This document shows, piece after piece, positions 1 through 64,000 of a DNA stretch of 64,000 nucleotides. The notes beneath the pieces were generated by a model. It was not told where the DNA came from. It worked only from the letters and a program-made list of their open reading frames with translations, and searched no databases. Positions within the stretch are counted from its first letter, which is position 1. The number at the start of each line of letters is the position of its first letter. The translations under genes and the position numbers were made by a program. Source of the DNA: an uncultured Elusimicrobia bacterium. GTDB lineage: Bacteria; Elusimicrobiota; Elusimicrobia; Elusimicrobiales; UBA9959. The stretch lies in assembly GCA_903873295.1 (NCBI GenBank), contig CAIQNV010000156.1, positions 19,671 to 83,670 of the forward strand, read 5' to 3'.

Positions 1-861
1 AAGCGGGCCGAGGCCGCCGTGCCGGTGAAAACTTTCAGGACCGCGCTGCTGCAGCCCTCCATAGATCTTTACGCCAAGTGGGACGCCGCCGAGGCCGGGA
101 ATATAAAGACAAATATCGAAGGCCTGCTGGCCGGAGCGCGGGGCGCCGACCTGGTGGTGTGGCCGGAGAACGCTCTGCCCTGCTGGATAGACGAGCAGGA
201 GTGTTACGCCTGGCTTAAGGCGGCCGTCTCTTCCGGGGCCGCCGCCGGCAGCTTTGTCGGCTCGGTTTCAAAAGGCGGCGGGCGGCGCGTCTCCGCTTTT
301 CTGCTGGACGAGAAAGGGAACATCACTGCCTCCTATGACAAGCGCCAGCTGGTGCCGTTCGGAGAGTATGTGCCGTTCAGGGAGTTCCTCGGTAAATACA
401 TCCGGCCGGTGGCCGCGCTCGGGGAGTTCGTTCCCGGGGAGGAAGAGCAGAAGCTGCCGGAGTTTAAAGAAACTAAAATAGGGACCGCCATCTGCTACGA
501 ATCCGTCTTTCCATATCTCTTTGCCGGAGACACCCGCGGCGGGGCCGGGGTTTTCGTCAACATCACCAACGACGGCTGGTACCTGGATACGGCGGCGCCC
601 TACCAGCATTTCATCGCCAATATTTTCAGGGCGGTAGAGAACAGGCGCACGGTCGCGCGCGCCGCCAACAACGGCATTTCCGCGGTGATAGACCCCTGGG
701 GCAGGGTGCTGGCAAGAACCGCGCTCAACGAGCGGACGGTCCTTTCGGCGGCGGCGCCGGTCTACGCGGAGCAGGCCGCCTTCCCGTTTTCCGGCGACTG
801 GCCGGCCTGGGCGGCCCTCCTTATAATTTCGGCCTTCCTGCTGGCCCTGATCTTCATCTGA
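1..861 (+). CDS. lnt: Apolipoprotein N-acyltransferase, C-terminal part (5' end outside window)
   Basis: Carbon-nitrogen hydrolase motifs VVWPENALP, KRQLVPFGEYVPFR, GTAICYES, NITNDGWY; C-terminal hydrophobic helix; frame open to base 1. Confidence 0.85.
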   Translation, partial: KRAEAAVPVKTFRTALLQPSIDLYAKWDAAEAGNIKTNIEGLLAGARGADLVVWPENALPCWIDEQECYAWLKAAVSSGAAAGSFVGSVSKGGGRRVSAFLLDEKGNITASYDKRQLVPFGEYVPFREFLGKYIRPVAALGEFVPGEEEQKLPEFKETKIGTAICYESVFPYLFAGDTRGGAGVFVNITNDGWYLDTAAPYQHFIANIFRAVENRRTVARAANNGISAVIDPWGRVLARTALNERTVLSAAAPVYAEQAAFPFSGDWPAWAALLIISAFLLALIFI

Positions 862-1754
862 TGAAAATAGTTTTTTCTAAATACTACACGGCGAGGACGC
901 CGGGACACGTTTTCAGGTCGGACAAATTCGAGGCCGCGCTGGAGCTGCTTTTGAAAGAGGGAGCGGTCTTAAAAAAAGACATACTCTCGCCGGCGGCCCC
1001 GTCTAAGGCGGACTTGCTGCTGGCGCACAGCCCGGTCTGGGCCGATAAAAACCTGAGGTTTAAATTCAGCGCGGAGGACGGGGCCCGGGCCGAATTGCGG
1101 ATAACCCGCGGCGTGGCGCGGGCGCATTTAATGAACGTCGGCGGCACTATCCTGGCGGCGCGCCTGGCGCTTGAGAGCGGCATAGGCATAAACTGCGGCG
1201 GCGGCGCCCATCACGCGTTCGGTGACCACGGCGAGGGTTTCTGCCTTTTGAACGATATCGCCGTCGCGGTGAAAAAACTTTTTAAAGAGCGGCTTATCAA
1301 GCGCGCTTTGGTGATAGACCTGGACGCCCACCAGGGGAACGGCACCGCCTCCATCTTCAGGGGCGACAGGCGGGTTTTCACCTTCTCGATGCACGGGGCG
1401 GAGCTCTACCCGGTGAAGAAAGAAAAAAGTTCGCTCGATATAGAGCTGCGTCCCGGCACCGGGGATGCGGCCTATCTGGCCGCGCTCGGGCGCGAGCTGC
1501 CCCGCGCTCTGGACGGCTTCAGGCCCGATTTCGCCGTGTATGTCGCCGGGGCCGACGTCTACCGGCGCGACCTGCTGGGCGGGCTGGGGCTTACGATGGG
1601 CGGCATCAGGAGGCGCGACGCTTTAGTTTTCGGCGCCTGCCGCGCCCGCCGCGTGCCGGCGGCGCTGGTGCTGAGCGGCGGCTACGCTAAAAAATTTTCC
1701 GAGACCGTCCGCATCCACGCGAACACCATAAAAGAAGCCCTGCGCTTCGCTTAA
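861..1754 (+). CDS. Histone deacetylase family protein
   Basis: GGGAHHAFGDHGEGFCLLNDIAVA, DLDAHQGNGTA, GADVYRRDLLGGLGLT motifs; start overlaps lnt stop. Confidence 0.88.
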   Translation: MKIVFSKYYTARTPGHVFRSDKFEAALELLLKEGAVLKKDILSPAAPSKADLLLAHSPVWADKNLRFKFSAEDGARAELRITRGVARAHLMNVGGTILAARLALESGIGINCGGGAHHAFGDHGEGFCLLNDIAVAVKKLFKERLIKRALVIDLDAHQGNGTASIFRGDRRVFTFSMHGAELYPVKKEKSSLDIELRPGTGDAAYLAALGRELPRALDGFRPDFAVYVAGADVYRRDLLGGLGLTMGGIRRRDALVFGACRARRVPAALVLSGGYAKKFSETVRIHANTIKEALRFA

Positions 1755-1756
1755 CG

Positions 1757-1965
1757 GGCTTTTGGGTTTAGCCCGGTGACAAGGCCGGTCATGGGGTTGC
1801 CCATTCCGCCGCGCAGGAACCGTTGCGCGGTTCCCCCCGAAGCGGGGCCCCCCTCCCCAAAGCGGCTCCAGGGCAACCCCATGCCCGGCCCGCGGCTGTT
1901 TTACCTCCGGCTAGCGCAGTTTTATATCCAACTACCGGGTATTTACCCACGGGGAGCCAGATAGT
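1757..1965. repeat. Dispersed hairpin-rich element, copy 1 (diverged ends)
   Basis: Identical ~79-nt core to 36.9 kb copy; imperfect IR 1783-1802 / 1871-1890 plus inner hairpins GGAACCG..CGGTTCC and CCCCGaagCGGGG. Confidence 0.8.
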
Positions 1966-2116
1966 TTGAAATCAATTACAAATTAAGCGGCCGCGCTTTG
2001 GGCTGCGAGGTATGCTTTGCGGGCTAAGGTTTTTGCGGGAAACAGCGGATATCTTTAATAGATAATGCCGCGCTTTGCCGCGGCCGGAAAATTGCGGTTT
2101 GGAATGGGGGGATATA

Positions 2117-3892
2117 ATGTCTAAGAGAAATAGAAAGAAGCATGAGGAACTCAGAGTGAGCGCGCCCGCCGGGCTGCCGCCCGCCGCGCGCGAAGGCGGG
2201 GGGGGGCTTTCTCTGGCGGATCTGGAGGCTTATAATAATCTCGAGGCTACGCAGCGGGCGGAAGGCCTTAAGCGCCTGGGCATCTTCGAGGAGGACCCCG
2301 CGATACTCGGCATCCTCACCAAAAGCCATTTTGTGATCCCGGGAAAGACGCGCTTTGAGTGCCAGCGCTGCGGCGAGTGCTGCCGGTACGCGCGCAAGGT
2401 GGGGCAGCTCACCTATGAACCCTGTCTTTTCCTGACCGGGGAGAACACCTGCGCCAAGCACGACGAGAGGTACCTGGTCTGCAAATGGTTCCCCTACTGG
2501 ATCTACAACAGCCCCCGCTTCGGGCCTATGCTGACCGTAAAGCCCTACTGCACCGGCTTCGGCAAAGGCGCGCTGGTCGACTGCCGCGAGACGATAGAGC
2601 GGATAGCCGGGCTGGCCTCCGAGGAAAAGAGAGACGATGACGGCGCTTTTGTGATACACGAGGTGCTGTTCGTGCCGGGGCGCTGGGACTGGGCCTTCCC
2701 CTCCAAAGACAATGTGGACGCGCTGATGAGCTATATCATGCGGGAGCGGCTGCGCTCCACCGCGGGCCGGCCCGCGCCGCTGTCGGTAGAGAAAAAAGAC
2801 GAGGTGCACTACGCCCACCACTATACCTCAGGGCTCCTGGGAAGCATCAACTCCCCGCTTATCACCGTAAACGAGGACGGCGTAGTGACCGATGCCAACG
2901 AGGCGGCCGCCGGGCTCTTCAAGCGGGACCGCGCCGCGCTGATAGGCAGGCCGTTCTCCTCGTTCTTTGTTAACCATGACCGGGTGGCCGCCAGCCTTAC
3001 GTCCTGCCTCTCCCACGGCAAGGAGACGGCCTCTCCCCAGAGGCTGCGGCTCCCGGACGAGACGACCCTGCCGGTGCTGCTTAACGGTGTGGTGTTCCGC
3101 GACCGCAGCGACGGCCTCGTGCACGGCTCGCTCGTCTGCGTCAGCCCGGTGTCGGCGGCCGTTTTTTCCGACGTCAGCCATTCGCGCACTTACGCCCGCG
3201 GCCTGCTGGAGGCCAGCCTGGACGCGCTGATGGTGATAGACCACGACGGGGCGATCACGGACGTGAACGAGGAGCTGGTGAAGATCACGGGGCGCAGCCG
3301 GGTAAGCCTGACCGGCTCTTTATTCAAAGACCTGTTCGCGGACGCGGATAAAGCGCAGCGCGGGGTGGCTGTCACCTTCAGGGACGACAGCGTGCGCGCT
3401 TATGAGCTTGATCTGCGCGATATCAACGGGGAAATTATCCCCGTCTCCTTTAACGCGACGGTTTACCGGGACGCGGAGGGGGTGGCGCAGGGCATTTTTG
3501 CGGCCGCCCGCGACATCCGCGAAAGGCGCAAGCTGATCCAGGACCTGGAGGACGCGAAGAACTACGCCAGGGGCCTGATAGAATGCTGCATGGACCTGAT
3601 GGTCACCATCAGCCGGGACGGGGTTATCACCGACGTTAATAAGGCCGCCTGCGAACTGACGGGCGTGCCGCGCGAAGGGCTTATCGGCGCCGCGTTCAAA
3701 GCCTTCTTCGACGAGCCGGAGAAGGCGCGGCAGGGAGTGGAGCGCACTTTTACCAAAGGGGAGGTGCGCGGGTATGAAATGAACCTGCTGGACGCGCGGC
3801 AGCGTAAAATACCGGTATCCTTCAACGCGTCGCTGTACCGCGATTCCCGCGGCGCCGTACAGGGGGTTTTTGCGGTCGCAAGGGTTAAGTAG
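2117..3892 (+). CDS. YkgJ-type CxxCxxCC (Zn/Fe-chelating) domain fused to three PAS domains, no output domain
   Basis: FECQRCGECCRYARK...CLFLTGENTCAKHDERYLVCKWFPYW; three PAS repeats (INSPLITVNEDGVVTDANEAA, SLDALMVIDHDGAITDVNEE, CMDLMVTISRDGVITDVNKA). Confidence 0.8.
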   Translation: MSKRNRKKHEELRVSAPAGLPPAAREGGGGLSLADLEAYNNLEATQRAEGLKRLGIFEEDPAILGILTKSHFVIPGKTRFECQRCGECCRYARKVGQLTYEPCLFLTGENTCAKHDERYLVCKWFPYWIYNSPRFGPMLTVKPYCTGFGKGALVDCRETIERIAGLASEEKRDDDGAFVIHEVLFVPGRWDWAFPSKDNVDALMSYIMRERLRSTAGRPAPLSVEKKDEVHYAHHYTSGLLGSINSPLITVNEDGVVTDANEAAAGLFKRDRAALIGRPFSSFFVNHDRVAASLTSCLSHGKETASPQRLRLPDETTLPVLLNGVVFRDRSDGLVHGSLVCVSPVSAAVFSDVSHSRTYARGLLEASLDALMVIDHDGAITDVNEELVKITGRSRVSLTGSLFKDLFADADKAQRGVAVTFRDDSVRAYELDLRDINGEIIPVSFNATVYRDAEGVAQGIFAAARDIRERRKLIQDLEDAKNYARGLIECCMDLMVTISRDGVITDVNKAACELTGVPREGLIGAAFKAFFDEPEKARQGVERTFTKGEVRGYEMNLLDARQRKIPVSFNASLYRDSRGAVQGVFAVARVK

Positions 3893-4011
3893 CGGCGCGC
3901 GGAGCCTGGCTTGAGAAAAAAATGAGTATTTCTTGAGCAAAGGCGGGGGGGAATTCTGCGGATAACCAGTGTGGCAGACCCCGGAGCAAGTCATAAAAGG
4001 GTGCTAAAAGA

Positions 4012-5895
4012 ATGAAACTAAACTTTATCATAGCTACAGACGCCGCGGAGTATTCAGCCGGGGCGGCGGCGCGCCTGCGCGGCGCGGGGCTGGATTTTTC
4101 CTGCTCCACGGCCGCTACCCCGGAGGAGTTTAAAAGCCTGGCCGCGGCGCCGGCGCCGGACCTGATCATCCTCGATTACGGACTGAAGTCCTGGGACGGG
4201 AAAGCGGCCCTTAAGGCGGCGGGGGAAACCTTTCCCGAGACGCCCTGCGTGGTCATAGCGGAAGGCTGCGGGGAAGAGGAACTGGTCGAATTGTTCAAAG
4301 ACCGCGCCGCCGGCTATCTTTCAAAAGCTCCCCTGGAGAAGCTCGTCCAGGCCGTGTCGGGGGCGCTCGCCGCCGGCAAAAGCGTTTCTCCGCGGCTTCC
4401 CGCTATGGTCTATTTCTGCGAGGCCGACGAGAAAGGCGCCTGGTCCGGAGTGGAGGGCGATATAGAGGCGGTTTCCGGCTACAAAAAAGAGGATTTTTCG
4501 CGCAACCCGCTGCTTTGGTCGGCTAAAGTAAATCCCGAAGACCTGAAGATCATTTCTCAGCGGCTGCCGGCCTTGCTGGCCGCCGGGCACTTTGAGTGCG
4601 AATACCGCTGGCTCAAAGCCAACGGAGCGTACCGCTGGTTCCTGGATAAGCAGAGCCTGGAGGTCAAGCAGGACGGGAAGCCGCTGCGGATAACCGGCGT
4701 GCTGGTGGACATCACCGAAACAAAAAAAGCCGAGAGCAGGCTGAGCAGCGAGAAGAGAATGGAATCGGTGGGCAGGCTGGCCGGCGGGCTGGCGCACGAT
4801 TTTCACAATTTGCTCAGCTCGGTGCTGGGCTACAGCACGCTGATGCTGGGCAATATGGGAGCGGAAGATCCGCTGCGCGAGGATCTGAATGAAATTTACA
4901 AGGCGGCGGAAAAAGCGGTGGTCCTGACCCGCCAGCTGCTGGTGTTCAGCAAGAAGCAAGCTTATCAGCCGCAGCTCCTCGATCTCAACTCCGTTTTCTC
5001 CGGCATGCAGACGATGATGCGCCAGCTCATGCGCGACGATATCAGGGGCGTTTCCGATATGGCGGAGGGGCTCCCGGCTTTAAAAGCGGACCTGGTGCAG
5101 CTGGAACAGGTGCTGATAGGGCTGACCATGAATGTCTGCGATATGATCCCGCCCGGCGGCACGCTTACGGTGAGCACCAGGGCGGCCGACGTGGGCCCGG
5201 AGTACTGCAAGGGCGTTCCCGGAGCCGCGCCCGGCTCCTTTATACAGCTCAGCGTCAGCGGCACGGGCAAGGCCATGGACAGCGAAAGCCTGGAAAGGAT
5301 CTTCGAGCCCTATGCCCCGGCCTCCGGAGAGCGGCGGGGAGCCACGCTCGCGCTGCCGGCGATCTACGGCATAGTCAGGCAGCACGGCGGCTGGATCACG
5401 GCCAAGAGCGAGCCGGAAGCGGGCACTATTTTTGAGGTTTATCTGCCGGTGCTGGCGGCGGAGACCGCGCCGGCCGCCGAGGCCGGGCTGGCGCCGGTCG
5501 TGCGCAAAATAGGCGGCAACGGCGAGAGGATACTGCTGGTGGAAGACGAAGAGGCCCTCCGGAAGTTCGTGGGCAGGGTGCTGCGGGAGAACGGCTATAC
5601 GGTGTTCGCCGCCGGCAGCGTGAAAGAAACCCTGGAGATCTTCCGCAAAGAGAAGGGGAATTTCCACCTGGTCTTCACGGACGTGGTCCTGCCCGACAAG
5701 ACCGGGGTGCAGCTGGCCGAGGAGCTGCTCGCGCTTAAGCCCACGCTGAAGATAATTTTCAACAGCGGCTATATAAACGAGAAGTCGCAGTGGCCGGCCA
5801 TACAGCAGAAAGGGTTGAAATTCCTGCAGAAGCCCTACACCATACACAATATGCTTACGGCTATTAAGGAAGTAATAAAGCGGCCGGAAGTGTGA
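4012..5895 (+). CDS. Hybrid sensor protein REC-PAS-HisKA-HATPase(degenerate)-REC
   Basis: LIILDYGL receiver, PAS, H-box GGLAHDFHNLLSSVLGY, C-terminal receiver RILLVEDEEALRKFVGRVLRENGY. Confidence 0.82.
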   Translation: MKLNFIIATDAAEYSAGAAARLRGAGLDFSCSTAATPEEFKSLAAAPAPDLIILDYGLKSWDGKAALKAAGETFPETPCVVIAEGCGEEELVELFKDRAAGYLSKAPLEKLVQAVSGALAAGKSVSPRLPAMVYFCEADEKGAWSGVEGDIEAVSGYKKEDFSRNPLLWSAKVNPEDLKIISQRLPALLAAGHFECEYRWLKANGAYRWFLDKQSLEVKQDGKPLRITGVLVDITETKKAESRLSSEKRMESVGRLAGGLAHDFHNLLSSVLGYSTLMLGNMGAEDPLREDLNEIYKAAEKAVVLTRQLLVFSKKQAYQPQLLDLNSVFSGMQTMMRQLMRDDIRGVSDMAEGLPALKADLVQLEQVLIGLTMNVCDMIPPGGTLTVSTRAADVGPEYCKGVPGAAPGSFIQLSVSGTGKAMDSESLERIFEPYAPASGERRGATLALPAIYGIVRQHGGWITAKSEPEAGTIFEVYLPVLAAETAPAAEAGLAPVVRKIGGNGERILLVEDEEALRKFVGRVLRENGYTVFAAGSVKETLEIFRKEKGNFHLVFTDVVLPDKTGVQLAEELLALKPTLKIIFNSGYINEKSQWPAIQQKGLKFLQKPYTIHNMLTAIKEVIKRPEV

Positions 5896-6001
5896 GCCGG
5901 AGAGCGGGCCGGCTCTTCAGGCGGGCGGAAGCGGGTAAAGGTATAACGCCGCGCGGCGGATAGTAAAATGGCTGTCCGCGGGCGCCAGCAGAAGGAAAAT
6001 T

Positions 6002-7225
6002 ATGAGAATAAGCTACCTCTTGCCGGATCTGGGTTTCACGGGCGGAAGCCAGGTCATCTACCAGTTCATGGAGCGGCTCTCCATGCGCGATCATGAGGTT
6101 TTCCTTGTCACCCCCGGCGGCCGCATTCAGTGGCAGCCGGGCATGGCGGCGCTTATAAATTCCCGCAGGAACGATCCCGCTTTTGAAAGCGTCTCGGGCG
6201 AGCTTTTCGCGGATATGGACCTGGCGGCGGTCGACGACATGGCCCGCACCAAGCTCGGGATAGATTCCGGGCCCCTCGCCATCTCCTCGCTGGTCACTTC
6301 CTCCCTGACGGAGGGCCTGCTTAAGCACTGGCCGCCGTCGGACATCACCGTCGCCACCCACAATTTCACGGCCAACGCCGCCTTTCACCTGATGGACCGG
6401 ACGCTGTCCTTCTATCACATCCAGGCCTACGAGGAGCTGTTCTCCTACAACTCCTGCCTGCAGAAGCTGGCCCGCATGACCTATTTCCTGCCGCTGCGCC
6501 CCATGGCCAATTCAACCTGGATAGCGAAGCGCGTAAGCGAGCTTACCGGCCGGCCGTGCAAGCTGCTATGCCCCGGGATAGACACCCGTATCTTCAGGCC
6601 GTTCGCCGAGCACGCAGATAAATATGACCGCGCCGGGGAGTTCCGGGTCATCAGCTGCCATTCCGCCGCGCCGCACAAAGGCTGGAAGGACGCGGTCACA
6701 GCCATGAAGATAGTCGCGGCCGGGAGCGGCAGGAAGGTGAAATGGGTGATTTTCGGCGGCCGGCCCGACCCGGTGGAAGGGCTGGAGATCGAGTTCCACG
6801 GGAAAATCTTCGGCAGCGAGCTCGCCCGCCTGTATTCAGGCTGCCACGTCTGCCTGGTGACGTCCTGGTTCGAATCTTTTCCGCTGCCGCCGCTGGAGGC
6901 CATGGCCACCGGCACGGCGGTCGTCTCCACGCCTATCGGCACCGAGGACTACGCTTTCGACGGTAAGAACGCGCTGACCGCGCCTTCAAAAAACCCGCAG
7001 GCTATGGGCCTGGCGCTGCTGCGGCTCGCGGAAAGCCCGGCGCTGTGCTTCGCGCTTACGGAGGCGGGGATCCAGACCGCGGCCCGGTTCGGCTGGGATA
7101 ACGCCGTGAAAAGACTGGAAATAATGTTCGCCGAGGCTGTCGATGATTCTTCGAACAACAGGTTCTCCAAGCTGATGGCCGAGCTCGCTCCCGGCCTGAA
7201 AGCCGCCGCCGGGCGCGTTAAATAA
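6002..7225 (+). CDS. Glycosyltransferase family 4
   Basis: SYLLPDLGFTGGSQVIYQF N-terminus; SWFESFPLPPLEAMATGTAVVSTPIGTEDYA GT-B C-terminal motif. Confidence 0.85.
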   Translation: MRISYLLPDLGFTGGSQVIYQFMERLSMRDHEVFLVTPGGRIQWQPGMAALINSRRNDPAFESVSGELFADMDLAAVDDMARTKLGIDSGPLAISSLVTSSLTEGLLKHWPPSDITVATHNFTANAAFHLMDRTLSFYHIQAYEELFSYNSCLQKLARMTYFLPLRPMANSTWIAKRVSELTGRPCKLLCPGIDTRIFRPFAEHADKYDRAGEFRVISCHSAAPHKGWKDAVTAMKIVAAGSGRKVKWVIFGGRPDPVEGLEIEFHGKIFGSELARLYSGCHVCLVTSWFESFPLPPLEAMATGTAVVSTPIGTEDYAFDGKNALTAPSKNPQAMGLALLRLAESPALCFALTEAGIQTAARFGWDNAVKRLEIMFAEAVDDSSNNRFSKLMAELAPGLKAAAGRVK

Positions 7226-7257
7226 AAAGATCAGTTCTCAGGGCGGGAAGACTGCTT

Positions 7258-7962
7258 ATGCCGCAAAAGATCCTTGTGGTGGACGACGAGCGCAATATGG
7301 TACAGGTGCTCCGGCGCTATCTGGACGGGCACGCCTTCGCGACCATAGCCTCCGACAACGCTTCCGACGCGCTGATGCTGGCGCGGGAGGGACATCCCGA
7401 CCTTATCCTCTCCGACGCCGATATGCCCGGCCTCGACGGCCCGGCTTTCTGCCGCGCGGTAAAAGGGGACGCAGCCCTCTGCGGCATACCTTTCCTTATA
7501 ATGTCCGGGCAGCGGGTGAAAGAGTCTGATATCCTGTCCGGCTACGAGGGCGGCGCGGACGATTATCTGCTGAAACCTTTCTCTCTGCCCGTGATGCTGG
7601 CAAAGATCCGCACCGCCCTGAGGAACAGCGGGCCGGGCAGAAGCGCGGCGCGCTGCCTGCCGGCTCTCGGGCTGGAGCTCGACCGCGAGGGGCGGACGGC
7701 GCGCGCGGGCGGGAAGCTGCTAAAGCTGACCCGGAAGGAATTCGACCTGCTCGACCTGCTCATCAACAAGGCCGGCCGGGTGCTGAGCACCGCTTTCCTG
7801 CTTGAAAATGTCTGGGGCTACGACACCGCCGATTATAACGACCCCCACACGGTGGAGGTGCACATCTCCCAGCTCAGACGCAAACTGGGTCCGGCCGCAG
7901 CCTCCAGGCTGGTCACCGTGACCGGCTACGGCTATAAGCTGGAGATCCAGGAAAAACGGTAA
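7258..7962 (+). CDS. OmpR-family response regulator
   Basis: ILVVDDERN, DLILSDADMPGLDG, DDYLLKPFSLPVM receiver plus winged helix LTRKEFDLLDLLINKAGRVLS...VEVHISQLRRKLG. Confidence 0.9.
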   Translation: MPQKILVVDDERNMVQVLRRYLDGHAFATIASDNASDALMLAREGHPDLILSDADMPGLDGPAFCRAVKGDAALCGIPFLIMSGQRVKESDILSGYEGGADDYLLKPFSLPVMLAKIRTALRNSGPGRSAARCLPALGLELDREGRTARAGGKLLKLTRKEFDLLDLLINKAGRVLSTAFLLENVWGYDTADYNDPHTVEVHISQLRRKLGPAAASRLVTVTGYGYKLEIQEKR

Positions 7963-7987
7963 CTGCCCGGCGGCCGCAAGGACAGTT

Positions 7988-8350
7988 ATGAAAATTTTAA
8001 TCGCAGAAGATGACCTGGCCTCCCGCAGCACTTTGACTGCTTTTCTGGGAAAAAGGGGCTACGACATAACTGCCGTGCCCGACGGGCAGTCGGCCTGGGA
8101 GCTGCTGCAGCGCGACAGGTCCTTCGACCTGGCGCTGCTGGACTGGAATATGCCCGGCCTGGACGGAGTGGACGTGTGCCGGAATATTAAAACAAAGCTG
8201 AAAGATTCCTATACCTACGTTATTGTCCTGACCTCTAAGAACAAGACCTCCGAGATCGTGGAAGCTTTTAATGCCGGAGCCGACGATTATATCTCGAAGC
8301 CGCCGGACATGGCGGTCCTGTGCGCCCGCATCGACGCCGGCCTGGATGGC
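7988..8350 (+). CDS. CheY-like receiver protein; native 3' end lost, ORF stays open antisense to the kinase until 9622
   Basis: MKILIAEDDLASRS, LALLDWNMPGLDGVDVCR, GADDYISKPPDMAVLCARIDAGL; downstream sequence is antisense of the 9712->8351 kinase. Confidence 0.75.
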
Positions 8351-9712
8351 CTCTTCGAAAGAGAAGGCGGGCAGGTAGATGGTGAAGGTGGTGCCTTTGC
8401 CGTACTCGCTGCCGACGGTGATAAACCCGTCGTGCTGGCGGATTATGCCGTACACCGTGGACAGGCCCAGCCCGGTGCCTTTCCCCAGCTCTTTGGTGGT
8501 GTAGAAGGGCTCGAAGACGTGGCTGAGGACTTCGCGGGTCATCCCCGCCCCGGTGTCCGTAATAGTGAGTGTGATGAAATTCCCGGGCCTGGCCTCAGAC
8601 GAGACGCTGCGGCAGGAATCGCCCAGCGCCGTGCTGCCGGTGTTTATGGTCAGGGTCCCGCCGCCGGGCATGGCGTCGCGCGCGTTCACTACCAGATTCA
8701 TTATAACCTGCTCCACCTGGCCGGGGTCCGCCTTAATGTCGGCCAGGTTCTCCTTCGCGCGGGTCACCAGCACTATGTCCTCGCCGATTATGCGGCGCAG
8801 GAATTTCTCCATGTCGTACACCAGCCGGTCCAGGCGCAGGACCCTGGGCTGGAGCGGCTGCTTGCGGCTGAAGGCGAGCAGCTGCCGGGTAAGCGACGCC
8901 GCCCTTTCGCCGGCCTTCTGTATCTCGTTTATATCGGCGCGGATATTCTCGTCGTTGGTGACGGTTTCCAGCAGGAAGGAGCTGTAGCCGAGGATCACGC
9001 CTATCAGGTTGTTGAAATCGTGCGCGATGCCGCCCGCGAGCCTGCCTACCGCCTCCATCTTCTGGGACTGGATGAACTGCGCCTCCAGGTGCTTGCGCTC
9101 GGTTATGTCCTCTCCGGAAAGGATAAGGCCGCAGACGGCGTCTTTCTCGTCCCTGAGGACCACATTGTTCCACAGTATGGAGCGCTCCGCTCCCGAAGCG
9201 CGCAGCAGCGGCGACTCCGCGCTTTCCGCTTCGAAGCTGCCGCTGTCCATCAGGCGTCTGAAGGCCTCGCAGGCGGCTTCCCGGTTCCTCTCGGGAATAA
9301 AGCCGGCGAACCAGTTCCGGCCGAGGATGTCCTCCCGGGGCTTTTCAAGGATCTCGCACCCTTTGCGGTTTATCAGGGAGATGGCGCCCGCGGTGTCCAG
9401 CACCAGCAGGATCACTCCGGCCACGTCCAGGTATTTCTGTATCTGGTTCTTCTCTCGGAGCAGGGCCTTGGCGTTCTTGATCTGCTCGGTCCTCGAGCGC
9501 AGCTCCATCGCGTTCTTCGCCAGCCCGTTAGAGAACTGCATCAGCGCCATAAAGTCGTCCAGCTGCTTCACGGCCTGATCGCGCGCTTTGCCCAAAAATT
9601 CCTTTTCCGCCCTGGCGGCTGAAAGCTCGGTTTTGCAGCCGGCGCTCCCGTTCCCGGGGCCCGCGGCGGCGCAGCAGCAATCAGGTGTGTTAAGGTTTTC
9701 TTTTTCTATCAT
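7997..9712 (-). CDS. PAS-containing sensor histidine kinase with canonical HATPase; kinase-like sequence ends about 8351, remainder is antisense of the receiver gene
   Basis: PAS (LDVAGVILLVLDTAGAISLINRKG), H-box GGIAHDFNNLIGVILGYS, N-box NLVVNARDAMPGGG, DTGAGM, GKGTGLGLSTVYGI. Confidence 0.8.
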   Translation of the reverse strand: MIEKENLNTPDCCCAAAGPGNGSAGCKTELSAARAEKEFLGKARDQAVKQLDDFMALMQFSNGLAKNAMELRSRTEQIKNAKALLREKNQIQKYLDVAGVILLVLDTAGAISLINRKGCEILEKPREDILGRNWFAGFIPERNREAACEAFRRLMDSGSFEAESAESPLLRASGAERSILWNNVVLRDEKDAVCGLILSGEDITERKHLEAQFIQSQKMEAVGRLAGGIAHDFNNLIGVILGYSSFLLETVTNDENIRADINEIQKAGERAASLTRQLLAFSRKQPLQPRVLRLDRLVYDMEKFLRRIIGEDIVLVTRAKENLADIKADPGQVEQVIMNLVVNARDAMPGGGTLTINTGSTALGDSCRSVSSEARPGNFITLTITDTGAGMTREVLSHVFEPFYTTKELGKGTGLGLSTVYGIIRQHDGFITVGSEYGKGTTFTIYLPAFSFEEAIQAGVDAGAQDRHVRRLRDIIVGSGIKSFHDLGGLVLRGQDNNVGIGIFQLCFNIPAHVHSVQAGHIPVQQRQVEGPVALQQLPGRLPVGHGSYVVAPFSQKSSQSAAGGQVIFCD

Positions 9713-9854
9713 TGATGTCTATCTCCATCGCGCCATCCGGCAGATAAGTTATCCGCCGAATTGAGGGAAAATTGAGGCGGTACTGAAATATATCTTATGC
9801 GGGAGGAGTATACTTTAACCAGCGCCGGTCGTCTCAGCACGGAAAAGAGGTTCT

Positions 9855-10820
9855 ATGAACACAACAAAAGAAAAGCTGGTGCTGGTAGCCGAGGATGAGA
9901 ACAGACTGAGAGGGATGCTCGGCCGGTTCCTGACGGCAAGGAATTGCCGGTTTTCCGGCGCCCGCGACGGCGTAGAGGCGCTGAGGCTGGCTCGGGCGGA
10001 AAGGCCCGAGCTGATCCTGCTGGACCTGGACATGCCGAGGAAAGGCGGGAGGGAAGTGCTGTTGGAACTCCGCCGCGGGATACAGACGAGGACGATACCG
10101 GTGATAATGCTTACCGGGAACGCCGATATCCTGGAGAAGATGATCACTTTCGAGCTGGGCGCCGACGACTATGTGACGAAGCCGTTCGATATGGAGGAGC
10201 TGGCGGCCCGGGTGGAGCGTCATCTGTGCCGGAACAGGCGGGCACTGTCGGCGGACGCGCTTACCCGCCTTCCCGGCAGCCCGATGATAGAGGAGGAGGT
10301 CAAGCGGCGCATAATGCAGGGGATCCCCTTCGCTTTCATGCGCATTGATATCGACAACTTCAGGGCCGTTAACGAGGGCGGCGGCTACGAGCTCGGCGAT
10401 GAGATGCTGCTCGCTACCGCCGGAATAATCCTGGGGGCGCTGGCGGAAGGCGGTCTTGCGGACGACTTCGCCGGCCACAGCGGCTGCGACGACTTTGTTG
10501 CGATAACTTCGCCGGAAAGGGCGGAGGGGGTGGCCCGCGCCGTGGCGGAAGGCTTTGACAGGGCGGCGGCGCTCCTGTTCACCACCGCCGCTGGTCCCGT
10601 GGTGCCGGCGGTCCCGGCGGCCAGCCTTTCGGTGGGGATCGCGAGCTCTTTAAAAAGGCGGCTCGACCATTACGCCAAGGCCGTAGAGATAGCTTCGGAA
10701 ATAACGGGCTTCCTGAAAAGCCGCGCCGCAGGGGGGGGCAGCGCCTACCTGCTGGACAGGCGCCGGGACCTGACCCCGGCGGAGAAGAAACAATATATAA
10801 ATAAAACCTGCGGATTTTAA
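9855..10820 (+). CDS. Receiver domain fused to degenerate GGDEF domain
   Basis: LVAEDENRLRGMLGRF receiver; RIDIDNFRAVNEGGGYELGDEML then GHSGCDDFVAI where GGDEF is expected. Confidence 0.8.
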   Translation: MNTTKEKLVLVAEDENRLRGMLGRFLTARNCRFSGARDGVEALRLARAERPELILLDLDMPRKGGREVLLELRRGIQTRTIPVIMLTGNADILEKMITFELGADDYVTKPFDMEELAARVERHLCRNRRALSADALTRLPGSPMIEEEVKRRIMQGIPFAFMRIDIDNFRAVNEGGGYELGDEMLLATAGIILGALAEGGLADDFAGHSGCDDFVAITSPERAEGVARAVAEGFDRAAALLFTTAAGPVVPAVPAASLSVGIASSLKRRLDHYAKAVEIASEITGFLKSRAAGGGSAYLLDRRRDLTPAEKKQYINKTCGF

Positions 10821-10855
10821 CGGCCTCCCTGGCTTTCCCGCGCAAGCGGGCAACT

Positions 10856-12487
10856 ATGAAGATACTTATCGCTGAAGACGATACGGACGCCAGACTGCTG
10901 TTCGAGACGGCCATGTCCGGCTGGGGCTGCAGCGTCGAAAGCGCCGGGAACGGGGCCGAGGCTTTGGTAAAAGCCAGGCTTAACCCTCCCGACCTGATAA
11001 TTTCCGACATAATGATGCCGGAGATGGACGGGTTCATGTTCTGCCGCAGAGTGAAGGAAGATCTGCTGCTTAAAAAGATCCCTGTCATCCTTTATACCGC
11101 CACCCGCGCCGAAAACGACGAGGAAGAGCTGGCCAAGAAGCTCGGCGCGGCCAGATTCATAAGGAAGCCGGTTGCTTTGCAGGACCTGAAAGACGCCGTC
11201 ATGGCGGAGCTCGGGAAGAGCGGGAGCCTGGAGGAGCCGGGCGAAGCGCCTTCGGCGGGGGATTGGCGGCTGGACAGGGTTTATGTCGAGATCCTGTCGC
11301 GGAAGCTGCAGGACAAGAGCCTGCAGCTTGAGGAGGCCCTCGGAAACCTGGCCAGAAGCGAGGATATGTACCGGCGGCTGGTGGAGAATACCCCGGATAT
11401 AGTTTACTCCGCCTCGGCCCGCAGGGGGATCCTCTACTGCTCTCCCAGGGTCGAAGCCGTGCTTGGTTACCCAGCCGCCTTTCTGCTCGAAAATCCTTTC
11501 TTCTGGAGGGAGAGCGTGCATCCGGAAGACCTGCCGCGCGTAAATAGTCTGTCCGGCGGGGCTGCCGGGGGAAAGTTCATAGACGTTGAATACAGGATCA
11601 GGACCGCGGCCGGGGCCTGGCTCTGGCTGCGGGACCGGTCGGTTTTTCGCCGGGGCGAAGATGGGGAGGCGCTTTTCGACGGCATAGCCGCGGATATTAC
11701 CGGCCGCAAGCAGGCGGAGGAGAAGCTGCGGGAGAGCCAGGAGCGCCTTTTCGAGGCGCAGAAGCTGGACATTATCGGCCGCCTTTCCGGCGGGGTGGCG
11801 CACGATCTGAACAATCTGCTCGGGCCCATCATGGGCTACGCGGATTTTCTCAGGCAGAGCCTTCCCGAAGGGGACGCGCGCCAGTGCGACATAGCGGAGA
11901 TAACAAAAGCCTCCGGCCGCGCCGCCAGGCTGATACGCCAGCTGATGGCGTTCAGCCGCACCCAGCTGCTGGAGCCAAGGGTGGTCAGCGTTAACGCCAT
12001 AATCGACGCCGCCGGGAGCATGCTCGAGCGGATAATCGGCGAGCAGTTCCGGCTGGTATTTGACCTGGACCGGAAGCTGGGGCTGGTTCGCATAGACCCC
12101 GGCCAGCTGGAGCAGGCGGTGTTTAACCTGGTGATAGCCGCCCGCGAAGCCATGCCGGCCGGGGGGGATATTTTTATCAGCACGCGCGCCCTGCGGCTGA
12201 CCTCTGCGGTCGGGGGGATTCCTCCGGGCAACTGCGCCGGGCTGTTCGTGAGGGACGCCGGACCAGGAATGGACGAAGCCGTAAGGGGCAGGATCTTCGA
12301 GCCTTTTTTTGTGACTAATAATCCGGGCAGCGGGTTAAGGTTTCCGACCGTTTTCGGCATAATTAAACAGAGCGGCGGCGAGATACAGGTGGAAAGCAGC
12401 CCCGGGAGGGGGTCCCTGTTCAAGATCTATCTGCCGCTTGTCAGGGAGGCCGGCGATGACTGCCATGAAAAAACCGTTTCCCGGTGA
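10856..12487 (+). CDS. Hybrid sensor protein REC-PAS-HisKA-HATPase (degenerate)
   Basis: MKILIAEDDTDARL, PAS (NTPDIVYSASARRGILYCSPRVEAVLGYP), H-box GGVAHDLNNLLGPIMGYADF, IFEPFFVTNNPGSGLRFPTVFGI. Confidence 0.82.
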   Translation: MKILIAEDDTDARLLFETAMSGWGCSVESAGNGAEALVKARLNPPDLIISDIMMPEMDGFMFCRRVKEDLLLKKIPVILYTATRAENDEEELAKKLGAARFIRKPVALQDLKDAVMAELGKSGSLEEPGEAPSAGDWRLDRVYVEILSRKLQDKSLQLEEALGNLARSEDMYRRLVENTPDIVYSASARRGILYCSPRVEAVLGYPAAFLLENPFFWRESVHPEDLPRVNSLSGGAAGGKFIDVEYRIRTAAGAWLWLRDRSVFRRGEDGEALFDGIAADITGRKQAEEKLRESQERLFEAQKLDIIGRLSGGVAHDLNNLLGPIMGYADFLRQSLPEGDARQCDIAEITKASGRAARLIRQLMAFSRTQLLEPRVVSVNAIIDAAGSMLERIIGEQFRLVFDLDRKLGLVRIDPGQLEQAVFNLVIAAREAMPAGGDIFISTRALRLTSAVGGIPPGNCAGLFVRDAGPGMDEAVRGRIFEPFFVTNNPGSGLRFPTVFGIIKQSGGEIQVESSPGRGSLFKIYLPLVREAGDDCHEKTVSR

Positions 12488-12848
12488 ACAGAGAAGAAGG
12501 GTCCTGCTTGCGGAGGATGACGCTGCTTTCCGCAGATTCGTCGGCAGGGTGCTGGTGATGTCGGGCTATGAGGTCGTGGAAGCCGGCAGCGGGCTCGAGG
12601 CTTTAACGCTGCTGGACGGTGGCGGCGCCCCGTTGGACCTGATCGTCAGCGATATCGTCATGCCCGGTCTGGGAGGGGCGGGGCTTGCCAGGGAGGCGCA
12701 CCGCAGATTTCCCGGGCTCAGGATAATTCTTATCTCCGGCTACGCGGATAAAGTGGAGGAGATCCTGGCCGAGATAGGCTCGGAAGCGGATTTCTTGCGG
12801 AAGCCGTTCACCCCCGACGAGCTGATAGCGGCGATAGAAAAAGTTTAA
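12456..12848 (+). CDS. CheY-like response regulator receiver
   Basis: RVLLAEDDAAFRRF, LIVSDIVMPGLGGAGLA, DFLRKPFTPDELI; start overlaps preceding kinase. Confidence 0.85.
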   Translation: MTAMKKPFPGEQRRRVLLAEDDAAFRRFVGRVLVMSGYEVVEAGSGLEALTLLDGGGAPLDLIVSDIVMPGLGGAGLAREAHRRFPGLRIILISGYADKVEEILAEIGSEADFLRKPFTPDELIAAIEKV

Positions 12849-13020
12849 CGCTCAGCGCGGCCAATAGGCCTATGGCATAGGTCCTTTAGTCTGAACCCCT
12901 GTTTTGTCCCCAAAAATAGTTTTGTCCGTTTTTGGGCTGGCTCTGGGCCTTTCTCCAATGAGGCATTGACAAGTCCATAGGTCTTTAGGCCCAAAAAGCA
13001 ATAGGCCCAAAGACTTTTAC

Positions 13021-13050
13021 TTGACTAGGCCCTTTGGTCTTGATTATAAT
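13021..13050 (+). promoter_or_regulatory. Sigma70-like promoter TTGACT-18-TATAAT upstream of first C11 protease
   Basis: TTGACT 13021-13026, TATAAT 13045-13050, 18-bp spacer in AT-rich intergenic region. Confidence 0.7.
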
Positions 13051-13118
13051 CAATGAAGAGCATAAACTATAAAGGCAAGCCTAGGGCTTCCAGACTAAAC
13101 GCAGCACGGGAGGAAGTA

Positions 13119-14378
13119 ATGTTAAGGAAAGCAACCGCAGCACTCGCAATAATCGCCGCAGTCTCTACCCTGGTGTCAGCCGAAATTTCTTTTGACACCC
13201 CCAAGAACACCACCCTTCAGCAGGAAATAGCCAATCTCGAACTGAGCATTCCCCAGCCCGCTCCGATCGCGGAGAAGGTAAACCTGGCTAAGGCTGATAA
13301 AGAGTGGACCATAATGGTCTTCGTGAACGGCAAGAACAACCTCGAGCCCTATGCCCTCAAAGATATGAACGAGATGGAGATGATAGGCTCCACCGACAAG
13401 GTCAACGTGGTTGTCGAGATAGGCCGCATAGCCGGCTACTCCAACGCCGACGGCGACTGGAAGACCGCCCGCCGCTACCTTGTGAAGAAAGACAATGATA
13501 TCAATAAGATAACCTCCCCCGTGCTCGCCGACCTCGGCAAAGTGGACATGGGCGATTATAAACACCTCGTCGACTTCACCAACTGGGCCAAGACCACCTA
13601 CCCCGCCAAGAAATATATGCTGGTAGTCTGGAATCACGGCGCCGGCTGGATAAAGTCCCGCGGCCTCGATGCCACCCGCGGCATCTCCTACGACGACGAG
13701 ACCGGCAACCACATAACCACCCCCCAGCTGGGCCTGGCTATGAAGGCCATCGGCAAAGTCGACGTTTACGGCTCGGACGCCTGCCTCATGCAGATGCCTG
13801 AAGTTAACTACGAAATAAAAGACTACGTGGACTATATCGTAGGCTCAGAAGAGACCGAACCCGGCGATGGTTATACCTATAACCTGCTGCTCGGCCCCCT
13901 CGTGGCTAAGCCGACCATGGACGGCGCCGAACTCGGCAAACTGGCCGTGGACGCCTATGCCGACCATTACGGCACCCAGGACCACACCCAGAGCCTTGTG
14001 AACGCCTCCGCTATGAACGGCCTTGTGCCCGTAATTAATAACTTCGTGGCCGCCGCCATGGCCACCACCGAGACAGCCCTGGTTAAAACGGCCCTCGGCA
14101 ACGCCCAGTCCTATGCCTATGCCGAGAACAAAGACCTGTGGCACTTCCTGAGCCTCTACGGCGCCTCCACTGCGGATGCGAACGTCAAGACCGCGGCGAA
14201 AGCGCTGCAGGACTACCTGACCGGCTCGCTGATCATGCACAACCGCGTGAACGCCAACTATAGCGACTCCAAGGGCCTGGCGATATATATGCCCAACTAC
14301 GCGAATGCTTCCTACAACGAACTGGCCTGGGCCAAAGCCGCTCAGTGGGACGAGTTCATCAACTGGTACACCAAATAA
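13119..14378 (+). CDS. Secreted clostripain-like (C11 family) cysteine protease
   Basis: Signal peptide MLRKATAALAIIAAVSTLVSA; WTIMVFVNGKNNLEPYALKDMNEME; VVWNHGAGW (His) and GSDACLMQMPE (Cys). Confidence 0.88.
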   Translation: MLRKATAALAIIAAVSTLVSAEISFDTPKNTTLQQEIANLELSIPQPAPIAEKVNLAKADKEWTIMVFVNGKNNLEPYALKDMNEMEMIGSTDKVNVVVEIGRIAGYSNADGDWKTARRYLVKKDNDINKITSPVLADLGKVDMGDYKHLVDFTNWAKTTYPAKKYMLVVWNHGAGWIKSRGLDATRGISYDDETGNHITTPQLGLAMKAIGKVDVYGSDACLMQMPEVNYEIKDYVDYIVGSEETEPGDGYTYNLLLGPLVAKPTMDGAELGKLAVDAYADHYGTQDHTQSLVNASAMNGLVPVINNFVAAAMATTETALVKTALGNAQSYAYAENKDLWHFLSLYGASTADANVKTAAKALQDYLTGSLIMHNRVNANYSDSKGLAIYMPNYANASYNELAWAKAAQWDEFINWYTK

Positions 14379-14400
14379 AGCGATCGGTTCGCTGAACGAA

Positions 14401-14432
14401 GGGCCGGCTGGCAGCAGCCGGCCCTTCTTTTT
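14401..14432 (+). terminator. Rho-independent terminator
   Basis: GGGCCGGCTG-gcag-CAGCCGGCCC followed by TTCTTTTT. Confidence 0.85.
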
Positions 14433-14550
14433 GCCCCGGTCCGGACCTTTAGGCCCAGGCCGGGCTGGGTCCTCGGTCCCTTGATAAATGCTAATAGCGG
14501 GGTACACTGTATATATGAAACGCAACGCTTCGAAAGTCCCGGAGGAATCC

Positions 14551-15858
14551 ATGATACGCAAAATATCCCTGTCGGCAGTGGCTGTTTCCCTGTTCGCTTC
14601 CCTGGCCGCGGCTGAAGTGAATTTTGACAAGGGCGGCTTTAATATTAAGGATGAGATCGCTAAGATGGATGCCGCGATCCCCGAGCCCTCCCAGGAGAAA
14701 GGGGTATTCGACTGGCTGCTGGGCAGGAAAGCCCCGGCCGAATGGACTATAATGGTTTTCGGCAACGGCAAGAACGACCTGGAGCCCTTCCTGATGAAGG
14801 ACCTAAATGAGATGGAGCTGGTCGGCTCCAGCGCCAAACTGAACATCGTGGTGGAAGCGGGCCGCATAGACGGCTATGACACTTCGGACGGCGACTGGAA
14901 AGGCGTGCGCCGCTATCTGATGACCAAAGACAACGACGTAAAGAAGGTCAGCTCCAAAGTGGTGGAAGACCTGGGCATGATCGACATGGGCGATTATAAG
15001 AATCTGGCGGCTTTCGGCAAATGGGCGAAAGAAAAGTATCCCGCTAAAAAATACATGATGATAGTCTGGAACCACGGCTCAGGCTGGAGCAAAGGCGGCC
15101 AGCGCCCCGTGACCAAGGGCATCTCCTACGACGAGCAGTCCGGCAACCACATAAATACCCCGCAGCTGGGCCTGGCCTTGAAGGAAATGGGCAAGGTGGA
15201 CGTGTACGGCTCGGACGCCTGCCTGATGCAGATGCCCGAGGTGGATTACGAAATAAAAGATTACGCGGAATATATCGTAGGCTCCGAGGAAACCGAGCCC
15301 GGCGACGGCTATACCTACAATACCTTCCTGACCCCCGTGGCCGCGAACCCCGCCATGGGCGCTCTTGAGCTGGCCAGGACGGCGGTCGACGCCTACAGCG
15401 ACCACTATCAGGCGCAGAACGCGGGCTCTACCCAGAGCGTGGTGAGATCCGCTTCCCTTATCAGGCTGGTGACCCTTACCAACGAGTTCACCGCGGCTAT
15501 GACGGCGTCCGGGGACAAAGCGCTGGCAAAGAAAGCCCGCGACGGCGCGGTGAAATACGCGGTGGCGGAGAACAAGGACCTTGGCGACTTCGTGCGGCTG
15601 GTGCTGGCCGAGACCAAAAGCGACGGGGTTAAGGCGAAGGGGCAGGCGCTGCTGGCCTTCATCACCTCGGAGCTGGTCCTGCATAACCGCACCAATAACG
15701 ATCCGGGCGGCTACTGGAACGGCCCCGTCGACTACTCGCCTTCCAAGGGGATAGCGGCCTATTTCCCCGACGGCGGTCTTGCCGCCGGCTATTCCGACCT
15801 GCAGTGGGCCAAAGTATCCCTGTGGGACGAATTCGTGACCTGGATGAACCAGCCTTAA
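14551..15858 (+). CDS. Secreted clostripain-like (C11 family) cysteine protease, tandem paralog
   Basis: Signal peptide MIRKISLSAVAVSLFASLAAA; same architecture and motifs as upstream paralog. Confidence 0.88.
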   Translation: MIRKISLSAVAVSLFASLAAAEVNFDKGGFNIKDEIAKMDAAIPEPSQEKGVFDWLLGRKAPAEWTIMVFGNGKNDLEPFLMKDLNEMELVGSSAKLNIVVEAGRIDGYDTSDGDWKGVRRYLMTKDNDVKKVSSKVVEDLGMIDMGDYKNLAAFGKWAKEKYPAKKYMMIVWNHGSGWSKGGQRPVTKGISYDEQSGNHINTPQLGLALKEMGKVDVYGSDACLMQMPEVDYEIKDYAEYIVGSEETEPGDGYTYNTFLTPVAANPAMGALELARTAVDAYSDHYQAQNAGSTQSVVRSASLIRLVTLTNEFTAAMTASGDKALAKKARDGAVKYAVAENKDLGDFVRLVLAETKSDGVKAKGQALLAFITSELVLHNRTNNDPGGYWNGPVDYSPSKGIAAYFPDGGLAAGYSDLQWAKVSLWDEFVTWMNQP

Positions 15859-15880
15859 AGGTTCCGCCTTAAACGCGTAA

Positions 15881-15913
15881 AAAGCCGTCCGCCTGAAGCG
15901 GGCGGCTTTTTTT
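15881..15913 (+). terminator. Rho-independent terminator
   Basis: GCCGTCCGC-ctgaa-GCGGGCGGC + T7. Confidence 0.8.
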
Positions 15914-15952
15914 GCGGCAGGTCCCCGTGTAATCCTGAAACTTTTAAATTAT

Positions 15953-15985
15953 AAAAAAGCCGCCCGGTTTTACCCGGGCGGCCTT
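15953..15985 (-). terminator. Terminator hairpin for the minus-strand gene 16008-16391
   Basis: AAAAAAGCCGCCCGG-tttta-CCCGGGCGGC, A-tract = T-tract on minus strand. Confidence 0.75.
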
Positions 15986-16007
15986 AGCTAATGCCTGCTT
16001 TGAGCCT

Positions 16008-16391
16008 TTATTTGCCCGCTTCGGGTTTCTTGGCTTCGGCTTTCTTGCCCTCGTGCTTGCCTTCGTGCTTCTGTATGGCCTTCACGGAGACTTTGCCGTC
16101 TTTCACGGTGACTTTCACTTTCTCGCCCTGGGTGAGGCCGGCCAGTTTGGCGGCTTCAACGGCGAATTTCTTCTCGACGCCCTTGGCGTCTTTTACGGTG
16201 ATCTCGTTCGTGGCGGCGTCGATGGCGCTGATGTCGCCGGCGAAGTTCTCAACTACCACCTTCGCGTGCTTCGCGGCGGGCTTTGCCATCTTGGCCGGGG
16301 CGGCCGCGGGGGCGGCAGCCGGGGGCTGCTGGGCGAAGCTCATTCCGCTGAAAGCTGCGAGAGTTATTGCTGCAAGTATGTACTTTTTCAT
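16008..16391 (-). CDS. Small secreted Ala/Lys-rich protein of unknown function
   Basis: Signal peptide MKKYILAAITLAAFSGMSFA; beta-rich core ITVKDAKGVEKKFAVEAAKLAGLTQGEKVKVTVKDGKV; KHEGKHEGKK tail. Confidence 0.65.
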   Translation of the reverse strand: MKKYILAAITLAAFSGMSFAQQPPAAAPAAAPAKMAKPAAKHAKVVVENFAGDISAIDAATNEITVKDAKGVEKKFAVEAAKLAGLTQGEKVKVTVKDGKVSVKAIQKHEGKHEGKKAEAKKPEAGK

Positions 16392-16464
16392 TTTAGGTCT
16401 CCTCCAAAAGATTGACTTCTATGCTCATAGTGTAGCAGGACCCTTATTAGAGCGGCCTTAAAAC

Positions 16465-16486
16465 AACATTAAAAGATTTTAATGTT
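16465..16486. promoter_or_regulatory. 22-bp perfect palindrome, candidate operator
   Basis: AACATTAAAAGATTTTAATGTT, about 30 bp upstream of a TACACT -10-like hexamer for the minus-strand gene at 16391. Confidence 0.55.
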
Positions 16487-17963
16487 AGGCATCCCGCGGC
16501 TTCGTTATTCTTGCGGGAAAAACTACGGTGAAGGCGGAGCCATCGCCGGGGCGGCTTTCGGCTTTAATCTCGGCGCCGTGGGCTTCGGCGATGGATTTAG
16601 CTATCGCAAGGCCCAGGCCGAAGCCGGACGAGCTGCGGGAGGAATCCGCGCGGTAGAAGCGCTTGAAAATATGCGGCAGGTCCGCGGCGGCTATTCCCGC
16701 GCCGGTGTCCGAAACTTTAACCGCCGGGCGGCCTGCCGCGGAGAAGACTTCCGCCCTTACCTCGCCTCCGGAGGCGCTGTATTTGACGGCGTTGTCCAAG
16801 AGGTTCAGGAAAAGCCGGCCCAACTGGCTCTGGTCGCCCTCCGGTTCGGGGATGTCCGCGCCGGCGGACAGCCGGATCGTGACGCCGTTCTTCTGCGCCA
16901 TGCCCGACAGGCTTTGGACCGAGATCTCAAGCAGGGCCGGCAGGTTTACGGGGGCGCGCTCGAGTTTTACCTCCCGGTTGTCGAAGCGGGCCAGCGTGAG
17001 CAGGTCGCCGACAATGCGCGACATCTTCTCCGTCTCTTCCAGGTTGCTCTGCAGGATAGCCGCGTATTCGCCGGCGGAGCGCGCCTTTTTCAGGGCGACT
17101 TCCAGCTCGCCTTTTAGGATGGTCAGCGGGGTTTTTAGTTCATGCGAGACGTCCTGGATGAAGCGCCTCTCGGACAGGAACGAATCCTCCAGGCGCGTCA
17201 GCATGGCGTTGAACAGGTCGGCAAGCTCCCTTATCTCGTCGCGGCCGCGCGGCGGCGTCAGGCGCAGGCTCAGGTTCCGGGCGGTTATCTGGCGGATGGT
17301 CCTCGCCATATTCGCCACCGGGCGCAGCGCCACGCGCGCGAAGAACATGCCGAAGGCCCCGGTGAACAGCACTATCAGCGGCACCAGGGCGGCCATCATG
17401 TTGCGGAGGTTGCGCAGCGCGAACTGCGTGTGGTAGGTGGAGCGGTACGCCTGCACTATATATACGGCCCCGCCCGTGCCCGAGGCCGGGGTGGCGTAGG
17501 AGCGGTAAATATTTTCGGCCCGGTCCCCGCCTTCGATCTTTATCGTGTCATAGGCGGCGTTGCCTTTAAGGGCGTCCCTAAGCGTGCGCTCCGGCAGATC
17601 GGGGGCTCCGGACGCCCCGCGGGAACTTTCCAGTTCCATCCCCGAAGCGTCCAGTATCCTCAGCTCTACCGCGGCCTGATTGGGATCCTCCGTGTGCAGG
17701 CGCACCAGCTCAGGGGCGATCTTGTAGAAGGCCCCGCCTTTAGCCGCGGCGGCCGAGACCCGCCCCACCTCTATGCGCTCGGTCTCCAGGTAGGTCTCCA
17801 GCGCGTCCGCCACGCCTTCCGCCCGGACCGCCAGCAGCTGGTCCAGGTTCTCGTCGAGGCTTTTCTCCAGGCTGTTGTACACCAAAATGCTGAAAAGGGT
17901 GAGCGTGACGGCCAGCGTCGCTGCGTACCACAGGGTTATGCGGAATCTGACGGAGTTAAACAT
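16485..17963 (-). CDS. Sensor histidine kinase (HAMP, HisKA, HATPase)
   Basis: Two TM segments, RFIQDVSHELKTPLTILKGELEV, VSDTGAGI, GFGLGLAIAKSIAEAHG. Confidence 0.9.
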   Translation of the reverse strand: MFNSVRFRITLWYAATLAVTLTLFSILVYNSLEKSLDENLDQLLAVRAEGVADALETYLETERIEVGRVSAAAAKGGAFYKIAPELVRLHTEDPNQAAVELRILDASGMELESSRGASGAPDLPERTLRDALKGNAAYDTIKIEGGDRAENIYRSYATPASGTGGAVYIVQAYRSTYHTQFALRNLRNMMAALVPLIVLFTGAFGMFFARVALRPVANMARTIRQITARNLSLRLTPPRGRDEIRELADLFNAMLTRLEDSFLSERRFIQDVSHELKTPLTILKGELEVALKKARSAGEYAAILQSNLEETEKMSRIVGDLLTLARFDNREVKLERAPVNLPALLEISVQSLSGMAQKNGVTIRLSAGADIPEPEGDQSQLGRLFLNLLDNAVKYSASGGEVRAEVFSAAGRPAVKVSDTGAGIAAADLPHIFKRFYRADSSRSSSGFGLGLAIAKSIAEAHGAEIKAESRPGDGSAFTVVFPARITKPRDA

Positions 17964-18631
17964 CAGCTTTTAAGCAGGTAACCCTTGCCCCTGACGGTAT
18001 GTATGATCTTTTTAGCCGGGCTTTTCTCGAGCTTGCGCCGCAGGTAGTTTATGTAGACGTCAATGACGTTGGTCCCGGTATCGAAATTTATGTCCCACAC
18101 ATGCTCGGCTATCATGGTGCGGGTCACGGTCTTGCCCTTGTTGCGCACCAGGTATTCCAGCAGGGAGAATTCTTTGGCGCTCAGGTCCAGCGCTTTGCCG
18201 GCGAGGCGGGCTTTGTGCGCCGGCAGGTCCAGTTCGATGTCTCCCGCCGTCAGCAGGGCCGCGGCTTCGGCGGGCTTCGTCCGCAGCAGGGCGCGTATGC
18301 GGGCCAGCAGTTCTTCGAAAGCGAACGGTTTAGTAAGGTAATCGTTGGCCCCGGCGTCGAGGCCTTTTACCTTGTCCTCCACCCGGTCTTTCGCCGTAAG
18401 CATCAGTATGGGCGCGGTGAAGCCGGAGGCGCGCAGGCGCGAGCAGACGGTGACGCCGTCGAGGCCGGGCAGCATCACGTCGAGAAGCAGCAGGTCGTAG
18501 GGGTTTTCTTCGGCCAGGACCAGGGCTTCGTTGCCGTTGTGGACGGTGTCCGCGGCGTAGCCCTCTTCTTTAAGGCCGCGTTTTATGAAATCGGCTATTT
18601 TCTTTTCGTCTTCGGCGATAAGGACGCGCAT
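17963..18631 (-). CDS. OmpR/PhoB-family response regulator
   Basis: MRVLIAEDEKKIADFIKRGLKEEGY; LLLLDVMLPGLDG; winged-helix C-terminus. Confidence 0.92.
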   Translation of the reverse strand: MRVLIAEDEKKIADFIKRGLKEEGYAADTVHNGNEALVLAEENPYDLLLLDVMLPGLDGVTVCSRLRASGFTAPILMLTAKDRVEDKVKGLDAGANDYLTKPFAFEELLARIRALLRTKPAEAAALLTAGDIELDLPAHKARLAGKALDLSAKEFSLLEYLVRNKGKTVTRTMIAEHVWDINFDTGTNVIDVYINYLRRKLEKSPAKKIIHTVRGKGYLLKS

Positions 18632-18635
18632 AAAG

Positions 18636-19565
18636 TCAAACCCGGGGCTTGTAATAGGCGATGGTTTTTTTCAGGCCTTCTTCAAGGCCGATCCTGGGCT
18701 GCCATTTCAGGATCTTCTTGGCCTTGGTTATGTCGGGGCGGCGTACTTTGGGGTCGTCCTCGGGGAGGGGGCGGAAAACTATTTTGGACTTGCTTCCGGT
18801 CAGTCTTTTTACCGACTCGGCCAGTTCCAGAAGGGAGACTTCGTGCGGGTTGCCGATGTTGACGGGGCCGTTCTCTTTGCTTATCAGCAGGCGGTAGATG
18901 CCGTCTATCAGGTCCGAGACATAGCAGAGGCTGCGGGTCTGGGACCCGTCGCCGTAAACCGTTATCGGCTTGCCTTTCAGCGCCTGCGTCATGAAGTTTG
19001 GCACCGCGCGCCCGTCCTTCAGGCGCATATTCGGGCCGTAGGTGTTGAAGATGCGCAGCAGCCGCACCTGCATGCCGTGGTAGCGGTGGTAGGCCATGGT
19101 CAGGGCCTCGGCGTAGCGCTTGGCTTCGTCGTAAACGCCGCGCGGGCCGATAGGGTTGACGTTGCCCCAGTAGCCTTCGTGCTGGGGGTTTATCAGGGGG
19201 TCGCCGTAAACTTCGGAGGTGGAGGCTATCATGAAGATGGCCTTTTTTTCTTTGGCGAGCCCTAAAGCTTTATGTGTGCCCAGCGCGCCTACCTTCAGGG
19301 TGGGGATGGGGAACTTGAGATAGTCTATCGGGCTGGCGGGGCTGGCGAAGTGCAGCACCGCGTCCAGCTTGCCGGGGACGTGCAGGTAATTGGTTACGTC
19401 GTACTTGGTGAATTCGAACTTCTGGCTTTTGAACAGGTCCTGGATATTGTCTATGCTGCCGGTGATGAAGTTGTCTATACCTATTACGGAATGGCCCTTC
19501 CCCAGCAGGTAGCGCGAAAGATGGCTGCCCAGAAAGCCCGCCGCGCCGGTGACTAGTATTCTCAT
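18636..19565 (-). CDS. NAD-dependent epimerase/dehydratase, UDP-glucuronate decarboxylase (UDP-xylose synthase)-like
   Basis: [30 protein letters not shown]...[25 protein letters not shown]. Confidence 0.9.
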
Positions 19566-19596
19566 AATCAAATCTCCATTTTGCGAAACCTGCTCT

Positions 19597-19733
19597 CGCG
19601 GCGGCCAGGGGGGCCGGAACGCAAAATCGGCGTCGCGCACACCGTGCGCGCGCCTGCCGGTCTCGGGCTCGGCGCTTACGCAAGCCTCTCCCTCCGACGG
19701 GCTTTTGCTAACCCGGCCCCCCTGGCCGCCGCG
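19597..19733. repeat. Hairpin-rich element, family 2 copy a
   Basis: Perfect 21-bp IR CGCGGCGGCCAGGGGGGCCGG / CCGGCCCCCCTGGCCGCCGCG; internal CGCGCAC-acc-GTGCGCG hairpin and GCTTACGCAAGC loop motif. Confidence 0.8.
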
Positions 19734-19787
19734 GGTTACTCAAATATCAGGGATTCCCGACTCCCGATTCCCGACTCCGGACTCTTC

Positions 19788-21116
19788 TTACGGTCTTCCG
19801 ACGGATTTATACGTCCAGCCCAGCTCCCGCATTTTTGGGGGGTCGTAGAGGTTGCGGCCGTCCACTATTATCTGGTGTTTCACGATGGCCAGCAGCTTCT
19901 TCTGGTCGAGCTTCGCGAATTCTTTCCACTCGGTCACCAGGCAGACGCAGTCGGCGTCTTTGGCGCAGTCGTAGGCGTCCCTGGCGAAATAGATGCCCTT
20001 TATGGTCTTCTTCGCGTTCTCCTGCGAGACGGGGTCGTAGCCGCGCACTTTGGCGCCGCGCTTGAGCAGCTCCCGCACTATGTCTATGGACGGGGCGAAG
20101 CGCATGTCGTCGGTCTCCGGCTTGAAGGCCAGGCCCAGCAGCGCGATGGTCTTGCCTTCGAGGTTCCAGAGCTCCTCTTCAAGTTTCTTTATCAGCCACA
20201 TCTTCTGCCCCTCGTTGATATCCTTCACGGTCTTAAGCAGGGCGAAGTCGTAGCCGACCTGCGAGCTCAGCCAGTAGAAGGCCTCCAGGTCTTTGGGGAA
20301 ACAGAAGCCGCCGAAGCCGATGCCGGCCTTCAGGAAGGCGGGACCTATGCGCTTGTCGAGGCCCATGCCGCGGGCCACGTCTTCGACGTTGGCGCCGGTC
20401 TTCTCGCAGACGTTCGCCACCGCGTTGATGAAGGAGATCTTGGTGGACAGGAAGGAATTGGAGGCGTGCTTGATAAGCTCGGCGCTCTTCACGCTGGTGA
20501 TGACCAGGGGGCCCTTTATGGGCTTATAGACGCGGCGCATCAGCTCCTCGGCCTGCTTCGTGGAGACTCCCACGACTACGCGGTCGGGCTCCAGGAAGTC
20601 CCACACGGCGGTGCCTTCGCGCAGGAACTCCGGGTTGGAGGCCACGTCGAAAGGCAGGTGGTGCTTGTTGTGGCGCTTCACCGTCTTGTTTATCCAGTCG
20701 CAGGTGGCCACAGGCACGGTGGATTTTTCGACTATCACCGTATAGTCGGTCATGTTCTTCGCCACTTCTTCGGAAACTTTTTCTATGGCCGAAAGGTCGG
20801 CGGAGCCGTCCTCGCGGGGCGGGGTGCCCACGGCGATGAACACGGCCTCGGCGCGGTGGCCGCCGTGGTGCATGCCGTCCTTGATGGAATTGGCGAAGTG
20901 CAGGCGCCCGGCCTTCACGTTCTTTTTAACTACGCGCTCCAGGTCGTCCTCGTAGATGGGCATTACGCCCTTCTCGAGCATTTTTATCTTGGCGGGGTCG
21001 CTGTCCACGCAGACCACCCGGTGGCCGACCTCGGCCAGGCAGGCCCCGCTGACGAGGCCCACGTAGCCCGCGCCCACTATACAGATATTCACTTTGCCGT
21101 TCTTGGTCTTTTTCAT
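19788..21116 (-). CDS. UDP-glucose 6-dehydrogenase
   Basis: NICIVGAGYVGLVSGACLAEVGHRVVCVD; NPEFLREGTAVWDFLEPDRVVVG; GIGFGGFCFPKDLEAF. Confidence 0.93.
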   Translation of the reverse strand: MKKTKNGKVNICIVGAGYVGLVSGACLAEVGHRVVCVDSDPAKIKMLEKGVMPIYEDDLERVVKKNVKAGRLHFANSIKDGMHHGGHRAEAVFIAVGTPPREDGSADLSAIEKVSEEVAKNMTDYTVIVEKSTVPVATCDWINKTVKRHNKHHLPFDVASNPEFLREGTAVWDFLEPDRVVVGVSTKQAEELMRRVYKPIKGPLVITSVKSAELIKHASNSFLSTKISFINAVANVCEKTGANVEDVARGMGLDKRIGPAFLKAGIGFGGFCFPKDLEAFYWLSSQVGYDFALLKTVKDINEGQKMWLIKKLEEELWNLEGKTIALLGLAFKPETDDMRFAPSIDIVRELLKRGAKVRGYDPVSQENAKKTIKGIYFARDAYDCAKDADCVCLVTEWKEFAKLDQKKLLAIVKHQIIVDGRNLYDPPKMRELGWTYKSVGRP

Positions 21117-21128
21117 TTTCAGCTCCGG

Positions 21129-22337
21129 TTATTTTATCTCGCTGTCTTTTTCCGGCTCCACCTCGTGCGCCACGGCCAGCTCGTGGGCGCGCCTCTTTTC
21201 GGACTTGCCCAGGAACCAGAGGGCGATGAAGATGATCACCAGGCCCACCCAGTCTTCCGTCTTCGGGGGTTTCTGGGCCATAAGCAGGAAGACCAGCAGG
21301 GTGGCGATGGTGCCGGCTATCAGCGAGGTCAGGCGGTTCACCAGGCCGGCGAAGGTGGCCGTTCTGCCCTTGAACATGAACAGGAACACGGAGAAGAAGG
21401 CCCCGATGCCGTAAGGTATGCCCGCTACGGCGGCCTTCCACCACTGCTCGTGGGGGACGCTGAAGGCGTTCTGGAAGTTTAACACGAAGTCCTTGGCGTT
21501 GGTCAGGTCCGGCTTCATGAAGAATACCACGAGGAGGGTTACGATCAGCATGGTGCTGCTGGCTGAGATCTGCTCAACGGCGAAGAAACCCTTGTTGTCG
21601 TAGGATACGCCTTTGGCCCGGGTGTTCTTGAAGTAGTTCATTATATAGATGCGGATGGCGTAGGCGATGATGTAGCTGGTCAGGATGGTCATGGCCGCCG
21701 CGTTGGTGAAGAAGGCGAAGTTCTTGGCGTCGAACACGAACAGCTGGGCGAAGAATTCCGCGTAATTGCCGCTGGCCTGCACGGCGGCGGTAGCGCCTTT
21801 GAAGTTCAGCAACTGCAGGGCCACCGCCAGCAGGGCGAAGACCACGGCCACGTTCTCTTCCCAATAAACTTTCTTCTTAAGTATGCCCTGATAGATCTGC
21901 ACGGAGTCCACGATGCGGCTCACCACTATGATGCTGGCCCGCATGATTATCATGGCCACCATCACCGAGATGGGCAGCAGATACATCAGCGTGGTGGTGG
22001 GGATGACCACAGCGGTGCAGACGCCGGAAGGGATTATGTAGAGGAACTCTTTTGGAAAGGTCACGCCCAGCACCGTTATCTTTTCCTGAGACTGGAACTT
22101 GTACCATTTCCAGATCACGACCAGGAACACGCAGAAAACGCTGGAGAGGGCCGTAGAGTAGACCATGTAGCTCACGTCGTTCATGGCCGGGTAGCCAGGC
22201 GCCGTGTTCAGGAAGTATTTGGGCGCTATGCCGGTGACGATGTAGGTGGCGAAGTAGCCCAAGGCCAGCTGCAGCAGCCTTTCGGTGGTCCCGTCGTGGG
22301 TTTTTTGCGTAAATACGGTTTTCAGCGTTTTTATCAT
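21129..22337 (-). CDS. Polytopic membrane protein (about 10 TM), possible DMT/nucleotide-sugar-transporter-like
   Basis: MIKTLKTVFTQKTHDGTTERLLQLALGYFATYIVTG...; multiple hydrophobic helices; adjacent to UDP-sugar enzymes. Confidence 0.55.
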   Translation of the reverse strand: MIKTLKTVFTQKTHDGTTERLLQLALGYFATYIVTGIAPKYFLNTAPGYPAMNDVSYMVYSTALSSVFCVFLVVIWKWYKFQSQEKITVLGVTFPKEFLYIIPSGVCTAVVIPTTTLMYLLPISVMVAMIIMRASIIVVSRIVDSVQIYQGILKKKVYWEENVAVVFALLAVALQLLNFKGATAAVQASGNYAEFFAQLFVFDAKNFAFFTNAAAMTILTSYIIAYAIRIYIMNYFKNTRAKGVSYDNKGFFAVEQISASSTMLIVTLLVVFFMKPDLTNAKDFVLNFQNAFSVPHEQWWKAAVAGIPYGIGAFFSVFLFMFKGRTATFAGLVNRLTSLIAGTIATLLVFLLMAQKPPKTEDWVGLVIIFIALWFLGKSEKRRAHELAVAHEVEPEKDSEIK

Positions 22338-22407
22338 AATTCCTGATTCCTTGCGTAAATTGTTCTCCGCTCCCCGCCGCGCGGTGCCGCGTACCTTTAT
22401 ATTATTA

Positions 22408-22445
22408 TAAATAAGAAGGGCCGCCTGCAAATTGGGCGGCCCTGA
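22408..22445 (-). terminator. Terminator downstream of minus-strand response regulator
   Basis: GGGCCGCC-tgcaaatt-GGGCGGCCC, minus-strand downstream side T-rich. Confidence 0.65.
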
Positions 22446-22463
22446 AATCAATTCTCCGCCGGG

Positions 22464-22880
22464 TCACGGCCTGGACGCCCGCCTGCGCGAGAGCTCCGCG
22501 GCTTTTTTTATCTTGGCCACCAGGGCGTCCTGGCTAAAAGGCTTAACTATATAGTCCATGGCCCCGAAGAGCAGCGCGTCGTTAAGCGTGGCGGCGTCGT
22601 TCAGGCCGCTGACGGCTATTATCGGGATGTGGGCCGCGGCGTCCCGGTTGCGGATGTCGCCCATGAGGCTTATGCCGTCTATGCCGGGCATTATGATATC
22701 CATAAGTATCACGTCGGGCAGCTCCTGCGGCCCGGCCGAGGCGAAGAACTCCCGGGCTTTTTTGGGGTCCACGAAGCCGCGCACCTCATAGCCGGCCGCG
22801 GCGAGGCCCGTCTCGTAAATTTCGAGTATGGTTTCGTCGTCGTCAACCGCCGTCACTTTTATTCTGGGTTCTTCTGGCAT
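22464..22880 (-). CDS. CheY-like response regulator
   Basis: VTAVDDDETILEIYETGL; DVILMDIIMPGIDGISLMGDIR; DYIVKPFSQDALVAKI. Confidence 0.87.
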   Translation of the reverse strand: MPEEPRIKVTAVDDDETILEIYETGLAAAGYEVRGFVDPKKAREFFASAGPQELPDVILMDIIMPGIDGISLMGDIRNRDAAAHIPIIAVSGLNDAATLNDALLFGAMDYIVKPFSQDALVAKIKKAAELSRRRASRP

Positions 22881-22922
22881 AAGATTATTCTAACAAAAAA
22901 AGCCCGGTTTAAGATTCAAACT

Positions 22923-23729
22923 TTATAGCCGTTTCCCCTTCCCGGCGGGCGGGGGCGGTTTCGCCGGGGCGGCGGCCTGCTTCTTCACGGCTTCCAGCAG
23001 CTGGCATTTAAAGGTGCCGCGCGTGCTGGGCACGTAAAAAAGGGTGCGCAGGCCGTAAAGCTGGCGGCTGGAAATAAAATCCTGCAGCTCCTTAAGCGCC
23101 TCCGGCGTCTCGATAGGCACCAGGCGGTAAGGCTCTTTTACGGCGGCCATCAGCAGCTTTACCGTTTTCAGGTCGTCGGTCTCTATATTCTTCACTTCCC
23201 CTTCCACCGCGACCTTCGCCCGGAAAGATTCCAGCGCTTCGCCCTCCACCGTCTCGGCGCGCAGGAAGAAGAGCACTTTCGTTTCCTGCGGCAGGACGGC
23301 TACCGCTTTTTTAACCTCGTCGAAGGCGTAGGAGAAGGCTTCGCCGAAATTATTGAGCGGGGCCTCGGTACGGGTAAGCTCGCCGCTTAAATAGGCGGAG
23401 ATCTTAAGCATGTCGCCGCGGTAGAACACCATCTTGCTCCGCTTGACGTTCTGGGAGTTTATTATTTCGGAGTTCTCGATTTCGCGGAAGAAATCCTTTA
23501 CCAGCTGCGGCTTTATGCTGCCGCGCCGCGTCAGCAGGCTTTTTGAGGTTTCCTCGCGCATTACGGCCTGGCCGTCCTGCGCCACCTCGAGGTAATACTC
23601 CTGGCCGGTCTTTATGGCGGAGACCGTCATCCAGGCGGCTTTTGCGTGCCCGCCCTGGCTATAGGGCCTGAAAGCGGCAAGCGCCGCCGCCGCGGCGGTC
23701 AGTGCCGTTATCAGAAGAAGACGTCTCAT
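22923..23729 (-). CDS. Hypothetical secreted protein
   Basis: N-terminal hydrophobic segment MRRLLLITALTAAAAALAAF; no recognised domain. Confidence 0.6.
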   Translation of the reverse strand: MRRLLLITALTAAAAALAAFRPYSQGGHAKAAWMTVSAIKTGQEYYLEVAQDGQAVMREETSKSLLTRRGSIKPQLVKDFFREIENSEIINSQNVKRSKMVFYRGDMLKISAYLSGELTRTEAPLNNFGEAFSYAFDEVKKAVAVLPQETKVLFFLRAETVEGEALESFRAKVAVEGEVKNIETDDLKTVKLLMAAVKEPYRLVPIETPEALKELQDFISSRQLYGLRTLFYVPSTRGTFKCQLLEAVKKQAAAPAKPPPPAGKGKRL

Positions 23730-24184
23730 AGCGTTTCAACCGCTTTGTCGGCGGACCAGCGGCCGCCGTATTTGAAGGCGGCCCAGGCCAGCGCCAGGAA
23801 GATAAGATTCTGCAGGAACTCCCGCGTTAGGGAGTTGCCGCCGGAACTGCCGAAGCAGCCGCAGGAGGTTACGGGCAGTTTTCTCAGCCAGGCCTGGCCC
23901 AGCATCACTTCGAAAAATATAAGCATGGCGCCGGTGAACAGGGCGCTGAGGCGCGTAAAGACCCCGGCCGCCAGCAGGAGCCCGGCGTAAATTTCAAGCC
24001 AGGGCACTATATAAGCCGACCAGAGGGAGAGTTGGGAGTTCAGCACCCCGTAGCTCTCTATGGCGTAGCCGAATTCCTCGGCCGGGGCCAGGGCTTTCAG
24101 CAGGCCGGCGTAAATGAACACCCCGGCGACGGCCAGCCGCGCCAGGAAGCCGATCAGTTCTTTGGTTTCTGTTTTGCCGTTCAT
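23726..24184 (-). CDS. MauE/DoxX-like membrane protein
   Basis: FLARLAVAGVFIYAGLLKALAPAEEFGYAIESYGVL...PWLEIYAGLLLAAGVFTRLSALF. Confidence 0.78.
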   Translation of the reverse strand: MNGKTETKELIGFLARLAVAGVFIYAGLLKALAPAEEFGYAIESYGVLNSQLSLWSAYIVPWLEIYAGLLLAAGVFTRLSALFTGAMLIFFEVMLGQAWLRKLPVTSCGCFGSSGGNSLTREFLQNLIFLALAWAAFKYGGRWSADKAVETL

Positions 24185-24822
24185 TGTTTTGCCGCTCTCC
24201 CGAGTAAATTGTCGAATTTTCTGGCCTGGTCCACCAGCTGGCCGCCGCCTACGGCCCGCTTGCCGTTGATAAAGAAGGTGGGCGTGGCGTTTACGCCTTT
24301 CATGTCGGCCTCGGCGATATCGAGCTTCAGGCGCTTTACCGTTTCCGGCGCGTCCGCGCAGGCCTGCATTTCCGGCCAGTCCAGTTTGAGCCGCGCGGCG
24401 TAGATCTCGAAGTCCTTCGGTTTTTCCTTGGACTGGGCCCAAGTTCCCTGATTTTCAAACAGCAGCCCCGCGTATTCCTTGAACTTGCCTTGCGCGCCGG
24501 CGCAGTCGGCGTAGGCGGCGGCGTGCAGCGACCAGGGGTGGATGTTCATCAGGGGGTAATGTTTAAAGCTGACGCGGAGGCCGGGGCCGTAGATCTTCAT
24601 CATCTCGTCTATTTTTACCGCGGCGTGGCGGCAGGCGGGGCAGGCGAAGTCGGTGTATTCGTAGATCTGAACGGGGGCGGTCGGGGGGCCGAAGGTGCGG
24701 AAGTCCGGCGCGGGGCGCACGGGGCCCAGGTTGAACTGGCGCGCCAGCAGCACGGCGATAGTGGAGACGAAAACTATCATGCCGGCCAGGGTCAGCAGCC
24801 GCGCGGTTTTACGATCTATCAT
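24181..24822 (-). CDS. DsbA-like thioredoxin-fold protein
   Basis: YEYTDFACPACRHAAVKIDEMM (CPAC); GVNATPTFFINGKRAVGGG. Confidence 0.88.
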   Translation of the reverse strand: MIDRKTARLLTLAGMIVFVSTIAVLLARQFNLGPVRPAPDFRTFGPPTAPVQIYEYTDFACPACRHAAVKIDEMMKIYGPGLRVSFKHYPLMNIHPWSLHAAAYADCAGAQGKFKEYAGLLFENQGTWAQSKEKPKDFEIYAARLKLDWPEMQACADAPETVKRLKLDIAEADMKGVNATPTFFINGKRAVGGGQLVDQARKFDNLLGRAAKQ

Positions 24823-24890
24823 AATAAGAATTATACAGTAAGTCGCGCGGGGAAATCTATACTTAGTATCGAAGAGGAAAGCTGCGAGGG

Positions 24891-25020
24891 GGCCTGGCAA
24901 GGGTATGGGCCCGGCGGGCACCGGGTCGGCCACACCGTGGCCGCCCTCCTCACTCGGCCTTCGCGCTTACGCAAGCTCAGGCCTCCGTGAGGGCCCGCCG
25001 AACCCATACCCTTGCCACCC
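24891..25020. repeat. Hairpin-rich element, family 2 copy b
   Basis: Outer IR 24896-24918 / 24994-25016 (21/23); CGGCCAC-acc-GTGGCCG hairpin; GGCCT..GCTTACGCAAGC..AGGCC hairpin. Confidence 0.8.
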
Positions 25021-25057
25021 CTCCACAGGGAACTTAATTGACGAAACTTATTGTGGG

Positions 25058-25187
25058 GGGCTGGCCGGGGCGTTGCCCTGAGCACCCGTTGCGGAAAGGG
25101 GGCCCCGCCATAATTTCCCAAGGCGGGGGGAAACCGACGCAAGGGTTTCCTCTTCCCGGGTGAGCAGGGTAATGCCCCGGCCAGCCC
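25058..25187. repeat. Second, unrelated large imperfect hairpin element
   Basis: GGGCTGGCCGGGGCGTTGCCCTGAGCACCCG / CGGGTGAGCAGGGTAATGCCCCGGCCAGCCC with inner CCCCGCC..GGCGGGG and GGAAACC..GGGTTTCC. Confidence 0.7.
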
Positions 25188-25218
25188 TGCCGGGGGCTTG
25201 TGGTTTTTGTTTCCAAAG

Positions 25219-25455
25219 TTATTTCTTTATTTCGGGGCAGATGATCTTTACTATTTTGGCGGGGGAGGCGGCGCCTTTTATCAGCATTATCTTTTTTGCC
25301 TCTATGCCCAGCGCCAGCGAGAGCTGGCGGATGGCCGAGGCGTTGGCCAGGCCCCGCGAGGGCGGGGACTTGGTCCAGATCTCATAGGCGTCGGGGGCCT
25401 TCTTTACGAGCTTGTCCCGCCGCGAGTCGGGGTGGACTTTTAACTTTATGAACAT
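25219..25455 (-). CDS. DUF167/YggU family protein
   Basis: MFIKLKVHPDSRRDKLVKKAPDAYEIWTKSPPSRGLANASAIRQLSLALG. Confidence 0.85.
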   Translation of the reverse strand: MFIKLKVHPDSRRDKLVKKAPDAYEIWTKSPPSRGLANASAIRQLSLALGIEAKKIMLIKGAASPAKIVKIICPEIKK

Positions 25456-27009
25456 TTAAGCTATCAGCGACTTCGAAGTCATGTCCGCCGGCTGCTCAAG
25501 GCCCAGCACCTTCAGCACCGTCGGGGCGATATCGGAAAGAATGCCGTGCGGGCGCAGCTTCACGCCGGAGACCTCCCTGGCGATGTAAATGAACTCCACC
25601 GGGTTGGTGGTGTGGGCGGTCTTGGGCATGTTTATCCTGTAGTCCCACATCTCCTCGGCGTTGCCGTGGTCGGAGGTGACCATCACGGTATAATCATGCT
25701 TCAGGGCCTCGTCCACCAGCCTGCCCACGGAGAGATCGACTATTTCCACGGCCTTCACCGTGGCCTCGTAGATGCCGGTATGCCCCACCATGTCGCAGTT
25801 CGCGAAATTTACGACGATGAAATCGTATTCCCCGGCGGCTAGCTCTTTAAGCGCCCTTTCGCAGACCTCGGGGGCGTTCATCTCTGGGTGCTCGCCGAAG
25901 CTTGACGGGTCCCAGGTGCCTTTTATTTCCACCTGGTCCTCGTTCCTGTAGGGCTCGGTGCGCTTGCCGTTGAAAAAAGAAGTGACATGCTTGAATTTCT
26001 GCGTCTCGGCGAGGCGCAGCTGCCTGAGGCCGCTCGCGGAGATTATCTGGCCGAGCAGGTTCTCCATGCCGCCGCCCTCGTCCATGGGGGGGAGGGCGCT
26101 GAACTTGAACTCGTCGTAGTAGCGGGTAAGCCCGCAGTAAACGATATTCAGCTTCCGCCAGCGGCTGCCCGGATAATTGTCCTCGACGAAGGCTTTGGTG
26201 AGCTGGATGGCGCGGTCCTGGCGGAAGTTGAAGTGTATGACCGAGTCGCCATCCTTCACTCCGGGGTAGCCGGCTATGACGGTGGGCGGGATGTACTCGT
26301 CCACTATGGGCAGGCCGTTGGGGTTCTTGAGCGCCGCGTAGGCGTCGTTGAGGGCGGCTTCGGCGCTCTCCGCTCTTGCGCCTTCGGCTTTGGTGATGGT
26401 GTTATAGGTCTGATCGGTGAGCTTCCATTTTTCGCCGCGGTCCATGGCGTAGTATCGCCCCATTATGGTTCCGATGGAGGCTATGCCGACTTCTTTGATC
26501 ACTTCCTCCAGCATTTTGAGAAAGCTGAGGGCGGAGCGCGGGGGAGTGTCGCGGCCGTCGGCGAAAAAGTGAAGCCAGACCTTCTTTATCCCCAGTTTCT
26601 TCGCCTCGCGCATGATGGCGTACATATGGTCCTGGTGGGCGTGAACGCCTTCATCCTGGACCAGGCCCATCAGGTGGAGGGCGGAGCCGTTCGCGACGGC
26701 GTTGTCGAGGGCGGCCTTCAGGGCGGGCATTTTGAAAAAAGTGCCGTCCTCTATCATATCCATGATGCGCTTGAGTTCCTGTATGACGATGCGGCCGGCG
26801 CCCATGTTGAGGTGGCCTACCTCGGAGGAGCCCTGGTAGCCTTTGGGGAGGCCGACGGCTTCGCCCGCGGGCTCGAGCACGGTATTGGGGTACTCCCCGA
26901 GGTAGCGCCGCATATTTGGGGTCCGGGCATTGTCGACGGCGTTGAATTTGTCGGCCTTCGCCATCCCCCAACCGTCGCGCACGATAAGAAGAACTTTCTT
27001 TTTGTCCAT
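25456..27009 (-). CDS. gpmI: 2,3-bisphosphoglycerate-independent phosphoglycerate mutase
   Basis: LLIVRDGWGMAK; GYQGSSEVGHLNMGAGRIV; HAHQDHMYAI; VTSDHGNAEEMWD. Confidence 0.92.
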   Translation of the reverse strand: MDKKKVLLIVRDGWGMAKADKFNAVDNARTPNMRRYLGEYPNTVLEPAGEAVGLPKGYQGSSEVGHLNMGAGRIVIQELKRIMDMIEDGTFFKMPALKAALDNAVANGSALHLMGLVQDEGVHAHQDHMYAIMREAKKLGIKKVWLHFFADGRDTPPRSALSFLKMLEEVIKEVGIASIGTIMGRYYAMDRGEKWKLTDQTYNTITKAEGARAESAEAALNDAYAALKNPNGLPIVDEYIPPTVIAGYPGVKDGDSVIHFNFRQDRAIQLTKAFVEDNYPGSRWRKLNIVYCGLTRYYDEFKFSALPPMDEGGGMENLLGQIISASGLRQLRLAETQKFKHVTSFFNGKRTEPYRNEDQVEIKGTWDPSSFGEHPEMNAPEVCERALKELAAGEYDFIVVNFANCDMVGHTGIYEATVKAVEIVDLSVGRLVDEALKHDYTVMVTSDHGNAEEMWDYRINMPKTAHTTNPVEFIYIAREVSGVKLRPHGILSDIAPTVLKVLGLEQPADMTSKSLIA

Positions 27010-27130
27010 AGCGATCTCCCCGGTAATACCTTTCCGCCGCGGTCCTGCGCCTATATTTTAGGAAATATGAGGGGCCTTGCGATATGGATGGAGCTGCGGG
27101 CGTTAGCAAGCCGGTCCGACCCGCGCCGAC

Positions 27131-27149
27131 TTTTTGTATTATAACGGTA
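27131..27149 (+). promoter_or_regulatory. Recurrent promoter-like motif, copy 1
   Basis: TTTTTGTATTATAACGGTA, 60 bp upstream of CDS 27209. Confidence 0.55.
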
Positions 27150-27208
27150 AAGGATGATCTTCCCGCGATTTTATTGCAGACCCTTTTTTTCCGGCCCGCG
27201 CTCTCGCG

Positions 27209-28924
27209 ATGAAAATATTTAATATATTTACTACGCTCGCCCATTCGCTCAAGCGCGTGACCTGGACGGGGATTTTAAGCCTTGTTCTGTTGACCGGCAT
27301 TGTTTATTCAAATACGCTTGGCGTTTCGGCTTTTATCCGCGACGACTGCTATATCATAGAAGCCAACCCCTTCCTGGGGCGCTGGTCGGCGCTTCCCCGC
27401 CTGCTCACTACCGGCTACTGGGAAGCCTCCATGGGGAGCGCGGCCCCGGTCAAAGAGTACCGTCCGGCGCTGATGCTGACATACTTCCTGAACTGCCGGA
27501 TCTTCGGCCTTTCCCCGCGAGCTTTTCACCTGGGGAACCTCCTTCTGCAGATCCTGAACACTATTCTCCTTTTTATATTGTTGCGGCGCAGCTACGGGGT
27601 CGAACCGGCTTTTACGGCTGCCGCGCTGTTCGCTATCCTGCCGGTCCATTCCGAGGCGGTCGCGTATATCTCCGGCAGGTCTGAGCTCCTTGTCCTGTTT
27701 TTCATGTTGTTAAGCTGGAAGGCGCTGGACCCGCAAAAACCGCGCCTGGCCTGGGGCCTGGCGTCGTTCGCTTTCGCTCTTTTATCTAAAGAACAAGCCA
27801 TCCTGTTCCCGATATTTTTAGCCGCGGCCGATGCCTGCTTGTACCGTGTTCCGTTCCATCTGCCTCCCCGCCGCCGCGTTTACTTCGGGCTGGCGGGAGT
27901 AGCGGGCCTGTACCTCCTGCTGCGGCAAGCCGTTCTGGGCCATGGCCTGCAGGCCGGCCGGGATTATTTCTCCGGGGCCGGCTACTTAACGCGGCTGCTC
28001 ACGATGTCGCGTTTCTACTTTGAACATTACCTCGTCCCGATGGTTACCGGGCTGCGCATCCAGTTCGATTACGCCCGCCCCCTTATCCCGGATTCTACGC
28101 CGGCGGACGCGGCGGCCTGGCTGTGCCTGGCGTGCTGGACCGCCCTCCTCGCTTATTCCCTGTGCCGGGCATGGAAGACCCGGTCGCGCACCGCTTTCTG
28201 GTTCCTGACGGCGGTCTTGTTCCTGCTGCCTACTGGCAACCTTATTTTAAAGCTGGATACGCTCGGAGCCGATCGTTTCCTTTATACTTCTTCCGTCTCT
28301 TTTTGTGTTCTGGCCGCGCTCGCCGTGAGCCGCCTGCGGCCGCTCTTCAGAAGGACCGCCGTTTGCGCGGTCCTGGCCTGGTATTCTTTTATTTCCGTAA
28401 AACTAAACCCGGTATGGGCCTTTCAGGAAAGTTTCTGCAAGGCCGCGCTCGCCGGCAACCCTTACTCGGCCAAATCCATCGCCCAGCTAGGCTATGAGCT
28501 CTGGCATAAAGGCGAACTGGAACCTGCGATCCGCCAGTACGACCGGGCGCTGCGGCTTGCCCCGGACCTTACGACCGCCTATTACAATCTGGGGTCTATT
28601 TACATGGAGAAGGGCGATCTTGAACGGGCGAAGTTGAATTTCCAAAAGGCGCTTCAGTATGATCCCACTGACCCCGACACCTGGACGTGCCTGGGGGTCG
28701 TCGCGGAAAGACTGGCGCGCCCGGACGTAGCCGGGCGTTGCTACACCCGCGCCATAGAGCTTCAGGACTTCAACGCGACCGCCAGATACAATTTGGCCCA
28801 TTTGCTGCTGATGGGCGGCCACCCGGCCCTGGCCCGGCCCCACTTCGAGCAATTCCTGCGCGTCGCGCCGGATGACCCGAAGGCGCCCGCTGTCAGGAAG
28901 CTGCTTGCCGGCTTGAAAGTGTAG
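27209..28924 (+). CDS. TMTC/O-mannosyltransferase-like multi-TM protein with C-terminal TPRs
   Basis: FIRDDCYIIEANPFLGRW..., FALLPVHSEAVAYISGRSELL, LLSKEQAILFP; TPRs TTAYYNLGSIYMEKGDLERAKLNFQKAL. Confidence 0.8.
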   Translation: MKIFNIFTTLAHSLKRVTWTGILSLVLLTGIVYSNTLGVSAFIRDDCYIIEANPFLGRWSALPRLLTTGYWEASMGSAAPVKEYRPALMLTYFLNCRIFGLSPRAFHLGNLLLQILNTILLFILLRRSYGVEPAFTAAALFAILPVHSEAVAYISGRSELLVLFFMLLSWKALDPQKPRLAWGLASFAFALLSKEQAILFPIFLAAADACLYRVPFHLPPRRRVYFGLAGVAGLYLLLRQAVLGHGLQAGRDYFSGAGYLTRLLTMSRFYFEHYLVPMVTGLRIQFDYARPLIPDSTPADAAAWLCLACWTALLAYSLCRAWKTRSRTAFWFLTAVLFLLPTGNLILKLDTLGADRFLYTSSVSFCVLAALAVSRLRPLFRRTAVCAVLAWYSFISVKLNPVWAFQESFCKAALAGNPYSAKSIAQLGYELWHKGELEPAIRQYDRALRLAPDLTTAYYNLGSIYMEKGDLERAKLNFQKALQYDPTDPDTWTCLGVVAERLARPDVAGRCYTRAIELQDFNATARYNLAHLLLMGGHPALARPHFEQFLRVAPDDPKAPAVRKLLAGLKV

Positions 28925-29070
28925 GCTTTGCCGGAATATTCCTGAACGTGCGTTAGACCCCGGCGCGGTATTGTGTTATAATGATATATAGGGAATTCTC
29001 CGTCGGCAAGTCTAAAACAAACTCACCATAACTAAGAGCTCAAATCGCGACCGGACGACTGTTAAGGCAG

Positions 29071-32000
29071 ATGGCTATTTCTCGCCGTAAAATCATAAGG
29101 ATCGTTCTCTGCCTCGCGTTCGCCGGGCAGGCCTTTGCCGCGTTCGCTTTGCAGCCGCCCGAGGGCGGGCAGCTCGAACAATACAAAAAAGACGGCTCGC
29201 TCGCCGGCAGAATAGCCGCGGCCAGGGACCTGGGCAACAATATCCCCTCCCCGGCCTTGGCGGCGAAGCTGAAGCGGCAGGCGGAAATAATCAGGCTCAT
29301 GTCCCAGGGCTACACGAAGGACCGGGCGGCCTCGTTCGCGCCGCCGCCGGCCTGGAAAGGCTTCCCTACCACCGGCAACAGGAAAATGTTCATTCTGCTG
29401 ATAGATTTTGACGAATATTCAGCCGCTTATTCGTCCTCCGCTGTTAATTCCATGATATTCGGGGACGGGAGCGCAGTGCCGCCTTTTGACAGCTTGAAGA
29501 ACTTTTACGCCCGCTCCTCCTACGGCAAGCTCAATATCTCAGGCGCCACCCTGGGCTGGTACCATGCGGGCCCGCGGTCCGCCGTCGCGGAAAGCACTTC
29601 GGGCAGAGAGGCTTTGATCGAAAAGGCGCTGACTTCTTTTTCGGGGCACGATTTTGCGCAATACGACAATGACGGGGACGGCACGATAGAGTACTTCGCG
29701 GTAATCTGGACGGGGCCTAAAGGGCCGTGGGCCAGTTTCTGGTGGGGTTATTACACCGGGTTTTCCGACCATGCTTTCACTGTCGGCGGCAAGAAACTAT
29801 CGCAATATTCATGGCAATGGGAAGATAATTCACCTAAGGTCATGATACATGAAACAGGACACGCTCTGGGCGTTCCCGATTATTACGATTACAACGCCGA
29901 CGTGGGGCCGAAGGGCGGCGTAGGCAAGCTGGATATTATGGACGGGAACTGGGGCGACCATAACTGTTTCAGTAAATTCATGCTGGACTGGCTGACCCCG
30001 GGCTATTACGATACCGGAACACAGACGATAACCCTGAGGCCTTCAGACGCTTACGGCGAAAGCGTGAAAATTATCAAGGGCGGGAGCGCCTCCAACCCCT
30101 TCGAAGAATTTTTCATGGTCCAGAACAGGAAAAGGGAGGGGAATGACAGCACCTACCCGGCCGACGGGCTCCTGGTCTGGCACGTCGACGCCAGGCTGGA
30201 CGCGCAGAACTATGATTTCCTGTACGATAATTCATATTCCGCCCATAAGCTGCTGCGCCTTATGGAGGCGGACGGCCTGGAAGAGATAGAGAAGGGCGGC
30301 AGCGCGAACGCCGGAGATTTTTATTCCGCCGGCAAGAGCTTCGGCCCCGGCACCGCCCCGAACAGCAATAAATACGACGGGGCTGTCACCGGGGTTTTTG
30401 TGAACAGTATCAGCGAAGCCGCCGGCATAATCACCTTTAACACCGGTTTTGATTTTGCCTTCTCGACAGAGCTCCTGCCGGCGGCCGGCGCTATCGGGAC
30501 TTCCAGCCTGACCTTCACCTGGAACTCCTTGCCGGGGGCGCAATACATAGCGGTTTTATCCACCTCCGCCAATTATTCTAATCCTGTCTCAAGCGGAACG
30601 GAAACGGTCAGCAGCAGAAGTTTTACAGGCTTGTCATCCGGGGAAACATACTGGTTCGAAGTGAAACTCTCTACCGAGCCGGACGCCGCCTACGCCCACA
30701 ACCGGCTCTCCGCGCGAACAACGCCTCCTCCGCTCGCGGAGGCGCTTGACGCCCCGGCGCTTGCCTGGACGACCGGCGGCGGCGCGCGCTGGGAGGGGCA
30801 ATCCGCCGTCTCCGTCTACGGCGGCAGCGCCGCGAAGAGCGGGAGTATTTCAAATCTCCAGAATTCCTACCTGCAGACCGCCGTCGCGGGGCCCGGCGAA
30901 CTGGCTTTCTACTGGAAGGTCTCCTCCGAGGCGAATTATGATTATCTCAGCTTTTATATCGACGGTGCGCTGAAAACCAGGATAAGCGGCAGCGGAAACT
31001 GGGAGCAGGTGATATCCTCCGGCCTGGCCGCCGGCCAGCATACGATAAAGTGGGAGTACGCCAAAGACGACTATGTGGCCATAGGCTCGGATGCGGGCTG
31101 GCTGGATAAAGTCGAGTGGCGCCCTACTACGCCGCTGTCTCCGGCGGCCGTTCAGGTCAGCTCTCTGAGTATCACGGCGGGCTGGACGCCGGTCACCGGG
31201 GCGGTTTATACCGCCGTCCTGGCGGCGGACGCGGCCTACTCGGCGATACTCTCCTCTTTTCCTCTGACCGCCGGAGCCACGGCCTTTTCCGGGCTCTCGC
31301 CCGACACCACGTATTATTTCGAAGTAAAGATCTCCTCTGAGATCAACAGCGCCTTTTTGCTGAACCGGTTTTCCGCCAGGACCTCTTCCCCCTCGCCGCC
31401 CTCCCTGGCGGAGGCGCTTGACGCCCCCGCGTTCGCCTGGGCCACCGGCGGCAGCGCGGACTGGGCGGGGCAATCGGCCGTCTCCCTGTACGGGGGAAGC
31501 GCCGCGCGGAGCGGGCCCGTCGCTGACCTCCAGAATTCATATCTGCAAACCACCGTCACCGGCCCCGGCGAACTGGCTTTTTACTGGAAAGTCTCCTCCG
31601 AGGCGAACTATGATTATCTCAGCTTTTATATCGACGGCGCGCTTAAAACCAGGATCAGCGGCAGCCGGGACTGGGAGCAGGCGTTTTCCTCGGGCATACC
31701 GGCCGGCCAGCATCTGATAAAGTGGGAATATGCCAAGAACGGCGGCGCGTCTTCGGGCCTGGATGCGGGCTGGCTGGATAAAGTCGAATGGCGCCCTACG
31801 ACCCCGCTGTCTCCGGCGGCGGCTCTGATCAGCTCCCAAAGCATTACGGCGGGCTGGACGCCGGTCGCAGGGGCCGGCTATACCGCCGTCCTGGCGGCGG
31901 ATGCTGCCTATTCGGCGATACTCTCCTCCTTTCCGCTGACCGCCGGCGCCACGGCCTTTTCCGGGCTCTCCCCCGATACCGCGTATTATTTTGAAGTGAA

Positions 32001-33696
32001 GATCTCCACCGAGATCGACGGCGCTTTTTATCTCAACCGGATTTCCGTCAAAACCTCGCCGCCTCCGCCGCCGGACTCCCCCGGCTATTTTTACGGAGAA
32101 GCTGTAAGCGCCGCTTCAATCAGATGGCTGTGGGCGGACGTCTCTTCGGAGGCCGGCTACAGGGTGCTTGCCTCGACCGGGGGCAGCCTTTCCGGCAGCC
32201 TCGCGGCGGACACGATCTCCTGGACTGAAACCGGGCTTGGCGCGAACACCGCTTATTCGAGGGAGATAGTCGCCTACAACAGCGAGGGGGAAAGCGTACC
32301 GGTCTCCTCTTCCGCCTATACCCTGGCGGCGCCCCCGGCCTCGGTTTCCGCGGGCGCCCTCGGCCGGACCGGCATACGGGTAAGCTGGGACGTCGCCGGA
32401 AATCCTGCGGAAACCGTCTATGAGCTCGAATATTCAAGCGAGCCGGCCGCCTATTGGAAAAAGATCTCTACGGACTCGGCCGCGGTTGAGCTGACGGGCC
32501 TGCTGCCGGGAAAGGCCTACTACAGCAAGGTCCGCGCGCTGAACGGAGCCGGGCTCCCTACCGCATATACCGACGGCGGTCCTGCCTTTACTTTCCCGGG
32601 GCCCGTAGTTTCTTCTGTTTCAGGGATCAGCTCGGGCGCAAAAATGCAGCTGGTCATTAAAGGAAGCGGCTTTTATGCCGGCGACCGGGTGCGCCTTGAA
32701 AGAGCGGGGCAGGCGGCCGCAGGCGCGGAGGATCCCCCTGCGGTAAAACAGGACCATTCCGAGCTCAGCGCCGTAGTCGGCCTGGACGGCCTTGCGGCCG
32801 GGGCTTGGGACGTGGTCGTGTACAATGCCGACGGCTCCGATTCCGGAGCCTCGGGAAGCGGTCTGTTTTCCGTAAGCGCGGTCGAGCCGGGCGGCGCCGT
32901 TACGCAGGCCCTGATAGACAGCGCGATAACTTCCACGATCACGATCGCGGGCGGTCTTGAACGGATAATTGTGCCGCCCGGAGATATTCCCAACGGCTAT
33001 ATTCTCGTTTCCACGGATCCGGAAGTAAATCCTCTAGCTGTAAGCCCGGCGGCGCTCCTGGCCGCCGGCCGGGCGCTGCCGCACGGCTATCTGGTTCTGA
33101 ACATGCGGGAGTATGCCGCCTACAGCAACGGCGCGCCGCTTAACGGCTTTGCCGAGCCTGTAACGATAGTAATAAGCTACCGGGACGATTCCCCGGACGA
33201 CGGCATTGTCGACGGGACGGGCGTGCCGGAACTGGCGCTTAAGCTCGCGGTGCTTGACGAGGCGGAAGCAAAATGGGTCGAAGTTCCCGCCGGCGAGTAT
33301 TTTATCGATACCGCCGCTAACACCGTCACGGCCGGAAGGAGCCATTTCTCGGTCTATGCCCTGCTCGGCGGAATTATGGCGGGGAACGGGAGCCGGGTTA
33401 AAGTCTATCCTGTCCCCTGGCAGCCCGGGAGCGGCGGCAGGTTCGGCTCGGCGTATGTGGCCGGCTGCGGCGCAGGTCTGATTTTTGACGATCTCGGAGG
33501 AGAAGGCCTTATCCGGATATACACCCTCCCGGGCGATCTGGTGCGCGAGCTCGCGTTCTCCGCCGCCGACAATGGCTGCAAGTCCTGGGACGGCAGGAAC
33601 GCGGCGGGAAGGAACTCCGCCAGCGGGATCTATCTGGCCGTGATAAAGAGCAAGGGCGGAGGGAGTACTGTAAAGAAGCTGGCGATAGAGAGATAG
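29071..33696 (+). CDS. Large secreted M6-family (immune inhibitor A-like) metalloprotease with duplicated FN3/jelly-roll-like modules and FlgD-like C-terminal domain
   Basis: VMIHETGHALGVPDYYDYN (HExxH); FNTGF..FN3 repeats; C-terminal IRIYTLPGDLVREL...WDGRNAAGRNSASGIYLAVIK. Confidence 0.87.
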   Translation: MAISRRKIIRIVLCLAFAGQAFAAFALQPPEGGQLEQYKKDGSLAGRIAAARDLGNNIPSPALAAKLKRQAEIIRLMSQGYTKDRAASFAPPPAWKGFPTTGNRKMFILLIDFDEYSAAYSSSAVNSMIFGDGSAVPPFDSLKNFYARSSYGKLNISGATLGWYHAGPRSAVAESTSGREALIEKALTSFSGHDFAQYDNDGDGTIEYFAVIWTGPKGPWASFWWGYYTGFSDHAFTVGGKKLSQYSWQWEDNSPKVMIHETGHALGVPDYYDYNADVGPKGGVGKLDIMDGNWGDHNCFSKFMLDWLTPGYYDTGTQTITLRPSDAYGESVKIIKGGSASNPFEEFFMVQNRKREGNDSTYPADGLLVWHVDARLDAQNYDFLYDNSYSAHKLLRLMEADGLEEIEKGGSANAGDFYSAGKSFGPGTAPNSNKYDGAVTGVFVNSISEAAGIITFNTGFDFAFSTELLPAAGAIGTSSLTFTWNSLPGAQYIAVLSTSANYSNPVSSGTETVSSRSFTGLSSGETYWFEVKLSTEPDAAYAHNRLSARTTPPPLAEALDAPALAWTTGGGARWEGQSAVSVYGGSAAKSGSISNLQNSYLQTAVAGPGELAFYWKVSSEANYDYLSFYIDGALKTRISGSGNWEQVISSGLAAGQHTIKWEYAKDDYVAIGSDAGWLDKVEWRPTTPLSPAAVQVSSLSITAGWTPVTGAVYTAVLAADAAYSAILSSFPLTAGATAFSGLSPDTTYYFEVKISSEINSAFLLNRFSARTSSPSPPSLAEALDAPAFAWATGGSADWAGQSAVSLYGGSAARSGPVADLQNSYLQTTVTGPGELAFYWKVSSEANYDYLSFYIDGALKTRISGSRDWEQAFSSGIPAGQHLIKWEYAKNGGASSGLDAGWLDKVEWRPTTPLSPAAALISSQSITAGWTPVAGAGYTAVLAADAAYSAILSSFPLTAGATAFSGLSPDTAYYFEVKISTEIDGAFYLNRISVKTSPPPPPDSPGYFYGEAVSAASIRWLWADVSSEAGYRVLASTGGSLSGSLAADTISWTETGLGANTAYSREIVAYNSEGESVPVSSSAYTLAAPPASVSAGALGRTGIRVSWDVAGNPAETVYELEYSSEPAAYWKKISTDSAAVELTGLLPGKAYYSKVRALNGAGLPTAYTDGGPAFTFPGPVVSSVSGISSGAKMQLVIKGSGFYAGDRVRLERAGQAAAGAEDPPAVKQDHSELSAVVGLDGLAAGAWDVVVYNADGSDSGASGSGLFSVSAVEPGGAVTQALIDSAITSTITIAGGLERIIVPPGDIPNGYILVSTDPEVNPLAVSPAALLAAGRALPHGYLVLNMREYAAYSNGAPLNGFAEPVTIVISYRDDSPDDGIVDGTGVPELALKLAVLDEAEAKWVEVPAGEYFIDTAANTVTAGRSHFSVYALLGGIMAGNGSRVKVYPVPWQPGSGGRFGSAYVAGCGAGLIFDDLGGEGLIRIYTLPGDLVRELAFSAADNGCKSWDGRNAAGRNSASGIYLAVIKSKGGGSTVKKLAIER

Positions 33697-33698
33697 TT

Positions 33699-34619
33699 AT
33701 GCGCAAGATACTTTTGCTGATACTCTGCTTCTCCCGCCCGTCCCTTGCGGGGGCGGCGGCTTTTTCGGCGGGCGCCCTCGGCACTACCGGCGCGCAGTTC
33801 CTGGAATTGCCGGCGGGCGCGCGGGCGATCGCCCTGGGCTCGGCTTATACCTCGGTAAGCGGCGATCCTTTTTCGGCATATTATAATCCGGCCGGGCTTG
33901 CCGGCCTGGATAAGATCAGCGTCGGGCTGATGCATGCGGCGTACTTCCAGGATATTTCCTACGAGTACGGGGTCTTCGCGGCGCCCGCGGGGAAGCTGGG
34001 CGTACTGGCTGTTTCCGCTCAATCTCTGTCCGTCGGCAGGCTTGTGGAAATAGATAAGACCGGCGCGCAGACCGGTGATTCTTTTAAGCCGAACGATACG
34101 GCTTTAAGCGCGATATGCGCGAAACGGCTGGGGGCGTTCGATCTCGGGGCGTCGGCAAAATATATCAGATCCCAGATCCGCGCTTCCGCTTCCGCTTTCT
34201 CCGGCGACCTGGGCCTGCAGACAAAGATCGGAAAATATTCCTTCGGCCTCAGCGTTCTTAATATCGGCCGCGGGCTTAAGTTCCACGCTGAAGAAAGCGG
34301 CCTCCCCACAACAGGCAGGCTAGGCGCTTCGGTCCGCCTTAGCCCGAAATTATTCGTTTCCGTAGACGGTATAGCTCCGAAAGGGACCGGCCCGCTGATC
34401 GCGGCGGGAGCCGAATACGGGCTCGTTTCCCGCCAAAAAATAAAAATGTCGGTCAGGGGCGGCTATAACAGCCGCTATGTTTCCGGAAAATTAGGCGGGA
34501 TCACCGGAATGAGCGCCGGGGCCGGGCTGGCTCTCGGCGGCCTCGATCTCGATTATGCCTGGAGCTTATACGGAGAGCTGGGCTCGACCCACCGCTTTTC
34601 CTTCAGCCTGAAGCTGTGA
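33699..34619 (+). CDS. PorV/PorQ-like outer-membrane beta-barrel protein
   Basis: AQFLELPAGARAIALGSAYTSVSGDPFSAYYNPAGLAGLDKISVGLMHAAYFQDISYEY; C-terminal HRFSFSLKL. Confidence 0.8.
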   Translation: MRKILLLILCFSRPSLAGAAAFSAGALGTTGAQFLELPAGARAIALGSAYTSVSGDPFSAYYNPAGLAGLDKISVGLMHAAYFQDISYEYGVFAAPAGKLGVLAVSAQSLSVGRLVEIDKTGAQTGDSFKPNDTALSAICAKRLGAFDLGASAKYIRSQIRASASAFSGDLGLQTKIGKYSFGLSVLNIGRGLKFHAEESGLPTTGRLGASVRLSPKLFVSVDGIAPKGTGPLIAAGAEYGLVSRQKIKMSVRGGYNSRYVSGKLGGITGMSAGAGLALGGLDLDYAWSLYGELGSTHRFSFSLKL

Positions 34620-34622
34620 GAA

Positions 34623-34648
34623 GCCCGGGCATAGCAGCGCCCGGGTTT
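34623..34648. terminator. Hairpin between convergent genes, possible bidirectional terminator
   Basis: CCCGGGC-atagca-GCGCCCGGG with short T run. Confidence 0.5.
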
Positions 34649-34704
34649 CGATCCTGAAATATCCGCCGCCCGGGCTCCGGGCGCGCCGGCGGCGCCCGCC
34701 GCCG

Positions 34705-36156
34705 TCAGAACTTATGCCAGAGCATCTGGGTCGTCACGTCGTGATGAAAGAGCACCTCTGAAGACTTGACGATCCCGCCGAGCTCTTTCGGGCTCCGGTC
34801 AGCGGCGGCCTGCTTGTGTGAAACATATTTTTCGTGCGACGCCGCGCCCATGACCGTTTTGATGAAGTCGCTTCCGCGGAACAGCCGGATCGCGTCGTAG
34901 ATGTTGCCGGGCAGACAGCGCACCCGGTCGCGCTTGCTTTCGTCCTTAGTGAGCGGCTCGCCGTCCAGGCTGGCGCGCAGCAGCGCGTACAAAGCCAGGT
35001 ACGGGTTGGCGTCCGGCCCGACGGAGCGGATCTCTATGCGCGCGGAGGTCTCGTTCCCGGCCGGGATGCGGATCATCGCGCCGCGGTCCACCGAGGAGAC
35101 CTTGATCTGGTTCGGGGCTTCGAAGTGCGGGTCCAGGCGGCGGTAGGCGTTCACGCTCGAGTTTAAAATAAGCGAGAGCTCCTGCGCGTGATTAAGTATC
35201 CTCGAGATGGCGTCCCAGGCCGCCGGGGACAGGCCGTCCTCTCCTTTCCCGTCGTGGAAGAGGTTCTTCCCGCCTTTGAAGAAAGAGATGTTCAGGTGCA
35301 TGCCGCTGCCGTTAACTCCGGAGACCGGCTTCGGGAGAAAGGTGGCGGTCATGCCCATATTGGCGGCGACCTGGCGGCAGACGAGCTTGTAGAGCTGGAT
35401 CAGATCGCAGGCGCGCACCGCGCCCGCGTAGGAGAAATTGAGCTCGAACTGGGAGGGCGCTACCTCGGGATGGTCTTTCTCGTTCTTGAAGCCCATCGCC
35501 CGCTGCGCCTCGGCGGCCGAGTCGATAAACAGCTTCAGGGGGTCGAGGGGAAGCGAATGGAAATAGCCGCCGGTGGAAATAAGATCGAACCCCGCGACTT
35601 TATTGTAGACCTGCTCGGCGTTGAGGCCCTTCACCAGGAAGCCCTCCACTTCGCCGGCCACGTTCGCGGTGATGCCCCGTTCCTTTTTCAGCTCTTTGGT
35701 CAGCCCCGTGAGGCGCGCGCGGAAATCTGATTCATAGGGCGTTTTATCGCGGTTCAGGACGGTGCCGAAAAGAATGACCTTGCCCGGGCCGAAGACATCG
35801 GAAGGCAGCCAGAAGATGCTTCCCCAATCGATGCCGAGCCGGAGGTCGGACTCTTTCTGCGCTGAAAAGCCGCGGATGGACGAGCCGTCGAAGGTGAGAT
35901 TGTCGTGCGCCCTAAGCAGATACTGCTTGTCGTAGTCGAGCATGTGAAAGCGCCCCTCGATATCAGTGAAGCAGAGCGTGACCGCTTTAAGGCGCTTCTC
36001 TTTTAAAAGATACGCGCGGTATTTCTTTTCAAGCTCCGCCGGCGGCAGCGTTTCGGCCGCCGCCGCCGCCTCAAGGTTCATGCCCTCGAGCTCGTCATAA
36101 GGTATCTCAAGAAAATTTTTCAGGACCACGGGTTCGGTTAATTTTGGCTTAGGCAT
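34705..36156 (-). CDS. glnA: Glutamine synthetase
   Basis: NLTFDGSSIRGFSAQKESDLRL; VNGSGMHLNISFFKGGKNLF; NSSVNAYRRLDPHFEAPNQIKVSSVDRGAMIRIP. Confidence 0.92.
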   Translation of the reverse strand: MPKPKLTEPVVLKNFLEIPYDELEGMNLEAAAAAETLPPAELEKKYRAYLLKEKRLKAVTLCFTDIEGRFHMLDYDKQYLLRAHDNLTFDGSSIRGFSAQKESDLRLGIDWGSIFWLPSDVFGPGKVILFGTVLNRDKTPYESDFRARLTGLTKELKKERGITANVAGEVEGFLVKGLNAEQVYNKVAGFDLISTGGYFHSLPLDPLKLFIDSAAEAQRAMGFKNEKDHPEVAPSQFELNFSYAGAVRACDLIQLYKLVCRQVAANMGMTATFLPKPVSGVNGSGMHLNISFFKGGKNLFHDGKGEDGLSPAAWDAISRILNHAQELSLILNSSVNAYRRLDPHFEAPNQIKVSSVDRGAMIRIPAGNETSARIEIRSVGPDANPYLALYALLRASLDGEPLTKDESKRDRVRCLPGNIYDAIRLFRGSDFIKTVMGAASHEKYVSHKQAAADRSPKELGGIVKSSEVLFHHDVTTQMLWHKF

Positions 36157-36324
36157 GAATTACCTCTTTCGGATAAAATATGGGTGACAAGTATAAATGT
36201 ATCATAACTTAAATTAAAAATCAACATAAATACTATAAAGAATGGTATAATTACTTAAGAAATCGCAGCACATGGCTTGCTGCCTGTTAAATTCTTGTTG
36301 GAGTTGACGTTGCGGGAGGACTAA

Positions 36325-36837
36325 ATGGAACAAATTATCCTGGATGTCAGGGAGCAGGACGAGTTCGCCTCCGGGCATGTCCCGGGGTCTATCTGGGTGC
36401 CGTTTTCCCAGTTCGGCCATACGGCCCCGGGGGTCCTGCAGTCGCTGGCGGGCCGGAAAATAGTGCTGATGTGCCGCAGCGGCAGCAGGGCGAAACTCGC
36501 TCTCGCGGAGATCTCGCGGCTGGGCTTCGGCGGCCAGCTTTCGGCGGAAGTTTATGAGGGCGGGATCCTGGAATGGGTCCGGCAGGGAAAACCTGTGGCG
36601 GCCGGTTCCGCCGCGCGTCTGCCGCTAATGCGGCAGGTGCAGATAGTCGCCGGGCTCGGGGTGCTGCTGTCGGTGCTGCTCGGCCTGGGCGTGGACCTGA
36701 GAATAACCTGGCTGGCCGCTTTTATCGGGGCCGGGCTCACCTTCGCGGGGGTTACGGGCTTCTGCGGGCTGGCGAAACTGCTCGCGCTTATGCCCTGGAA
36801 TAAGGCGGGTCCGGCGCAGGACTGCCGCTGCGGATAG
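36325..36837 (+). CDS. Rhodanese-like domain protein with C-terminal DUF2892-like TM region
   Basis: DVREQDEFASGHVPGSIWVPF; LMCRSGSRAKLA active site; two TM helices GVDLRITWLAAFIGAGLTFAGVTGFCGLAKLL. Confidence 0.85.
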   Translation: MEQIILDVREQDEFASGHVPGSIWVPFSQFGHTAPGVLQSLAGRKIVLMCRSGSRAKLALAEISRLGFGGQLSAEVYEGGILEWVRQGKPVAAGSAARLPLMRQVQIVAGLGVLLSVLLGLGVDLRITWLAAFIGAGLTFAGVTGFCGLAKLLALMPWNKAGPAQDCRCG

Positions 36838-36872
36838 CGCTCGCGGGTCCGCGTGAGAGACCGGTTCATATA

Positions 36873-37102
36873 TCGTATTATGGCGCTTCCGGGTTTAGCA
36901 GGGGTACGGGCCGGTCACGGGGTTGCCCATTCCGCCGCGCAGGAACCGTTGCGCGGTTCCCCCCGAAGCGGGGCCCCCCTCCCCAAAGCGGCTCCAGAGC
37001 AACCCCATGACTGGCCCGCGGCTGTTTTACGTACGGCTAGCGCAGTATTATATCGGACTACCGGGCATTTACCAACGGAAAACCCGGAAGCGCTCGTATT
37101 AT
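36873..37102. mobile_element. MITE-like element, copy 2, with TIRs (36883-36896 / 37080-37093) and 9-bp TSD TCGTATTAT
   Basis: Perfect 14-bp TIR GCGCTTCCGGGTTT / AAACCCGGAAGCGC; direct repeat TCGTATTAT at 36873-36881 and 37094-37102. Confidence 0.82.
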
Positions 37103-37107
37103 TTATC

Positions 37108-38685
37108 ATGCCACTTGAACTGATCGTCAGCGGTTTGTTGGTTCCCGTTGAGAAAGACGGGGCCGAGGAATATTTGATAGCCGCCGCGCTGAAGCTCGGA
37201 GTTCCGGCGGCCGGGCTTGAGGCCGTCAGAGTACTTTCTAAAGCGCCGGTTTTCGGCGATAGCCGGCAGTTCTACTACGAGGTTTCGCTGGCCGTGCGCG
37301 TCCCCGCCGGCTACGCGAACGAAGATAAATTCCCGCCTTATGTTTTAAAACCTGCCGCGCCGCGCAAGCCAGCGCCGGCCGGCGGGCGGCCCGTGATAAT
37401 CGGCTTCGGTCCGGCCGGGATGTTCGCCGCGCTGGAACTGCTGGAATACGGGCTTAAGCCCCTGATCTTTGAAAGGGGCAAAAGGCTGGAGGAGCGCGAC
37501 GAGGACGTGCGGAGATTCTTCAGCGGGCGGACGCTGGAGCCCGAGTCCAATATCCAGTTCGGAGAGGGCGGCGCCGGCTCTTATTCCGACGGGAAACTGT
37601 TTTCCCGGCGCAATAATTCCGCCAGCGCGGGCAAGGTGCTGGACACTTTTATTAAATTCGGCGCGCCGCCTGAAATAGGATATGTCAGCAAGCCCCATCT
37701 GGGCACCGATGTTCTGCGCAGGATCGTAGCTGAGATCAGGAACTATATCCTCGGGCGCGGCGGAAAAATACATTACGGCTCAAAAATGACGGATCTCCTT
37801 ATCTCCGGCGGCAAAGCCGCAGGCGTGGAAATAAACGGTTCGGCGCAATACCTTTGTTCGGGCGTCTACCTGGCCGTCGGCAATTCGGCGCGGGACACTT
37901 TTGAGCTGCTGCATAAAAAAAGCGTTGCCCTTGAGTCCAAGCCCGTCTCAATGGGAGTGAGGGTCGAACACCCGGCGGGGACCATCAACCTTATCAGGTA
38001 CGGAGAGAAGTACAGGAACTTCCCCGGCCTGGGCGCCGCCGCTTATTCTTTTAATTACACGGACCGGAAGATCGGGCGCGGCGCGTACACTTTCTGCATG
38101 TGCCCCGGCGGCGAGGTCGTGAACGCGTCCTCCGGCGAAGGCCTGCTGGCGCTCAACGGCATGAGCTACGCGGCCAGGGCTTCGGCTTTTTCCAACTCGG
38201 CCATTACGGTCGCCTGCGGCGCGGCGGATTACGGCTCGGCGCACCCGCTGGCCGGGGTCGAGTTCCAAAAGGAGATAGAGCGGAAAGCTTTCATGGCGGG
38301 TGGGGGGAACTGGAAGGCTCCGGCGCAGAACCTCAGGGATTATTTAAGCGGGACTTTGTCCTCCTCGCTGAACGCTAACTCCTGCAGACTGGGGACGCAG
38401 AGTGCGGACCTCGGCGCTATTTTCCCGCCCTTCATAAACGAAACTCTCCGTGCCGCTTTCGGCCGCTGGGAGACGGAGTGCCCGCTGTTCGTCGGTGCAG
38501 ATGCTCTTCTGCTGGCTCCGGAAACCCGGACTTCCTCGCCCGTAAGGATAGTACGCGGAAATAATTTCGAATCTGTAAATATCCGGAACCTCTACCCGAT
38601 AGGCGAAGGCTCCGGTTACAGCGGAGGCATAACCAGCTCCGCCGCCGACGCCATCAGAGCCGTGGAAGCCGTCCAAAAAAATTAA
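37108..38685 (+). CDS. FAD-dependent oxidoreductase (NAD(FAD)-utilising dehydrogenase family)
   Basis: PVIIGFGPAGMFAALELLEYGLKPLIFERGKRLEER; NIQFGEGGAGSYSDGKL; GEGSGYSGGITSSAADAIRA. Confidence 0.87.
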   Translation: MPLELIVSGLLVPVEKDGAEEYLIAAALKLGVPAAGLEAVRVLSKAPVFGDSRQFYYEVSLAVRVPAGYANEDKFPPYVLKPAAPRKPAPAGGRPVIIGFGPAGMFAALELLEYGLKPLIFERGKRLEERDEDVRRFFSGRTLEPESNIQFGEGGAGSYSDGKLFSRRNNSASAGKVLDTFIKFGAPPEIGYVSKPHLGTDVLRRIVAEIRNYILGRGGKIHYGSKMTDLLISGGKAAGVEINGSAQYLCSGVYLAVGNSARDTFELLHKKSVALESKPVSMGVRVEHPAGTINLIRYGEKYRNFPGLGAAAYSFNYTDRKIGRGAYTFCMCPGGEVVNASSGEGLLALNGMSYAARASAFSNSAITVACGAADYGSAHPLAGVEFQKEIERKAFMAGGGNWKAPAQNLRDYLSGTLSSSLNANSCRLGTQSADLGAIFPPFINETLRAAFGRWETECPLFVGADALLLAPETRTSSPVRIVRGNNFESVNIRNLYPIGEGSGYSGGITSSAADAIRAVEAVQKN

Positions 38686-38695
38686 AAGGCGCCGG

Positions 38696-39994
38696 TCAGG
38701 CGTCCCAGTAGGCTTCCTGGAGGTTGTCTTCTTTTTCGGGCAGGGCGCGCGTCAGGCGCGGCGAATTCTGGGCTAAAACCTCGAAGCTCACGCGGTTGGC
38801 GTACTTTGAGATCTGGGACAAGGAGGAATAAGTCAGGGAATGGATCAGGTTTTTCGGCGAATTAGGAACTTTAGCCTGGTGATATTTCCTCGCTCCCAGA
38901 TCGTGCAGGAGCGCCGCGAGGGCGCCGTCGCCGGCGCCGTTGGTGTTTTTTATTATCATCGGGCCGCCCATGAACGGATTAATATGAGTGTAGATCTTCA
39001 GCGGCCTGGCGCAGTCGCTTTTTCTCATCGGGCGGCTGAACTCGTACATGTTGTACTCGATAATAGACTTGGTGTAAAGCTTGTAGGTGGTTTTTCGGGC
39101 GTACTGCTCGTCCACATAGCCAGCCAGGTAAAGCCCGTGCGCACCTACGGTCAGCAGGACAAGATCGGCGAGGTCTAAAACATTTTCCGCGGCCAAAAGG
39201 GGGTCGTTCAGCCCGGTAAGGGCCAGCGCTTCAAGATCGTTCATCGCCACGCAGGTGACGTATTTGTTTATAAACCCGCGGAAAAAATCTTTTTTAGCTT
39301 CGATCAAAGACGCCGTACCTAGCGTCATAACCACGGGGACCCTGGCCTTTAAGGCGGTTTCGCAGGCTTTTATAGTGGAGCTGAAGATCGGGTCCTTTTC
39401 ATCGCGCAGGATATATGCGGAAATAAGGAGGGCGGAGGCCTTTTCTATCACTTCGCCGGGAATAAATTCCGGGGTCAGATCGTTCATGCAGCCTTTGTTG
39501 ATGCCGAAAGTCCGCTCCCCGTCGGGGGTTACGAAACACATGGCCCTGCCCATCGTGTTTTCGGACGGCTGAAGATAAGAGAGGTCCACTTTCGCGCTGG
39601 TATTGCGGATGTATTTAAAAGCGTAATCGCCCACGGTTATATTCCGGGTGATAGCCCCGAGCGCGACCGAGCGTTCTTCGGACAGGATCGAGTAATTATG
39701 CAGGGTGTTCCCCACCGAGCCGCCGGCATATTCGCCCCGGATCTTCCCCTCCGTCTTCACTTCCCGGTAGATGGCCTCGGCGTCCTGGTCGTTCAGGATC
39801 TGCGATTCGCCTTTTTTCAGCCGGTGTTTAAGCAGAAATTCCTGCTCTACGCCGCATTCGATATCCACCAGCAGCTGGTCTATGCCGACCAGATAGAACG
39901 GTTCGGTCTGCAGAAAATGGGGGTCGGCGCTTTCCCGCCCCTTCTCGGTGACCGGGAAGTAATGTTTGTTCTTTCTTTTGCCGGGAAATTTCAT
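38696..39994 (-). CDS. PfkB-family sugar/nucleoside kinase, inosine-guanosine kinase-like
   Basis: YAGGSVGNTLHNYSILSEERSVALGAI; NPFMGGPMIIKNTNGAGDGALAALLHDL. Confidence 0.82.
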   Translation of the reverse strand: MKFPGKRKNKHYFPVTEKGRESADPHFLQTEPFYLVGIDQLLVDIECGVEQEFLLKHRLKKGESQILNDQDAEAIYREVKTEGKIRGEYAGGSVGNTLHNYSILSEERSVALGAITRNITVGDYAFKYIRNTSAKVDLSYLQPSENTMGRAMCFVTPDGERTFGINKGCMNDLTPEFIPGEVIEKASALLISAYILRDEKDPIFSSTIKACETALKARVPVVMTLGTASLIEAKKDFFRGFINKYVTCVAMNDLEALALTGLNDPLLAAENVLDLADLVLLTVGAHGLYLAGYVDEQYARKTTYKLYTKSIIEYNMYEFSRPMRKSDCARPLKIYTHINPFMGGPMIIKNTNGAGDGALAALLHDLGARKYHQAKVPNSPKNLIHSLTYSSLSQISKYANRVSFEVLAQNSPRLTRALPEKEDNLQEAYWDA

Positions 39995-40021
39995 CGTAGC
40001 CTTTAATGTTTTTGCCGCTTA

Positions 40022-40870
40022 ATGACTATTATAGAAAAATCGGGGCGGCGCCAGGCGTTTTACGGCAGGCAGGAGGCTCGGGCTAAAGGTTTGGCGGAAA
40101 CCGCGGATAATCAGAGTGAGCCCTGTTCTTCTGCGGGCTGCTCATTCAAGCGCGGGCGCGGCGGAGCGGCCGCGCGAAATATCGGGGGGGGGAAAATTAA
40201 ATTATTCTGCATTGTGTTCGGCGTTAGCGCGGCGGCCTTGCCCGCCGCTGCCGCGGGCGGCGGCCCTTGGCCGCCGGGATTCTCCATCGAAACGCCCGTT
40301 TCAGCTGTGCCGGAGCCCGGGGCGCCGGCTGAAGTCATTACACCTGCTGTATTTAAAAGTGAAGGCCCTAAGCTAGGCGCGCGGGCAGGCGGGGCGTGCA
40401 TGCCGCATGACGGGCTCAACTATTCCGCGGCCGAAGAGATGCTTATAAAGGAATTCGGCGTGGTGGGTATAGGCCTGAGTATCCCGGAAGCGGAGGACAT
40501 AGCGCAGACGCAAGAGAACGCCAACCGGCGCTACTTTGACCAGGCGGTCCTCCTTATGATGAATAGTTTTTTTGACGATTATGCGGATCCCGCAAGTCCG
40601 CTTTCTGCGATCCTCGCCGCCTTGGGCGCTTCAGCCGCAGAACCCTCTAAGCAGGATCTGACCGCGGCAAAGCGTAAACTTCTGCAGCTTATGAACATGC
40701 CGGGCTCAATGCTGCGGCTGGTGCGCGCGAGCGGCGCCGAGCAGCCCGCCCGGGGCGAGAGGGTGAAAAAGAACTGGATCGTCCAGCTCCGCCTGGATCA
40801 TTACGTCCGCTTCTACCGGGCCATAGGCGACCGCCTGGGAAAGACGCCCGTTTACAACTACGGCTCCTGA
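40022..40870 (+). CDS. Hypothetical secreted protein (start uncertain)
   Basis: Internal signal-like segment KIKLFCIVFGVSAAALPAAAAGG preceded by low-quality N-terminus. Confidence 0.5.
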   Translation: MTIIEKSGRRQAFYGRQEARAKGLAETADNQSEPCSSAGCSFKRGRGGAAARNIGGGKIKLFCIVFGVSAAALPAAAAGGGPWPPGFSIETPVSAVPEPGAPAEVITPAVFKSEGPKLGARAGGACMPHDGLNYSAAEEMLIKEFGVVGIGLSIPEAEDIAQTQENANRRYFDQAVLLMMNSFFDDYADPASPLSAILAALGASAAEPSKQDLTAAKRKLLQLMNMPGSMLRLVRASGAEQPARGERVKKNWIVQLRLDHYVRFYRAIGDRLGKTPVYNYGS

Positions 40871-41021
40871 CCGGAGCTGGTCTCCTGCCGCCGCCGGGAA
40901 TAACGATAACCGTTCTTAGGTTTCCTGCAAATCAAATATAGCGGCCGCCAGGAGGAGAAAGTGTCCTGCTTTTACCGGAACTCTCGCTGGCGAAGTATTG
41001 TTTGGGGAAATCATAAACACT

Positions 41022-41054
41022 GGTGTCCGGGTTCTAAAGCTATTCCCGGACACC
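41022..41054. terminator. Hairpin between convergent genes
   Basis: Perfect 10-bp IR GGTGTCCGGG / CCCGGACACC, 13-nt loop. Confidence 0.5.
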
Positions 41055-41089
41055 GGGGCGGGAAAGAACCGGACTCCCCTCTCGGGGGG

Positions 41090-41962
41090 TCAGAGGCCGG
41101 CTGGGGCTTCGGTCACGTATTTCAGCGGAGGGATGGCGCCTATGCGCAGGCTCTTAACAATGGCCGCGAATTGCGGGTAGTATTCCTTGTAATGCTCGTC
41201 GCTGCACATAAAACTTACGGTGCACGCAATGTTCCCTTTGGGGTTCGGCAGGAAAATGGTTTCTTCCGAATAGGTACGGTCCATGACCGTCCTGGAACCC
41301 TTGTACTGTTTCCCTTCGGCGCGCAGCGCGGTCTCCATGGGTTTCAGCGCTACGCCGCGCCTTGTAAGGATGTTCGCCAACGCCTCGATGATATTATCGT
41401 CGAACGTGGTTTTTATCCGCTGGGCCGTGACGGCGACAGCTACGGGGACGGGGTCCCCCGCGAGTTTGCCCACGTTAATGCCCAAAAAAGCGAAGGTCAT
41501 CTGGCCGGGGGCTCCGGCGAAATGGTCCTCGACGGTGAATTCGGCGGGATAGCTTAGCTCGAACTGGAGCTGGCGGTTGCGGTACACTACCGTGCCTTTC
41601 TGCTCGTGCCGCACGAACGGGACCTGGCTGTTAAGGCTGTTTATGTCCATAAGGCGCGTCATGCTGAGGCTGATGGCGTACTGCAGGGTCTGGAGTTTTT
41701 TTGTGTCGGGCGGGAGGTCCAGGATCTCCGTGCCCATGAAGATAGCGTCGCTCTTCTGGCCGCCGCCCAGCAGCGTGCCGAATTTGTTGTAGTAATAATC
41801 CACGTTCTCCACAGAGGCGTGCGGGCGCCCGCTCAGCGGGGCGGTGGCGGCGTCGGTCAGGATGGCGCCTTCCTGGTCGACCATATACCGGTTGCCCTGG
41901 GAATCCGTAACCTGTTTCATGTTAGCGGCCGCAAAAGCCGGGCCTGCCCCGCACAGGCACAA
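41090..41962 (-). CDS. Hypothetical exported protein (N-terminus uncertain)
   Basis: LCLCGAGPAFAAAN signal-peptide remnant; QFELSYPAEFTVEDHFAGAPGQMTFAFLGINV. Confidence 0.55.
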   Translation of the reverse strand: MCLCGAGPAFAAANMKQVTDSQGNRYMVDQEGAILTDAATAPLSGRPHASVENVDYYYNKFGTLLGGGQKSDAIFMGTEILDLPPDTKKLQTLQYAISLSMTRLMDINSLNSQVPFVRHEQKGTVVYRNRQLQFELSYPAEFTVEDHFAGAPGQMTFAFLGINVGKLAGDPVPVAVAVTAQRIKTTFDDNIIEALANILTRRGVALKPMETALRAEGKQYKGSRTVMDRTYSEETIFLPNPKGNIACTVSFMCSDEHYKEYYPQFAAIVKSLRIGAIPPLKYVTEAPAGL

Positions 41963-42159
41963 CGCTAGAAAAAAATATTAACGTATAGGTTCTCCCTATC
42001 CCTGGCTATCCGGCAGCTCACCCCTGTATTATACGGAATTACTTCCCGCGCAGGCTATTTGCGTGCAAGTAGCACAGTAAGGGTTGTTTTCCTTTGCCGC
42101 TTTTACCATTGCAAAGCAGTATATTCGCACTTTCACGCTATACCGTATGTGGTGAGCGG

Positions 42160-42426
42160 TTATTCGTAATGGGTCCACATCCGTAATATCTTTACGATGT
42201 GCTCGGCTTTGTATATCTGGTAGACGAGGCGGTGTTTGATGTTAATGCGCCGAGAGTAAGCGCCGGCGAGGTCTCCCACGAGTCTTTCGTAAGGGGGGGG
42301 ATTCTGGAATGGGTTAGCGCATAAAACCTCGAATAAAGCGTCTACGCGGCCGCGAAGCCCGGAGGCTTGGATCTTCTTGGCGTCTTTGCAAGCGTCCCGA
42401 GTAAAAACAAGTTCCCAATTCACCAT
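42160..42426 (-). CDS. Txe/YoeB family toxin
   Basis: VNWELVFTRDACKDAKKIQ...PPPYERLVGDLAGAYSRRINIKHRLVYQI. Confidence 0.9.
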   Translation of the reverse strand: MVNWELVFTRDACKDAKKIQASGLRGRVDALFEVLCANPFQNPPPYERLVGDLAGAYSRRINIKHRLVYQIYKAEHIVKILRMWTHYE

Positions 42427-42662
42427 GGCAGCTTCTTTGAGCATTTGGCAACAGGGGTCTTCATGTTTTTAACAAGGGACTCGCGCATGCCAGGGACGGA
42501 CAGAAGATAAAGTGTCTCCTGGATGGCTTCCCAATCTTCGGAAGAAACAAGGACCGCGGAGGCGCGGCGCCCTTTTATCTGCACCGGCCTGTGCGAAATG
42601 ACAGCAGCATCGACAAGGTTGAAGAGCTGCGCGCGGGCCTGACTGGTTGTTATAGTAGTCAT
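42420..42662 (-). CDS. YefM/Phd family antitoxin
   Basis: TITTSQARAQLFNLVDAAVISHRPVQIKGRRASAVLVSSEDWEAIQETLYLLS; overlaps toxin start. Confidence 0.9.
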   Translation of the reverse strand: MTTITTSQARAQLFNLVDAAVISHRPVQIKGRRASAVLVSSEDWEAIQETLYLLSVPGMRESLVKNMKTPVAKCSKKLPW

Positions 42663-42671
42663 ATTACTATT

Positions 42672-42687
42672 GTACCATATATAGTAC
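42672..42687 (-). promoter_or_regulatory. Near-palindromic operator overlapping the toxin-antitoxin promoter
   Basis: GTACCATATATAGTAC (one mismatched pair), overlapping minus-strand -10 TACAAT (42669-42674). Confidence 0.65.
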
Positions 42688-43039
42688 CACTTGGCAAGGG
42701 CCTGCCCCAAGGTCGCCACTACATCGCCCGTTTCCAGCGAGCGGGGACAACTTTATCAGTGAGAGTAAAATTCATTGAAGCCTGTTTTGAGGTGAAAATC
42801 GTTAAAATCCTGGGGGTGGGCGCGGAAGTCGGGCTAACTATCCCCAGCTTGTCTAATTGGCTATTGCCCTGAAGCCAAAAGAGCTGGGCAGGCCGCCGAC
42901 GGAACGCGAAAAGGCTGCCCGTCGACAGGGCCCCGAACCGGCAGCCGCCGGCATTGCAATGTCCGCCATAAACAGGTCTTTTGGCCCTTGTGTTTCGCTT
43001 ATGTGCCGGTAATACTATATATAGCGGAGAGGCGGAATC

Positions 43040-43852
43040 ATGAAACTTATGAGGATAAAGATTTTTGGCGCGGTCTTGGCGGCGCTTTGCTCTGCCCCGT
43101 TCCGCGCTGCCATCGCCGGCGGACTCTCTTCCGACCTGAATGCTCCGGGGGCAGTAAAAGCGCTGTTCATTGATTTTGATACATCAACTGCCTTGCCGAC
43201 GCCTGTGGCTGAAGCCGTGACTAAGGGGCCTGGCGCAGCTTACGCCGGCGGGGACTGCGCTCCGGTCAAAAACATCGGCTGTTATTTTAACGGCGCTCCG
43301 GCCGGGGAAAAGGCTCCCCTGCTGATCTATTACCGCGGGTGGCTGTCCGACACCAACTATCCCGGCGGCGGACTGAACGGCGGGCATATCTCCGGCGAAG
43401 CCAATATCCTGCGCTCCGCGCGGGCCGCGCTGGACTTTTACGGACTGAAGCGGCTGGCACAGGAGAAGGGGTTGGTCGTTCTTGTGACCGGTTCCAGCGA
43501 TATCAATGTCACGCGGCAGCATATCGCGGACCTGCAGCGCGAGCTCGGTTATGTTTTCCCGGCGGTGCATGTCGCGGCACACAGCGGCGGTTACATCGGT
43601 CTTAGCGCTTCCATAGATTCTCTGGACAGGGTAGACGGCATCATCCTGTTGGACCCGTTCTATTCCGATTTTTCCGCCAAGCTCCGTCCATGGATACAGA
43701 GCGGCGCAGCCTGCGGCGGTTTCTACACGCCCCATAACAATAAACGCTACGAAGACTATTTTTTCACCCTGGGCTGCGCGGTCGAATCGCGCGCGGCCGC
43801 CTCCGACCATGAGTTCTATGTTCCGAAGTCCCTGAACAAGAATCTTCCCTAG
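43040..43852 (+). CDS. Secreted alpha/beta-hydrolase-like protein
   Basis: Signal peptide; PLLIYYRGWLSDTNYPGG; VHVAAHSGGYIGLSASIDSLDRVDGIILLDPFY nucleophile-elbow-like. Confidence 0.6.
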   Translation: MKLMRIKIFGAVLAALCSAPFRAAIAGGLSSDLNAPGAVKALFIDFDTSTALPTPVAEAVTKGPGAAYAGGDCAPVKNIGCYFNGAPAGEKAPLLIYYRGWLSDTNYPGGGLNGGHISGEANILRSARAALDFYGLKRLAQEKGLVVLVTGSSDINVTRQHIADLQRELGYVFPAVHVAAHSGGYIGLSASIDSLDRVDGIILLDPFYSDFSAKLRPWIQSGAACGGFYTPHNNKRYEDYFFTLGCAVESRAAASDHEFYVPKSLNKNLP

Positions 43853-44089
43853 CTGATAATTTCAGTTGAAGTTTCCCGCCGGCAGGCCCAGGCGGGTTAG
43901 CGGGCGCTCCAGTGCCTGGGGGCGGGAGGCGCGGATCGGGCGGGGTTTTCTGCCAGTGCACGAATTATAAACCGCTATAATACAGTAAGATGAACCGTCT
44001 TTTGAATTTCCCGCGCACCTGGAACAGCTAAGGACAGAATACCGGAAATAAGAACGGAAAAGATCTAATAAGCAGCCGGCATAATTTTG

Positions 44090-44722
44090 ATGAACACGGA
44101 GCCACATTTTATCTTCGGCGCGCTATCCGTAGCAATGATGGTCTGTTCCCGCGCCGGCTATTTTACCGCGATCTTCCGTGGGAAAACCCGGCCGCACGTG
44201 TTCTCCTGGCTTATCTGGGGCACGATTTCCGGCATCGGCTTCGCGGCGCAGGCGGCGGAAGGCGCGGGCCCCGGCTCCTGGGCGCGCGGGTTCGGCTCCG
44301 CCACCTGTTTCCTCCTGGCGCTCCTCAGCTGTTTTAAAGGTGAAAAAAAGATAACGCGCGCCGACTGGATAACCCTGTCAGTCGCGCTGTCGGCGATACC
44401 TCTCTGGATCTTGACCAAAACTCCGTTCTGGTCGGTGCTGATAGTCTGTGTTATAGACACTATCGGTTACCTGCCTACCGTGCGCAAGTCGTGGCTGAAG
44501 CCCCGGGAGGAACTGGCCGTCAGCTATCTCTTCTCCTGCCTCGGGGCGGCGTTCTCTCTGCTGGCTATCGAAGTCTACACCCCGTCCACCTGGCTTTACC
44601 CGCTGGTGCTGACCTTCTCCAACGGCTCGATGTGGCTGTTCCTGCTCTCGCGCCGCCGCGCCGCCCTTGCCGGGCAGGCGCTTGATGGGCGGTTTAAATC
44701 AAACAAGGGAGGCTTATCATGA
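44090..44722 (+). CDS. Multi-TM membrane protein of unknown function
   Basis: Repeated hydrophobic helices; SRAGYFTAIFRGKTRPHVFSWLIWG. Confidence 0.65.
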   Translation: MNTEPHFIFGALSVAMMVCSRAGYFTAIFRGKTRPHVFSWLIWGTISGIGFAAQAAEGAGPGSWARGFGSATCFLLALLSCFKGEKKITRADWITLSVALSAIPLWILTKTPFWSVLIVCVIDTIGYLPTVRKSWLKPREELAVSYLFSCLGAAFSLLAIEVYTPSTWLYPLVLTFSNGSMWLFLLSRRRAALAGQALDGRFKSNKGGLS

Positions 44723-45297
44723 ACGTAAAAGAAGCTATCGATACAAGGCGCGCTTACCGGGCCCTCGGACCCGTGGAAATAACGGACGGAATGATAAAGG
44801 AGCTGGCCGCCGCCGCGCAGCTTACGGCTTCGTGCTTTAACAACCAGCCGTGGAAATTTATTTTTGTCAGATCGAAGGATTCCCTGGCGAAGGTGAAAGA
44901 ATGCCTGAACAAAGGCAATGACTGGGCAAAGAACGCCTCCGTCATCATAGCAGCCTTCGCAAAAAAAGAAAACGACTGCGTCATAAAAGAAAGGGAATAT
45001 TATCTCTTCGACCTGGGCATGGGGGTTTCCGCCCTGCTGCTGCGCGCGACCGAACTGGGGCTGGTGGCCCATCCCATAGCGGGGTTTGAGAATGAAAAAG
45101 TCCGGCTCGCGCTCGGTATCCCGGAAGGAAATATGGTGCTCACCCTGATAATCGTCGGGAAAAAAAGCCCCGACATGAGCTCGCTCACGCCCCAGCAGGC
45201 CGGGATGGAGGCGGGCCGGCCGCCGCGGCTGCCGCTGGAAAATATTTTCAGCGTGGACGCTTACGATGAGAAACTGGCCGTCAAACCCGCCCGCTGA
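44719..45297 (+). CDS. Nitroreductase family protein
   Basis: AIDTRRAYRALGPVEIT; AAQLTASCFNNQPWKFIFV; LGMGVSALLLRATELGLVAHPIAGF. Confidence 0.87.
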   Translation: MNVKEAIDTRRAYRALGPVEITDGMIKELAAAAQLTASCFNNQPWKFIFVRSKDSLAKVKECLNKGNDWAKNASVIIAAFAKKENDCVIKEREYYLFDLGMGVSALLLRATELGLVAHPIAGFENEKVRLALGIPEGNMVLTLIIVGKKSPDMSSLTPQQAGMEAGRPPRLPLENIFSVDAYDEKLAVKPAR

Positions 45298-45298
45298 T

Positions 45299-45318
45299 TT
45301 TTTGTATCATTTGCGGTA
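45299..45318 (+). promoter_or_regulatory. Recurrent promoter-like motif, diverged copy
   Basis: TTTTTGTATCATTTGCGGTA just upstream of CDS 45341. Confidence 0.45.
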
Positions 45319-45340
45319 GGACGGAACAAGGAGATCTGAT

Positions 45341-45691
45341 ATGGGAAATGAAGAAATAGTTTTGAAGTCCGGTTTGAAGTATATAGACGTGGAAGTGGGG
45401 GAGGGCCCCGCCGCCGTCAGCGGCAAAGAAGTTACCGTGCACTATACCGGCACTTTCCCCGACGGAAAGAAATTCGACAGCTCGGTGGACCGCAGCGAGC
45501 CTTTCGCTTTCAAGCTGGGCGCGGGCCATGTTATAAAGGGCTGGGACGAGGGCGTCGCCGGCATGCGGATAGGCGGCAAGCGCAAACTTTTCATCCCGCC
45601 CGCTTTGGGCTACGGCAAAAAGGGCGCCGGGAGCGTTATACCCCCGAACGCCGACCTGTGCTTCGAAGTGGAGCTGCTCGGCGTGGAGTGA
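45341..45691 (+). CDS. FKBP-type peptidyl-prolyl cis-trans isomerase
   Basis: [62 protein letters not shown]. Confidence 0.95.
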
Positions 45692-45708
45692 GCGCTGTCT
45701 GTCCGAAT

Positions 45709-45738
45709 AAAAAACCCCGGGCGGCTCCGGGGTTTTTT
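45709..45738 (+). terminator. Rho-independent terminator
   Basis: AACCCCGG-gcggct-CCGGGGTT + T-run. Confidence 0.85.
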
Positions 45739-45847
45739 CTGGCCGGCCTGGCTTCAGGCTTTCCCGGGGGATGTCATCTTAAAGAGGCCATTCCCGCCGC
45801 GGCAAACGCTGAAAAACGAGCCGACGCCTTATAAATTAGAGTAAAAT

Positions 45848-46489
45848 ATGTGGATGCTTACAGAATTAACTCCTATAGAAGCCCGGGTGCTGGGGTCGCT
45901 GGTGGAGAAGTCGCTCACCACGCGCGAACAGTATCCTCTTACCTTCAACGCCATACTCAACGCCTGCAACCAAAAAACCAGCCGCGAGCCCGTGATGGAC
46001 CTGGACACGGACGCCCTGGGCAGGGCCGTGCAGACCCTTATAGAAAAAAGCCTGGTGGAGCGTTTGCAGGCCCCCGGCGGCCGCGTTCCTAAATTCCGGC
46101 ATAACATAGACAGGCTGCTGAACAGCGCGGACGCCAAACTTATAGGCGTCATTACCGTGCTGCTGCTGCGCGGACCGCAGACCCCCGGCGAGATAAAAGT
46201 CCGCACCGACCGCCTTTGCGAATTCACCGGCACCGCCGAGGTGGAGGGCCTGTTGCAGGAGCTCTGCGCCAGGGCCGAGGACCCCATCGTGGCCCGGCTG
46301 CCCCGCCAGGCCGGCCAGAAAGAAACCCGCTATCAACACCTTTTTTCCGGAGCGGCTCCGGCCGCGGAGGCCGAAACCTACGCCGCGGTTCCGGATTCTT
46401 CGGAAAGCCTGGCGCGGCTGGAGAAGCGGGTGGAAGCCCTGGAGGCTTTCGTCAGGGCGTACGAAGAACGGCTCGCCAAGCCGGAGTAG
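45848..46489 (+). CDS. YceH family protein (DUF480)
   Basis: LTPIEARVLGSLVEKSLTTREQYPLTFNAILNACNQKTSREPVMDLD. Confidence 0.93.
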   Translation: MWMLTELTPIEARVLGSLVEKSLTTREQYPLTFNAILNACNQKTSREPVMDLDTDALGRAVQTLIEKSLVERLQAPGGRVPKFRHNIDRLLNSADAKLIGVITVLLLRGPQTPGEIKVRTDRLCEFTGTAEVEGLLQELCARAEDPIVARLPRQAGQKETRYQHLFSGAAPAAEAETYAAVPDSSESLARLEKRVEALEAFVRAYEERLAKPE

Positions 46490-46549
46490 GAGTTGCGGGG
46501 TTTCGGGCTGCCGTATCAGGTTGTGTGTTTGATAAAGAAACTTTCCAAA

Positions 46550-47377
46550 ATGACTAAAAGACTGATACTGATCCTTGGTTTTGTTTTTATCGCCGCGGCC
46601 GGCGCGTCCGCGGCCCAGTTCATAGAAAGGGAGCTTCCCTGCCCCGTGTGCGGGAAGGTTTTCTACGCCAAGCTGGACCTGTCCGGCTCGCAGGGCGAGA
46701 TGCGCCTGGACCTTAAACCGGTCGGCCCCGAAGCCGGGCCCTGGCGGCTGCCTGATTGTCCCCGGTGCGGGTTCGTGATTTACAAGCTGCCGATCCCCGC
46801 TGCCGAGCTTGCGAAGTGCAGGGAGATAGCGGCTTCAGAAGAGTATAAAAAAGATCAGGCGCGCAGCACGTATTTCCGCGTCGGCCTTATCTATGAGAAG
46901 CTGGGCAAATCCGCTTTCAGCGTGGCCAATTCTTTCCTTAAAGCCTCATGGCAGGAGGAGGCCGAAGCCGCCAGGCTTAAAGAGGATCAGGAACTGAGCC
47001 TTAAGTATTTTACCGTCTGCGCGCAGGCGTGCGGCGCCGAAGAAAAAGAGAATTCGCAGCTTCTGATCGGAGAGCTGCTGCGCCGGCTGGGCCGGTTCGA
47101 GGAAGCGCGGGCGCACCTGGCCGGGCTCCGCAGCCTGAAGGGCTTCCAGAAAAATTTCTTCGCCGATATAGTGGAGTACCAGCTCAGCCTGTGCTCCCAG
47201 TTGGATTCCGCGCCTCACGAGATGGCGGAGGTCAGGGATTTTAAAAAACCGCTTCTGGAAAAAATAAAAAATAAGCTTAATAATATTTTACGGGACCTGG
47301 CCGGTTTGGCGGGTTATAAGGCGGGAGGCGCGCCGTCGGCCCGGAAAATGTATTCGCCCGATCTTGACGCCCAGTGA
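46550..47377 (+). CDS. DUF2225-like protein with signal peptide and zinc-ribbon-like cysteines
   Basis: ERELPCPVCGKVFYAKLDLSGSQGEMRLDLKP...LPDCPRCGFVIYK. Confidence 0.75.
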   Translation: MTKRLILILGFVFIAAAGASAAQFIERELPCPVCGKVFYAKLDLSGSQGEMRLDLKPVGPEAGPWRLPDCPRCGFVIYKLPIPAAELAKCREIAASEEYKKDQARSTYFRVGLIYEKLGKSAFSVANSFLKASWQEEAEAARLKEDQELSLKYFTVCAQACGAEEKENSQLLIGELLRRLGRFEEARAHLAGLRSLKGFQKNFFADIVEYQLSLCSQLDSAPHEMAEVRDFKKPLLEKIKNKLNNILRDLAGLAGYKAGGAPSARKMYSPDLDAQ

Positions 47378-47425
47378 GACGGGGGTCTTGTTCCGGCCGG
47401 CCGGTCGTTTTTATATAATAAAATC

Positions 47426-48856
47426 ATGACAAAACTTTCCGATGTGAACTCAAAACTCCTCAAAGCCCGTTACGCCGTACGCGGCAAGATAGTCATAAGG
47501 GCGCAGGAGCTGGAAGAGCAGGGCAGGAAAATAATTTACTGCAATATCGGCAACCCGCAGGCGCTCAGGCAGAAGCCCATAACCTTCGTGCGGCAGGTGT
47601 TGAGCCTGCTGGAATATCCCGCGCTTCTGGAACAGCCGGGCGCGGAGAAATTTTTCCCGGCCGACACCGTAAGGCGCGCGAAGATGATCCTTGAAAAAAA
47701 CCCCGCCGGCACCGGGGCTTACACCCAGAGCGCGGGCATCCCCTTTATCCGCAAGGCCATAGCGGAATTCATAGAGAAGCGGGACGGCATCCCCGCCGAC
47801 CCCAACCGCATAATGCTTACCGACGGGGCGAGCAAAGGGGTGCATACCGTTTTCACCCTGCTTACCAATAAAGCGAACGACGGCTATATGATACCGATCC
47901 CGCAGTACCCGCTTTACAGCGCCGCCATAGAGCTCTACGGGGCCAGGCAGATCAACTATTTCCTCGACGAAAAGAACCAGTGGCGGCTGGACGAGGAGGA
48001 GCTGACCCGCAGCATAGAGGGCGCCCGGGCCTCTGGCGTAAACCCCGTGGCTATAGCCGTCATCAACCCCGGCAACCCGACCGGCGCGGTGCTCTCCAGG
48101 AAAAATATCGGCATGGTCATACGCTTCGCGAAGAAGCACGGCCTGGCCATCATGGCGGACGAGGTTTACCAGGAGAACGTCTACGGCGAGGGCCTGGAAT
48201 TCCACTCTTTCGCCAAGGTCATGCACGAGCTGGGGGAAAAGGAGGTTACGCTGTTCAGCTTCCACTCCGTCTCGAAAGGCTTCCTGGGGGAATGCGGGCA
48301 CCGCGGCGGCTATCTGGAAATACGCAACATGCCCGACGACGTTTACGCCGAAGTGATAAAGCTGCTGTCCATAGGCCTCTGCTCCAACGTGGACGGGCAG
48401 ATCGTGACCTACCTGATGGCGGCCCCGCCGCAGCCCGGCGACGAGAGCTACGAGCTTTACTCCAAAGAGCGCGCCGCGATACTCGGCGACCTCAAAGAAA
48501 AAGCGGAGATATTAGGCAAGGGCCTCAACGAGATCGAGGGGATGAAAACCGACATTCCCGAGGGGGCGATGTACGCTTTCGTCAGGTTCGACCTGCCCCA
48601 TCCGAAAGGCATAGACCCGGAAGCCATGTCCCCCGACGAGCGCCACAAGTACGAGGCCGCGCGGGATTCCAAATACTGCCTGCGGCTTCTCGAGGGGACG
48701 GGCATCTGCGTGGTTCCGGGCTCCGGCTTCGGCCAGCACCCCGGCACGCTGCATTTTCGCACCACTTTCCTGCCGCCCAAAGAGGATATTCTGGCCCTGG
48801 TGGAAAAGATGAAGAAGTTCCACGCCTCCTACGTGGCGAAGCTGCGGGAGTCCTGA
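47426..48856 (+). CDS. PLP-dependent aminotransferase class I/II, alanine aminotransferase-like
   Basis: IIYCNIGNPQALRQKPITFVRQVLSLLEYP; FSFHSVSKGFLGECGHRGGYLE. Confidence 0.9.
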   Translation: MTKLSDVNSKLLKARYAVRGKIVIRAQELEEQGRKIIYCNIGNPQALRQKPITFVRQVLSLLEYPALLEQPGAEKFFPADTVRRAKMILEKNPAGTGAYTQSAGIPFIRKAIAEFIEKRDGIPADPNRIMLTDGASKGVHTVFTLLTNKANDGYMIPIPQYPLYSAAIELYGARQINYFLDEKNQWRLDEEELTRSIEGARASGVNPVAIAVINPGNPTGAVLSRKNIGMVIRFAKKHGLAIMADEVYQENVYGEGLEFHSFAKVMHELGEKEVTLFSFHSVSKGFLGECGHRGGYLEIRNMPDDVYAEVIKLLSIGLCSNVDGQIVTYLMAAPPQPGDESYELYSKERAAILGDLKEKAEILGKGLNEIEGMKTDIPEGAMYAFVRFDLPHPKGIDPEAMSPDERHKYEAARDSKYCLRLLEGTGICVVPGSGFGQHPGTLHFRTTFLPPKEDILALVEKMKKFHASYVAKLRES

Positions 48857-48948
48857 AACCCGCCGCTTTGCGGCGGGGGCCGCGCAGCCGGGGGGGCGGT
48901 CTTTCGCACGGGATTCTTTCGGCGGCCCGAAGGTGAGAGGATGCTCGA

Positions 48949-51054
48949 TTGACTCCGCAGAAACAAAAAAATAAAAAATTTTCCGCGCAGCGCCCGCAGG
49001 CGTCTCTCCAGGACCGGGCGGCCTCGTGGCTGGCAGCCGGCCCCTGGCGGGGAGCGGCGCTTCTGGCCGTCTTTACCTGGCTTCTCTGGTCGCGGACGCT
49101 CGGGTTCGGGCTGCACTACTGGGATGATTCCGTCTATCTCTTCCAGGACCCGCGGCTGGACGGGCTGACGCTTTCCCATTTCTGGGCCGTTCTCTCCCGG
49201 CCCTTTTTCGCCAACTACCATCCGGTCACCACCCTCACCTATTTCTTCGACCGGGCGGTTTGGGGGCAATGGCTTCCGGGCTACCGCCTTACCCACCTTC
49301 TTTTTTATTCCGCGGGGGTCGCGCTGACCTACGAGTTCTTCCGCCGGGTGCTGGGAGACAGGCCCTGGGCGCTGTTCGGAGCGGCCTTGTTTTCCGCCCA
49401 CGCCGTCCACGTGGAGCCGGTAGCCTGGCTGGCCTGCCGCAAGGATATAGTCTGCCTCCTCTTCTACGCCGCCGCCCTGCTGGCCTATGAGCGCTATGCC
49501 GCCCGGGCGGACAGCGCGGAGGAGAACGCCGGGCCCTGGCCCTGGAGGGACTACCTTTCGGTGAGCCTTTTTACCTGCCTCGCTCTGGGCGCGAAGGGTT
49601 ATGCCGTCATCCTGCCCGCCGCCTTTCTCGCCCGGGACCTCTGTTTTTCGCCGCGTATCAGCCGGCGGCACTGGCTTGATAAAATGCCGCTCCTGGCGCT
49701 GGCGGTCTGGTTAGGACTGATGACCGTGTGGGCCCAGGACGACAGCAGCGCCCTGCTCAAAGATATGAGCGTCCTCGGCGGGCTTACGTTTCCGGGCCGG
49801 CTTGAAGTGCTGCTGAAGATCTTCGCGCTTTATGCGGGCCGCTCGCTGGCTCCGCTCTACTTGAACGCTACCTATCTGGTTTCCTCGCAGGGGTGGTATC
49901 CCGGCTGGGTCGCGCTTCTGGGGCTTGCGCTTTTCGCAGCCCTGTTCGCGGGTTTTTTCCTGCTCCGCCGCCGCTCCCCCGCGGCGGCCTATGCTCTCGC
50001 GCTCTTCGGCCTGCCCCTGGCCACTACGATGAACACCTTTTTTACGCTGCGCATCTGGATGGCGGACCGGTATTTATTTCTGCCGACTCTCGGCAGCTGT
50101 CTGCTCCTGGCCCTGGCCGGAAAGGCGCTGCGGGAAAAATGGCCCGGCCGCGGCGGAAGCGGCCGTCCGGCGAAGGCGGCTTTCGCCGTGCTGGCGCTGT
50201 ACTGCGGGCTTACGGCGCTGAGAACTAACGTCTGGAGCTCGCTCGTCCTGCTCCGCTCCGACAGCCTTAGAAAAAACTCAAACTTGCTCCCGGGCGACGG
50301 CCCCGTAACGGCGGAGGAATTTTTAGCCAGGGCAAAGGGCCGCCAGGTTTCCGTAGCCTTTCTTGACTCGGTCGGCGCGCTGGCTGTCGCCTACGAGAAG
50401 GAGGGTAATCCGGGGGAAGCTTACGCTCTCCGCGGGATCCTTAAACAAGCCGGACAGGGAGGGACGGGCGCAGCCTCAGGCGCTCTGGAGGCGGGACGCC
50501 CCCTGGACGCTATCGCCCTGTTCACGGCGGTCGTGGAAAAGGACGAATGGGAGGCGCCGGAGGCTGCCAAAGGCATCGGCGACGCCTACAGTAAAATGGC
50601 CCAGCCCGAAAATGCCCGGCGCTGGTACCGCCGGTCTTTCGGGCTGCATAAGAAGCGCGGGCTCTCGGGCGCCCCTCCGCTGGTGGGCGAAATGGCGCTC
50701 GAATTCAATTTGAAAAATTACGCGCGCGCGCTGGAAATCCTCGGGCATCTGCAAAAGGAAGCTCCCGGTGATCCCCGCGGGTATTTCTTTGAAGGCCGCG
50801 CTCTGGAGGAACTGGGCCGGCCCGGAGAAGCCTATAAAAAATACGAGCTGACCGAGAGGCTGCCCGACTCCGCTTTCCGGGATACTCAGCTGACCCCCGC
50901 CGATGTCCAGCGGCAGCTGGGTTCCACCGCCCAGAAACTGGGGAGGATGGACGAGATGCGAAAGCATTTCTCAAGATCTCTCCGGCTCAACCCGAACGAC
51001 CCCCAGCGGGCCGCCATAGAGAAGATCCTTGAATATTTTAAAGGCGCCCGCTGA
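48949..51054 (+). CDS. TMTC/O-mannosyltransferase-like multi-TM protein with C-terminal TPRs (TTG start)
   Basis: LHYWDDSVYLFQDPRLDGL, LFSAHAVHVEPVAWLACRKDIV, LALGAKGYAVILP; TPR-like C-terminus. Confidence 0.8.
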   Translation: MTPQKQKNKKFSAQRPQASLQDRAASWLAAGPWRGAALLAVFTWLLWSRTLGFGLHYWDDSVYLFQDPRLDGLTLSHFWAVLSRPFFANYHPVTTLTYFFDRAVWGQWLPGYRLTHLLFYSAGVALTYEFFRRVLGDRPWALFGAALFSAHAVHVEPVAWLACRKDIVCLLFYAAALLAYERYAARADSAEENAGPWPWRDYLSVSLFTCLALGAKGYAVILPAAFLARDLCFSPRISRRHWLDKMPLLALAVWLGLMTVWAQDDSSALLKDMSVLGGLTFPGRLEVLLKIFALYAGRSLAPLYLNATYLVSSQGWYPGWVALLGLALFAALFAGFFLLRRRSPAAAYALALFGLPLATTMNTFFTLRIWMADRYLFLPTLGSCLLLALAGKALREKWPGRGGSGRPAKAAFAVLALYCGLTALRTNVWSSLVLLRSDSLRKNSNLLPGDGPVTAEEFLARAKGRQVSVAFLDSVGALAVAYEKEGNPGEAYALRGILKQAGQGGTGAASGALEAGRPLDAIALFTAVVEKDEWEAPEAAKGIGDAYSKMAQPENARRWYRRSFGLHKKRGLSGAPPLVGEMALEFNLKNYARALEILGHLQKEAPGDPRGYFFEGRALEELGRPGEAYKKYELTERLPDSAFRDTQLTPADVQRQLGSTAQKLGRMDEMRKHFSRSLRLNPNDPQRAAIEKILEYFKGAR

Positions 51055-51137
51055 ACGGTGCGGAAATATGCCCGCGGGGCCGGTGCGCCGGCTATCACGA
51101 TGGAAAAAATCAGAGAAATTGATAAAAAGGACGCCGC

Positions 51138-51156
51138 TTTTTGTATTATAGCGGTA
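51138..51156 (+). promoter_or_regulatory. Recurrent promoter-like motif, copy 2
   Basis: TTTTTGTATTATAGCGGTA upstream of CDS 51277. Confidence 0.55.
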
Positions 51157-51276
51157 GATGCTTTTTTTCATAAATTCCAGAAGCTATCCGGAAGGTTCAG
51201 GCGCGGAGAACTTAACGATAACGGCCGCCCGTGTTTCCTGCGGGTCAAGGGGCGGTAAAGATGAAACAGGACAGGT

Positions 51277-52602
51277 ATGAAAAACACTAATAAGCTTACG
51301 GGGATCACTGCGGATAAAGCGGGAGCGCCGGCAAAGCGGAAAGGCTGGCGGCTCCTGTTCGGCGGGTTGACCACGCTCACCGGCAAAGTGGCGAAGGCGC
51401 TTGCGAAGCATAAAGGCAGGCTCGACCTGGACAGGGTGACCACAATTTCGACCAGGACCGCGGAGACGCTGGCGAAACATAAAGGCCTGCTTGAACTCGA
51501 CGGGCTGACTACGATCTCCGCCCGGACCGCGGAGGCGCTGGCGAAACATAAAGGCCAGCTGGAGCTAGACGGGCTGACCACGATCTCCACAAGGACCGCG
51601 GAGGCGCTGGCGAGGCATAAGGGCCAGTTGGAGCTCGACGGGCTGACCACGATCTCCACCAGGACCGCGGAGGCGCTGGCGAAGCATAGAGGCCCGCTTG
51701 AAATGGACGGGCTGACCACTATTTCCACCGAAGCGGCGGAGGCGCTGGCAAGGCATAAAGGCCCGCTTGAAATGGACGGGCTGACCACTATTTCCACCGA
51801 AGCGGCGGAAGCGCTGGCGAAGCATAAAGGCCAGCTCGAACTGGACGGGCTGACCACGATTACCGCCAGGACCGCGGAGGCGCTGGCAAGGCATAAAGGC
51901 CCGCTTGAACTGGACGGGCTGACCACTATTTCCGCCGAAGCGGCGGAAGCGCTGGCAAAACATGAAGGTTTGCTCGAGCTGGACGGGCTGACCACGATTA
52001 CCGCCAGGACCGCGGAGGCGCTGGTAAAGCGTAAAAGTCTGTTTAGCGGCATCAAAGGGCTGAACCCGGGCGCTGACAGAACGGCGGAGGGACAGCCGAA
52101 GCATAAAAGCCTGTTCAGAAACCTGAACGTCCCGCTCAAAAGTTCGCATAAAGCGGCGGAGGAATCAGCGAAGCATAATAACTCGGGGCTTACCCTGGAC
52201 GGCCTGGGCGCGCTTACCGGCAAAGCGGCGGAGGCGCTGGCGACGCAGAAGGGCTGTCTCGAGCTTAACGGCCTTACCACGATCAGCGACCCCATAGCGG
52301 AGGCGCTGGCCGGGCATAAGGGCGGCCTCAAACTCGACGGTTTGACCGCGCTAACCGTCAAAGCCGCGGAGGCGCTGGCTAAACACAAGGGCGAACTCTC
52401 TCTCAACGGCCTCACCGCGCTTACGGATAAAACCGCGGAGGCGCTGGCGAAGCATGAGGGCCGGCTCAGCCTCAACGGCCTGACCGGGCTTACCGACAAG
52501 GCCGCGGAGGCGCTGGCGGATGTATGCGGGCGCGCGCTTGCCCTGCGGCCGGACCAGGAGCACAAAGACGGAACAGAGAATAAAAACAGACAATTCTTCT
52601 AA
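51277..52602 (+). CDS. Protein built of about 23-aa leucine-rich-type repeats (LDGLTTISTRTAEALAKHKGQLE)
   Basis: Tandem 69-bp units visible at DNA and protein level. Confidence 0.85.
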   Translation: MKNTNKLTGITADKAGAPAKRKGWRLLFGGLTTLTGKVAKALAKHKGRLDLDRVTTISTRTAETLAKHKGLLELDGLTTISARTAEALAKHKGQLELDGLTTISTRTAEALARHKGQLELDGLTTISTRTAEALAKHRGPLEMDGLTTISTEAAEALARHKGPLEMDGLTTISTEAAEALAKHKGQLELDGLTTITARTAEALARHKGPLELDGLTTISAEAAEALAKHEGLLELDGLTTITARTAEALVKRKSLFSGIKGLNPGADRTAEGQPKHKSLFRNLNVPLKSSHKAAEESAKHNNSGLTLDGLGALTGKAAEALATQKGCLELNGLTTISDPIAEALAGHKGGLKLDGLTALTVKAAEALAKHKGELSLNGLTALTDKTAEALAKHEGRLSLNGLTGLTDKAAEALADVCGRALALRPDQEHKDGTENKNRQFF

Positions 52603-52679
52603 CCGCCCGCCGGCGGCGGCCTCCCTCAAAGAGCGCAAAGCGAAGATTTATTTCAAAGCGGCAGGAGCTCTCACCGAAC

Positions 52680-53939
52680 ATGCTGAAGCTACTGGCGGAC
52701 CTTAAAAACAGGCGGCACAAGCGCGTCTTCGGCGGGCTCGAGATACTGAAATATATCGGCCCGGGGCTTATCGTCACCGTCGGATTCATAGACCCGGGGA
52801 ACTGGGCCTCCAACCTGGCCGCCGGCACCTCCTTCGGCTATTCGCTGCTCTGGATCATAACGCTGTCCACGCTGATGCTGATCATGCTCCAGCATAACGC
52901 GGCCCACCTTGGCATAGCCACCGGCCTGTGCCTGAGCGAGGCGGCGTGGAAATATTTGCCGCCGGCGCTGGCCAGGCCGCTCATCTGGTCGGCCATGGGC
53001 GCTTCAGTGGCGACTTCGCTGGCCGAAATACTCGGCGGCGCGCTGGCGCTGCAGATGCTGCTGAAAATACCGTTCAAGGTCGGCGCCGTCCTGGTCGCCG
53101 CGCTGGTGCTTTATCTGCTTTTCTCCAATACCTACCGCAGGCTGGAAAAATGGATCATCGGCTTCGTCTCGCTTATCGGCCTTTCCTTCATTTACGAGCT
53201 GAAGCTGGCGCGGGTGGACTGGGGCCTGGCCGCCGCCGGCTGGGCCACGCCCGTCATCCCGGACGGCTCCATGCTGATAGTCATGAGCGTGCTGGGCGCC
53301 GTGGTAATGCCGCATAATTTATTCCTCCATTCGGAGATAATCCAGAGCCGCCAATGGAACCTCGCGGACGAGAAGGTCATCCGGAAACAGTTGAAGTACG
53401 AGTTCACCGACACGCTGCTGTCGATGCTGGCCGGCTGGGCGATAAACAGCGCGATGATAATAATGGCGGCCGCCACTTTTTACAAGGTTGGCGCCGCGGC
53501 CGGGGAGCTTCGCCAGGCCGGGCAGATGCTGGTTCCTCTCCTGGGCGGTTCGGCCGGTCTGGTGTTCGCGCTGGCCCTGCTTTTCTCCGGCATCGCCTCC
53601 GGCGTCACCTCCGGCATGGCCGCCGGGTCCATATTTTCCGGCATATACGGCGAGCCGCTCAATTTAAAGGACAGTCACAGCAGGCTCGGCGTCTGCATTT
53701 CGGTGCTGGCGGCCCTTATGCTGATCCTTTTTATTTCGGATCCGTTCAGGGGCCTGATAATTTCGCAGATGGCGCTCAGCGTGCAGCTGCCGTTCACCAT
53801 ATTTCTGCAGCTCTACCTGACTTCGTCAAAAAAAATAATGGGCCCCTACGCCAACGGCAACTGGACCAGGCTCGTGCTTGTCTCCATAGCCCTGGCGGTC
53901 AGCTTCCTTAACATCAAACTTGTGCTGAGCCTGCTCTGA
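52680..53939 (+). CDS. Nramp-family divalent metal transporter
   Basis: TM1 DPGN (GFIDPGNWASN), TM6 MPHN (AVVMPHNLFLHSEII). Confidence 0.92.
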   Translation: MLKLLADLKNRRHKRVFGGLEILKYIGPGLIVTVGFIDPGNWASNLAAGTSFGYSLLWIITLSTLMLIMLQHNAAHLGIATGLCLSEAAWKYLPPALARPLIWSAMGASVATSLAEILGGALALQMLLKIPFKVGAVLVAALVLYLLFSNTYRRLEKWIIGFVSLIGLSFIYELKLARVDWGLAAAGWATPVIPDGSMLIVMSVLGAVVMPHNLFLHSEIIQSRQWNLADEKVIRKQLKYEFTDTLLSMLAGWAINSAMIIMAAATFYKVGAAAGELRQAGQMLVPLLGGSAGLVFALALLFSGIASGVTSGMAAGSIFSGIYGEPLNLKDSHSRLGVCISVLAALMLILFISDPFRGLIISQMALSVQLPFTIFLQLYLTSSKKIMGPYANGNWTRLVLVSIALAVSFLNIKLVLSLL

Positions 53940-53940
53940 C

Positions 53941-54615
53941 ATGAACAAGGCCGGACTGATAAGACTCATAAACGCGTCGGCGCTGCCGGTGGCGCTCAAG
54001 GGCTATCTGGGCGGCGTCCTCGCCGGGAACCTGCCGTCTTCGCTCAGGAAAAGGCTTAAAGAGGACCCGGACGGGTTTATTTCGGGTGTCGGCGGCCTGC
54101 TGCGGGAAACCGGACTCGCGCTCGGCTGCGACGGCGACAAAGCGCTGTTCCTGAGCGGCTTCGACGGGAACAACCTGGCGCCGGACAGGCTGGAGGCGGC
54201 CCTGGCTGAAATGCTCGCGGTGGTATTTTTGAGCTCGGAGGGTTTTTTCAGCCTGAGCTTTATCGGCCGCGGCAGCGGAAAGACGGCGGATATCTCGGCC
54301 GTAAGGGGGGGTCTCGCTTACGCTTTCGAGGTCTGTTCCGCGCGGACCGGGGCCGCCTGCCTTTCGGTGGATTTCCTGGAGCTGAAATACGACAAAAAAA
54401 TAACGCAGGCCAGAGTCTCCGGGCGGAAGGGCTGCCTGGACCGGGCCGGCCTCGTGCTGGTCGCGGGGCCGCCGGCTTTTTCAGGCTTTGCTCCCGACGA
54501 GCGGCTGACCGGGCTGGCCCGGGGCCTCTATGAGCGCAAGGGCCGGCCGCGGGCCACTCATATCTGCCTGCTCGCGGACGGAAGCGCCGCGGTTTTTCCG
54601 GGCTGGGAAGCCTGA
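53941..54615 (+). CDS. Hypothetical protein, likely co-transcribed with Nramp gene
   Basis: 1-bp gap to upstream gene; no family recognised. Confidence 0.6.
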   Translation: MNKAGLIRLINASALPVALKGYLGGVLAGNLPSSLRKRLKEDPDGFISGVGGLLRETGLALGCDGDKALFLSGFDGNNLAPDRLEAALAEMLAVVFLSSEGFFSLSFIGRGSGKTADISAVRGGLAYAFEVCSARTGAACLSVDFLELKYDKKITQARVSGRKGCLDRAGLVLVAGPPAFSGFAPDERLTGLARGLYERKGRPRATHICLLADGSAAVFPGWEA

Positions 54616-54678
54616 GCCTTTAACCGTGTTCTGTTCGCGTAGATATGTCGCGTAAATATATTTATAATGCCGTTGCGT

Positions 54679-54697
54679 TTTTTGTATCATAGCGGTA
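54679..54697 (+). promoter_or_regulatory. Recurrent promoter-like motif, copy 3
   Basis: TTTTTGTATCATAGCGGTA upstream of CDS 54763. Confidence 0.55.
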
Positions 54698-54762
54698 AGT
54701 CGTCAGACACACCTGCCCGACTCGGCACAAAACCGCGGCAGGCGGCTCTTTGAGGGGGAAAT

Positions 54763-54990
54763 ATGAAACCCGGCACCGCATTGAAGGTCCTGAACCCGAT
54801 CCTTGGCGCGCTGGCCCTGAGCCAGCTCCTCACGGGCGTTCTGCGTGATTTTCTTCCGCGCCACACTTTCGGACTCGTCCATAAAGCCGGCGGTCTTGCG
54901 TTCGCGGCGGCGGCCCTGCTGCATGTCGCTCTGAACTGGAACTGGGTCAAAGCGGCCTATTTCAGGCGGGATCCGGCCGCCGGCGGCTGA
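54763..54990 (+). CDS. Small membrane protein, DUF4405-like (two TM helices)
   Basis: TGVLRDFLPRHTFGLVHKAGGLAFAAAALLHVALNWNWVK. Confidence 0.7.
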   Translation: MKPGTALKVLNPILGALALSQLLTGVLRDFLPRHTFGLVHKAGGLAFAAAALLHVALNWNWVKAAYFRRDPAAGG

Positions 54991-55046
54991 ATTTAACGCT
55001 CTTTTTCGTTGTGCCCGCCGCTATTAAAATTTCGCAGGAGGATTTT

Positions 55047-55436
55047 ATGAATACCATTATGACAGTCTGCGCGTTGTTCCTGGCGGCCGGAGTCAGTCTT
55101 GTTTTTGCCGCGGAGCCGGCGCCGAAGGACCTGCGGCTTTTCTATCAGAGTAATTGCGCGCGCTGCCACGGCGCGGATGGCTCAGCGAGGGACGCGCAGG
55201 GCAAGAGCATGAAAGGGCAGGACTTCACCGAAGCGCGGTGGCGCGCGGACAGCTCGGATGCTTCAATGGTGAAGGTCATCCTAAAAGGCAAGTTCTTCGG
55301 CCTGGCCATGCCCGGGTTCAGGAGCCAGCTCACCATCGAGGAGTCGCAGCGCTTTGTTACGGAGATCATCCGCCAGGCCGTCAAAGGCAAGGCCATAGAG
55401 CCGGAGCCCAAAGCGCCGGAAGCCGTGCAGCCGTAA
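55047..55436 (+). CDS. c-type cytochrome, monoheme
   Basis: Signal peptide; LFYQSNCARCHGADGSARDAQGKSMKG (CxxCH). Confidence 0.87.
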   Translation: MNTIMTVCALFLAAGVSLVFAAEPAPKDLRLFYQSNCARCHGADGSARDAQGKSMKGQDFTEARWRADSSDASMVKVILKGKFFGLAMPGFRSQLTIEESQRFVTEIIRQAVKGKAIEPEPKAPEAVQP

Positions 55437-55507
55437 GGCGCGCCGCCCGGACGAAGTTTATGTGCGGCGGTCGGCAGCAGAACTATCTGCCACCGGGAGG
55501 AAATTAA

Positions 55508-56644
55508 GTGAAGAGTCCAATAGCTATCCCCAGCGTCCTTATAACGGCCTTAATGATATTTTCTGCCGGGGGCTGTTCCGACAAGAATTCCAAAGCTCCG
55601 GCGGGCCTGCCGGAGGTTTCCGTCCGGGCGGGAGAGGTTTTGCGGCAAACCGTCCCCGTAACCGTAGAAGTGGTGGGCACGGTAGAAGCTTACAACTCCG
55701 TGCCGGTGCTTCCCCGCGTAACCGGGCAGATCCTCCGGAGCCATTTCCAGGAGGGCCAGGCCGTCGCCGCCGGGGAACTGCTGTTCACTATCGATCCCGC
55801 CCCGTTCGAGCAGAAACTGAAGGAGGCCGCGGGACAGCTTGCCGGGAACCAGTCGAAGCTCAAATTCAGCAAGGCCCAGGCGGAGCGGTTAACTTTTCTC
55901 CTGGAGCGGGGAGCTATATCCCGTTCCGAGTGCGACAAAAGCCAGTCCGAGGCCGTCCAGCTGGAACAGGCCGTTGAGTCGGATAAGGCGGCGGTGGAAC
56001 AGGCGCGGCTGAACCTTTCCTACTGCGAAGTGCGCTCCCCCGTGTCCGGCCGGGCCGGGAGTTTTCTCGCCGACCAGGGCTCCGTCGTGGAGGCTTTCAA
56101 GACCAGGCTCGTGCAGGTTAACCAGATCCAGCCCGCGAAGGTCGTGTTCTCTGTGTCGGAGAAATACCTGCCCGACATGAAAAATCTGATGGCTTACGGA
56201 GCCAGAGCCGTTTCCGTGTCCATTCCCGGAACGGTGCTTAAGCGCGCCGGCGGGAGGCTCTCCTTTCTCGACAATACCGTGGACCAGGCGACCGGCATGG
56301 TGCGGCTCAAGGCGGAGTTTTCCAACAGGGACACGCTGCTCTGGCCGGGGCAGTTCGTGCGGGTGACGGTGCTCCTCGCCAATCTCCCGGACGCCGTAGT
56401 CGCTCCGGCCGAGGCGGTGCAGGTGAACCAGTCGGGCAGCTATGTTTTTGTGGTGAAGCCCGACAGTACGGTCGAGCTCCGGCCGGTGACCGTGGACAGG
56501 ACTTACGGCCCGCTCGCCGTCGTAAGCCGGGGGCTGGCGCCGGGCGAAACGGTGGTGACGGACGGCCAGAACAAACTCAAGAGCGGCCGCAAGGTTAAGA
56601 TGCTCGCCGTGAACCCGGCGGGCGCCGCTCCCGCAGGCAGGTAA
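55508..56644 (+). CDS. RND efflux periplasmic adaptor (lipoprotein, AcrA/MexA-like)
   Basis: Lipobox FSAGGC; GTVEAYNSVPVLPRVTGQILRSHFQEGQAV; LSYCEVRSPVSGRAG. Confidence 0.92.
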   Translation: MKSPIAIPSVLITALMIFSAGGCSDKNSKAPAGLPEVSVRAGEVLRQTVPVTVEVVGTVEAYNSVPVLPRVTGQILRSHFQEGQAVAAGELLFTIDPAPFEQKLKEAAGQLAGNQSKLKFSKAQAERLTFLLERGAISRSECDKSQSEAVQLEQAVESDKAAVEQARLNLSYCEVRSPVSGRAGSFLADQGSVVEAFKTRLVQVNQIQPAKVVFSVSEKYLPDMKNLMAYGARAVSVSIPGTVLKRAGGRLSFLDNTVDQATGMVRLKAEFSNRDTLLWPGQFVRVTVLLANLPDAVVAPAEAVQVNQSGSYVFVVKPDSTVELRPVTVDRTYGPLAVVSRGLAPGETVVTDGQNKLKSGRKVKMLAVNPAGAAPAGR

Positions 56645-56650
56645 TCTACC

Positions 56651-59600
56651 GTGAATATCTCGGAAATCTGGATACGCCGCCCCGTCATGACGACGCTCGT
56701 CATGGGCGGGATACTCCTTTTCGGGCTGCTCAGCTACCGCAAGCTTCCCATCAATAATCTGCCGGATGTGGATTTCCCCACCATAAGCGTAACCGCCGCC
56801 CTCCCCGGGGCGAGCCCCGCGACCATGGCCGCCACGGTCGCCACTCCGCTGGAAAAACAGTTCTCCACTATCGCCGGTATAGAGTCTATGACTTCGGCGA
56901 GCACGCTCGGCGCGACCACCATTAATATCCAATTTTCCCTCAGCCGTAAAATAGACGCCGCCGCGCTCGATATCAATTCGGCGATCTCCGCCGCGATGGG
57001 CGTGCTGCCGCGCAACATGCCCAACCCGCCCACCTATCAGAAGGTGAATCCCGCCGACATGCCGATAAGTTTTATCGCGCTGACTTCAGAAAGTCTGCCG
57101 GTCACGGCCCTTAACGATTTCGCGGAGAACGTGCTTATCGCACATCTTTCCTCCATCGACGGAGTAGGCCTGGTGGATCTGATCCCGTCGCAGCGCTACG
57201 CGGTGCGCGTGCAGATCAACCCGGACCTCCTCGCCAGGCGCGGCGTGGGGATCAACGAGGTCGTAAAGGCCCTGCAGAACGCCAATGTCAATATGCCGGG
57301 CGGCACGCTCGACGGGCCGCTGGTCTCCTATACGCTGGAATCGAACGGCCAGCTTCGCAGCGCGGCGGAATATAATTCTCTTATCGTAAGTTATGAGAAC
57401 GGGTATCCGCTGCGGATACAGGACCTGGGCCGGGCGGTGGACGGCGTTGAGAATGAGCGGGTGTCGGGAACATATTATAAAGACGGCAAAAGGCATCCCG
57501 CTATCGTCGTGCGCGTGCGCAAACAGATAGGCGCCAATACGGTGATGGTGGCTCAAAAGGTAAAAGCCAAGCTGGAAGGGCTCCGCGCAGCCATGCCCGG
57601 CGCGATGAGCCTCAACCTCTGTTACGACCAGTCGGAGTTCATCCGGGAGTCGATCACCGACATGCAGCTGACCATGCTCCTGACGATCGTGCTGGTGGTG
57701 GCGGTGGTCTTCGTTTTTATCCGCGCGCTGAAGCCCACCATTATTCCCAGCCTGGTGGTTCCGCTGTCGCTGGTCGCGGTCTTTCCGCTCATGGGAGCGC
57801 TCGGCTATACGCTCAATAATCTTTCCCTGATGGCGCTTACGCTGGCCATCGGCTTCGTGGTGGACGACGCGATCGTGGTGCTGGAAAATATCATCCGCCG
57901 CATGGAGGCGGGAGAGACGGCGATGGAGGCCTCGCTGCGGGGTTCGCGCGAGATCGGCTTCACGATCTTTTCCATGACGCTGTCGCTCGCCATAGTTTTT
58001 GTCCCGATCATGTTCATGGAGGGCATTCTGGGGCGGCTCTTCCGGGAATTCTCCGTCTGCATCACCGCCGCGATCCTGTGCTCGGGTTTTCTTTCCCTCA
58101 CGCTGACGCCGATGCTGGCGGGCCGCATGCTGGCCGGGTTCTCCAATACAAAGCACGGGCGGTTCTTTACGGCCACAGAGCGGGCTTTCGACCGGCTGCG
58201 CGGGGCGTATGAGAGCAGCCTGCGCCGGACCATGAACTACCGCGGCACGGCGCTGCTTTTAACCGCCGCGGTCACCGTAGCGATGGTGCTTATTTTCCGC
58301 GCCCTGCCCAAAGGGTTCATTCCGCCGCAGGACCAGTATTTCTTCCGCATCTTTTCCCAGGTCGACGACAAGACTTCGTTCAGCGACATGGCGCGGCATC
58401 AGCGGGTCCTCGAGGATACTTTGCTGCAGGACCCCGATATCTCCGGCGCGGAGTTCGCCTCCATCGTCGGCTTGGGCGGCGACAACAAGGCCCTGGTCTT
58501 TGTAAGTCTGAAGCCCAGGGGACAGCGCAGGCATACGGTGGATGAGATCATCGCCCGGCTCCGGCCCAAGCTGAACCAGGTGCCGGGGCTGGTGGTGTCG
58601 CTCGTGAACCCGCCGGTCATCTCCATTGGTTCGCGGCTGGCTACGGCGCAGTGGCAGTTCACCCTGCAGTCCACCGATATAGACGGGCTTTACAAATACG
58701 GGGCGCAGTTGGAGGAGAAGCTGCGCGCCATGCCCGCGCTGACGGACGTGAAGTCGGACCTGGAGATACGCAAGCCCAAGGTCACCATTGAAGTCGACAG
58801 GGACAAGGCCTCGCTGCTCGGCCTCTCGCTGGAGCAGGTGCAGGACGCTTTTTTCTCGGCTTACGGCGCGCGGCAGGTGTCCACCATCTTCACCTCCACT
58901 AATTTTTATTATGTGATAGCGGAGCTCGCGCCCGAGTTCAGACAGAACCCGGTGTCGCTCGATAAGCTCTATCTCAAGTCCTCCGGCGGAAACCTGGTGC
59001 CGCTCGGGACGGTGGCCAGGCTTACTCAGACGGTCGCGCCGCTTTCCGTGAGCCATGCGGGGCAGATCCCCGCCGCCACCATCGCTTTCAATCTTAAGCC
59101 GGGGGCCTCCATCGGCCCGGCGATGGACGAAGTCAACCGCTGCGCCCGCGAGACTCTGCCCGCCGGCATCAGCACGAGTTTCCAGGGCACGGCGCAGGCT
59201 TTTCAGTCTTCGCTTTCCAGCATGGGTTTTCTGCTGGTCATCACCGTGATACTGATCTATATGGTGCTCGGGATCCTGTATGAAAGCTTCATCCATCCGC
59301 TTACGATCCTGACCGCCCTGCCGCTGGCCGGCTTCGGCGCCCTGGCCGCGCTCAAGGCGTTCAATATGGAGCTGGATATGTACGCCTATGTCGGCATAAT
59401 CATGCTGGTGGGGATCGTAAAAAAGAACGGCATCATGATGGTAGACTTCGCGCTGGAGGCCGAGCGCGCCGAAAATCTTGGCTCCGAACAATCGATCATC
59501 AAGGCCTGCCTGACGCGGTTCCGGCCTATCCTTATGACGACTATGGCGGCTATTTTCGGCACGCTCCCGATCGCGCTGGGACTGGGGGCGGGCGGCGAAG

Positions 59601-59761
59601 CCCGGCAATCCCTGGGCGTCGCCGTAGTGGGCGGGCTTTTGTTCTCCCAGCTGTTCACGCTTTACATCACTCCGGTCTTTTATGTTTACATCGACGGACT
59701 GTCCCGCTGGGCGGCGCAACGCGGCGCCGGGCGGGCGCGGTCCGCGGGAGGCGGCTCATGA
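56651..59761 (+). CDS. RND efflux transporter, AcrB-like
   Basis: MNISEIWIRRPVMTTLVMGGILLFGLLSYRKLPINNLPDVDFPTISVTA; LALTLAIGFVVDDAIVVLENI; VGIVKKNGIMMVDFAL. Confidence 0.95.
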   Translation: MNISEIWIRRPVMTTLVMGGILLFGLLSYRKLPINNLPDVDFPTISVTAALPGASPATMAATVATPLEKQFSTIAGIESMTSASTLGATTINIQFSLSRKIDAAALDINSAISAAMGVLPRNMPNPPTYQKVNPADMPISFIALTSESLPVTALNDFAENVLIAHLSSIDGVGLVDLIPSQRYAVRVQINPDLLARRGVGINEVVKALQNANVNMPGGTLDGPLVSYTLESNGQLRSAAEYNSLIVSYENGYPLRIQDLGRAVDGVENERVSGTYYKDGKRHPAIVVRVRKQIGANTVMVAQKVKAKLEGLRAAMPGAMSLNLCYDQSEFIRESITDMQLTMLLTIVLVVAVVFVFIRALKPTIIPSLVVPLSLVAVFPLMGALGYTLNNLSLMALTLAIGFVVDDAIVVLENIIRRMEAGETAMEASLRGSREIGFTIFSMTLSLAIVFVPIMFMEGILGRLFREFSVCITAAILCSGFLSLTLTPMLAGRMLAGFSNTKHGRFFTATERAFDRLRGAYESSLRRTMNYRGTALLLTAAVTVAMVLIFRALPKGFIPPQDQYFFRIFSQVDDKTSFSDMARHQRVLEDTLLQDPDISGAEFASIVGLGGDNKALVFVSLKPRGQRRHTVDEIIARLRPKLNQVPGLVVSLVNPPVISIGSRLATAQWQFTLQSTDIDGLYKYGAQLEEKLRAMPALTDVKSDLEIRKPKVTIEVDRDKASLLGLSLEQVQDAFFSAYGARQVSTIFTSTNFYYVIAELAPEFRQNPVSLDKLYLKSSGGNLVPLGTVARLTQTVAPLSVSHAGQIPAATIAFNLKPGASIGPAMDEVNRCARETLPAGISTSFQGTAQAFQSSLSSMGFLLVITVILIYMVLGILYESFIHPLTILTALPLAGFGALAALKAFNMELDMYAYVGIIMLVGIVKKNGIMMVDFALEAERAENLGSEQSIIKACLTRFRPILMTTMAAIFGTLPIALGLGAGGEARQSLGVAVVGGLLFSQLFTLYITPVFYVYIDGLSRWAAQRGAGRARSAGGGS

Positions 59762-60396
59762 GACGCTCAGGGGACAGTTTGTTCAGCGCGGCTTTCCCGT
59801 TCAGCGAACTTTTTCGCGGGCAGGGCGGGAGGCTCGCGGAGAGCGCGGCTTCGCTCGATTCTATTTTCAGCGATTTCAGGGACGTCAGCGCCAAGTGCGC
59901 CCGCATACATACGCTCGCGTCCGAGGCGGACTCGGATGCGCGGGAGATCGCGCTCCAGCTTTCGCTCATCCTGATCCTGCCGGGCGACCGCGGCGATATT
60001 TACGAACTGAACATGGCGTTCGAAGCCTGTTTTAATTCGATCAAGGCTGTCGCGGCGCGCATCGGCCTTTACGGGTTTACGGAGATCAGGGGCTCCTCGC
60101 GGGAACTGACTAAAAACCTTGTGGAAATGTCAGCCGAGATCGGGAAAATGCTCGGGATAATGAGCCGCGGTACCGGCGCGCACGAGGCCGCCCGCGGCGC
60201 GGTGAAAATACGCAAGGAAGCGGAAAGCTTCCTCCTGGTGGGCCTGGGCGAGCTTTACGAACAGCCTGATATCAAGGCCGCCTCGGTACTGGAGATCGTG
60301 AAGTGGTCGCAGATCTACGACCGCCTGGAGGAGGCGCTCAACCGCGCCGAGCGCGCGGCCCAGATCATCGAGGGCATAACGCTTAAACAGCTGTGA
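59758..60396 (+). CDS. DUF47/PhoU-like helical protein
   Basis: All-helical; FRDVSAKCARIHTLASEADSDAREIALQL and EALNRAERAAQIIEGITLKQL resemble DUF47 family; overlaps RND stop codon. Confidence 0.65.
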   Translation: MRRSGDSLFSAAFPFSELFRGQGGRLAESAASLDSIFSDFRDVSAKCARIHTLASEADSDAREIALQLSLILILPGDRGDIYELNMAFEACFNSIKAVAARIGLYGFTEIRGSSRELTKNLVEMSAEIGKMLGIMSRGTGAHEAARGAVKIRKEAESFLLVGLGELYEQPDIKAASVLEIVKWSQIYDRLEEALNRAERAAQIIEGITLKQL

Positions 60397-60457
60397 GGCG
60401 GGCGCGCAGGGCTGAGCTAAGCGTACGGAACGGATCCTGCCGCAAAACGGGGGCGAA

Positions 60458-61774
60458 ATGTTGAACCCAGCGATAGAACTTTTTCTTGTCTCGATGTTGT
60501 TCGCGGCGCCGCGGCCGGCTGCCGGCCTGTCCGCCCCGAACGCCGGTCTGACGATAGTGGAGGGGTCGACGCTGACCCTGTCCCGCTGTCTCGACATCGC
60601 TCTGGCCGCCGCTCCGGGTATAAAGAGCGCGGATTATACGGTGCTGGCCAGCCGCGCCCGCCTTAAAGAGGCGCAGGCCGGCTGGTATCCGTCGGCGAAC
60701 GCGACCGCCGGTTATACGGCGAACAGGGCGGTGCGTAAAAATATTTTCGATCCGTTCAGCTCCAGGATCGACACTTACGAGGCCAAAGCCGCGGGCCTGA
60801 CGGTCAATCAGACGCTTTATGATTTCGGGCGGACAAAAGCCGCCGCCGGTCTCGGCGCCGATTCCCTGGGTATTGCCCGGCGCGGCAAAGAGCGCGCAGA
60901 ACTTTCCGCGGCGACGGACGTGAAAATTAATTACTACGGCCAGCTCGCGGCCCAGCGGCTGCGCGAGGTGCGGAAGGAGGCCGTCGCGCAATACGGCAGG
61001 CAGCTGCTTGCGGCGCAGTCGCATTTCTCGGCGGGAACAAAACCGAAATACGACGTAACCAAGGCCGAGGTCGACCTGAGCGCCGCCCGGCTGCAGCTGC
61101 TGCAGGCGGAGCATCAGGTTCAGCTCGCCCGCGCCGCGCTTAACGCGGCCATGAACAAGACAGCCGCGCCGGAGTATTCTATCGAAGATACCCTGGACTA
61201 TGTCAGGCTGGATATCGCGCTCGACGAGATCGTCGCGGCGGCCTGCGGCTTCAATCCCGAGCTCAAAGCGCAGGAAGAGGTCGTCAGAGCCGGCGGGCAT
61301 AAATTAAGTTTGTCCCGCTCTAATTATTATCCCGTCCTGGCCGGCTTCGCCGGGTATAATTTTTCGGGCAGCGTCGCGCCGATCTCCGAGGGCTGGAACG
61401 CGGGGGTCGCGGTGTCCCTGAACCTGTTCAACGGCTTTTCGGACAGTAATAAAATAGCGGAAGCGGAGAACAGCCTGAGCGCGGACCGCATGAAACTGGA
61501 CGAGCTGAAGCTGCTCGTCTCGCTGCAGGCGCGGCGGTCTTTTCTCTCTCTGCAGAACGCGGATGACTCCATAAGATCCGCGTCGCTTCAGGTAAAACAG
61601 GCTTCGGAAAACCTGGAGATCGCCGCTGCCCGCTACGAAACCGGGCTCGGCAGCCCCGTGGAAGTGGCTGACGCCACGGTCTCTTACGGCCAGGCCAAGC
61701 AGACGCTTATTCAGGCGCTCTACGACTACAAAAGATCGCAGACCGAGATAGAAAATATAATGGGCAAAAAATAG
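60458..61774 (+). CDS. TolC-family outer membrane efflux protein
   Basis: LTLSRCLDIALAAAPGIKSADYTVLASRARLKEAQAGWYPSANATAGY; helical hairpins; SPVEVADATVSYGQAKQTLIQALYDY. Confidence 0.92.
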   Translation: MLNPAIELFLVSMLFAAPRPAAGLSAPNAGLTIVEGSTLTLSRCLDIALAAAPGIKSADYTVLASRARLKEAQAGWYPSANATAGYTANRAVRKNIFDPFSSRIDTYEAKAAGLTVNQTLYDFGRTKAAAGLGADSLGIARRGKERAELSAATDVKINYYGQLAAQRLREVRKEAVAQYGRQLLAAQSHFSAGTKPKYDVTKAEVDLSAARLQLLQAEHQVQLARAALNAAMNKTAAPEYSIEDTLDYVRLDIALDEIVAAACGFNPELKAQEEVVRAGGHKLSLSRSNYYPVLAGFAGYNFSGSVAPISEGWNAGVAVSLNLFNGFSDSNKIAEAENSLSADRMKLDELKLLVSLQARRSFLSLQNADDSIRSASLQVKQASENLEIAAARYETGLGSPVEVADATVSYGQAKQTLIQALYDYKRSQTEIENIMGKK

Positions 61775-61884
61775 GAAGCCGTTCTTAGGCTGTGCATCCG
61801 GATCGCGGCGGCCGGTCTGCCTTTTGAAGGCGTTGCCGGCGGCGGATACCAGCTTCGCGGATCAGGGACAGGTCGCGCATAAAT

Positions 61885-63726
61885 ATGAGGATAAAAATGA
61901 AGACGATCTTACTCTGTGTCTCTTTTCTCGGCGCATGTGTTTACGGGCCGGAGGCGCTCTCGGGGCAGGAAAGCCTGCTGACGAAAACGCTCAAAGGCAA
62001 TTCGAGGATAATCTATTCCGTCGCGTTTTCACCCGACGGGAAATATATAGCTTCTGGGGGAGTGGACAATACCCTTAGGCTCTGGAGCCTGGCGGACGGC
62101 TCGGCGGCTAAATCGTTCGCCGGCCATAAGAACTTCGTGAATTCGGTCGCGTTCTCTCCGGACGGAAAGAAACTCGTTTCCGCGGGCGAGGACGGCGCCG
62201 TGAAGATCTGGAACGCTGAAGACGGCTCCTGCCTGAACACCTTGAAAGGCCATAAAGATTCCGTCTCATCGGCGGTTTTTTTCCCGGACGGTGAAAGCGT
62301 CGCGTCCGGGAGCACCGACGGTACTGTTAAACTCTGGCGGACCGCTTCCGGGACTCTCTACAAGACGATCAAAGGCCACTCAAGCTACATTTATTCGGTC
62401 GCCGTCTCCCCCGACGGAAAAACCATCGCCTCCGGGAGCGCGGACCGCACCGTAAAGATCTGGGACGCCGAAACAGGCGCCCGTAAAATAACGCTCGAGG
62501 GGCATAGCGGCGCCGTAAATTCCGCGGCTTTTTCGAAAGCGGGAAACTATCTCGTTTCCGGAAGCGACGACGGCTCGGTTAAGATCTGGCGGATCAGCGA
62601 CGGCGTGTGCATAAAAACCTTTACCGCCGGCCCGCAGCCGGTCCTTGCCGTCGCCTATTCCCCGGACGACGCCTACGTCTTTTCCGGGGGCGGCGACCGC
62701 GCGGTAAGCGCGTGGAACGTCTCCAGGAGCACCCTCGCGCGGACGTTCAGCGGACATGGCGGCACGGTAAAGTCGCTGGCTCTTTCCCGGGACGGGAAAT
62801 ATCTGGCTTCCGGCAGTTTCGACAAAACCATCAGGGTCTGGCTGACGCCGTGGGAAGCGGAAGCGCGGGACGGGGAAATGCGGAAAGCCGAGGAGCAGGA
62901 AGCCGGAAAAAACAAGAACTATGCCCTCCATTATGAAGCCGGGCTGCAGCTGCTGTCCGCCCCGGCCTGGCGGAACCTGAAAAAGTCGGTCGAAGAGTTT
63001 AAGCTGGCGCTTACCTATAAACAAAGCGAAGGCTGTGAGGAGAAGCTTAAAGAGGCGGCGGAGGCCCTGCGCCGGAAAGAAGCGGAGATAAAGAGAACGG
63101 CGGTAATAAGCCTGATCTCCCTGCTGGTAGTTTTCGCGCTGCTGGCGGCCGTCAGGGGCATATTCGGGACAAAAAAGAACGCGAGATTAAAGCAGGTTCT
63201 CCCGGACGAAATAAAAAGAGAGACGATGTCGGGGGGCTATGAAAAGGCCTTCAAGCTGTACGCTAAATACAAGGCGATCGGCGGCGAAGCGCAAAACCTC
63301 CCTCAGGGAGAACTGCTCGAACTTTACCGCGGACTGCAGGCTCTTGACGAGCTGCCGAAGGAAGAGCTCCCTTATTATTTCTTCCTGTCCTACGCGGCCG
63401 CGTTCGCGAAAGAAGGCAATTATAGAATGGCGCAAAGCATGCTGCGCTCCGGCAGACTGCTGGACCAGTTCAAGACACCCGCCGAGTATGACAGTTTCGT
63501 GGAGATATACGAGGAGGCCCGCAGGCCGGAAAATCTGCTGATGATAAAGCTTGAGCCTTCCACTTATTCGGGCCTCGCCGAAGCTTTTTTCAGAGCTAAA
63601 AAATATGACTGCTGCGAAAAAGTGTGCGCTTTAAAAAAGCAGTTCCATCCCGTGCAACTTTCACCCCGGGACAATGAGCTTTTATCCGCCAGCCAAAAGA
63701 ACAGGGCGCCGGCCGACCCCGAATAG
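61885..63726 (+). CDS. WD40-repeat protein with signal peptide, one TM helix and C-terminal helical region
   Basis: About seven repeats of VAFSPDGKYIASGGVDNTLRLW type; TM AVISLISLLVVFALLAAV. Confidence 0.9.
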   Translation: MRIKMKTILLCVSFLGACVYGPEALSGQESLLTKTLKGNSRIIYSVAFSPDGKYIASGGVDNTLRLWSLADGSAAKSFAGHKNFVNSVAFSPDGKKLVSAGEDGAVKIWNAEDGSCLNTLKGHKDSVSSAVFFPDGESVASGSTDGTVKLWRTASGTLYKTIKGHSSYIYSVAVSPDGKTIASGSADRTVKIWDAETGARKITLEGHSGAVNSAAFSKAGNYLVSGSDDGSVKIWRISDGVCIKTFTAGPQPVLAVAYSPDDAYVFSGGGDRAVSAWNVSRSTLARTFSGHGGTVKSLALSRDGKYLASGSFDKTIRVWLTPWEAEARDGEMRKAEEQEAGKNKNYALHYEAGLQLLSAPAWRNLKKSVEEFKLALTYKQSEGCEEKLKEAAEALRRKEAEIKRTAVISLISLLVVFALLAAVRGIFGTKKNARLKQVLPDEIKRETMSGGYEKAFKLYAKYKAIGGEAQNLPQGELLELYRGLQALDELPKEELPYYFFLSYAAAFAKEGNYRMAQSMLRSGRLLDQFKTPAEYDSFVEIYEEARRPENLLMIKLEPSTYSGLAEAFFRAKKYDCCEKVCALKKQFHPVQLSPRDNELLSASQKNRAPADPE

Positions 63727-63770
63727 ATATTCCCGGCCTGTGCCAAAGTGACCCCGGAACCTTGAAATTT

Positions 63771-64000
63771 CTGCGCTACCGGGTTTAGCATGGGTACGGG
63801 CCGGTCATGGGGTTGCCCATTCCGCCGCGCAGGAACCGTTGGCCGTCTGAAGAGCATAGCTTGATACGGCACGGGCATAGCCCAGCGCGGTTCCCCCCGA
63901 AGCGGGGCCAGCCACGCATAAACCGCATAGCGGTTTTGCGCGGTCCCGGCTCGGCGGTTTTGCTTACGCAGAAAACCGCCTCCGCCCTTGCGGCCCGGAC
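63771..64000. repeat. Dispersed hairpin element, copy 3 (mosaic of families 1 and 2, runs off window)
   Basis: CGGGTTTAGCATGGGTACGGGCCGGTCATGGGGTTGCCCATTCCGCCGCGCAGGAACCGTT then ~44-bp insertion, then GCGCGGTTCCCCCCGAAGCGGGGCC, then family-2 stem-loop GGCGGTTTT-GCTTACGCAG-AAAACCGCC. Confidence 0.75.

Follow-up and report, generated by a model that had tools for sequence, protein, structure and literature searches.

The window analyzed here, a 64,000-nt stretch of DNA from an uncultured Elusimicrobia bacterium (G000:C156:19671-83670; genome G000, 3.49 Mb in 157 contigs), contains two copies of a palindromic repeat, copy a (19597-19733) and copy b (24888-25022), which represent different subtypes of the same architecture (Table 1). 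Copy a lies between genes for a UDP-glucose/GDP-mannose dehydrogenase and an NAD-dependent epimerase that, as had been predicted, occupy the same strand; both genes are on the minus strand and the motif-bearing strand of the repeat is the plus strand. The epimerase ORF, which as listed overlaps copy a, probably starts near position 19565. Directly after copy b there is a third long imperfect palindrome (25058-25187; 31-nt arms, 87% complementary), and resembling sequences follow elements in other genomes too (e.g., L297).

Table 1. Positions of the two repeat copies, their parts, and the genes next to copy a
Feature	Position in window	Strand	Remarks
Copy a outer stem, left arm	19597..19617	+	21 nt, pairs perfectly with right arm
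Copy a internal-loop bases AAC	19618..19620	+	Invariant columns
Copy a inner stem GCAAAA	19621..19626	+	Partner TTTTGC, 19703-19708
Copy a hairpin H1	19629..19654	+	Loop ACC; stem CGCGCAC/GTGCGCG in copy a, covaries
Copy a hairpin H2	19656..19702	+	GCTTACGCAAGC tip; covarying lower stems
Copy a TTTTGC followed by unpaired TAAC	19703..19712	+	
Copy a outer stem, right arm	19713..19733	+	
Copy b	24888..25022	+	Inner stem type GGCGGGC/GCCCGCC
Copy b outer arms	24888-24919/24993-25024	+	32 nt, imperfect
NAD-dependent epimerase/dehydratase ORF, downstream gene	18636..19640	-	
UDP-glucose/GDP-mannose dehydrogenase, upstream gene	19788..21116	-	

As a single strand, the repeat (~135 nt) is predicted to fold into an outer stem of ~21 bp that closes a junction with two hairpins. 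Relative to dinucleotide shuffles, the folding of copy a has a z-score of -8.3 as DNA and -7.9 as RNA, and that of copy b a z-score of -8.4. The perfect 21-bp outer stem claimed for copy a was borne out (19597-19617 with 19713-19733), and the first hairpins reported for the two copies, CGCGCAC-ACC-GTGCGCG in copy a and CGGCCAC-ACC-GTGGCCG in the copy at 24.9 kb, are both present as stated. The second hairpin also exists, but not in the GGC-10nt-GCC form first proposed, as the best folds give GC(T)T-ACGC-A(A)GC with a 4-nt loop.

The sharing of GCTTACGCA among positions 19674, 24965, and 63962 is likewise correct (three occurrences in the window against 0.61 expected, a count reached by 1 of 100 shuffles). 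The three copies of the original prediction nonetheless become two, since a covariance model built from 92 copies (R1) matches the window just at copies a and b (E-values 8e-30 and 6e-28). The stretch at 63.9 kb is another repeat, in which GCTTACGCA lies within the hairpin loop of a ~128-nt module. This other family (GGTCATGGGGTTGCCC ... GGGCAACCCCATGCCC) occurs at 1783-1890 and 63780-64000 of the window; the module (GCCACGCATAAACCGC...GCCTCAC) is absent from the copy near 1.8 kb, present near 63.9 kb, and interrupts an element of the family described here in L076. The occurrence of the module in both repeat families suggests that it has undergone nested mobility.

The covariance-model search that had been proposed recovered further copies, for a total of 54 in G000, and others in its relatives. 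All 32 sampled genomes of the genus carry the repeat, with 9 to at least 55 copies per genome, 55 being the most that the scoring could count. Among 200 genomes spread over the phylum, copies are present solely in members of the same family, comprising seven of seven genomes of this genus and the genera g10, g12, and g13, with no repeat in genera g7, g8, g9, g11, and g14. A single copy (G045) is present in g6, a fourth sister genus, and no copy was found in g5. Further, when 85,462 species genomes were scanned with a sequence pattern, at least 109 stretches matched, and among the matches listed all taxon-named records are assigned to the Elusimicrobia, Elusimicrobiota, or Elusimicrobiales, the others being unnamed "bacterium" MAGs. 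The phage and plasmid collections searched gave no match. One viral-contig match (L187) is without the inner AAC/TAAC motifs and the paired outer stem, and looks like a chance match. The 9-mer GCTTACGCA itself occurs 83 times in G000, compared with 13 occurrences of a reversed control, with most matches within elements and many at contig ends. The repeat often falls at contig ends in the assemblies of this bacterial family, and elements less than 100 nt from contig ends are numerous in G000 (e.g., C119, C126, C148, C149, C152, and C153), and it is probable that the repeats break the assembly and that the copy counts are too low. Literature searches found no account of this repeat family, which is apparently undescribed so far.

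The pairing within the repeat was assessed in a gapless alignment of 50 copies (A2), chosen by the core motifs AACGCAAAA/ACC/GC..GCAAG/TTTTGCT and not by the outer stem or the lower pairs of H1 and H2, with 52 pairs in six helices fixed beforehand from anchors and single-copy folds. Across these pairs, 92.1% of cells pair, compared to 75.3% with shuffled partners and at most 48.4% when the partners are slid. Two-sided changes occur at 35 of the 52 pairs and in 417 cells against 133 expected from shuffles, a count inflated by kinship among the rows, and none of 500 shuffles reached any of five covariation measures. All 21 pairs of the outer stem and all four of helix 5 covary. The invariance of the core columns is partly by construction, including that of GCAAAA/TTTTGC, a motif by which the copies had been picked. 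Identical cores can carry different arms, as in seven copies of G014 whose 95-nt cores are 100% identical and in L035/L045 of G000 whose arms are unrelated, so the arm changes are not co-inherited with the cores. At positions 9-12 of the outer stem of type-a copies, 90% of bases pair within a copy compared to 48% across copies. The fold is also kept in copies from other genera, which were picked up by the model and not by motif; their H2 loop varies and their H1 loop is ACC or ACA. RNAalifold returned only 19 pairs on a mixed alignment (A1), a result of its arms being out of register. The conserved loops on covarying stems of the original prediction are thus real and, in the 50-copy alignment, far stronger than was visible from the window; the additional copies that might have broken the pairing while keeping the sequence did the opposite, keeping the pairing and changing the sequence.

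Several features besides the pairing itself recur among the copies. The relative orientation of the loops is the same in 95 cases and flipped in 0 for either hairpin, two standing mismatches in H1 are common to about half of the copies (26-27/50), and the outer stem retains an A.C/C.T motif in which GCCA faces CGTC. This mismatch motif and the inner ~8 bp of the arms are common to different copies. Small extra hairpins (e.g., GAGTTGTGTCGTTCGC..GCGAACTCCACC) are inserted within some copies (L230/L250, L221/L251, L236/L242, L105, and L144).

Selection at the RNA level would make G.U intermediates common and A.C mismatches rare. With the transcribed strands pooled, A2 minus its standing-mismatch columns has 15 G.T and 23 A.C in 2300 cells, and the outer stem of 60 type-a copies has 22 and 23, respectively; the pairing has no G.U preference. 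It should be noted that symmetric counts are also expected if RNA came from either strand. Should this be the case, the sum of G.T and A.C would exceed the other mismatches, but the observed sum is lower (38 vs 55). Additionally, 130 intergenic copies follow no orientation rule relative to their neighbors, with 79 in tandem gene pairs (32 vs 47), 33 between convergent genes, and 16 between divergent genes; these counts are approximate, as the genes were assigned by a longest-ORF heuristic. No Rfam family matched at the gathering score, and at relaxed thresholds the best matches, mir-629 and mir-1497, are far under the cut-off.

A structured RNA or cis-acting mRNA element, transcribed in a 3' UTR or intercistronic spacer and with stem changes selected in the RNA, might act as an RNase III processing site, an mRNA stabilizer, or a terminator. 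Such an element would agree with the compensatory stem changes, the very stable predicted RNA fold, and the position of copies near gene 3' ends (median distance ~30 nt, approximate as genes were assigned by a longest-ORF heuristic), with many copies within same-strand gene runs. The ~21-bp helices are also of a size suited to RNase III. Cleavage by RNase III is established for MITEs such as Correia (PMC10969869). Even so, an RNA element is improbable considering that G.U is nearly absent and no commoner than A.C, that copies occur in both orientations to genes, that cores are inverted at orthologous sites, and that no Rfam family corresponds. The repeat is best read as a palindromic DNA repeat rather than as the structured RNA first suggested; the hairpin-DNA recombination or binding site offered beside it fits better, although the RAYT/Y1 partner proposed for such a site is unsupported.

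It is common for a copy to be inherited at its existing site. Between the near relatives G061 and G062, 16-17 of the 19 loci in G061 have a matching element locus in G062, with 83-97% identity, mostly 90-97%. In these orthologs orientation is mostly kept, while the stems are altered in multi-base blocks that keep complementarity: GTGGGGCC/GGCCCCAC in one ortholog of L236/L242 corresponds to GTGGTACC/GGTACCAC in the other, GGCGAGGG is replaced by GGCAAGGG in L221/L251, and both H1 and H2 are rewritten in L218/L237. The outer arms are locus-specific and self-complementary, and they too change in multi-base complementary blocks. Conversely, the cores of different sites within a genome are homogenized, and in several cases (L218, L221, L227, L229, and one L220 copy) orthologous cores resemble each other less than within-genome paralogs do, which implies that cores are homogenized or replaced in place.

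The whole core can also be inverted between conserved arms, as observed at the orthologous site L150/L175, and core orientation differs as well in L098/L168 and in L110 versus L156/L143/L180. The site of copy a is filled in G003, G008, and G012, with the core of G012 opposite in orientation to those of G000, G003, and G008, and the element is absent in G004 and G014, where divergence of the spacers leaves no clean empty site. What a given spacer contains can vary across the genus, from an element with different arms or in inverted orientation to another hairpin repeat or none. An invertible site at which a site-specific recombinase flips the core between the arms would account for the differing orientations at orthologous sites, including that in G012, but is highly implausible: inverted arms suffice for inversion, arms that vary between copies provide no shared recombinase site, and the orthologs of G061 and G062 mostly keep their orientation.

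Replication template switching is known to homogenize the arms of inverted repeats and to invert spacers (PMC8604942), and compensatory changes of several bases at once in hairpins have likewise been traced to it (PMC8794818). Orthologs here differ by arm changes in complementary multi-base blocks and by inverted spacers, and template switching accounts for these inversions as well as for the arms and their symmetry. It leaves unexplained why the loops are constant and fixed in relative orientation, why mismatches persist, and how the repeat spreads; acting alone it should erase standing mismatches, yet those in H1 and in GCCA/CGTC persist. Since the loops never flip and the fold is recognizable in other genera, drift plus mutation bias alone is also insufficient. 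Loop constancy, fixed orientation, persistent mismatches, and spread instead point to something that reads the fold, as happens with REP or MITE sequences.

The best explanation, to which a probability of about 55% is assigned, is a non-autonomous, non-coding, REP/MITE-like palindromic DNA repeat with cores that are homogenized between copies and arms that template switching restores to perfect pairing. Template switching at the quasi-palindrome during replication would be the main keeper of arm complementarity and would also invert spacers, gene conversion or re-copying between repeats would keep the cores alike, and purifying selection or a recognizing protein may keep the loops constant in sequence and in orientation to each other. 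The repeat would reach new sites slowly, through machinery that reads hairpin DNA, and a secondary effect on host mRNA is possible.

No clean empty site was recovered; in a search of G061 against G062 at one locus each way, one ortholog is split by contig ends and the other is unrelated DNA, and as a result the case for insertion comes from presence and absence at diverged sites and from lineage-specific subtypes. Insertion may target pre-existing hairpins or copy the target flank in inverted form, such that every new copy has perfect arms of its own from the outset. Identical cores with unrelated perfect arms would follow directly, and the best single case is L080, where a full copy comes after an old left-half remnant, and the left arm of this copy matches the reverse complement of its right arm exactly, not that of the old left arm. 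However, template switching combined with core conversion yields the same picture, no clean empty site is at hand, and the inner ~8 bp and GCCA/CGTC motif common to the arms argue against arms made purely of target DNA, leaving such an origin decidedly unlikely. Equally doubtful is the associated proposal of spread by an undescribed transposition or replication chemistry, in which arms would be built from the target by an enzyme that recognizes the branched single-stranded DNA fold.

If the repeat were a classical REP or MITE, a dedicated Y1/RAYT transposase, or a DDE transposase that reads terminal repeats, would mobilize it in trans. Such an identity would be in keeping with extragenic, orientation-free repeats that occur in dozens of copies with lineage-specific subtypes. 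A long version of the element in G014 (L294, L298-L303, and L306) has, beyond its arms, a 5' block (CCGCGRGAWGCCCAGTCGGGG) and a 3' block (CTCCGGTTTAGTGAACG) common to the copies, which would also suit such a repeat, and Y1 transposase genes occur in 27 of the 32 genus genomes. But no Y1 gene was found in the other five, all of which are element-rich, Y1 genes are present in sister genera without elements, and none of 16 Y1 loci examined has an element; no dedicated transposase was found. Nor is a target-duplication signal evident, the best score being z = 3.1 among 144 tests, a weak dinucleotide signal obtained with an over-permissive stem-end finder (median arm 34). The outer arms vary between copies and do not form the constant terminal inverted repeats of a MITE, and in place of the unpaired GTAG/CGTC tag of a REP on a short palindrome, CGTC sits in the stem opposite GCCA. 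Movement by a dedicated transposase of either type is thus unlikely. In G062, two elements 1.3 kb apart (L238, 851-2019) surround two ORFs of 269 and 115 aa, neither of which has a Pfam match. As a candidate autonomous element, this arrangement has no clean boundary, and G061 has a single element there.

The template-switched DNA repeat favored here resembles several known systems in part. Integron attC sites are folded single-stranded DNA with conserved structure and variable stems. Unlike attC sites, the Elusimicrobiota repeat has its conserved parts in the center and its copies outside cassette arrays, and its AAC/TAAC loop appears to be at odds with the attC core consensus. REP/BIME sequences are likewise extragenic and palindromic, with tens of copies per genome and no orientation rule (PMC3733652), but have a simple 8-9 bp stem where this repeat has a ~135-nt branched fold with variable arms. 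Among them, the CGTC-REPs are palindromic repeats without a known dedicated transposase (PMC3733652), as is the case here, and the CGTC motif recurs in the right arm of the Elusimicrobiota repeat, though within a stem opposite GCCA and not as an unpaired tag; Elusimicrobia are not mentioned in that account. As with ERIC, Correia/NEMIS, and other intergenic MITEs (PMC10969869), the copies are dispersed, 100-150 nt long, and near genes, with a long stable hairpin. They differ from MITEs, however, in that constancy lies in the core and variation in the arms, opposite to the MITE arrangement, in having no constant terminal inverted repeats, and in that no target duplication was detected in a weak scan with a permissive stem-end finder. 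Template-switched quasi-palindromes (PMC8604942, PMC8794818) show the same homogenization of arms in complementary blocks and inversion of the spacer. Template switching is a mutational process to which any inverted repeat is open; in the present case its target would be an entire dispersed family whose loops are conserved.

The repeat is a marker of an entire bacterial family, reaching dozens of copies in a genome, and provides a large natural data set in which overwhelming Watson-Crick covariation occurs without the G.U signature of RNA and in which near relatives differ by block changes. It offers a test bed for weighing template switching against RNA selection as the source of the covariation used to call structured RNAs, and it cautions that such covariation alone is no proof of a functional RNA.
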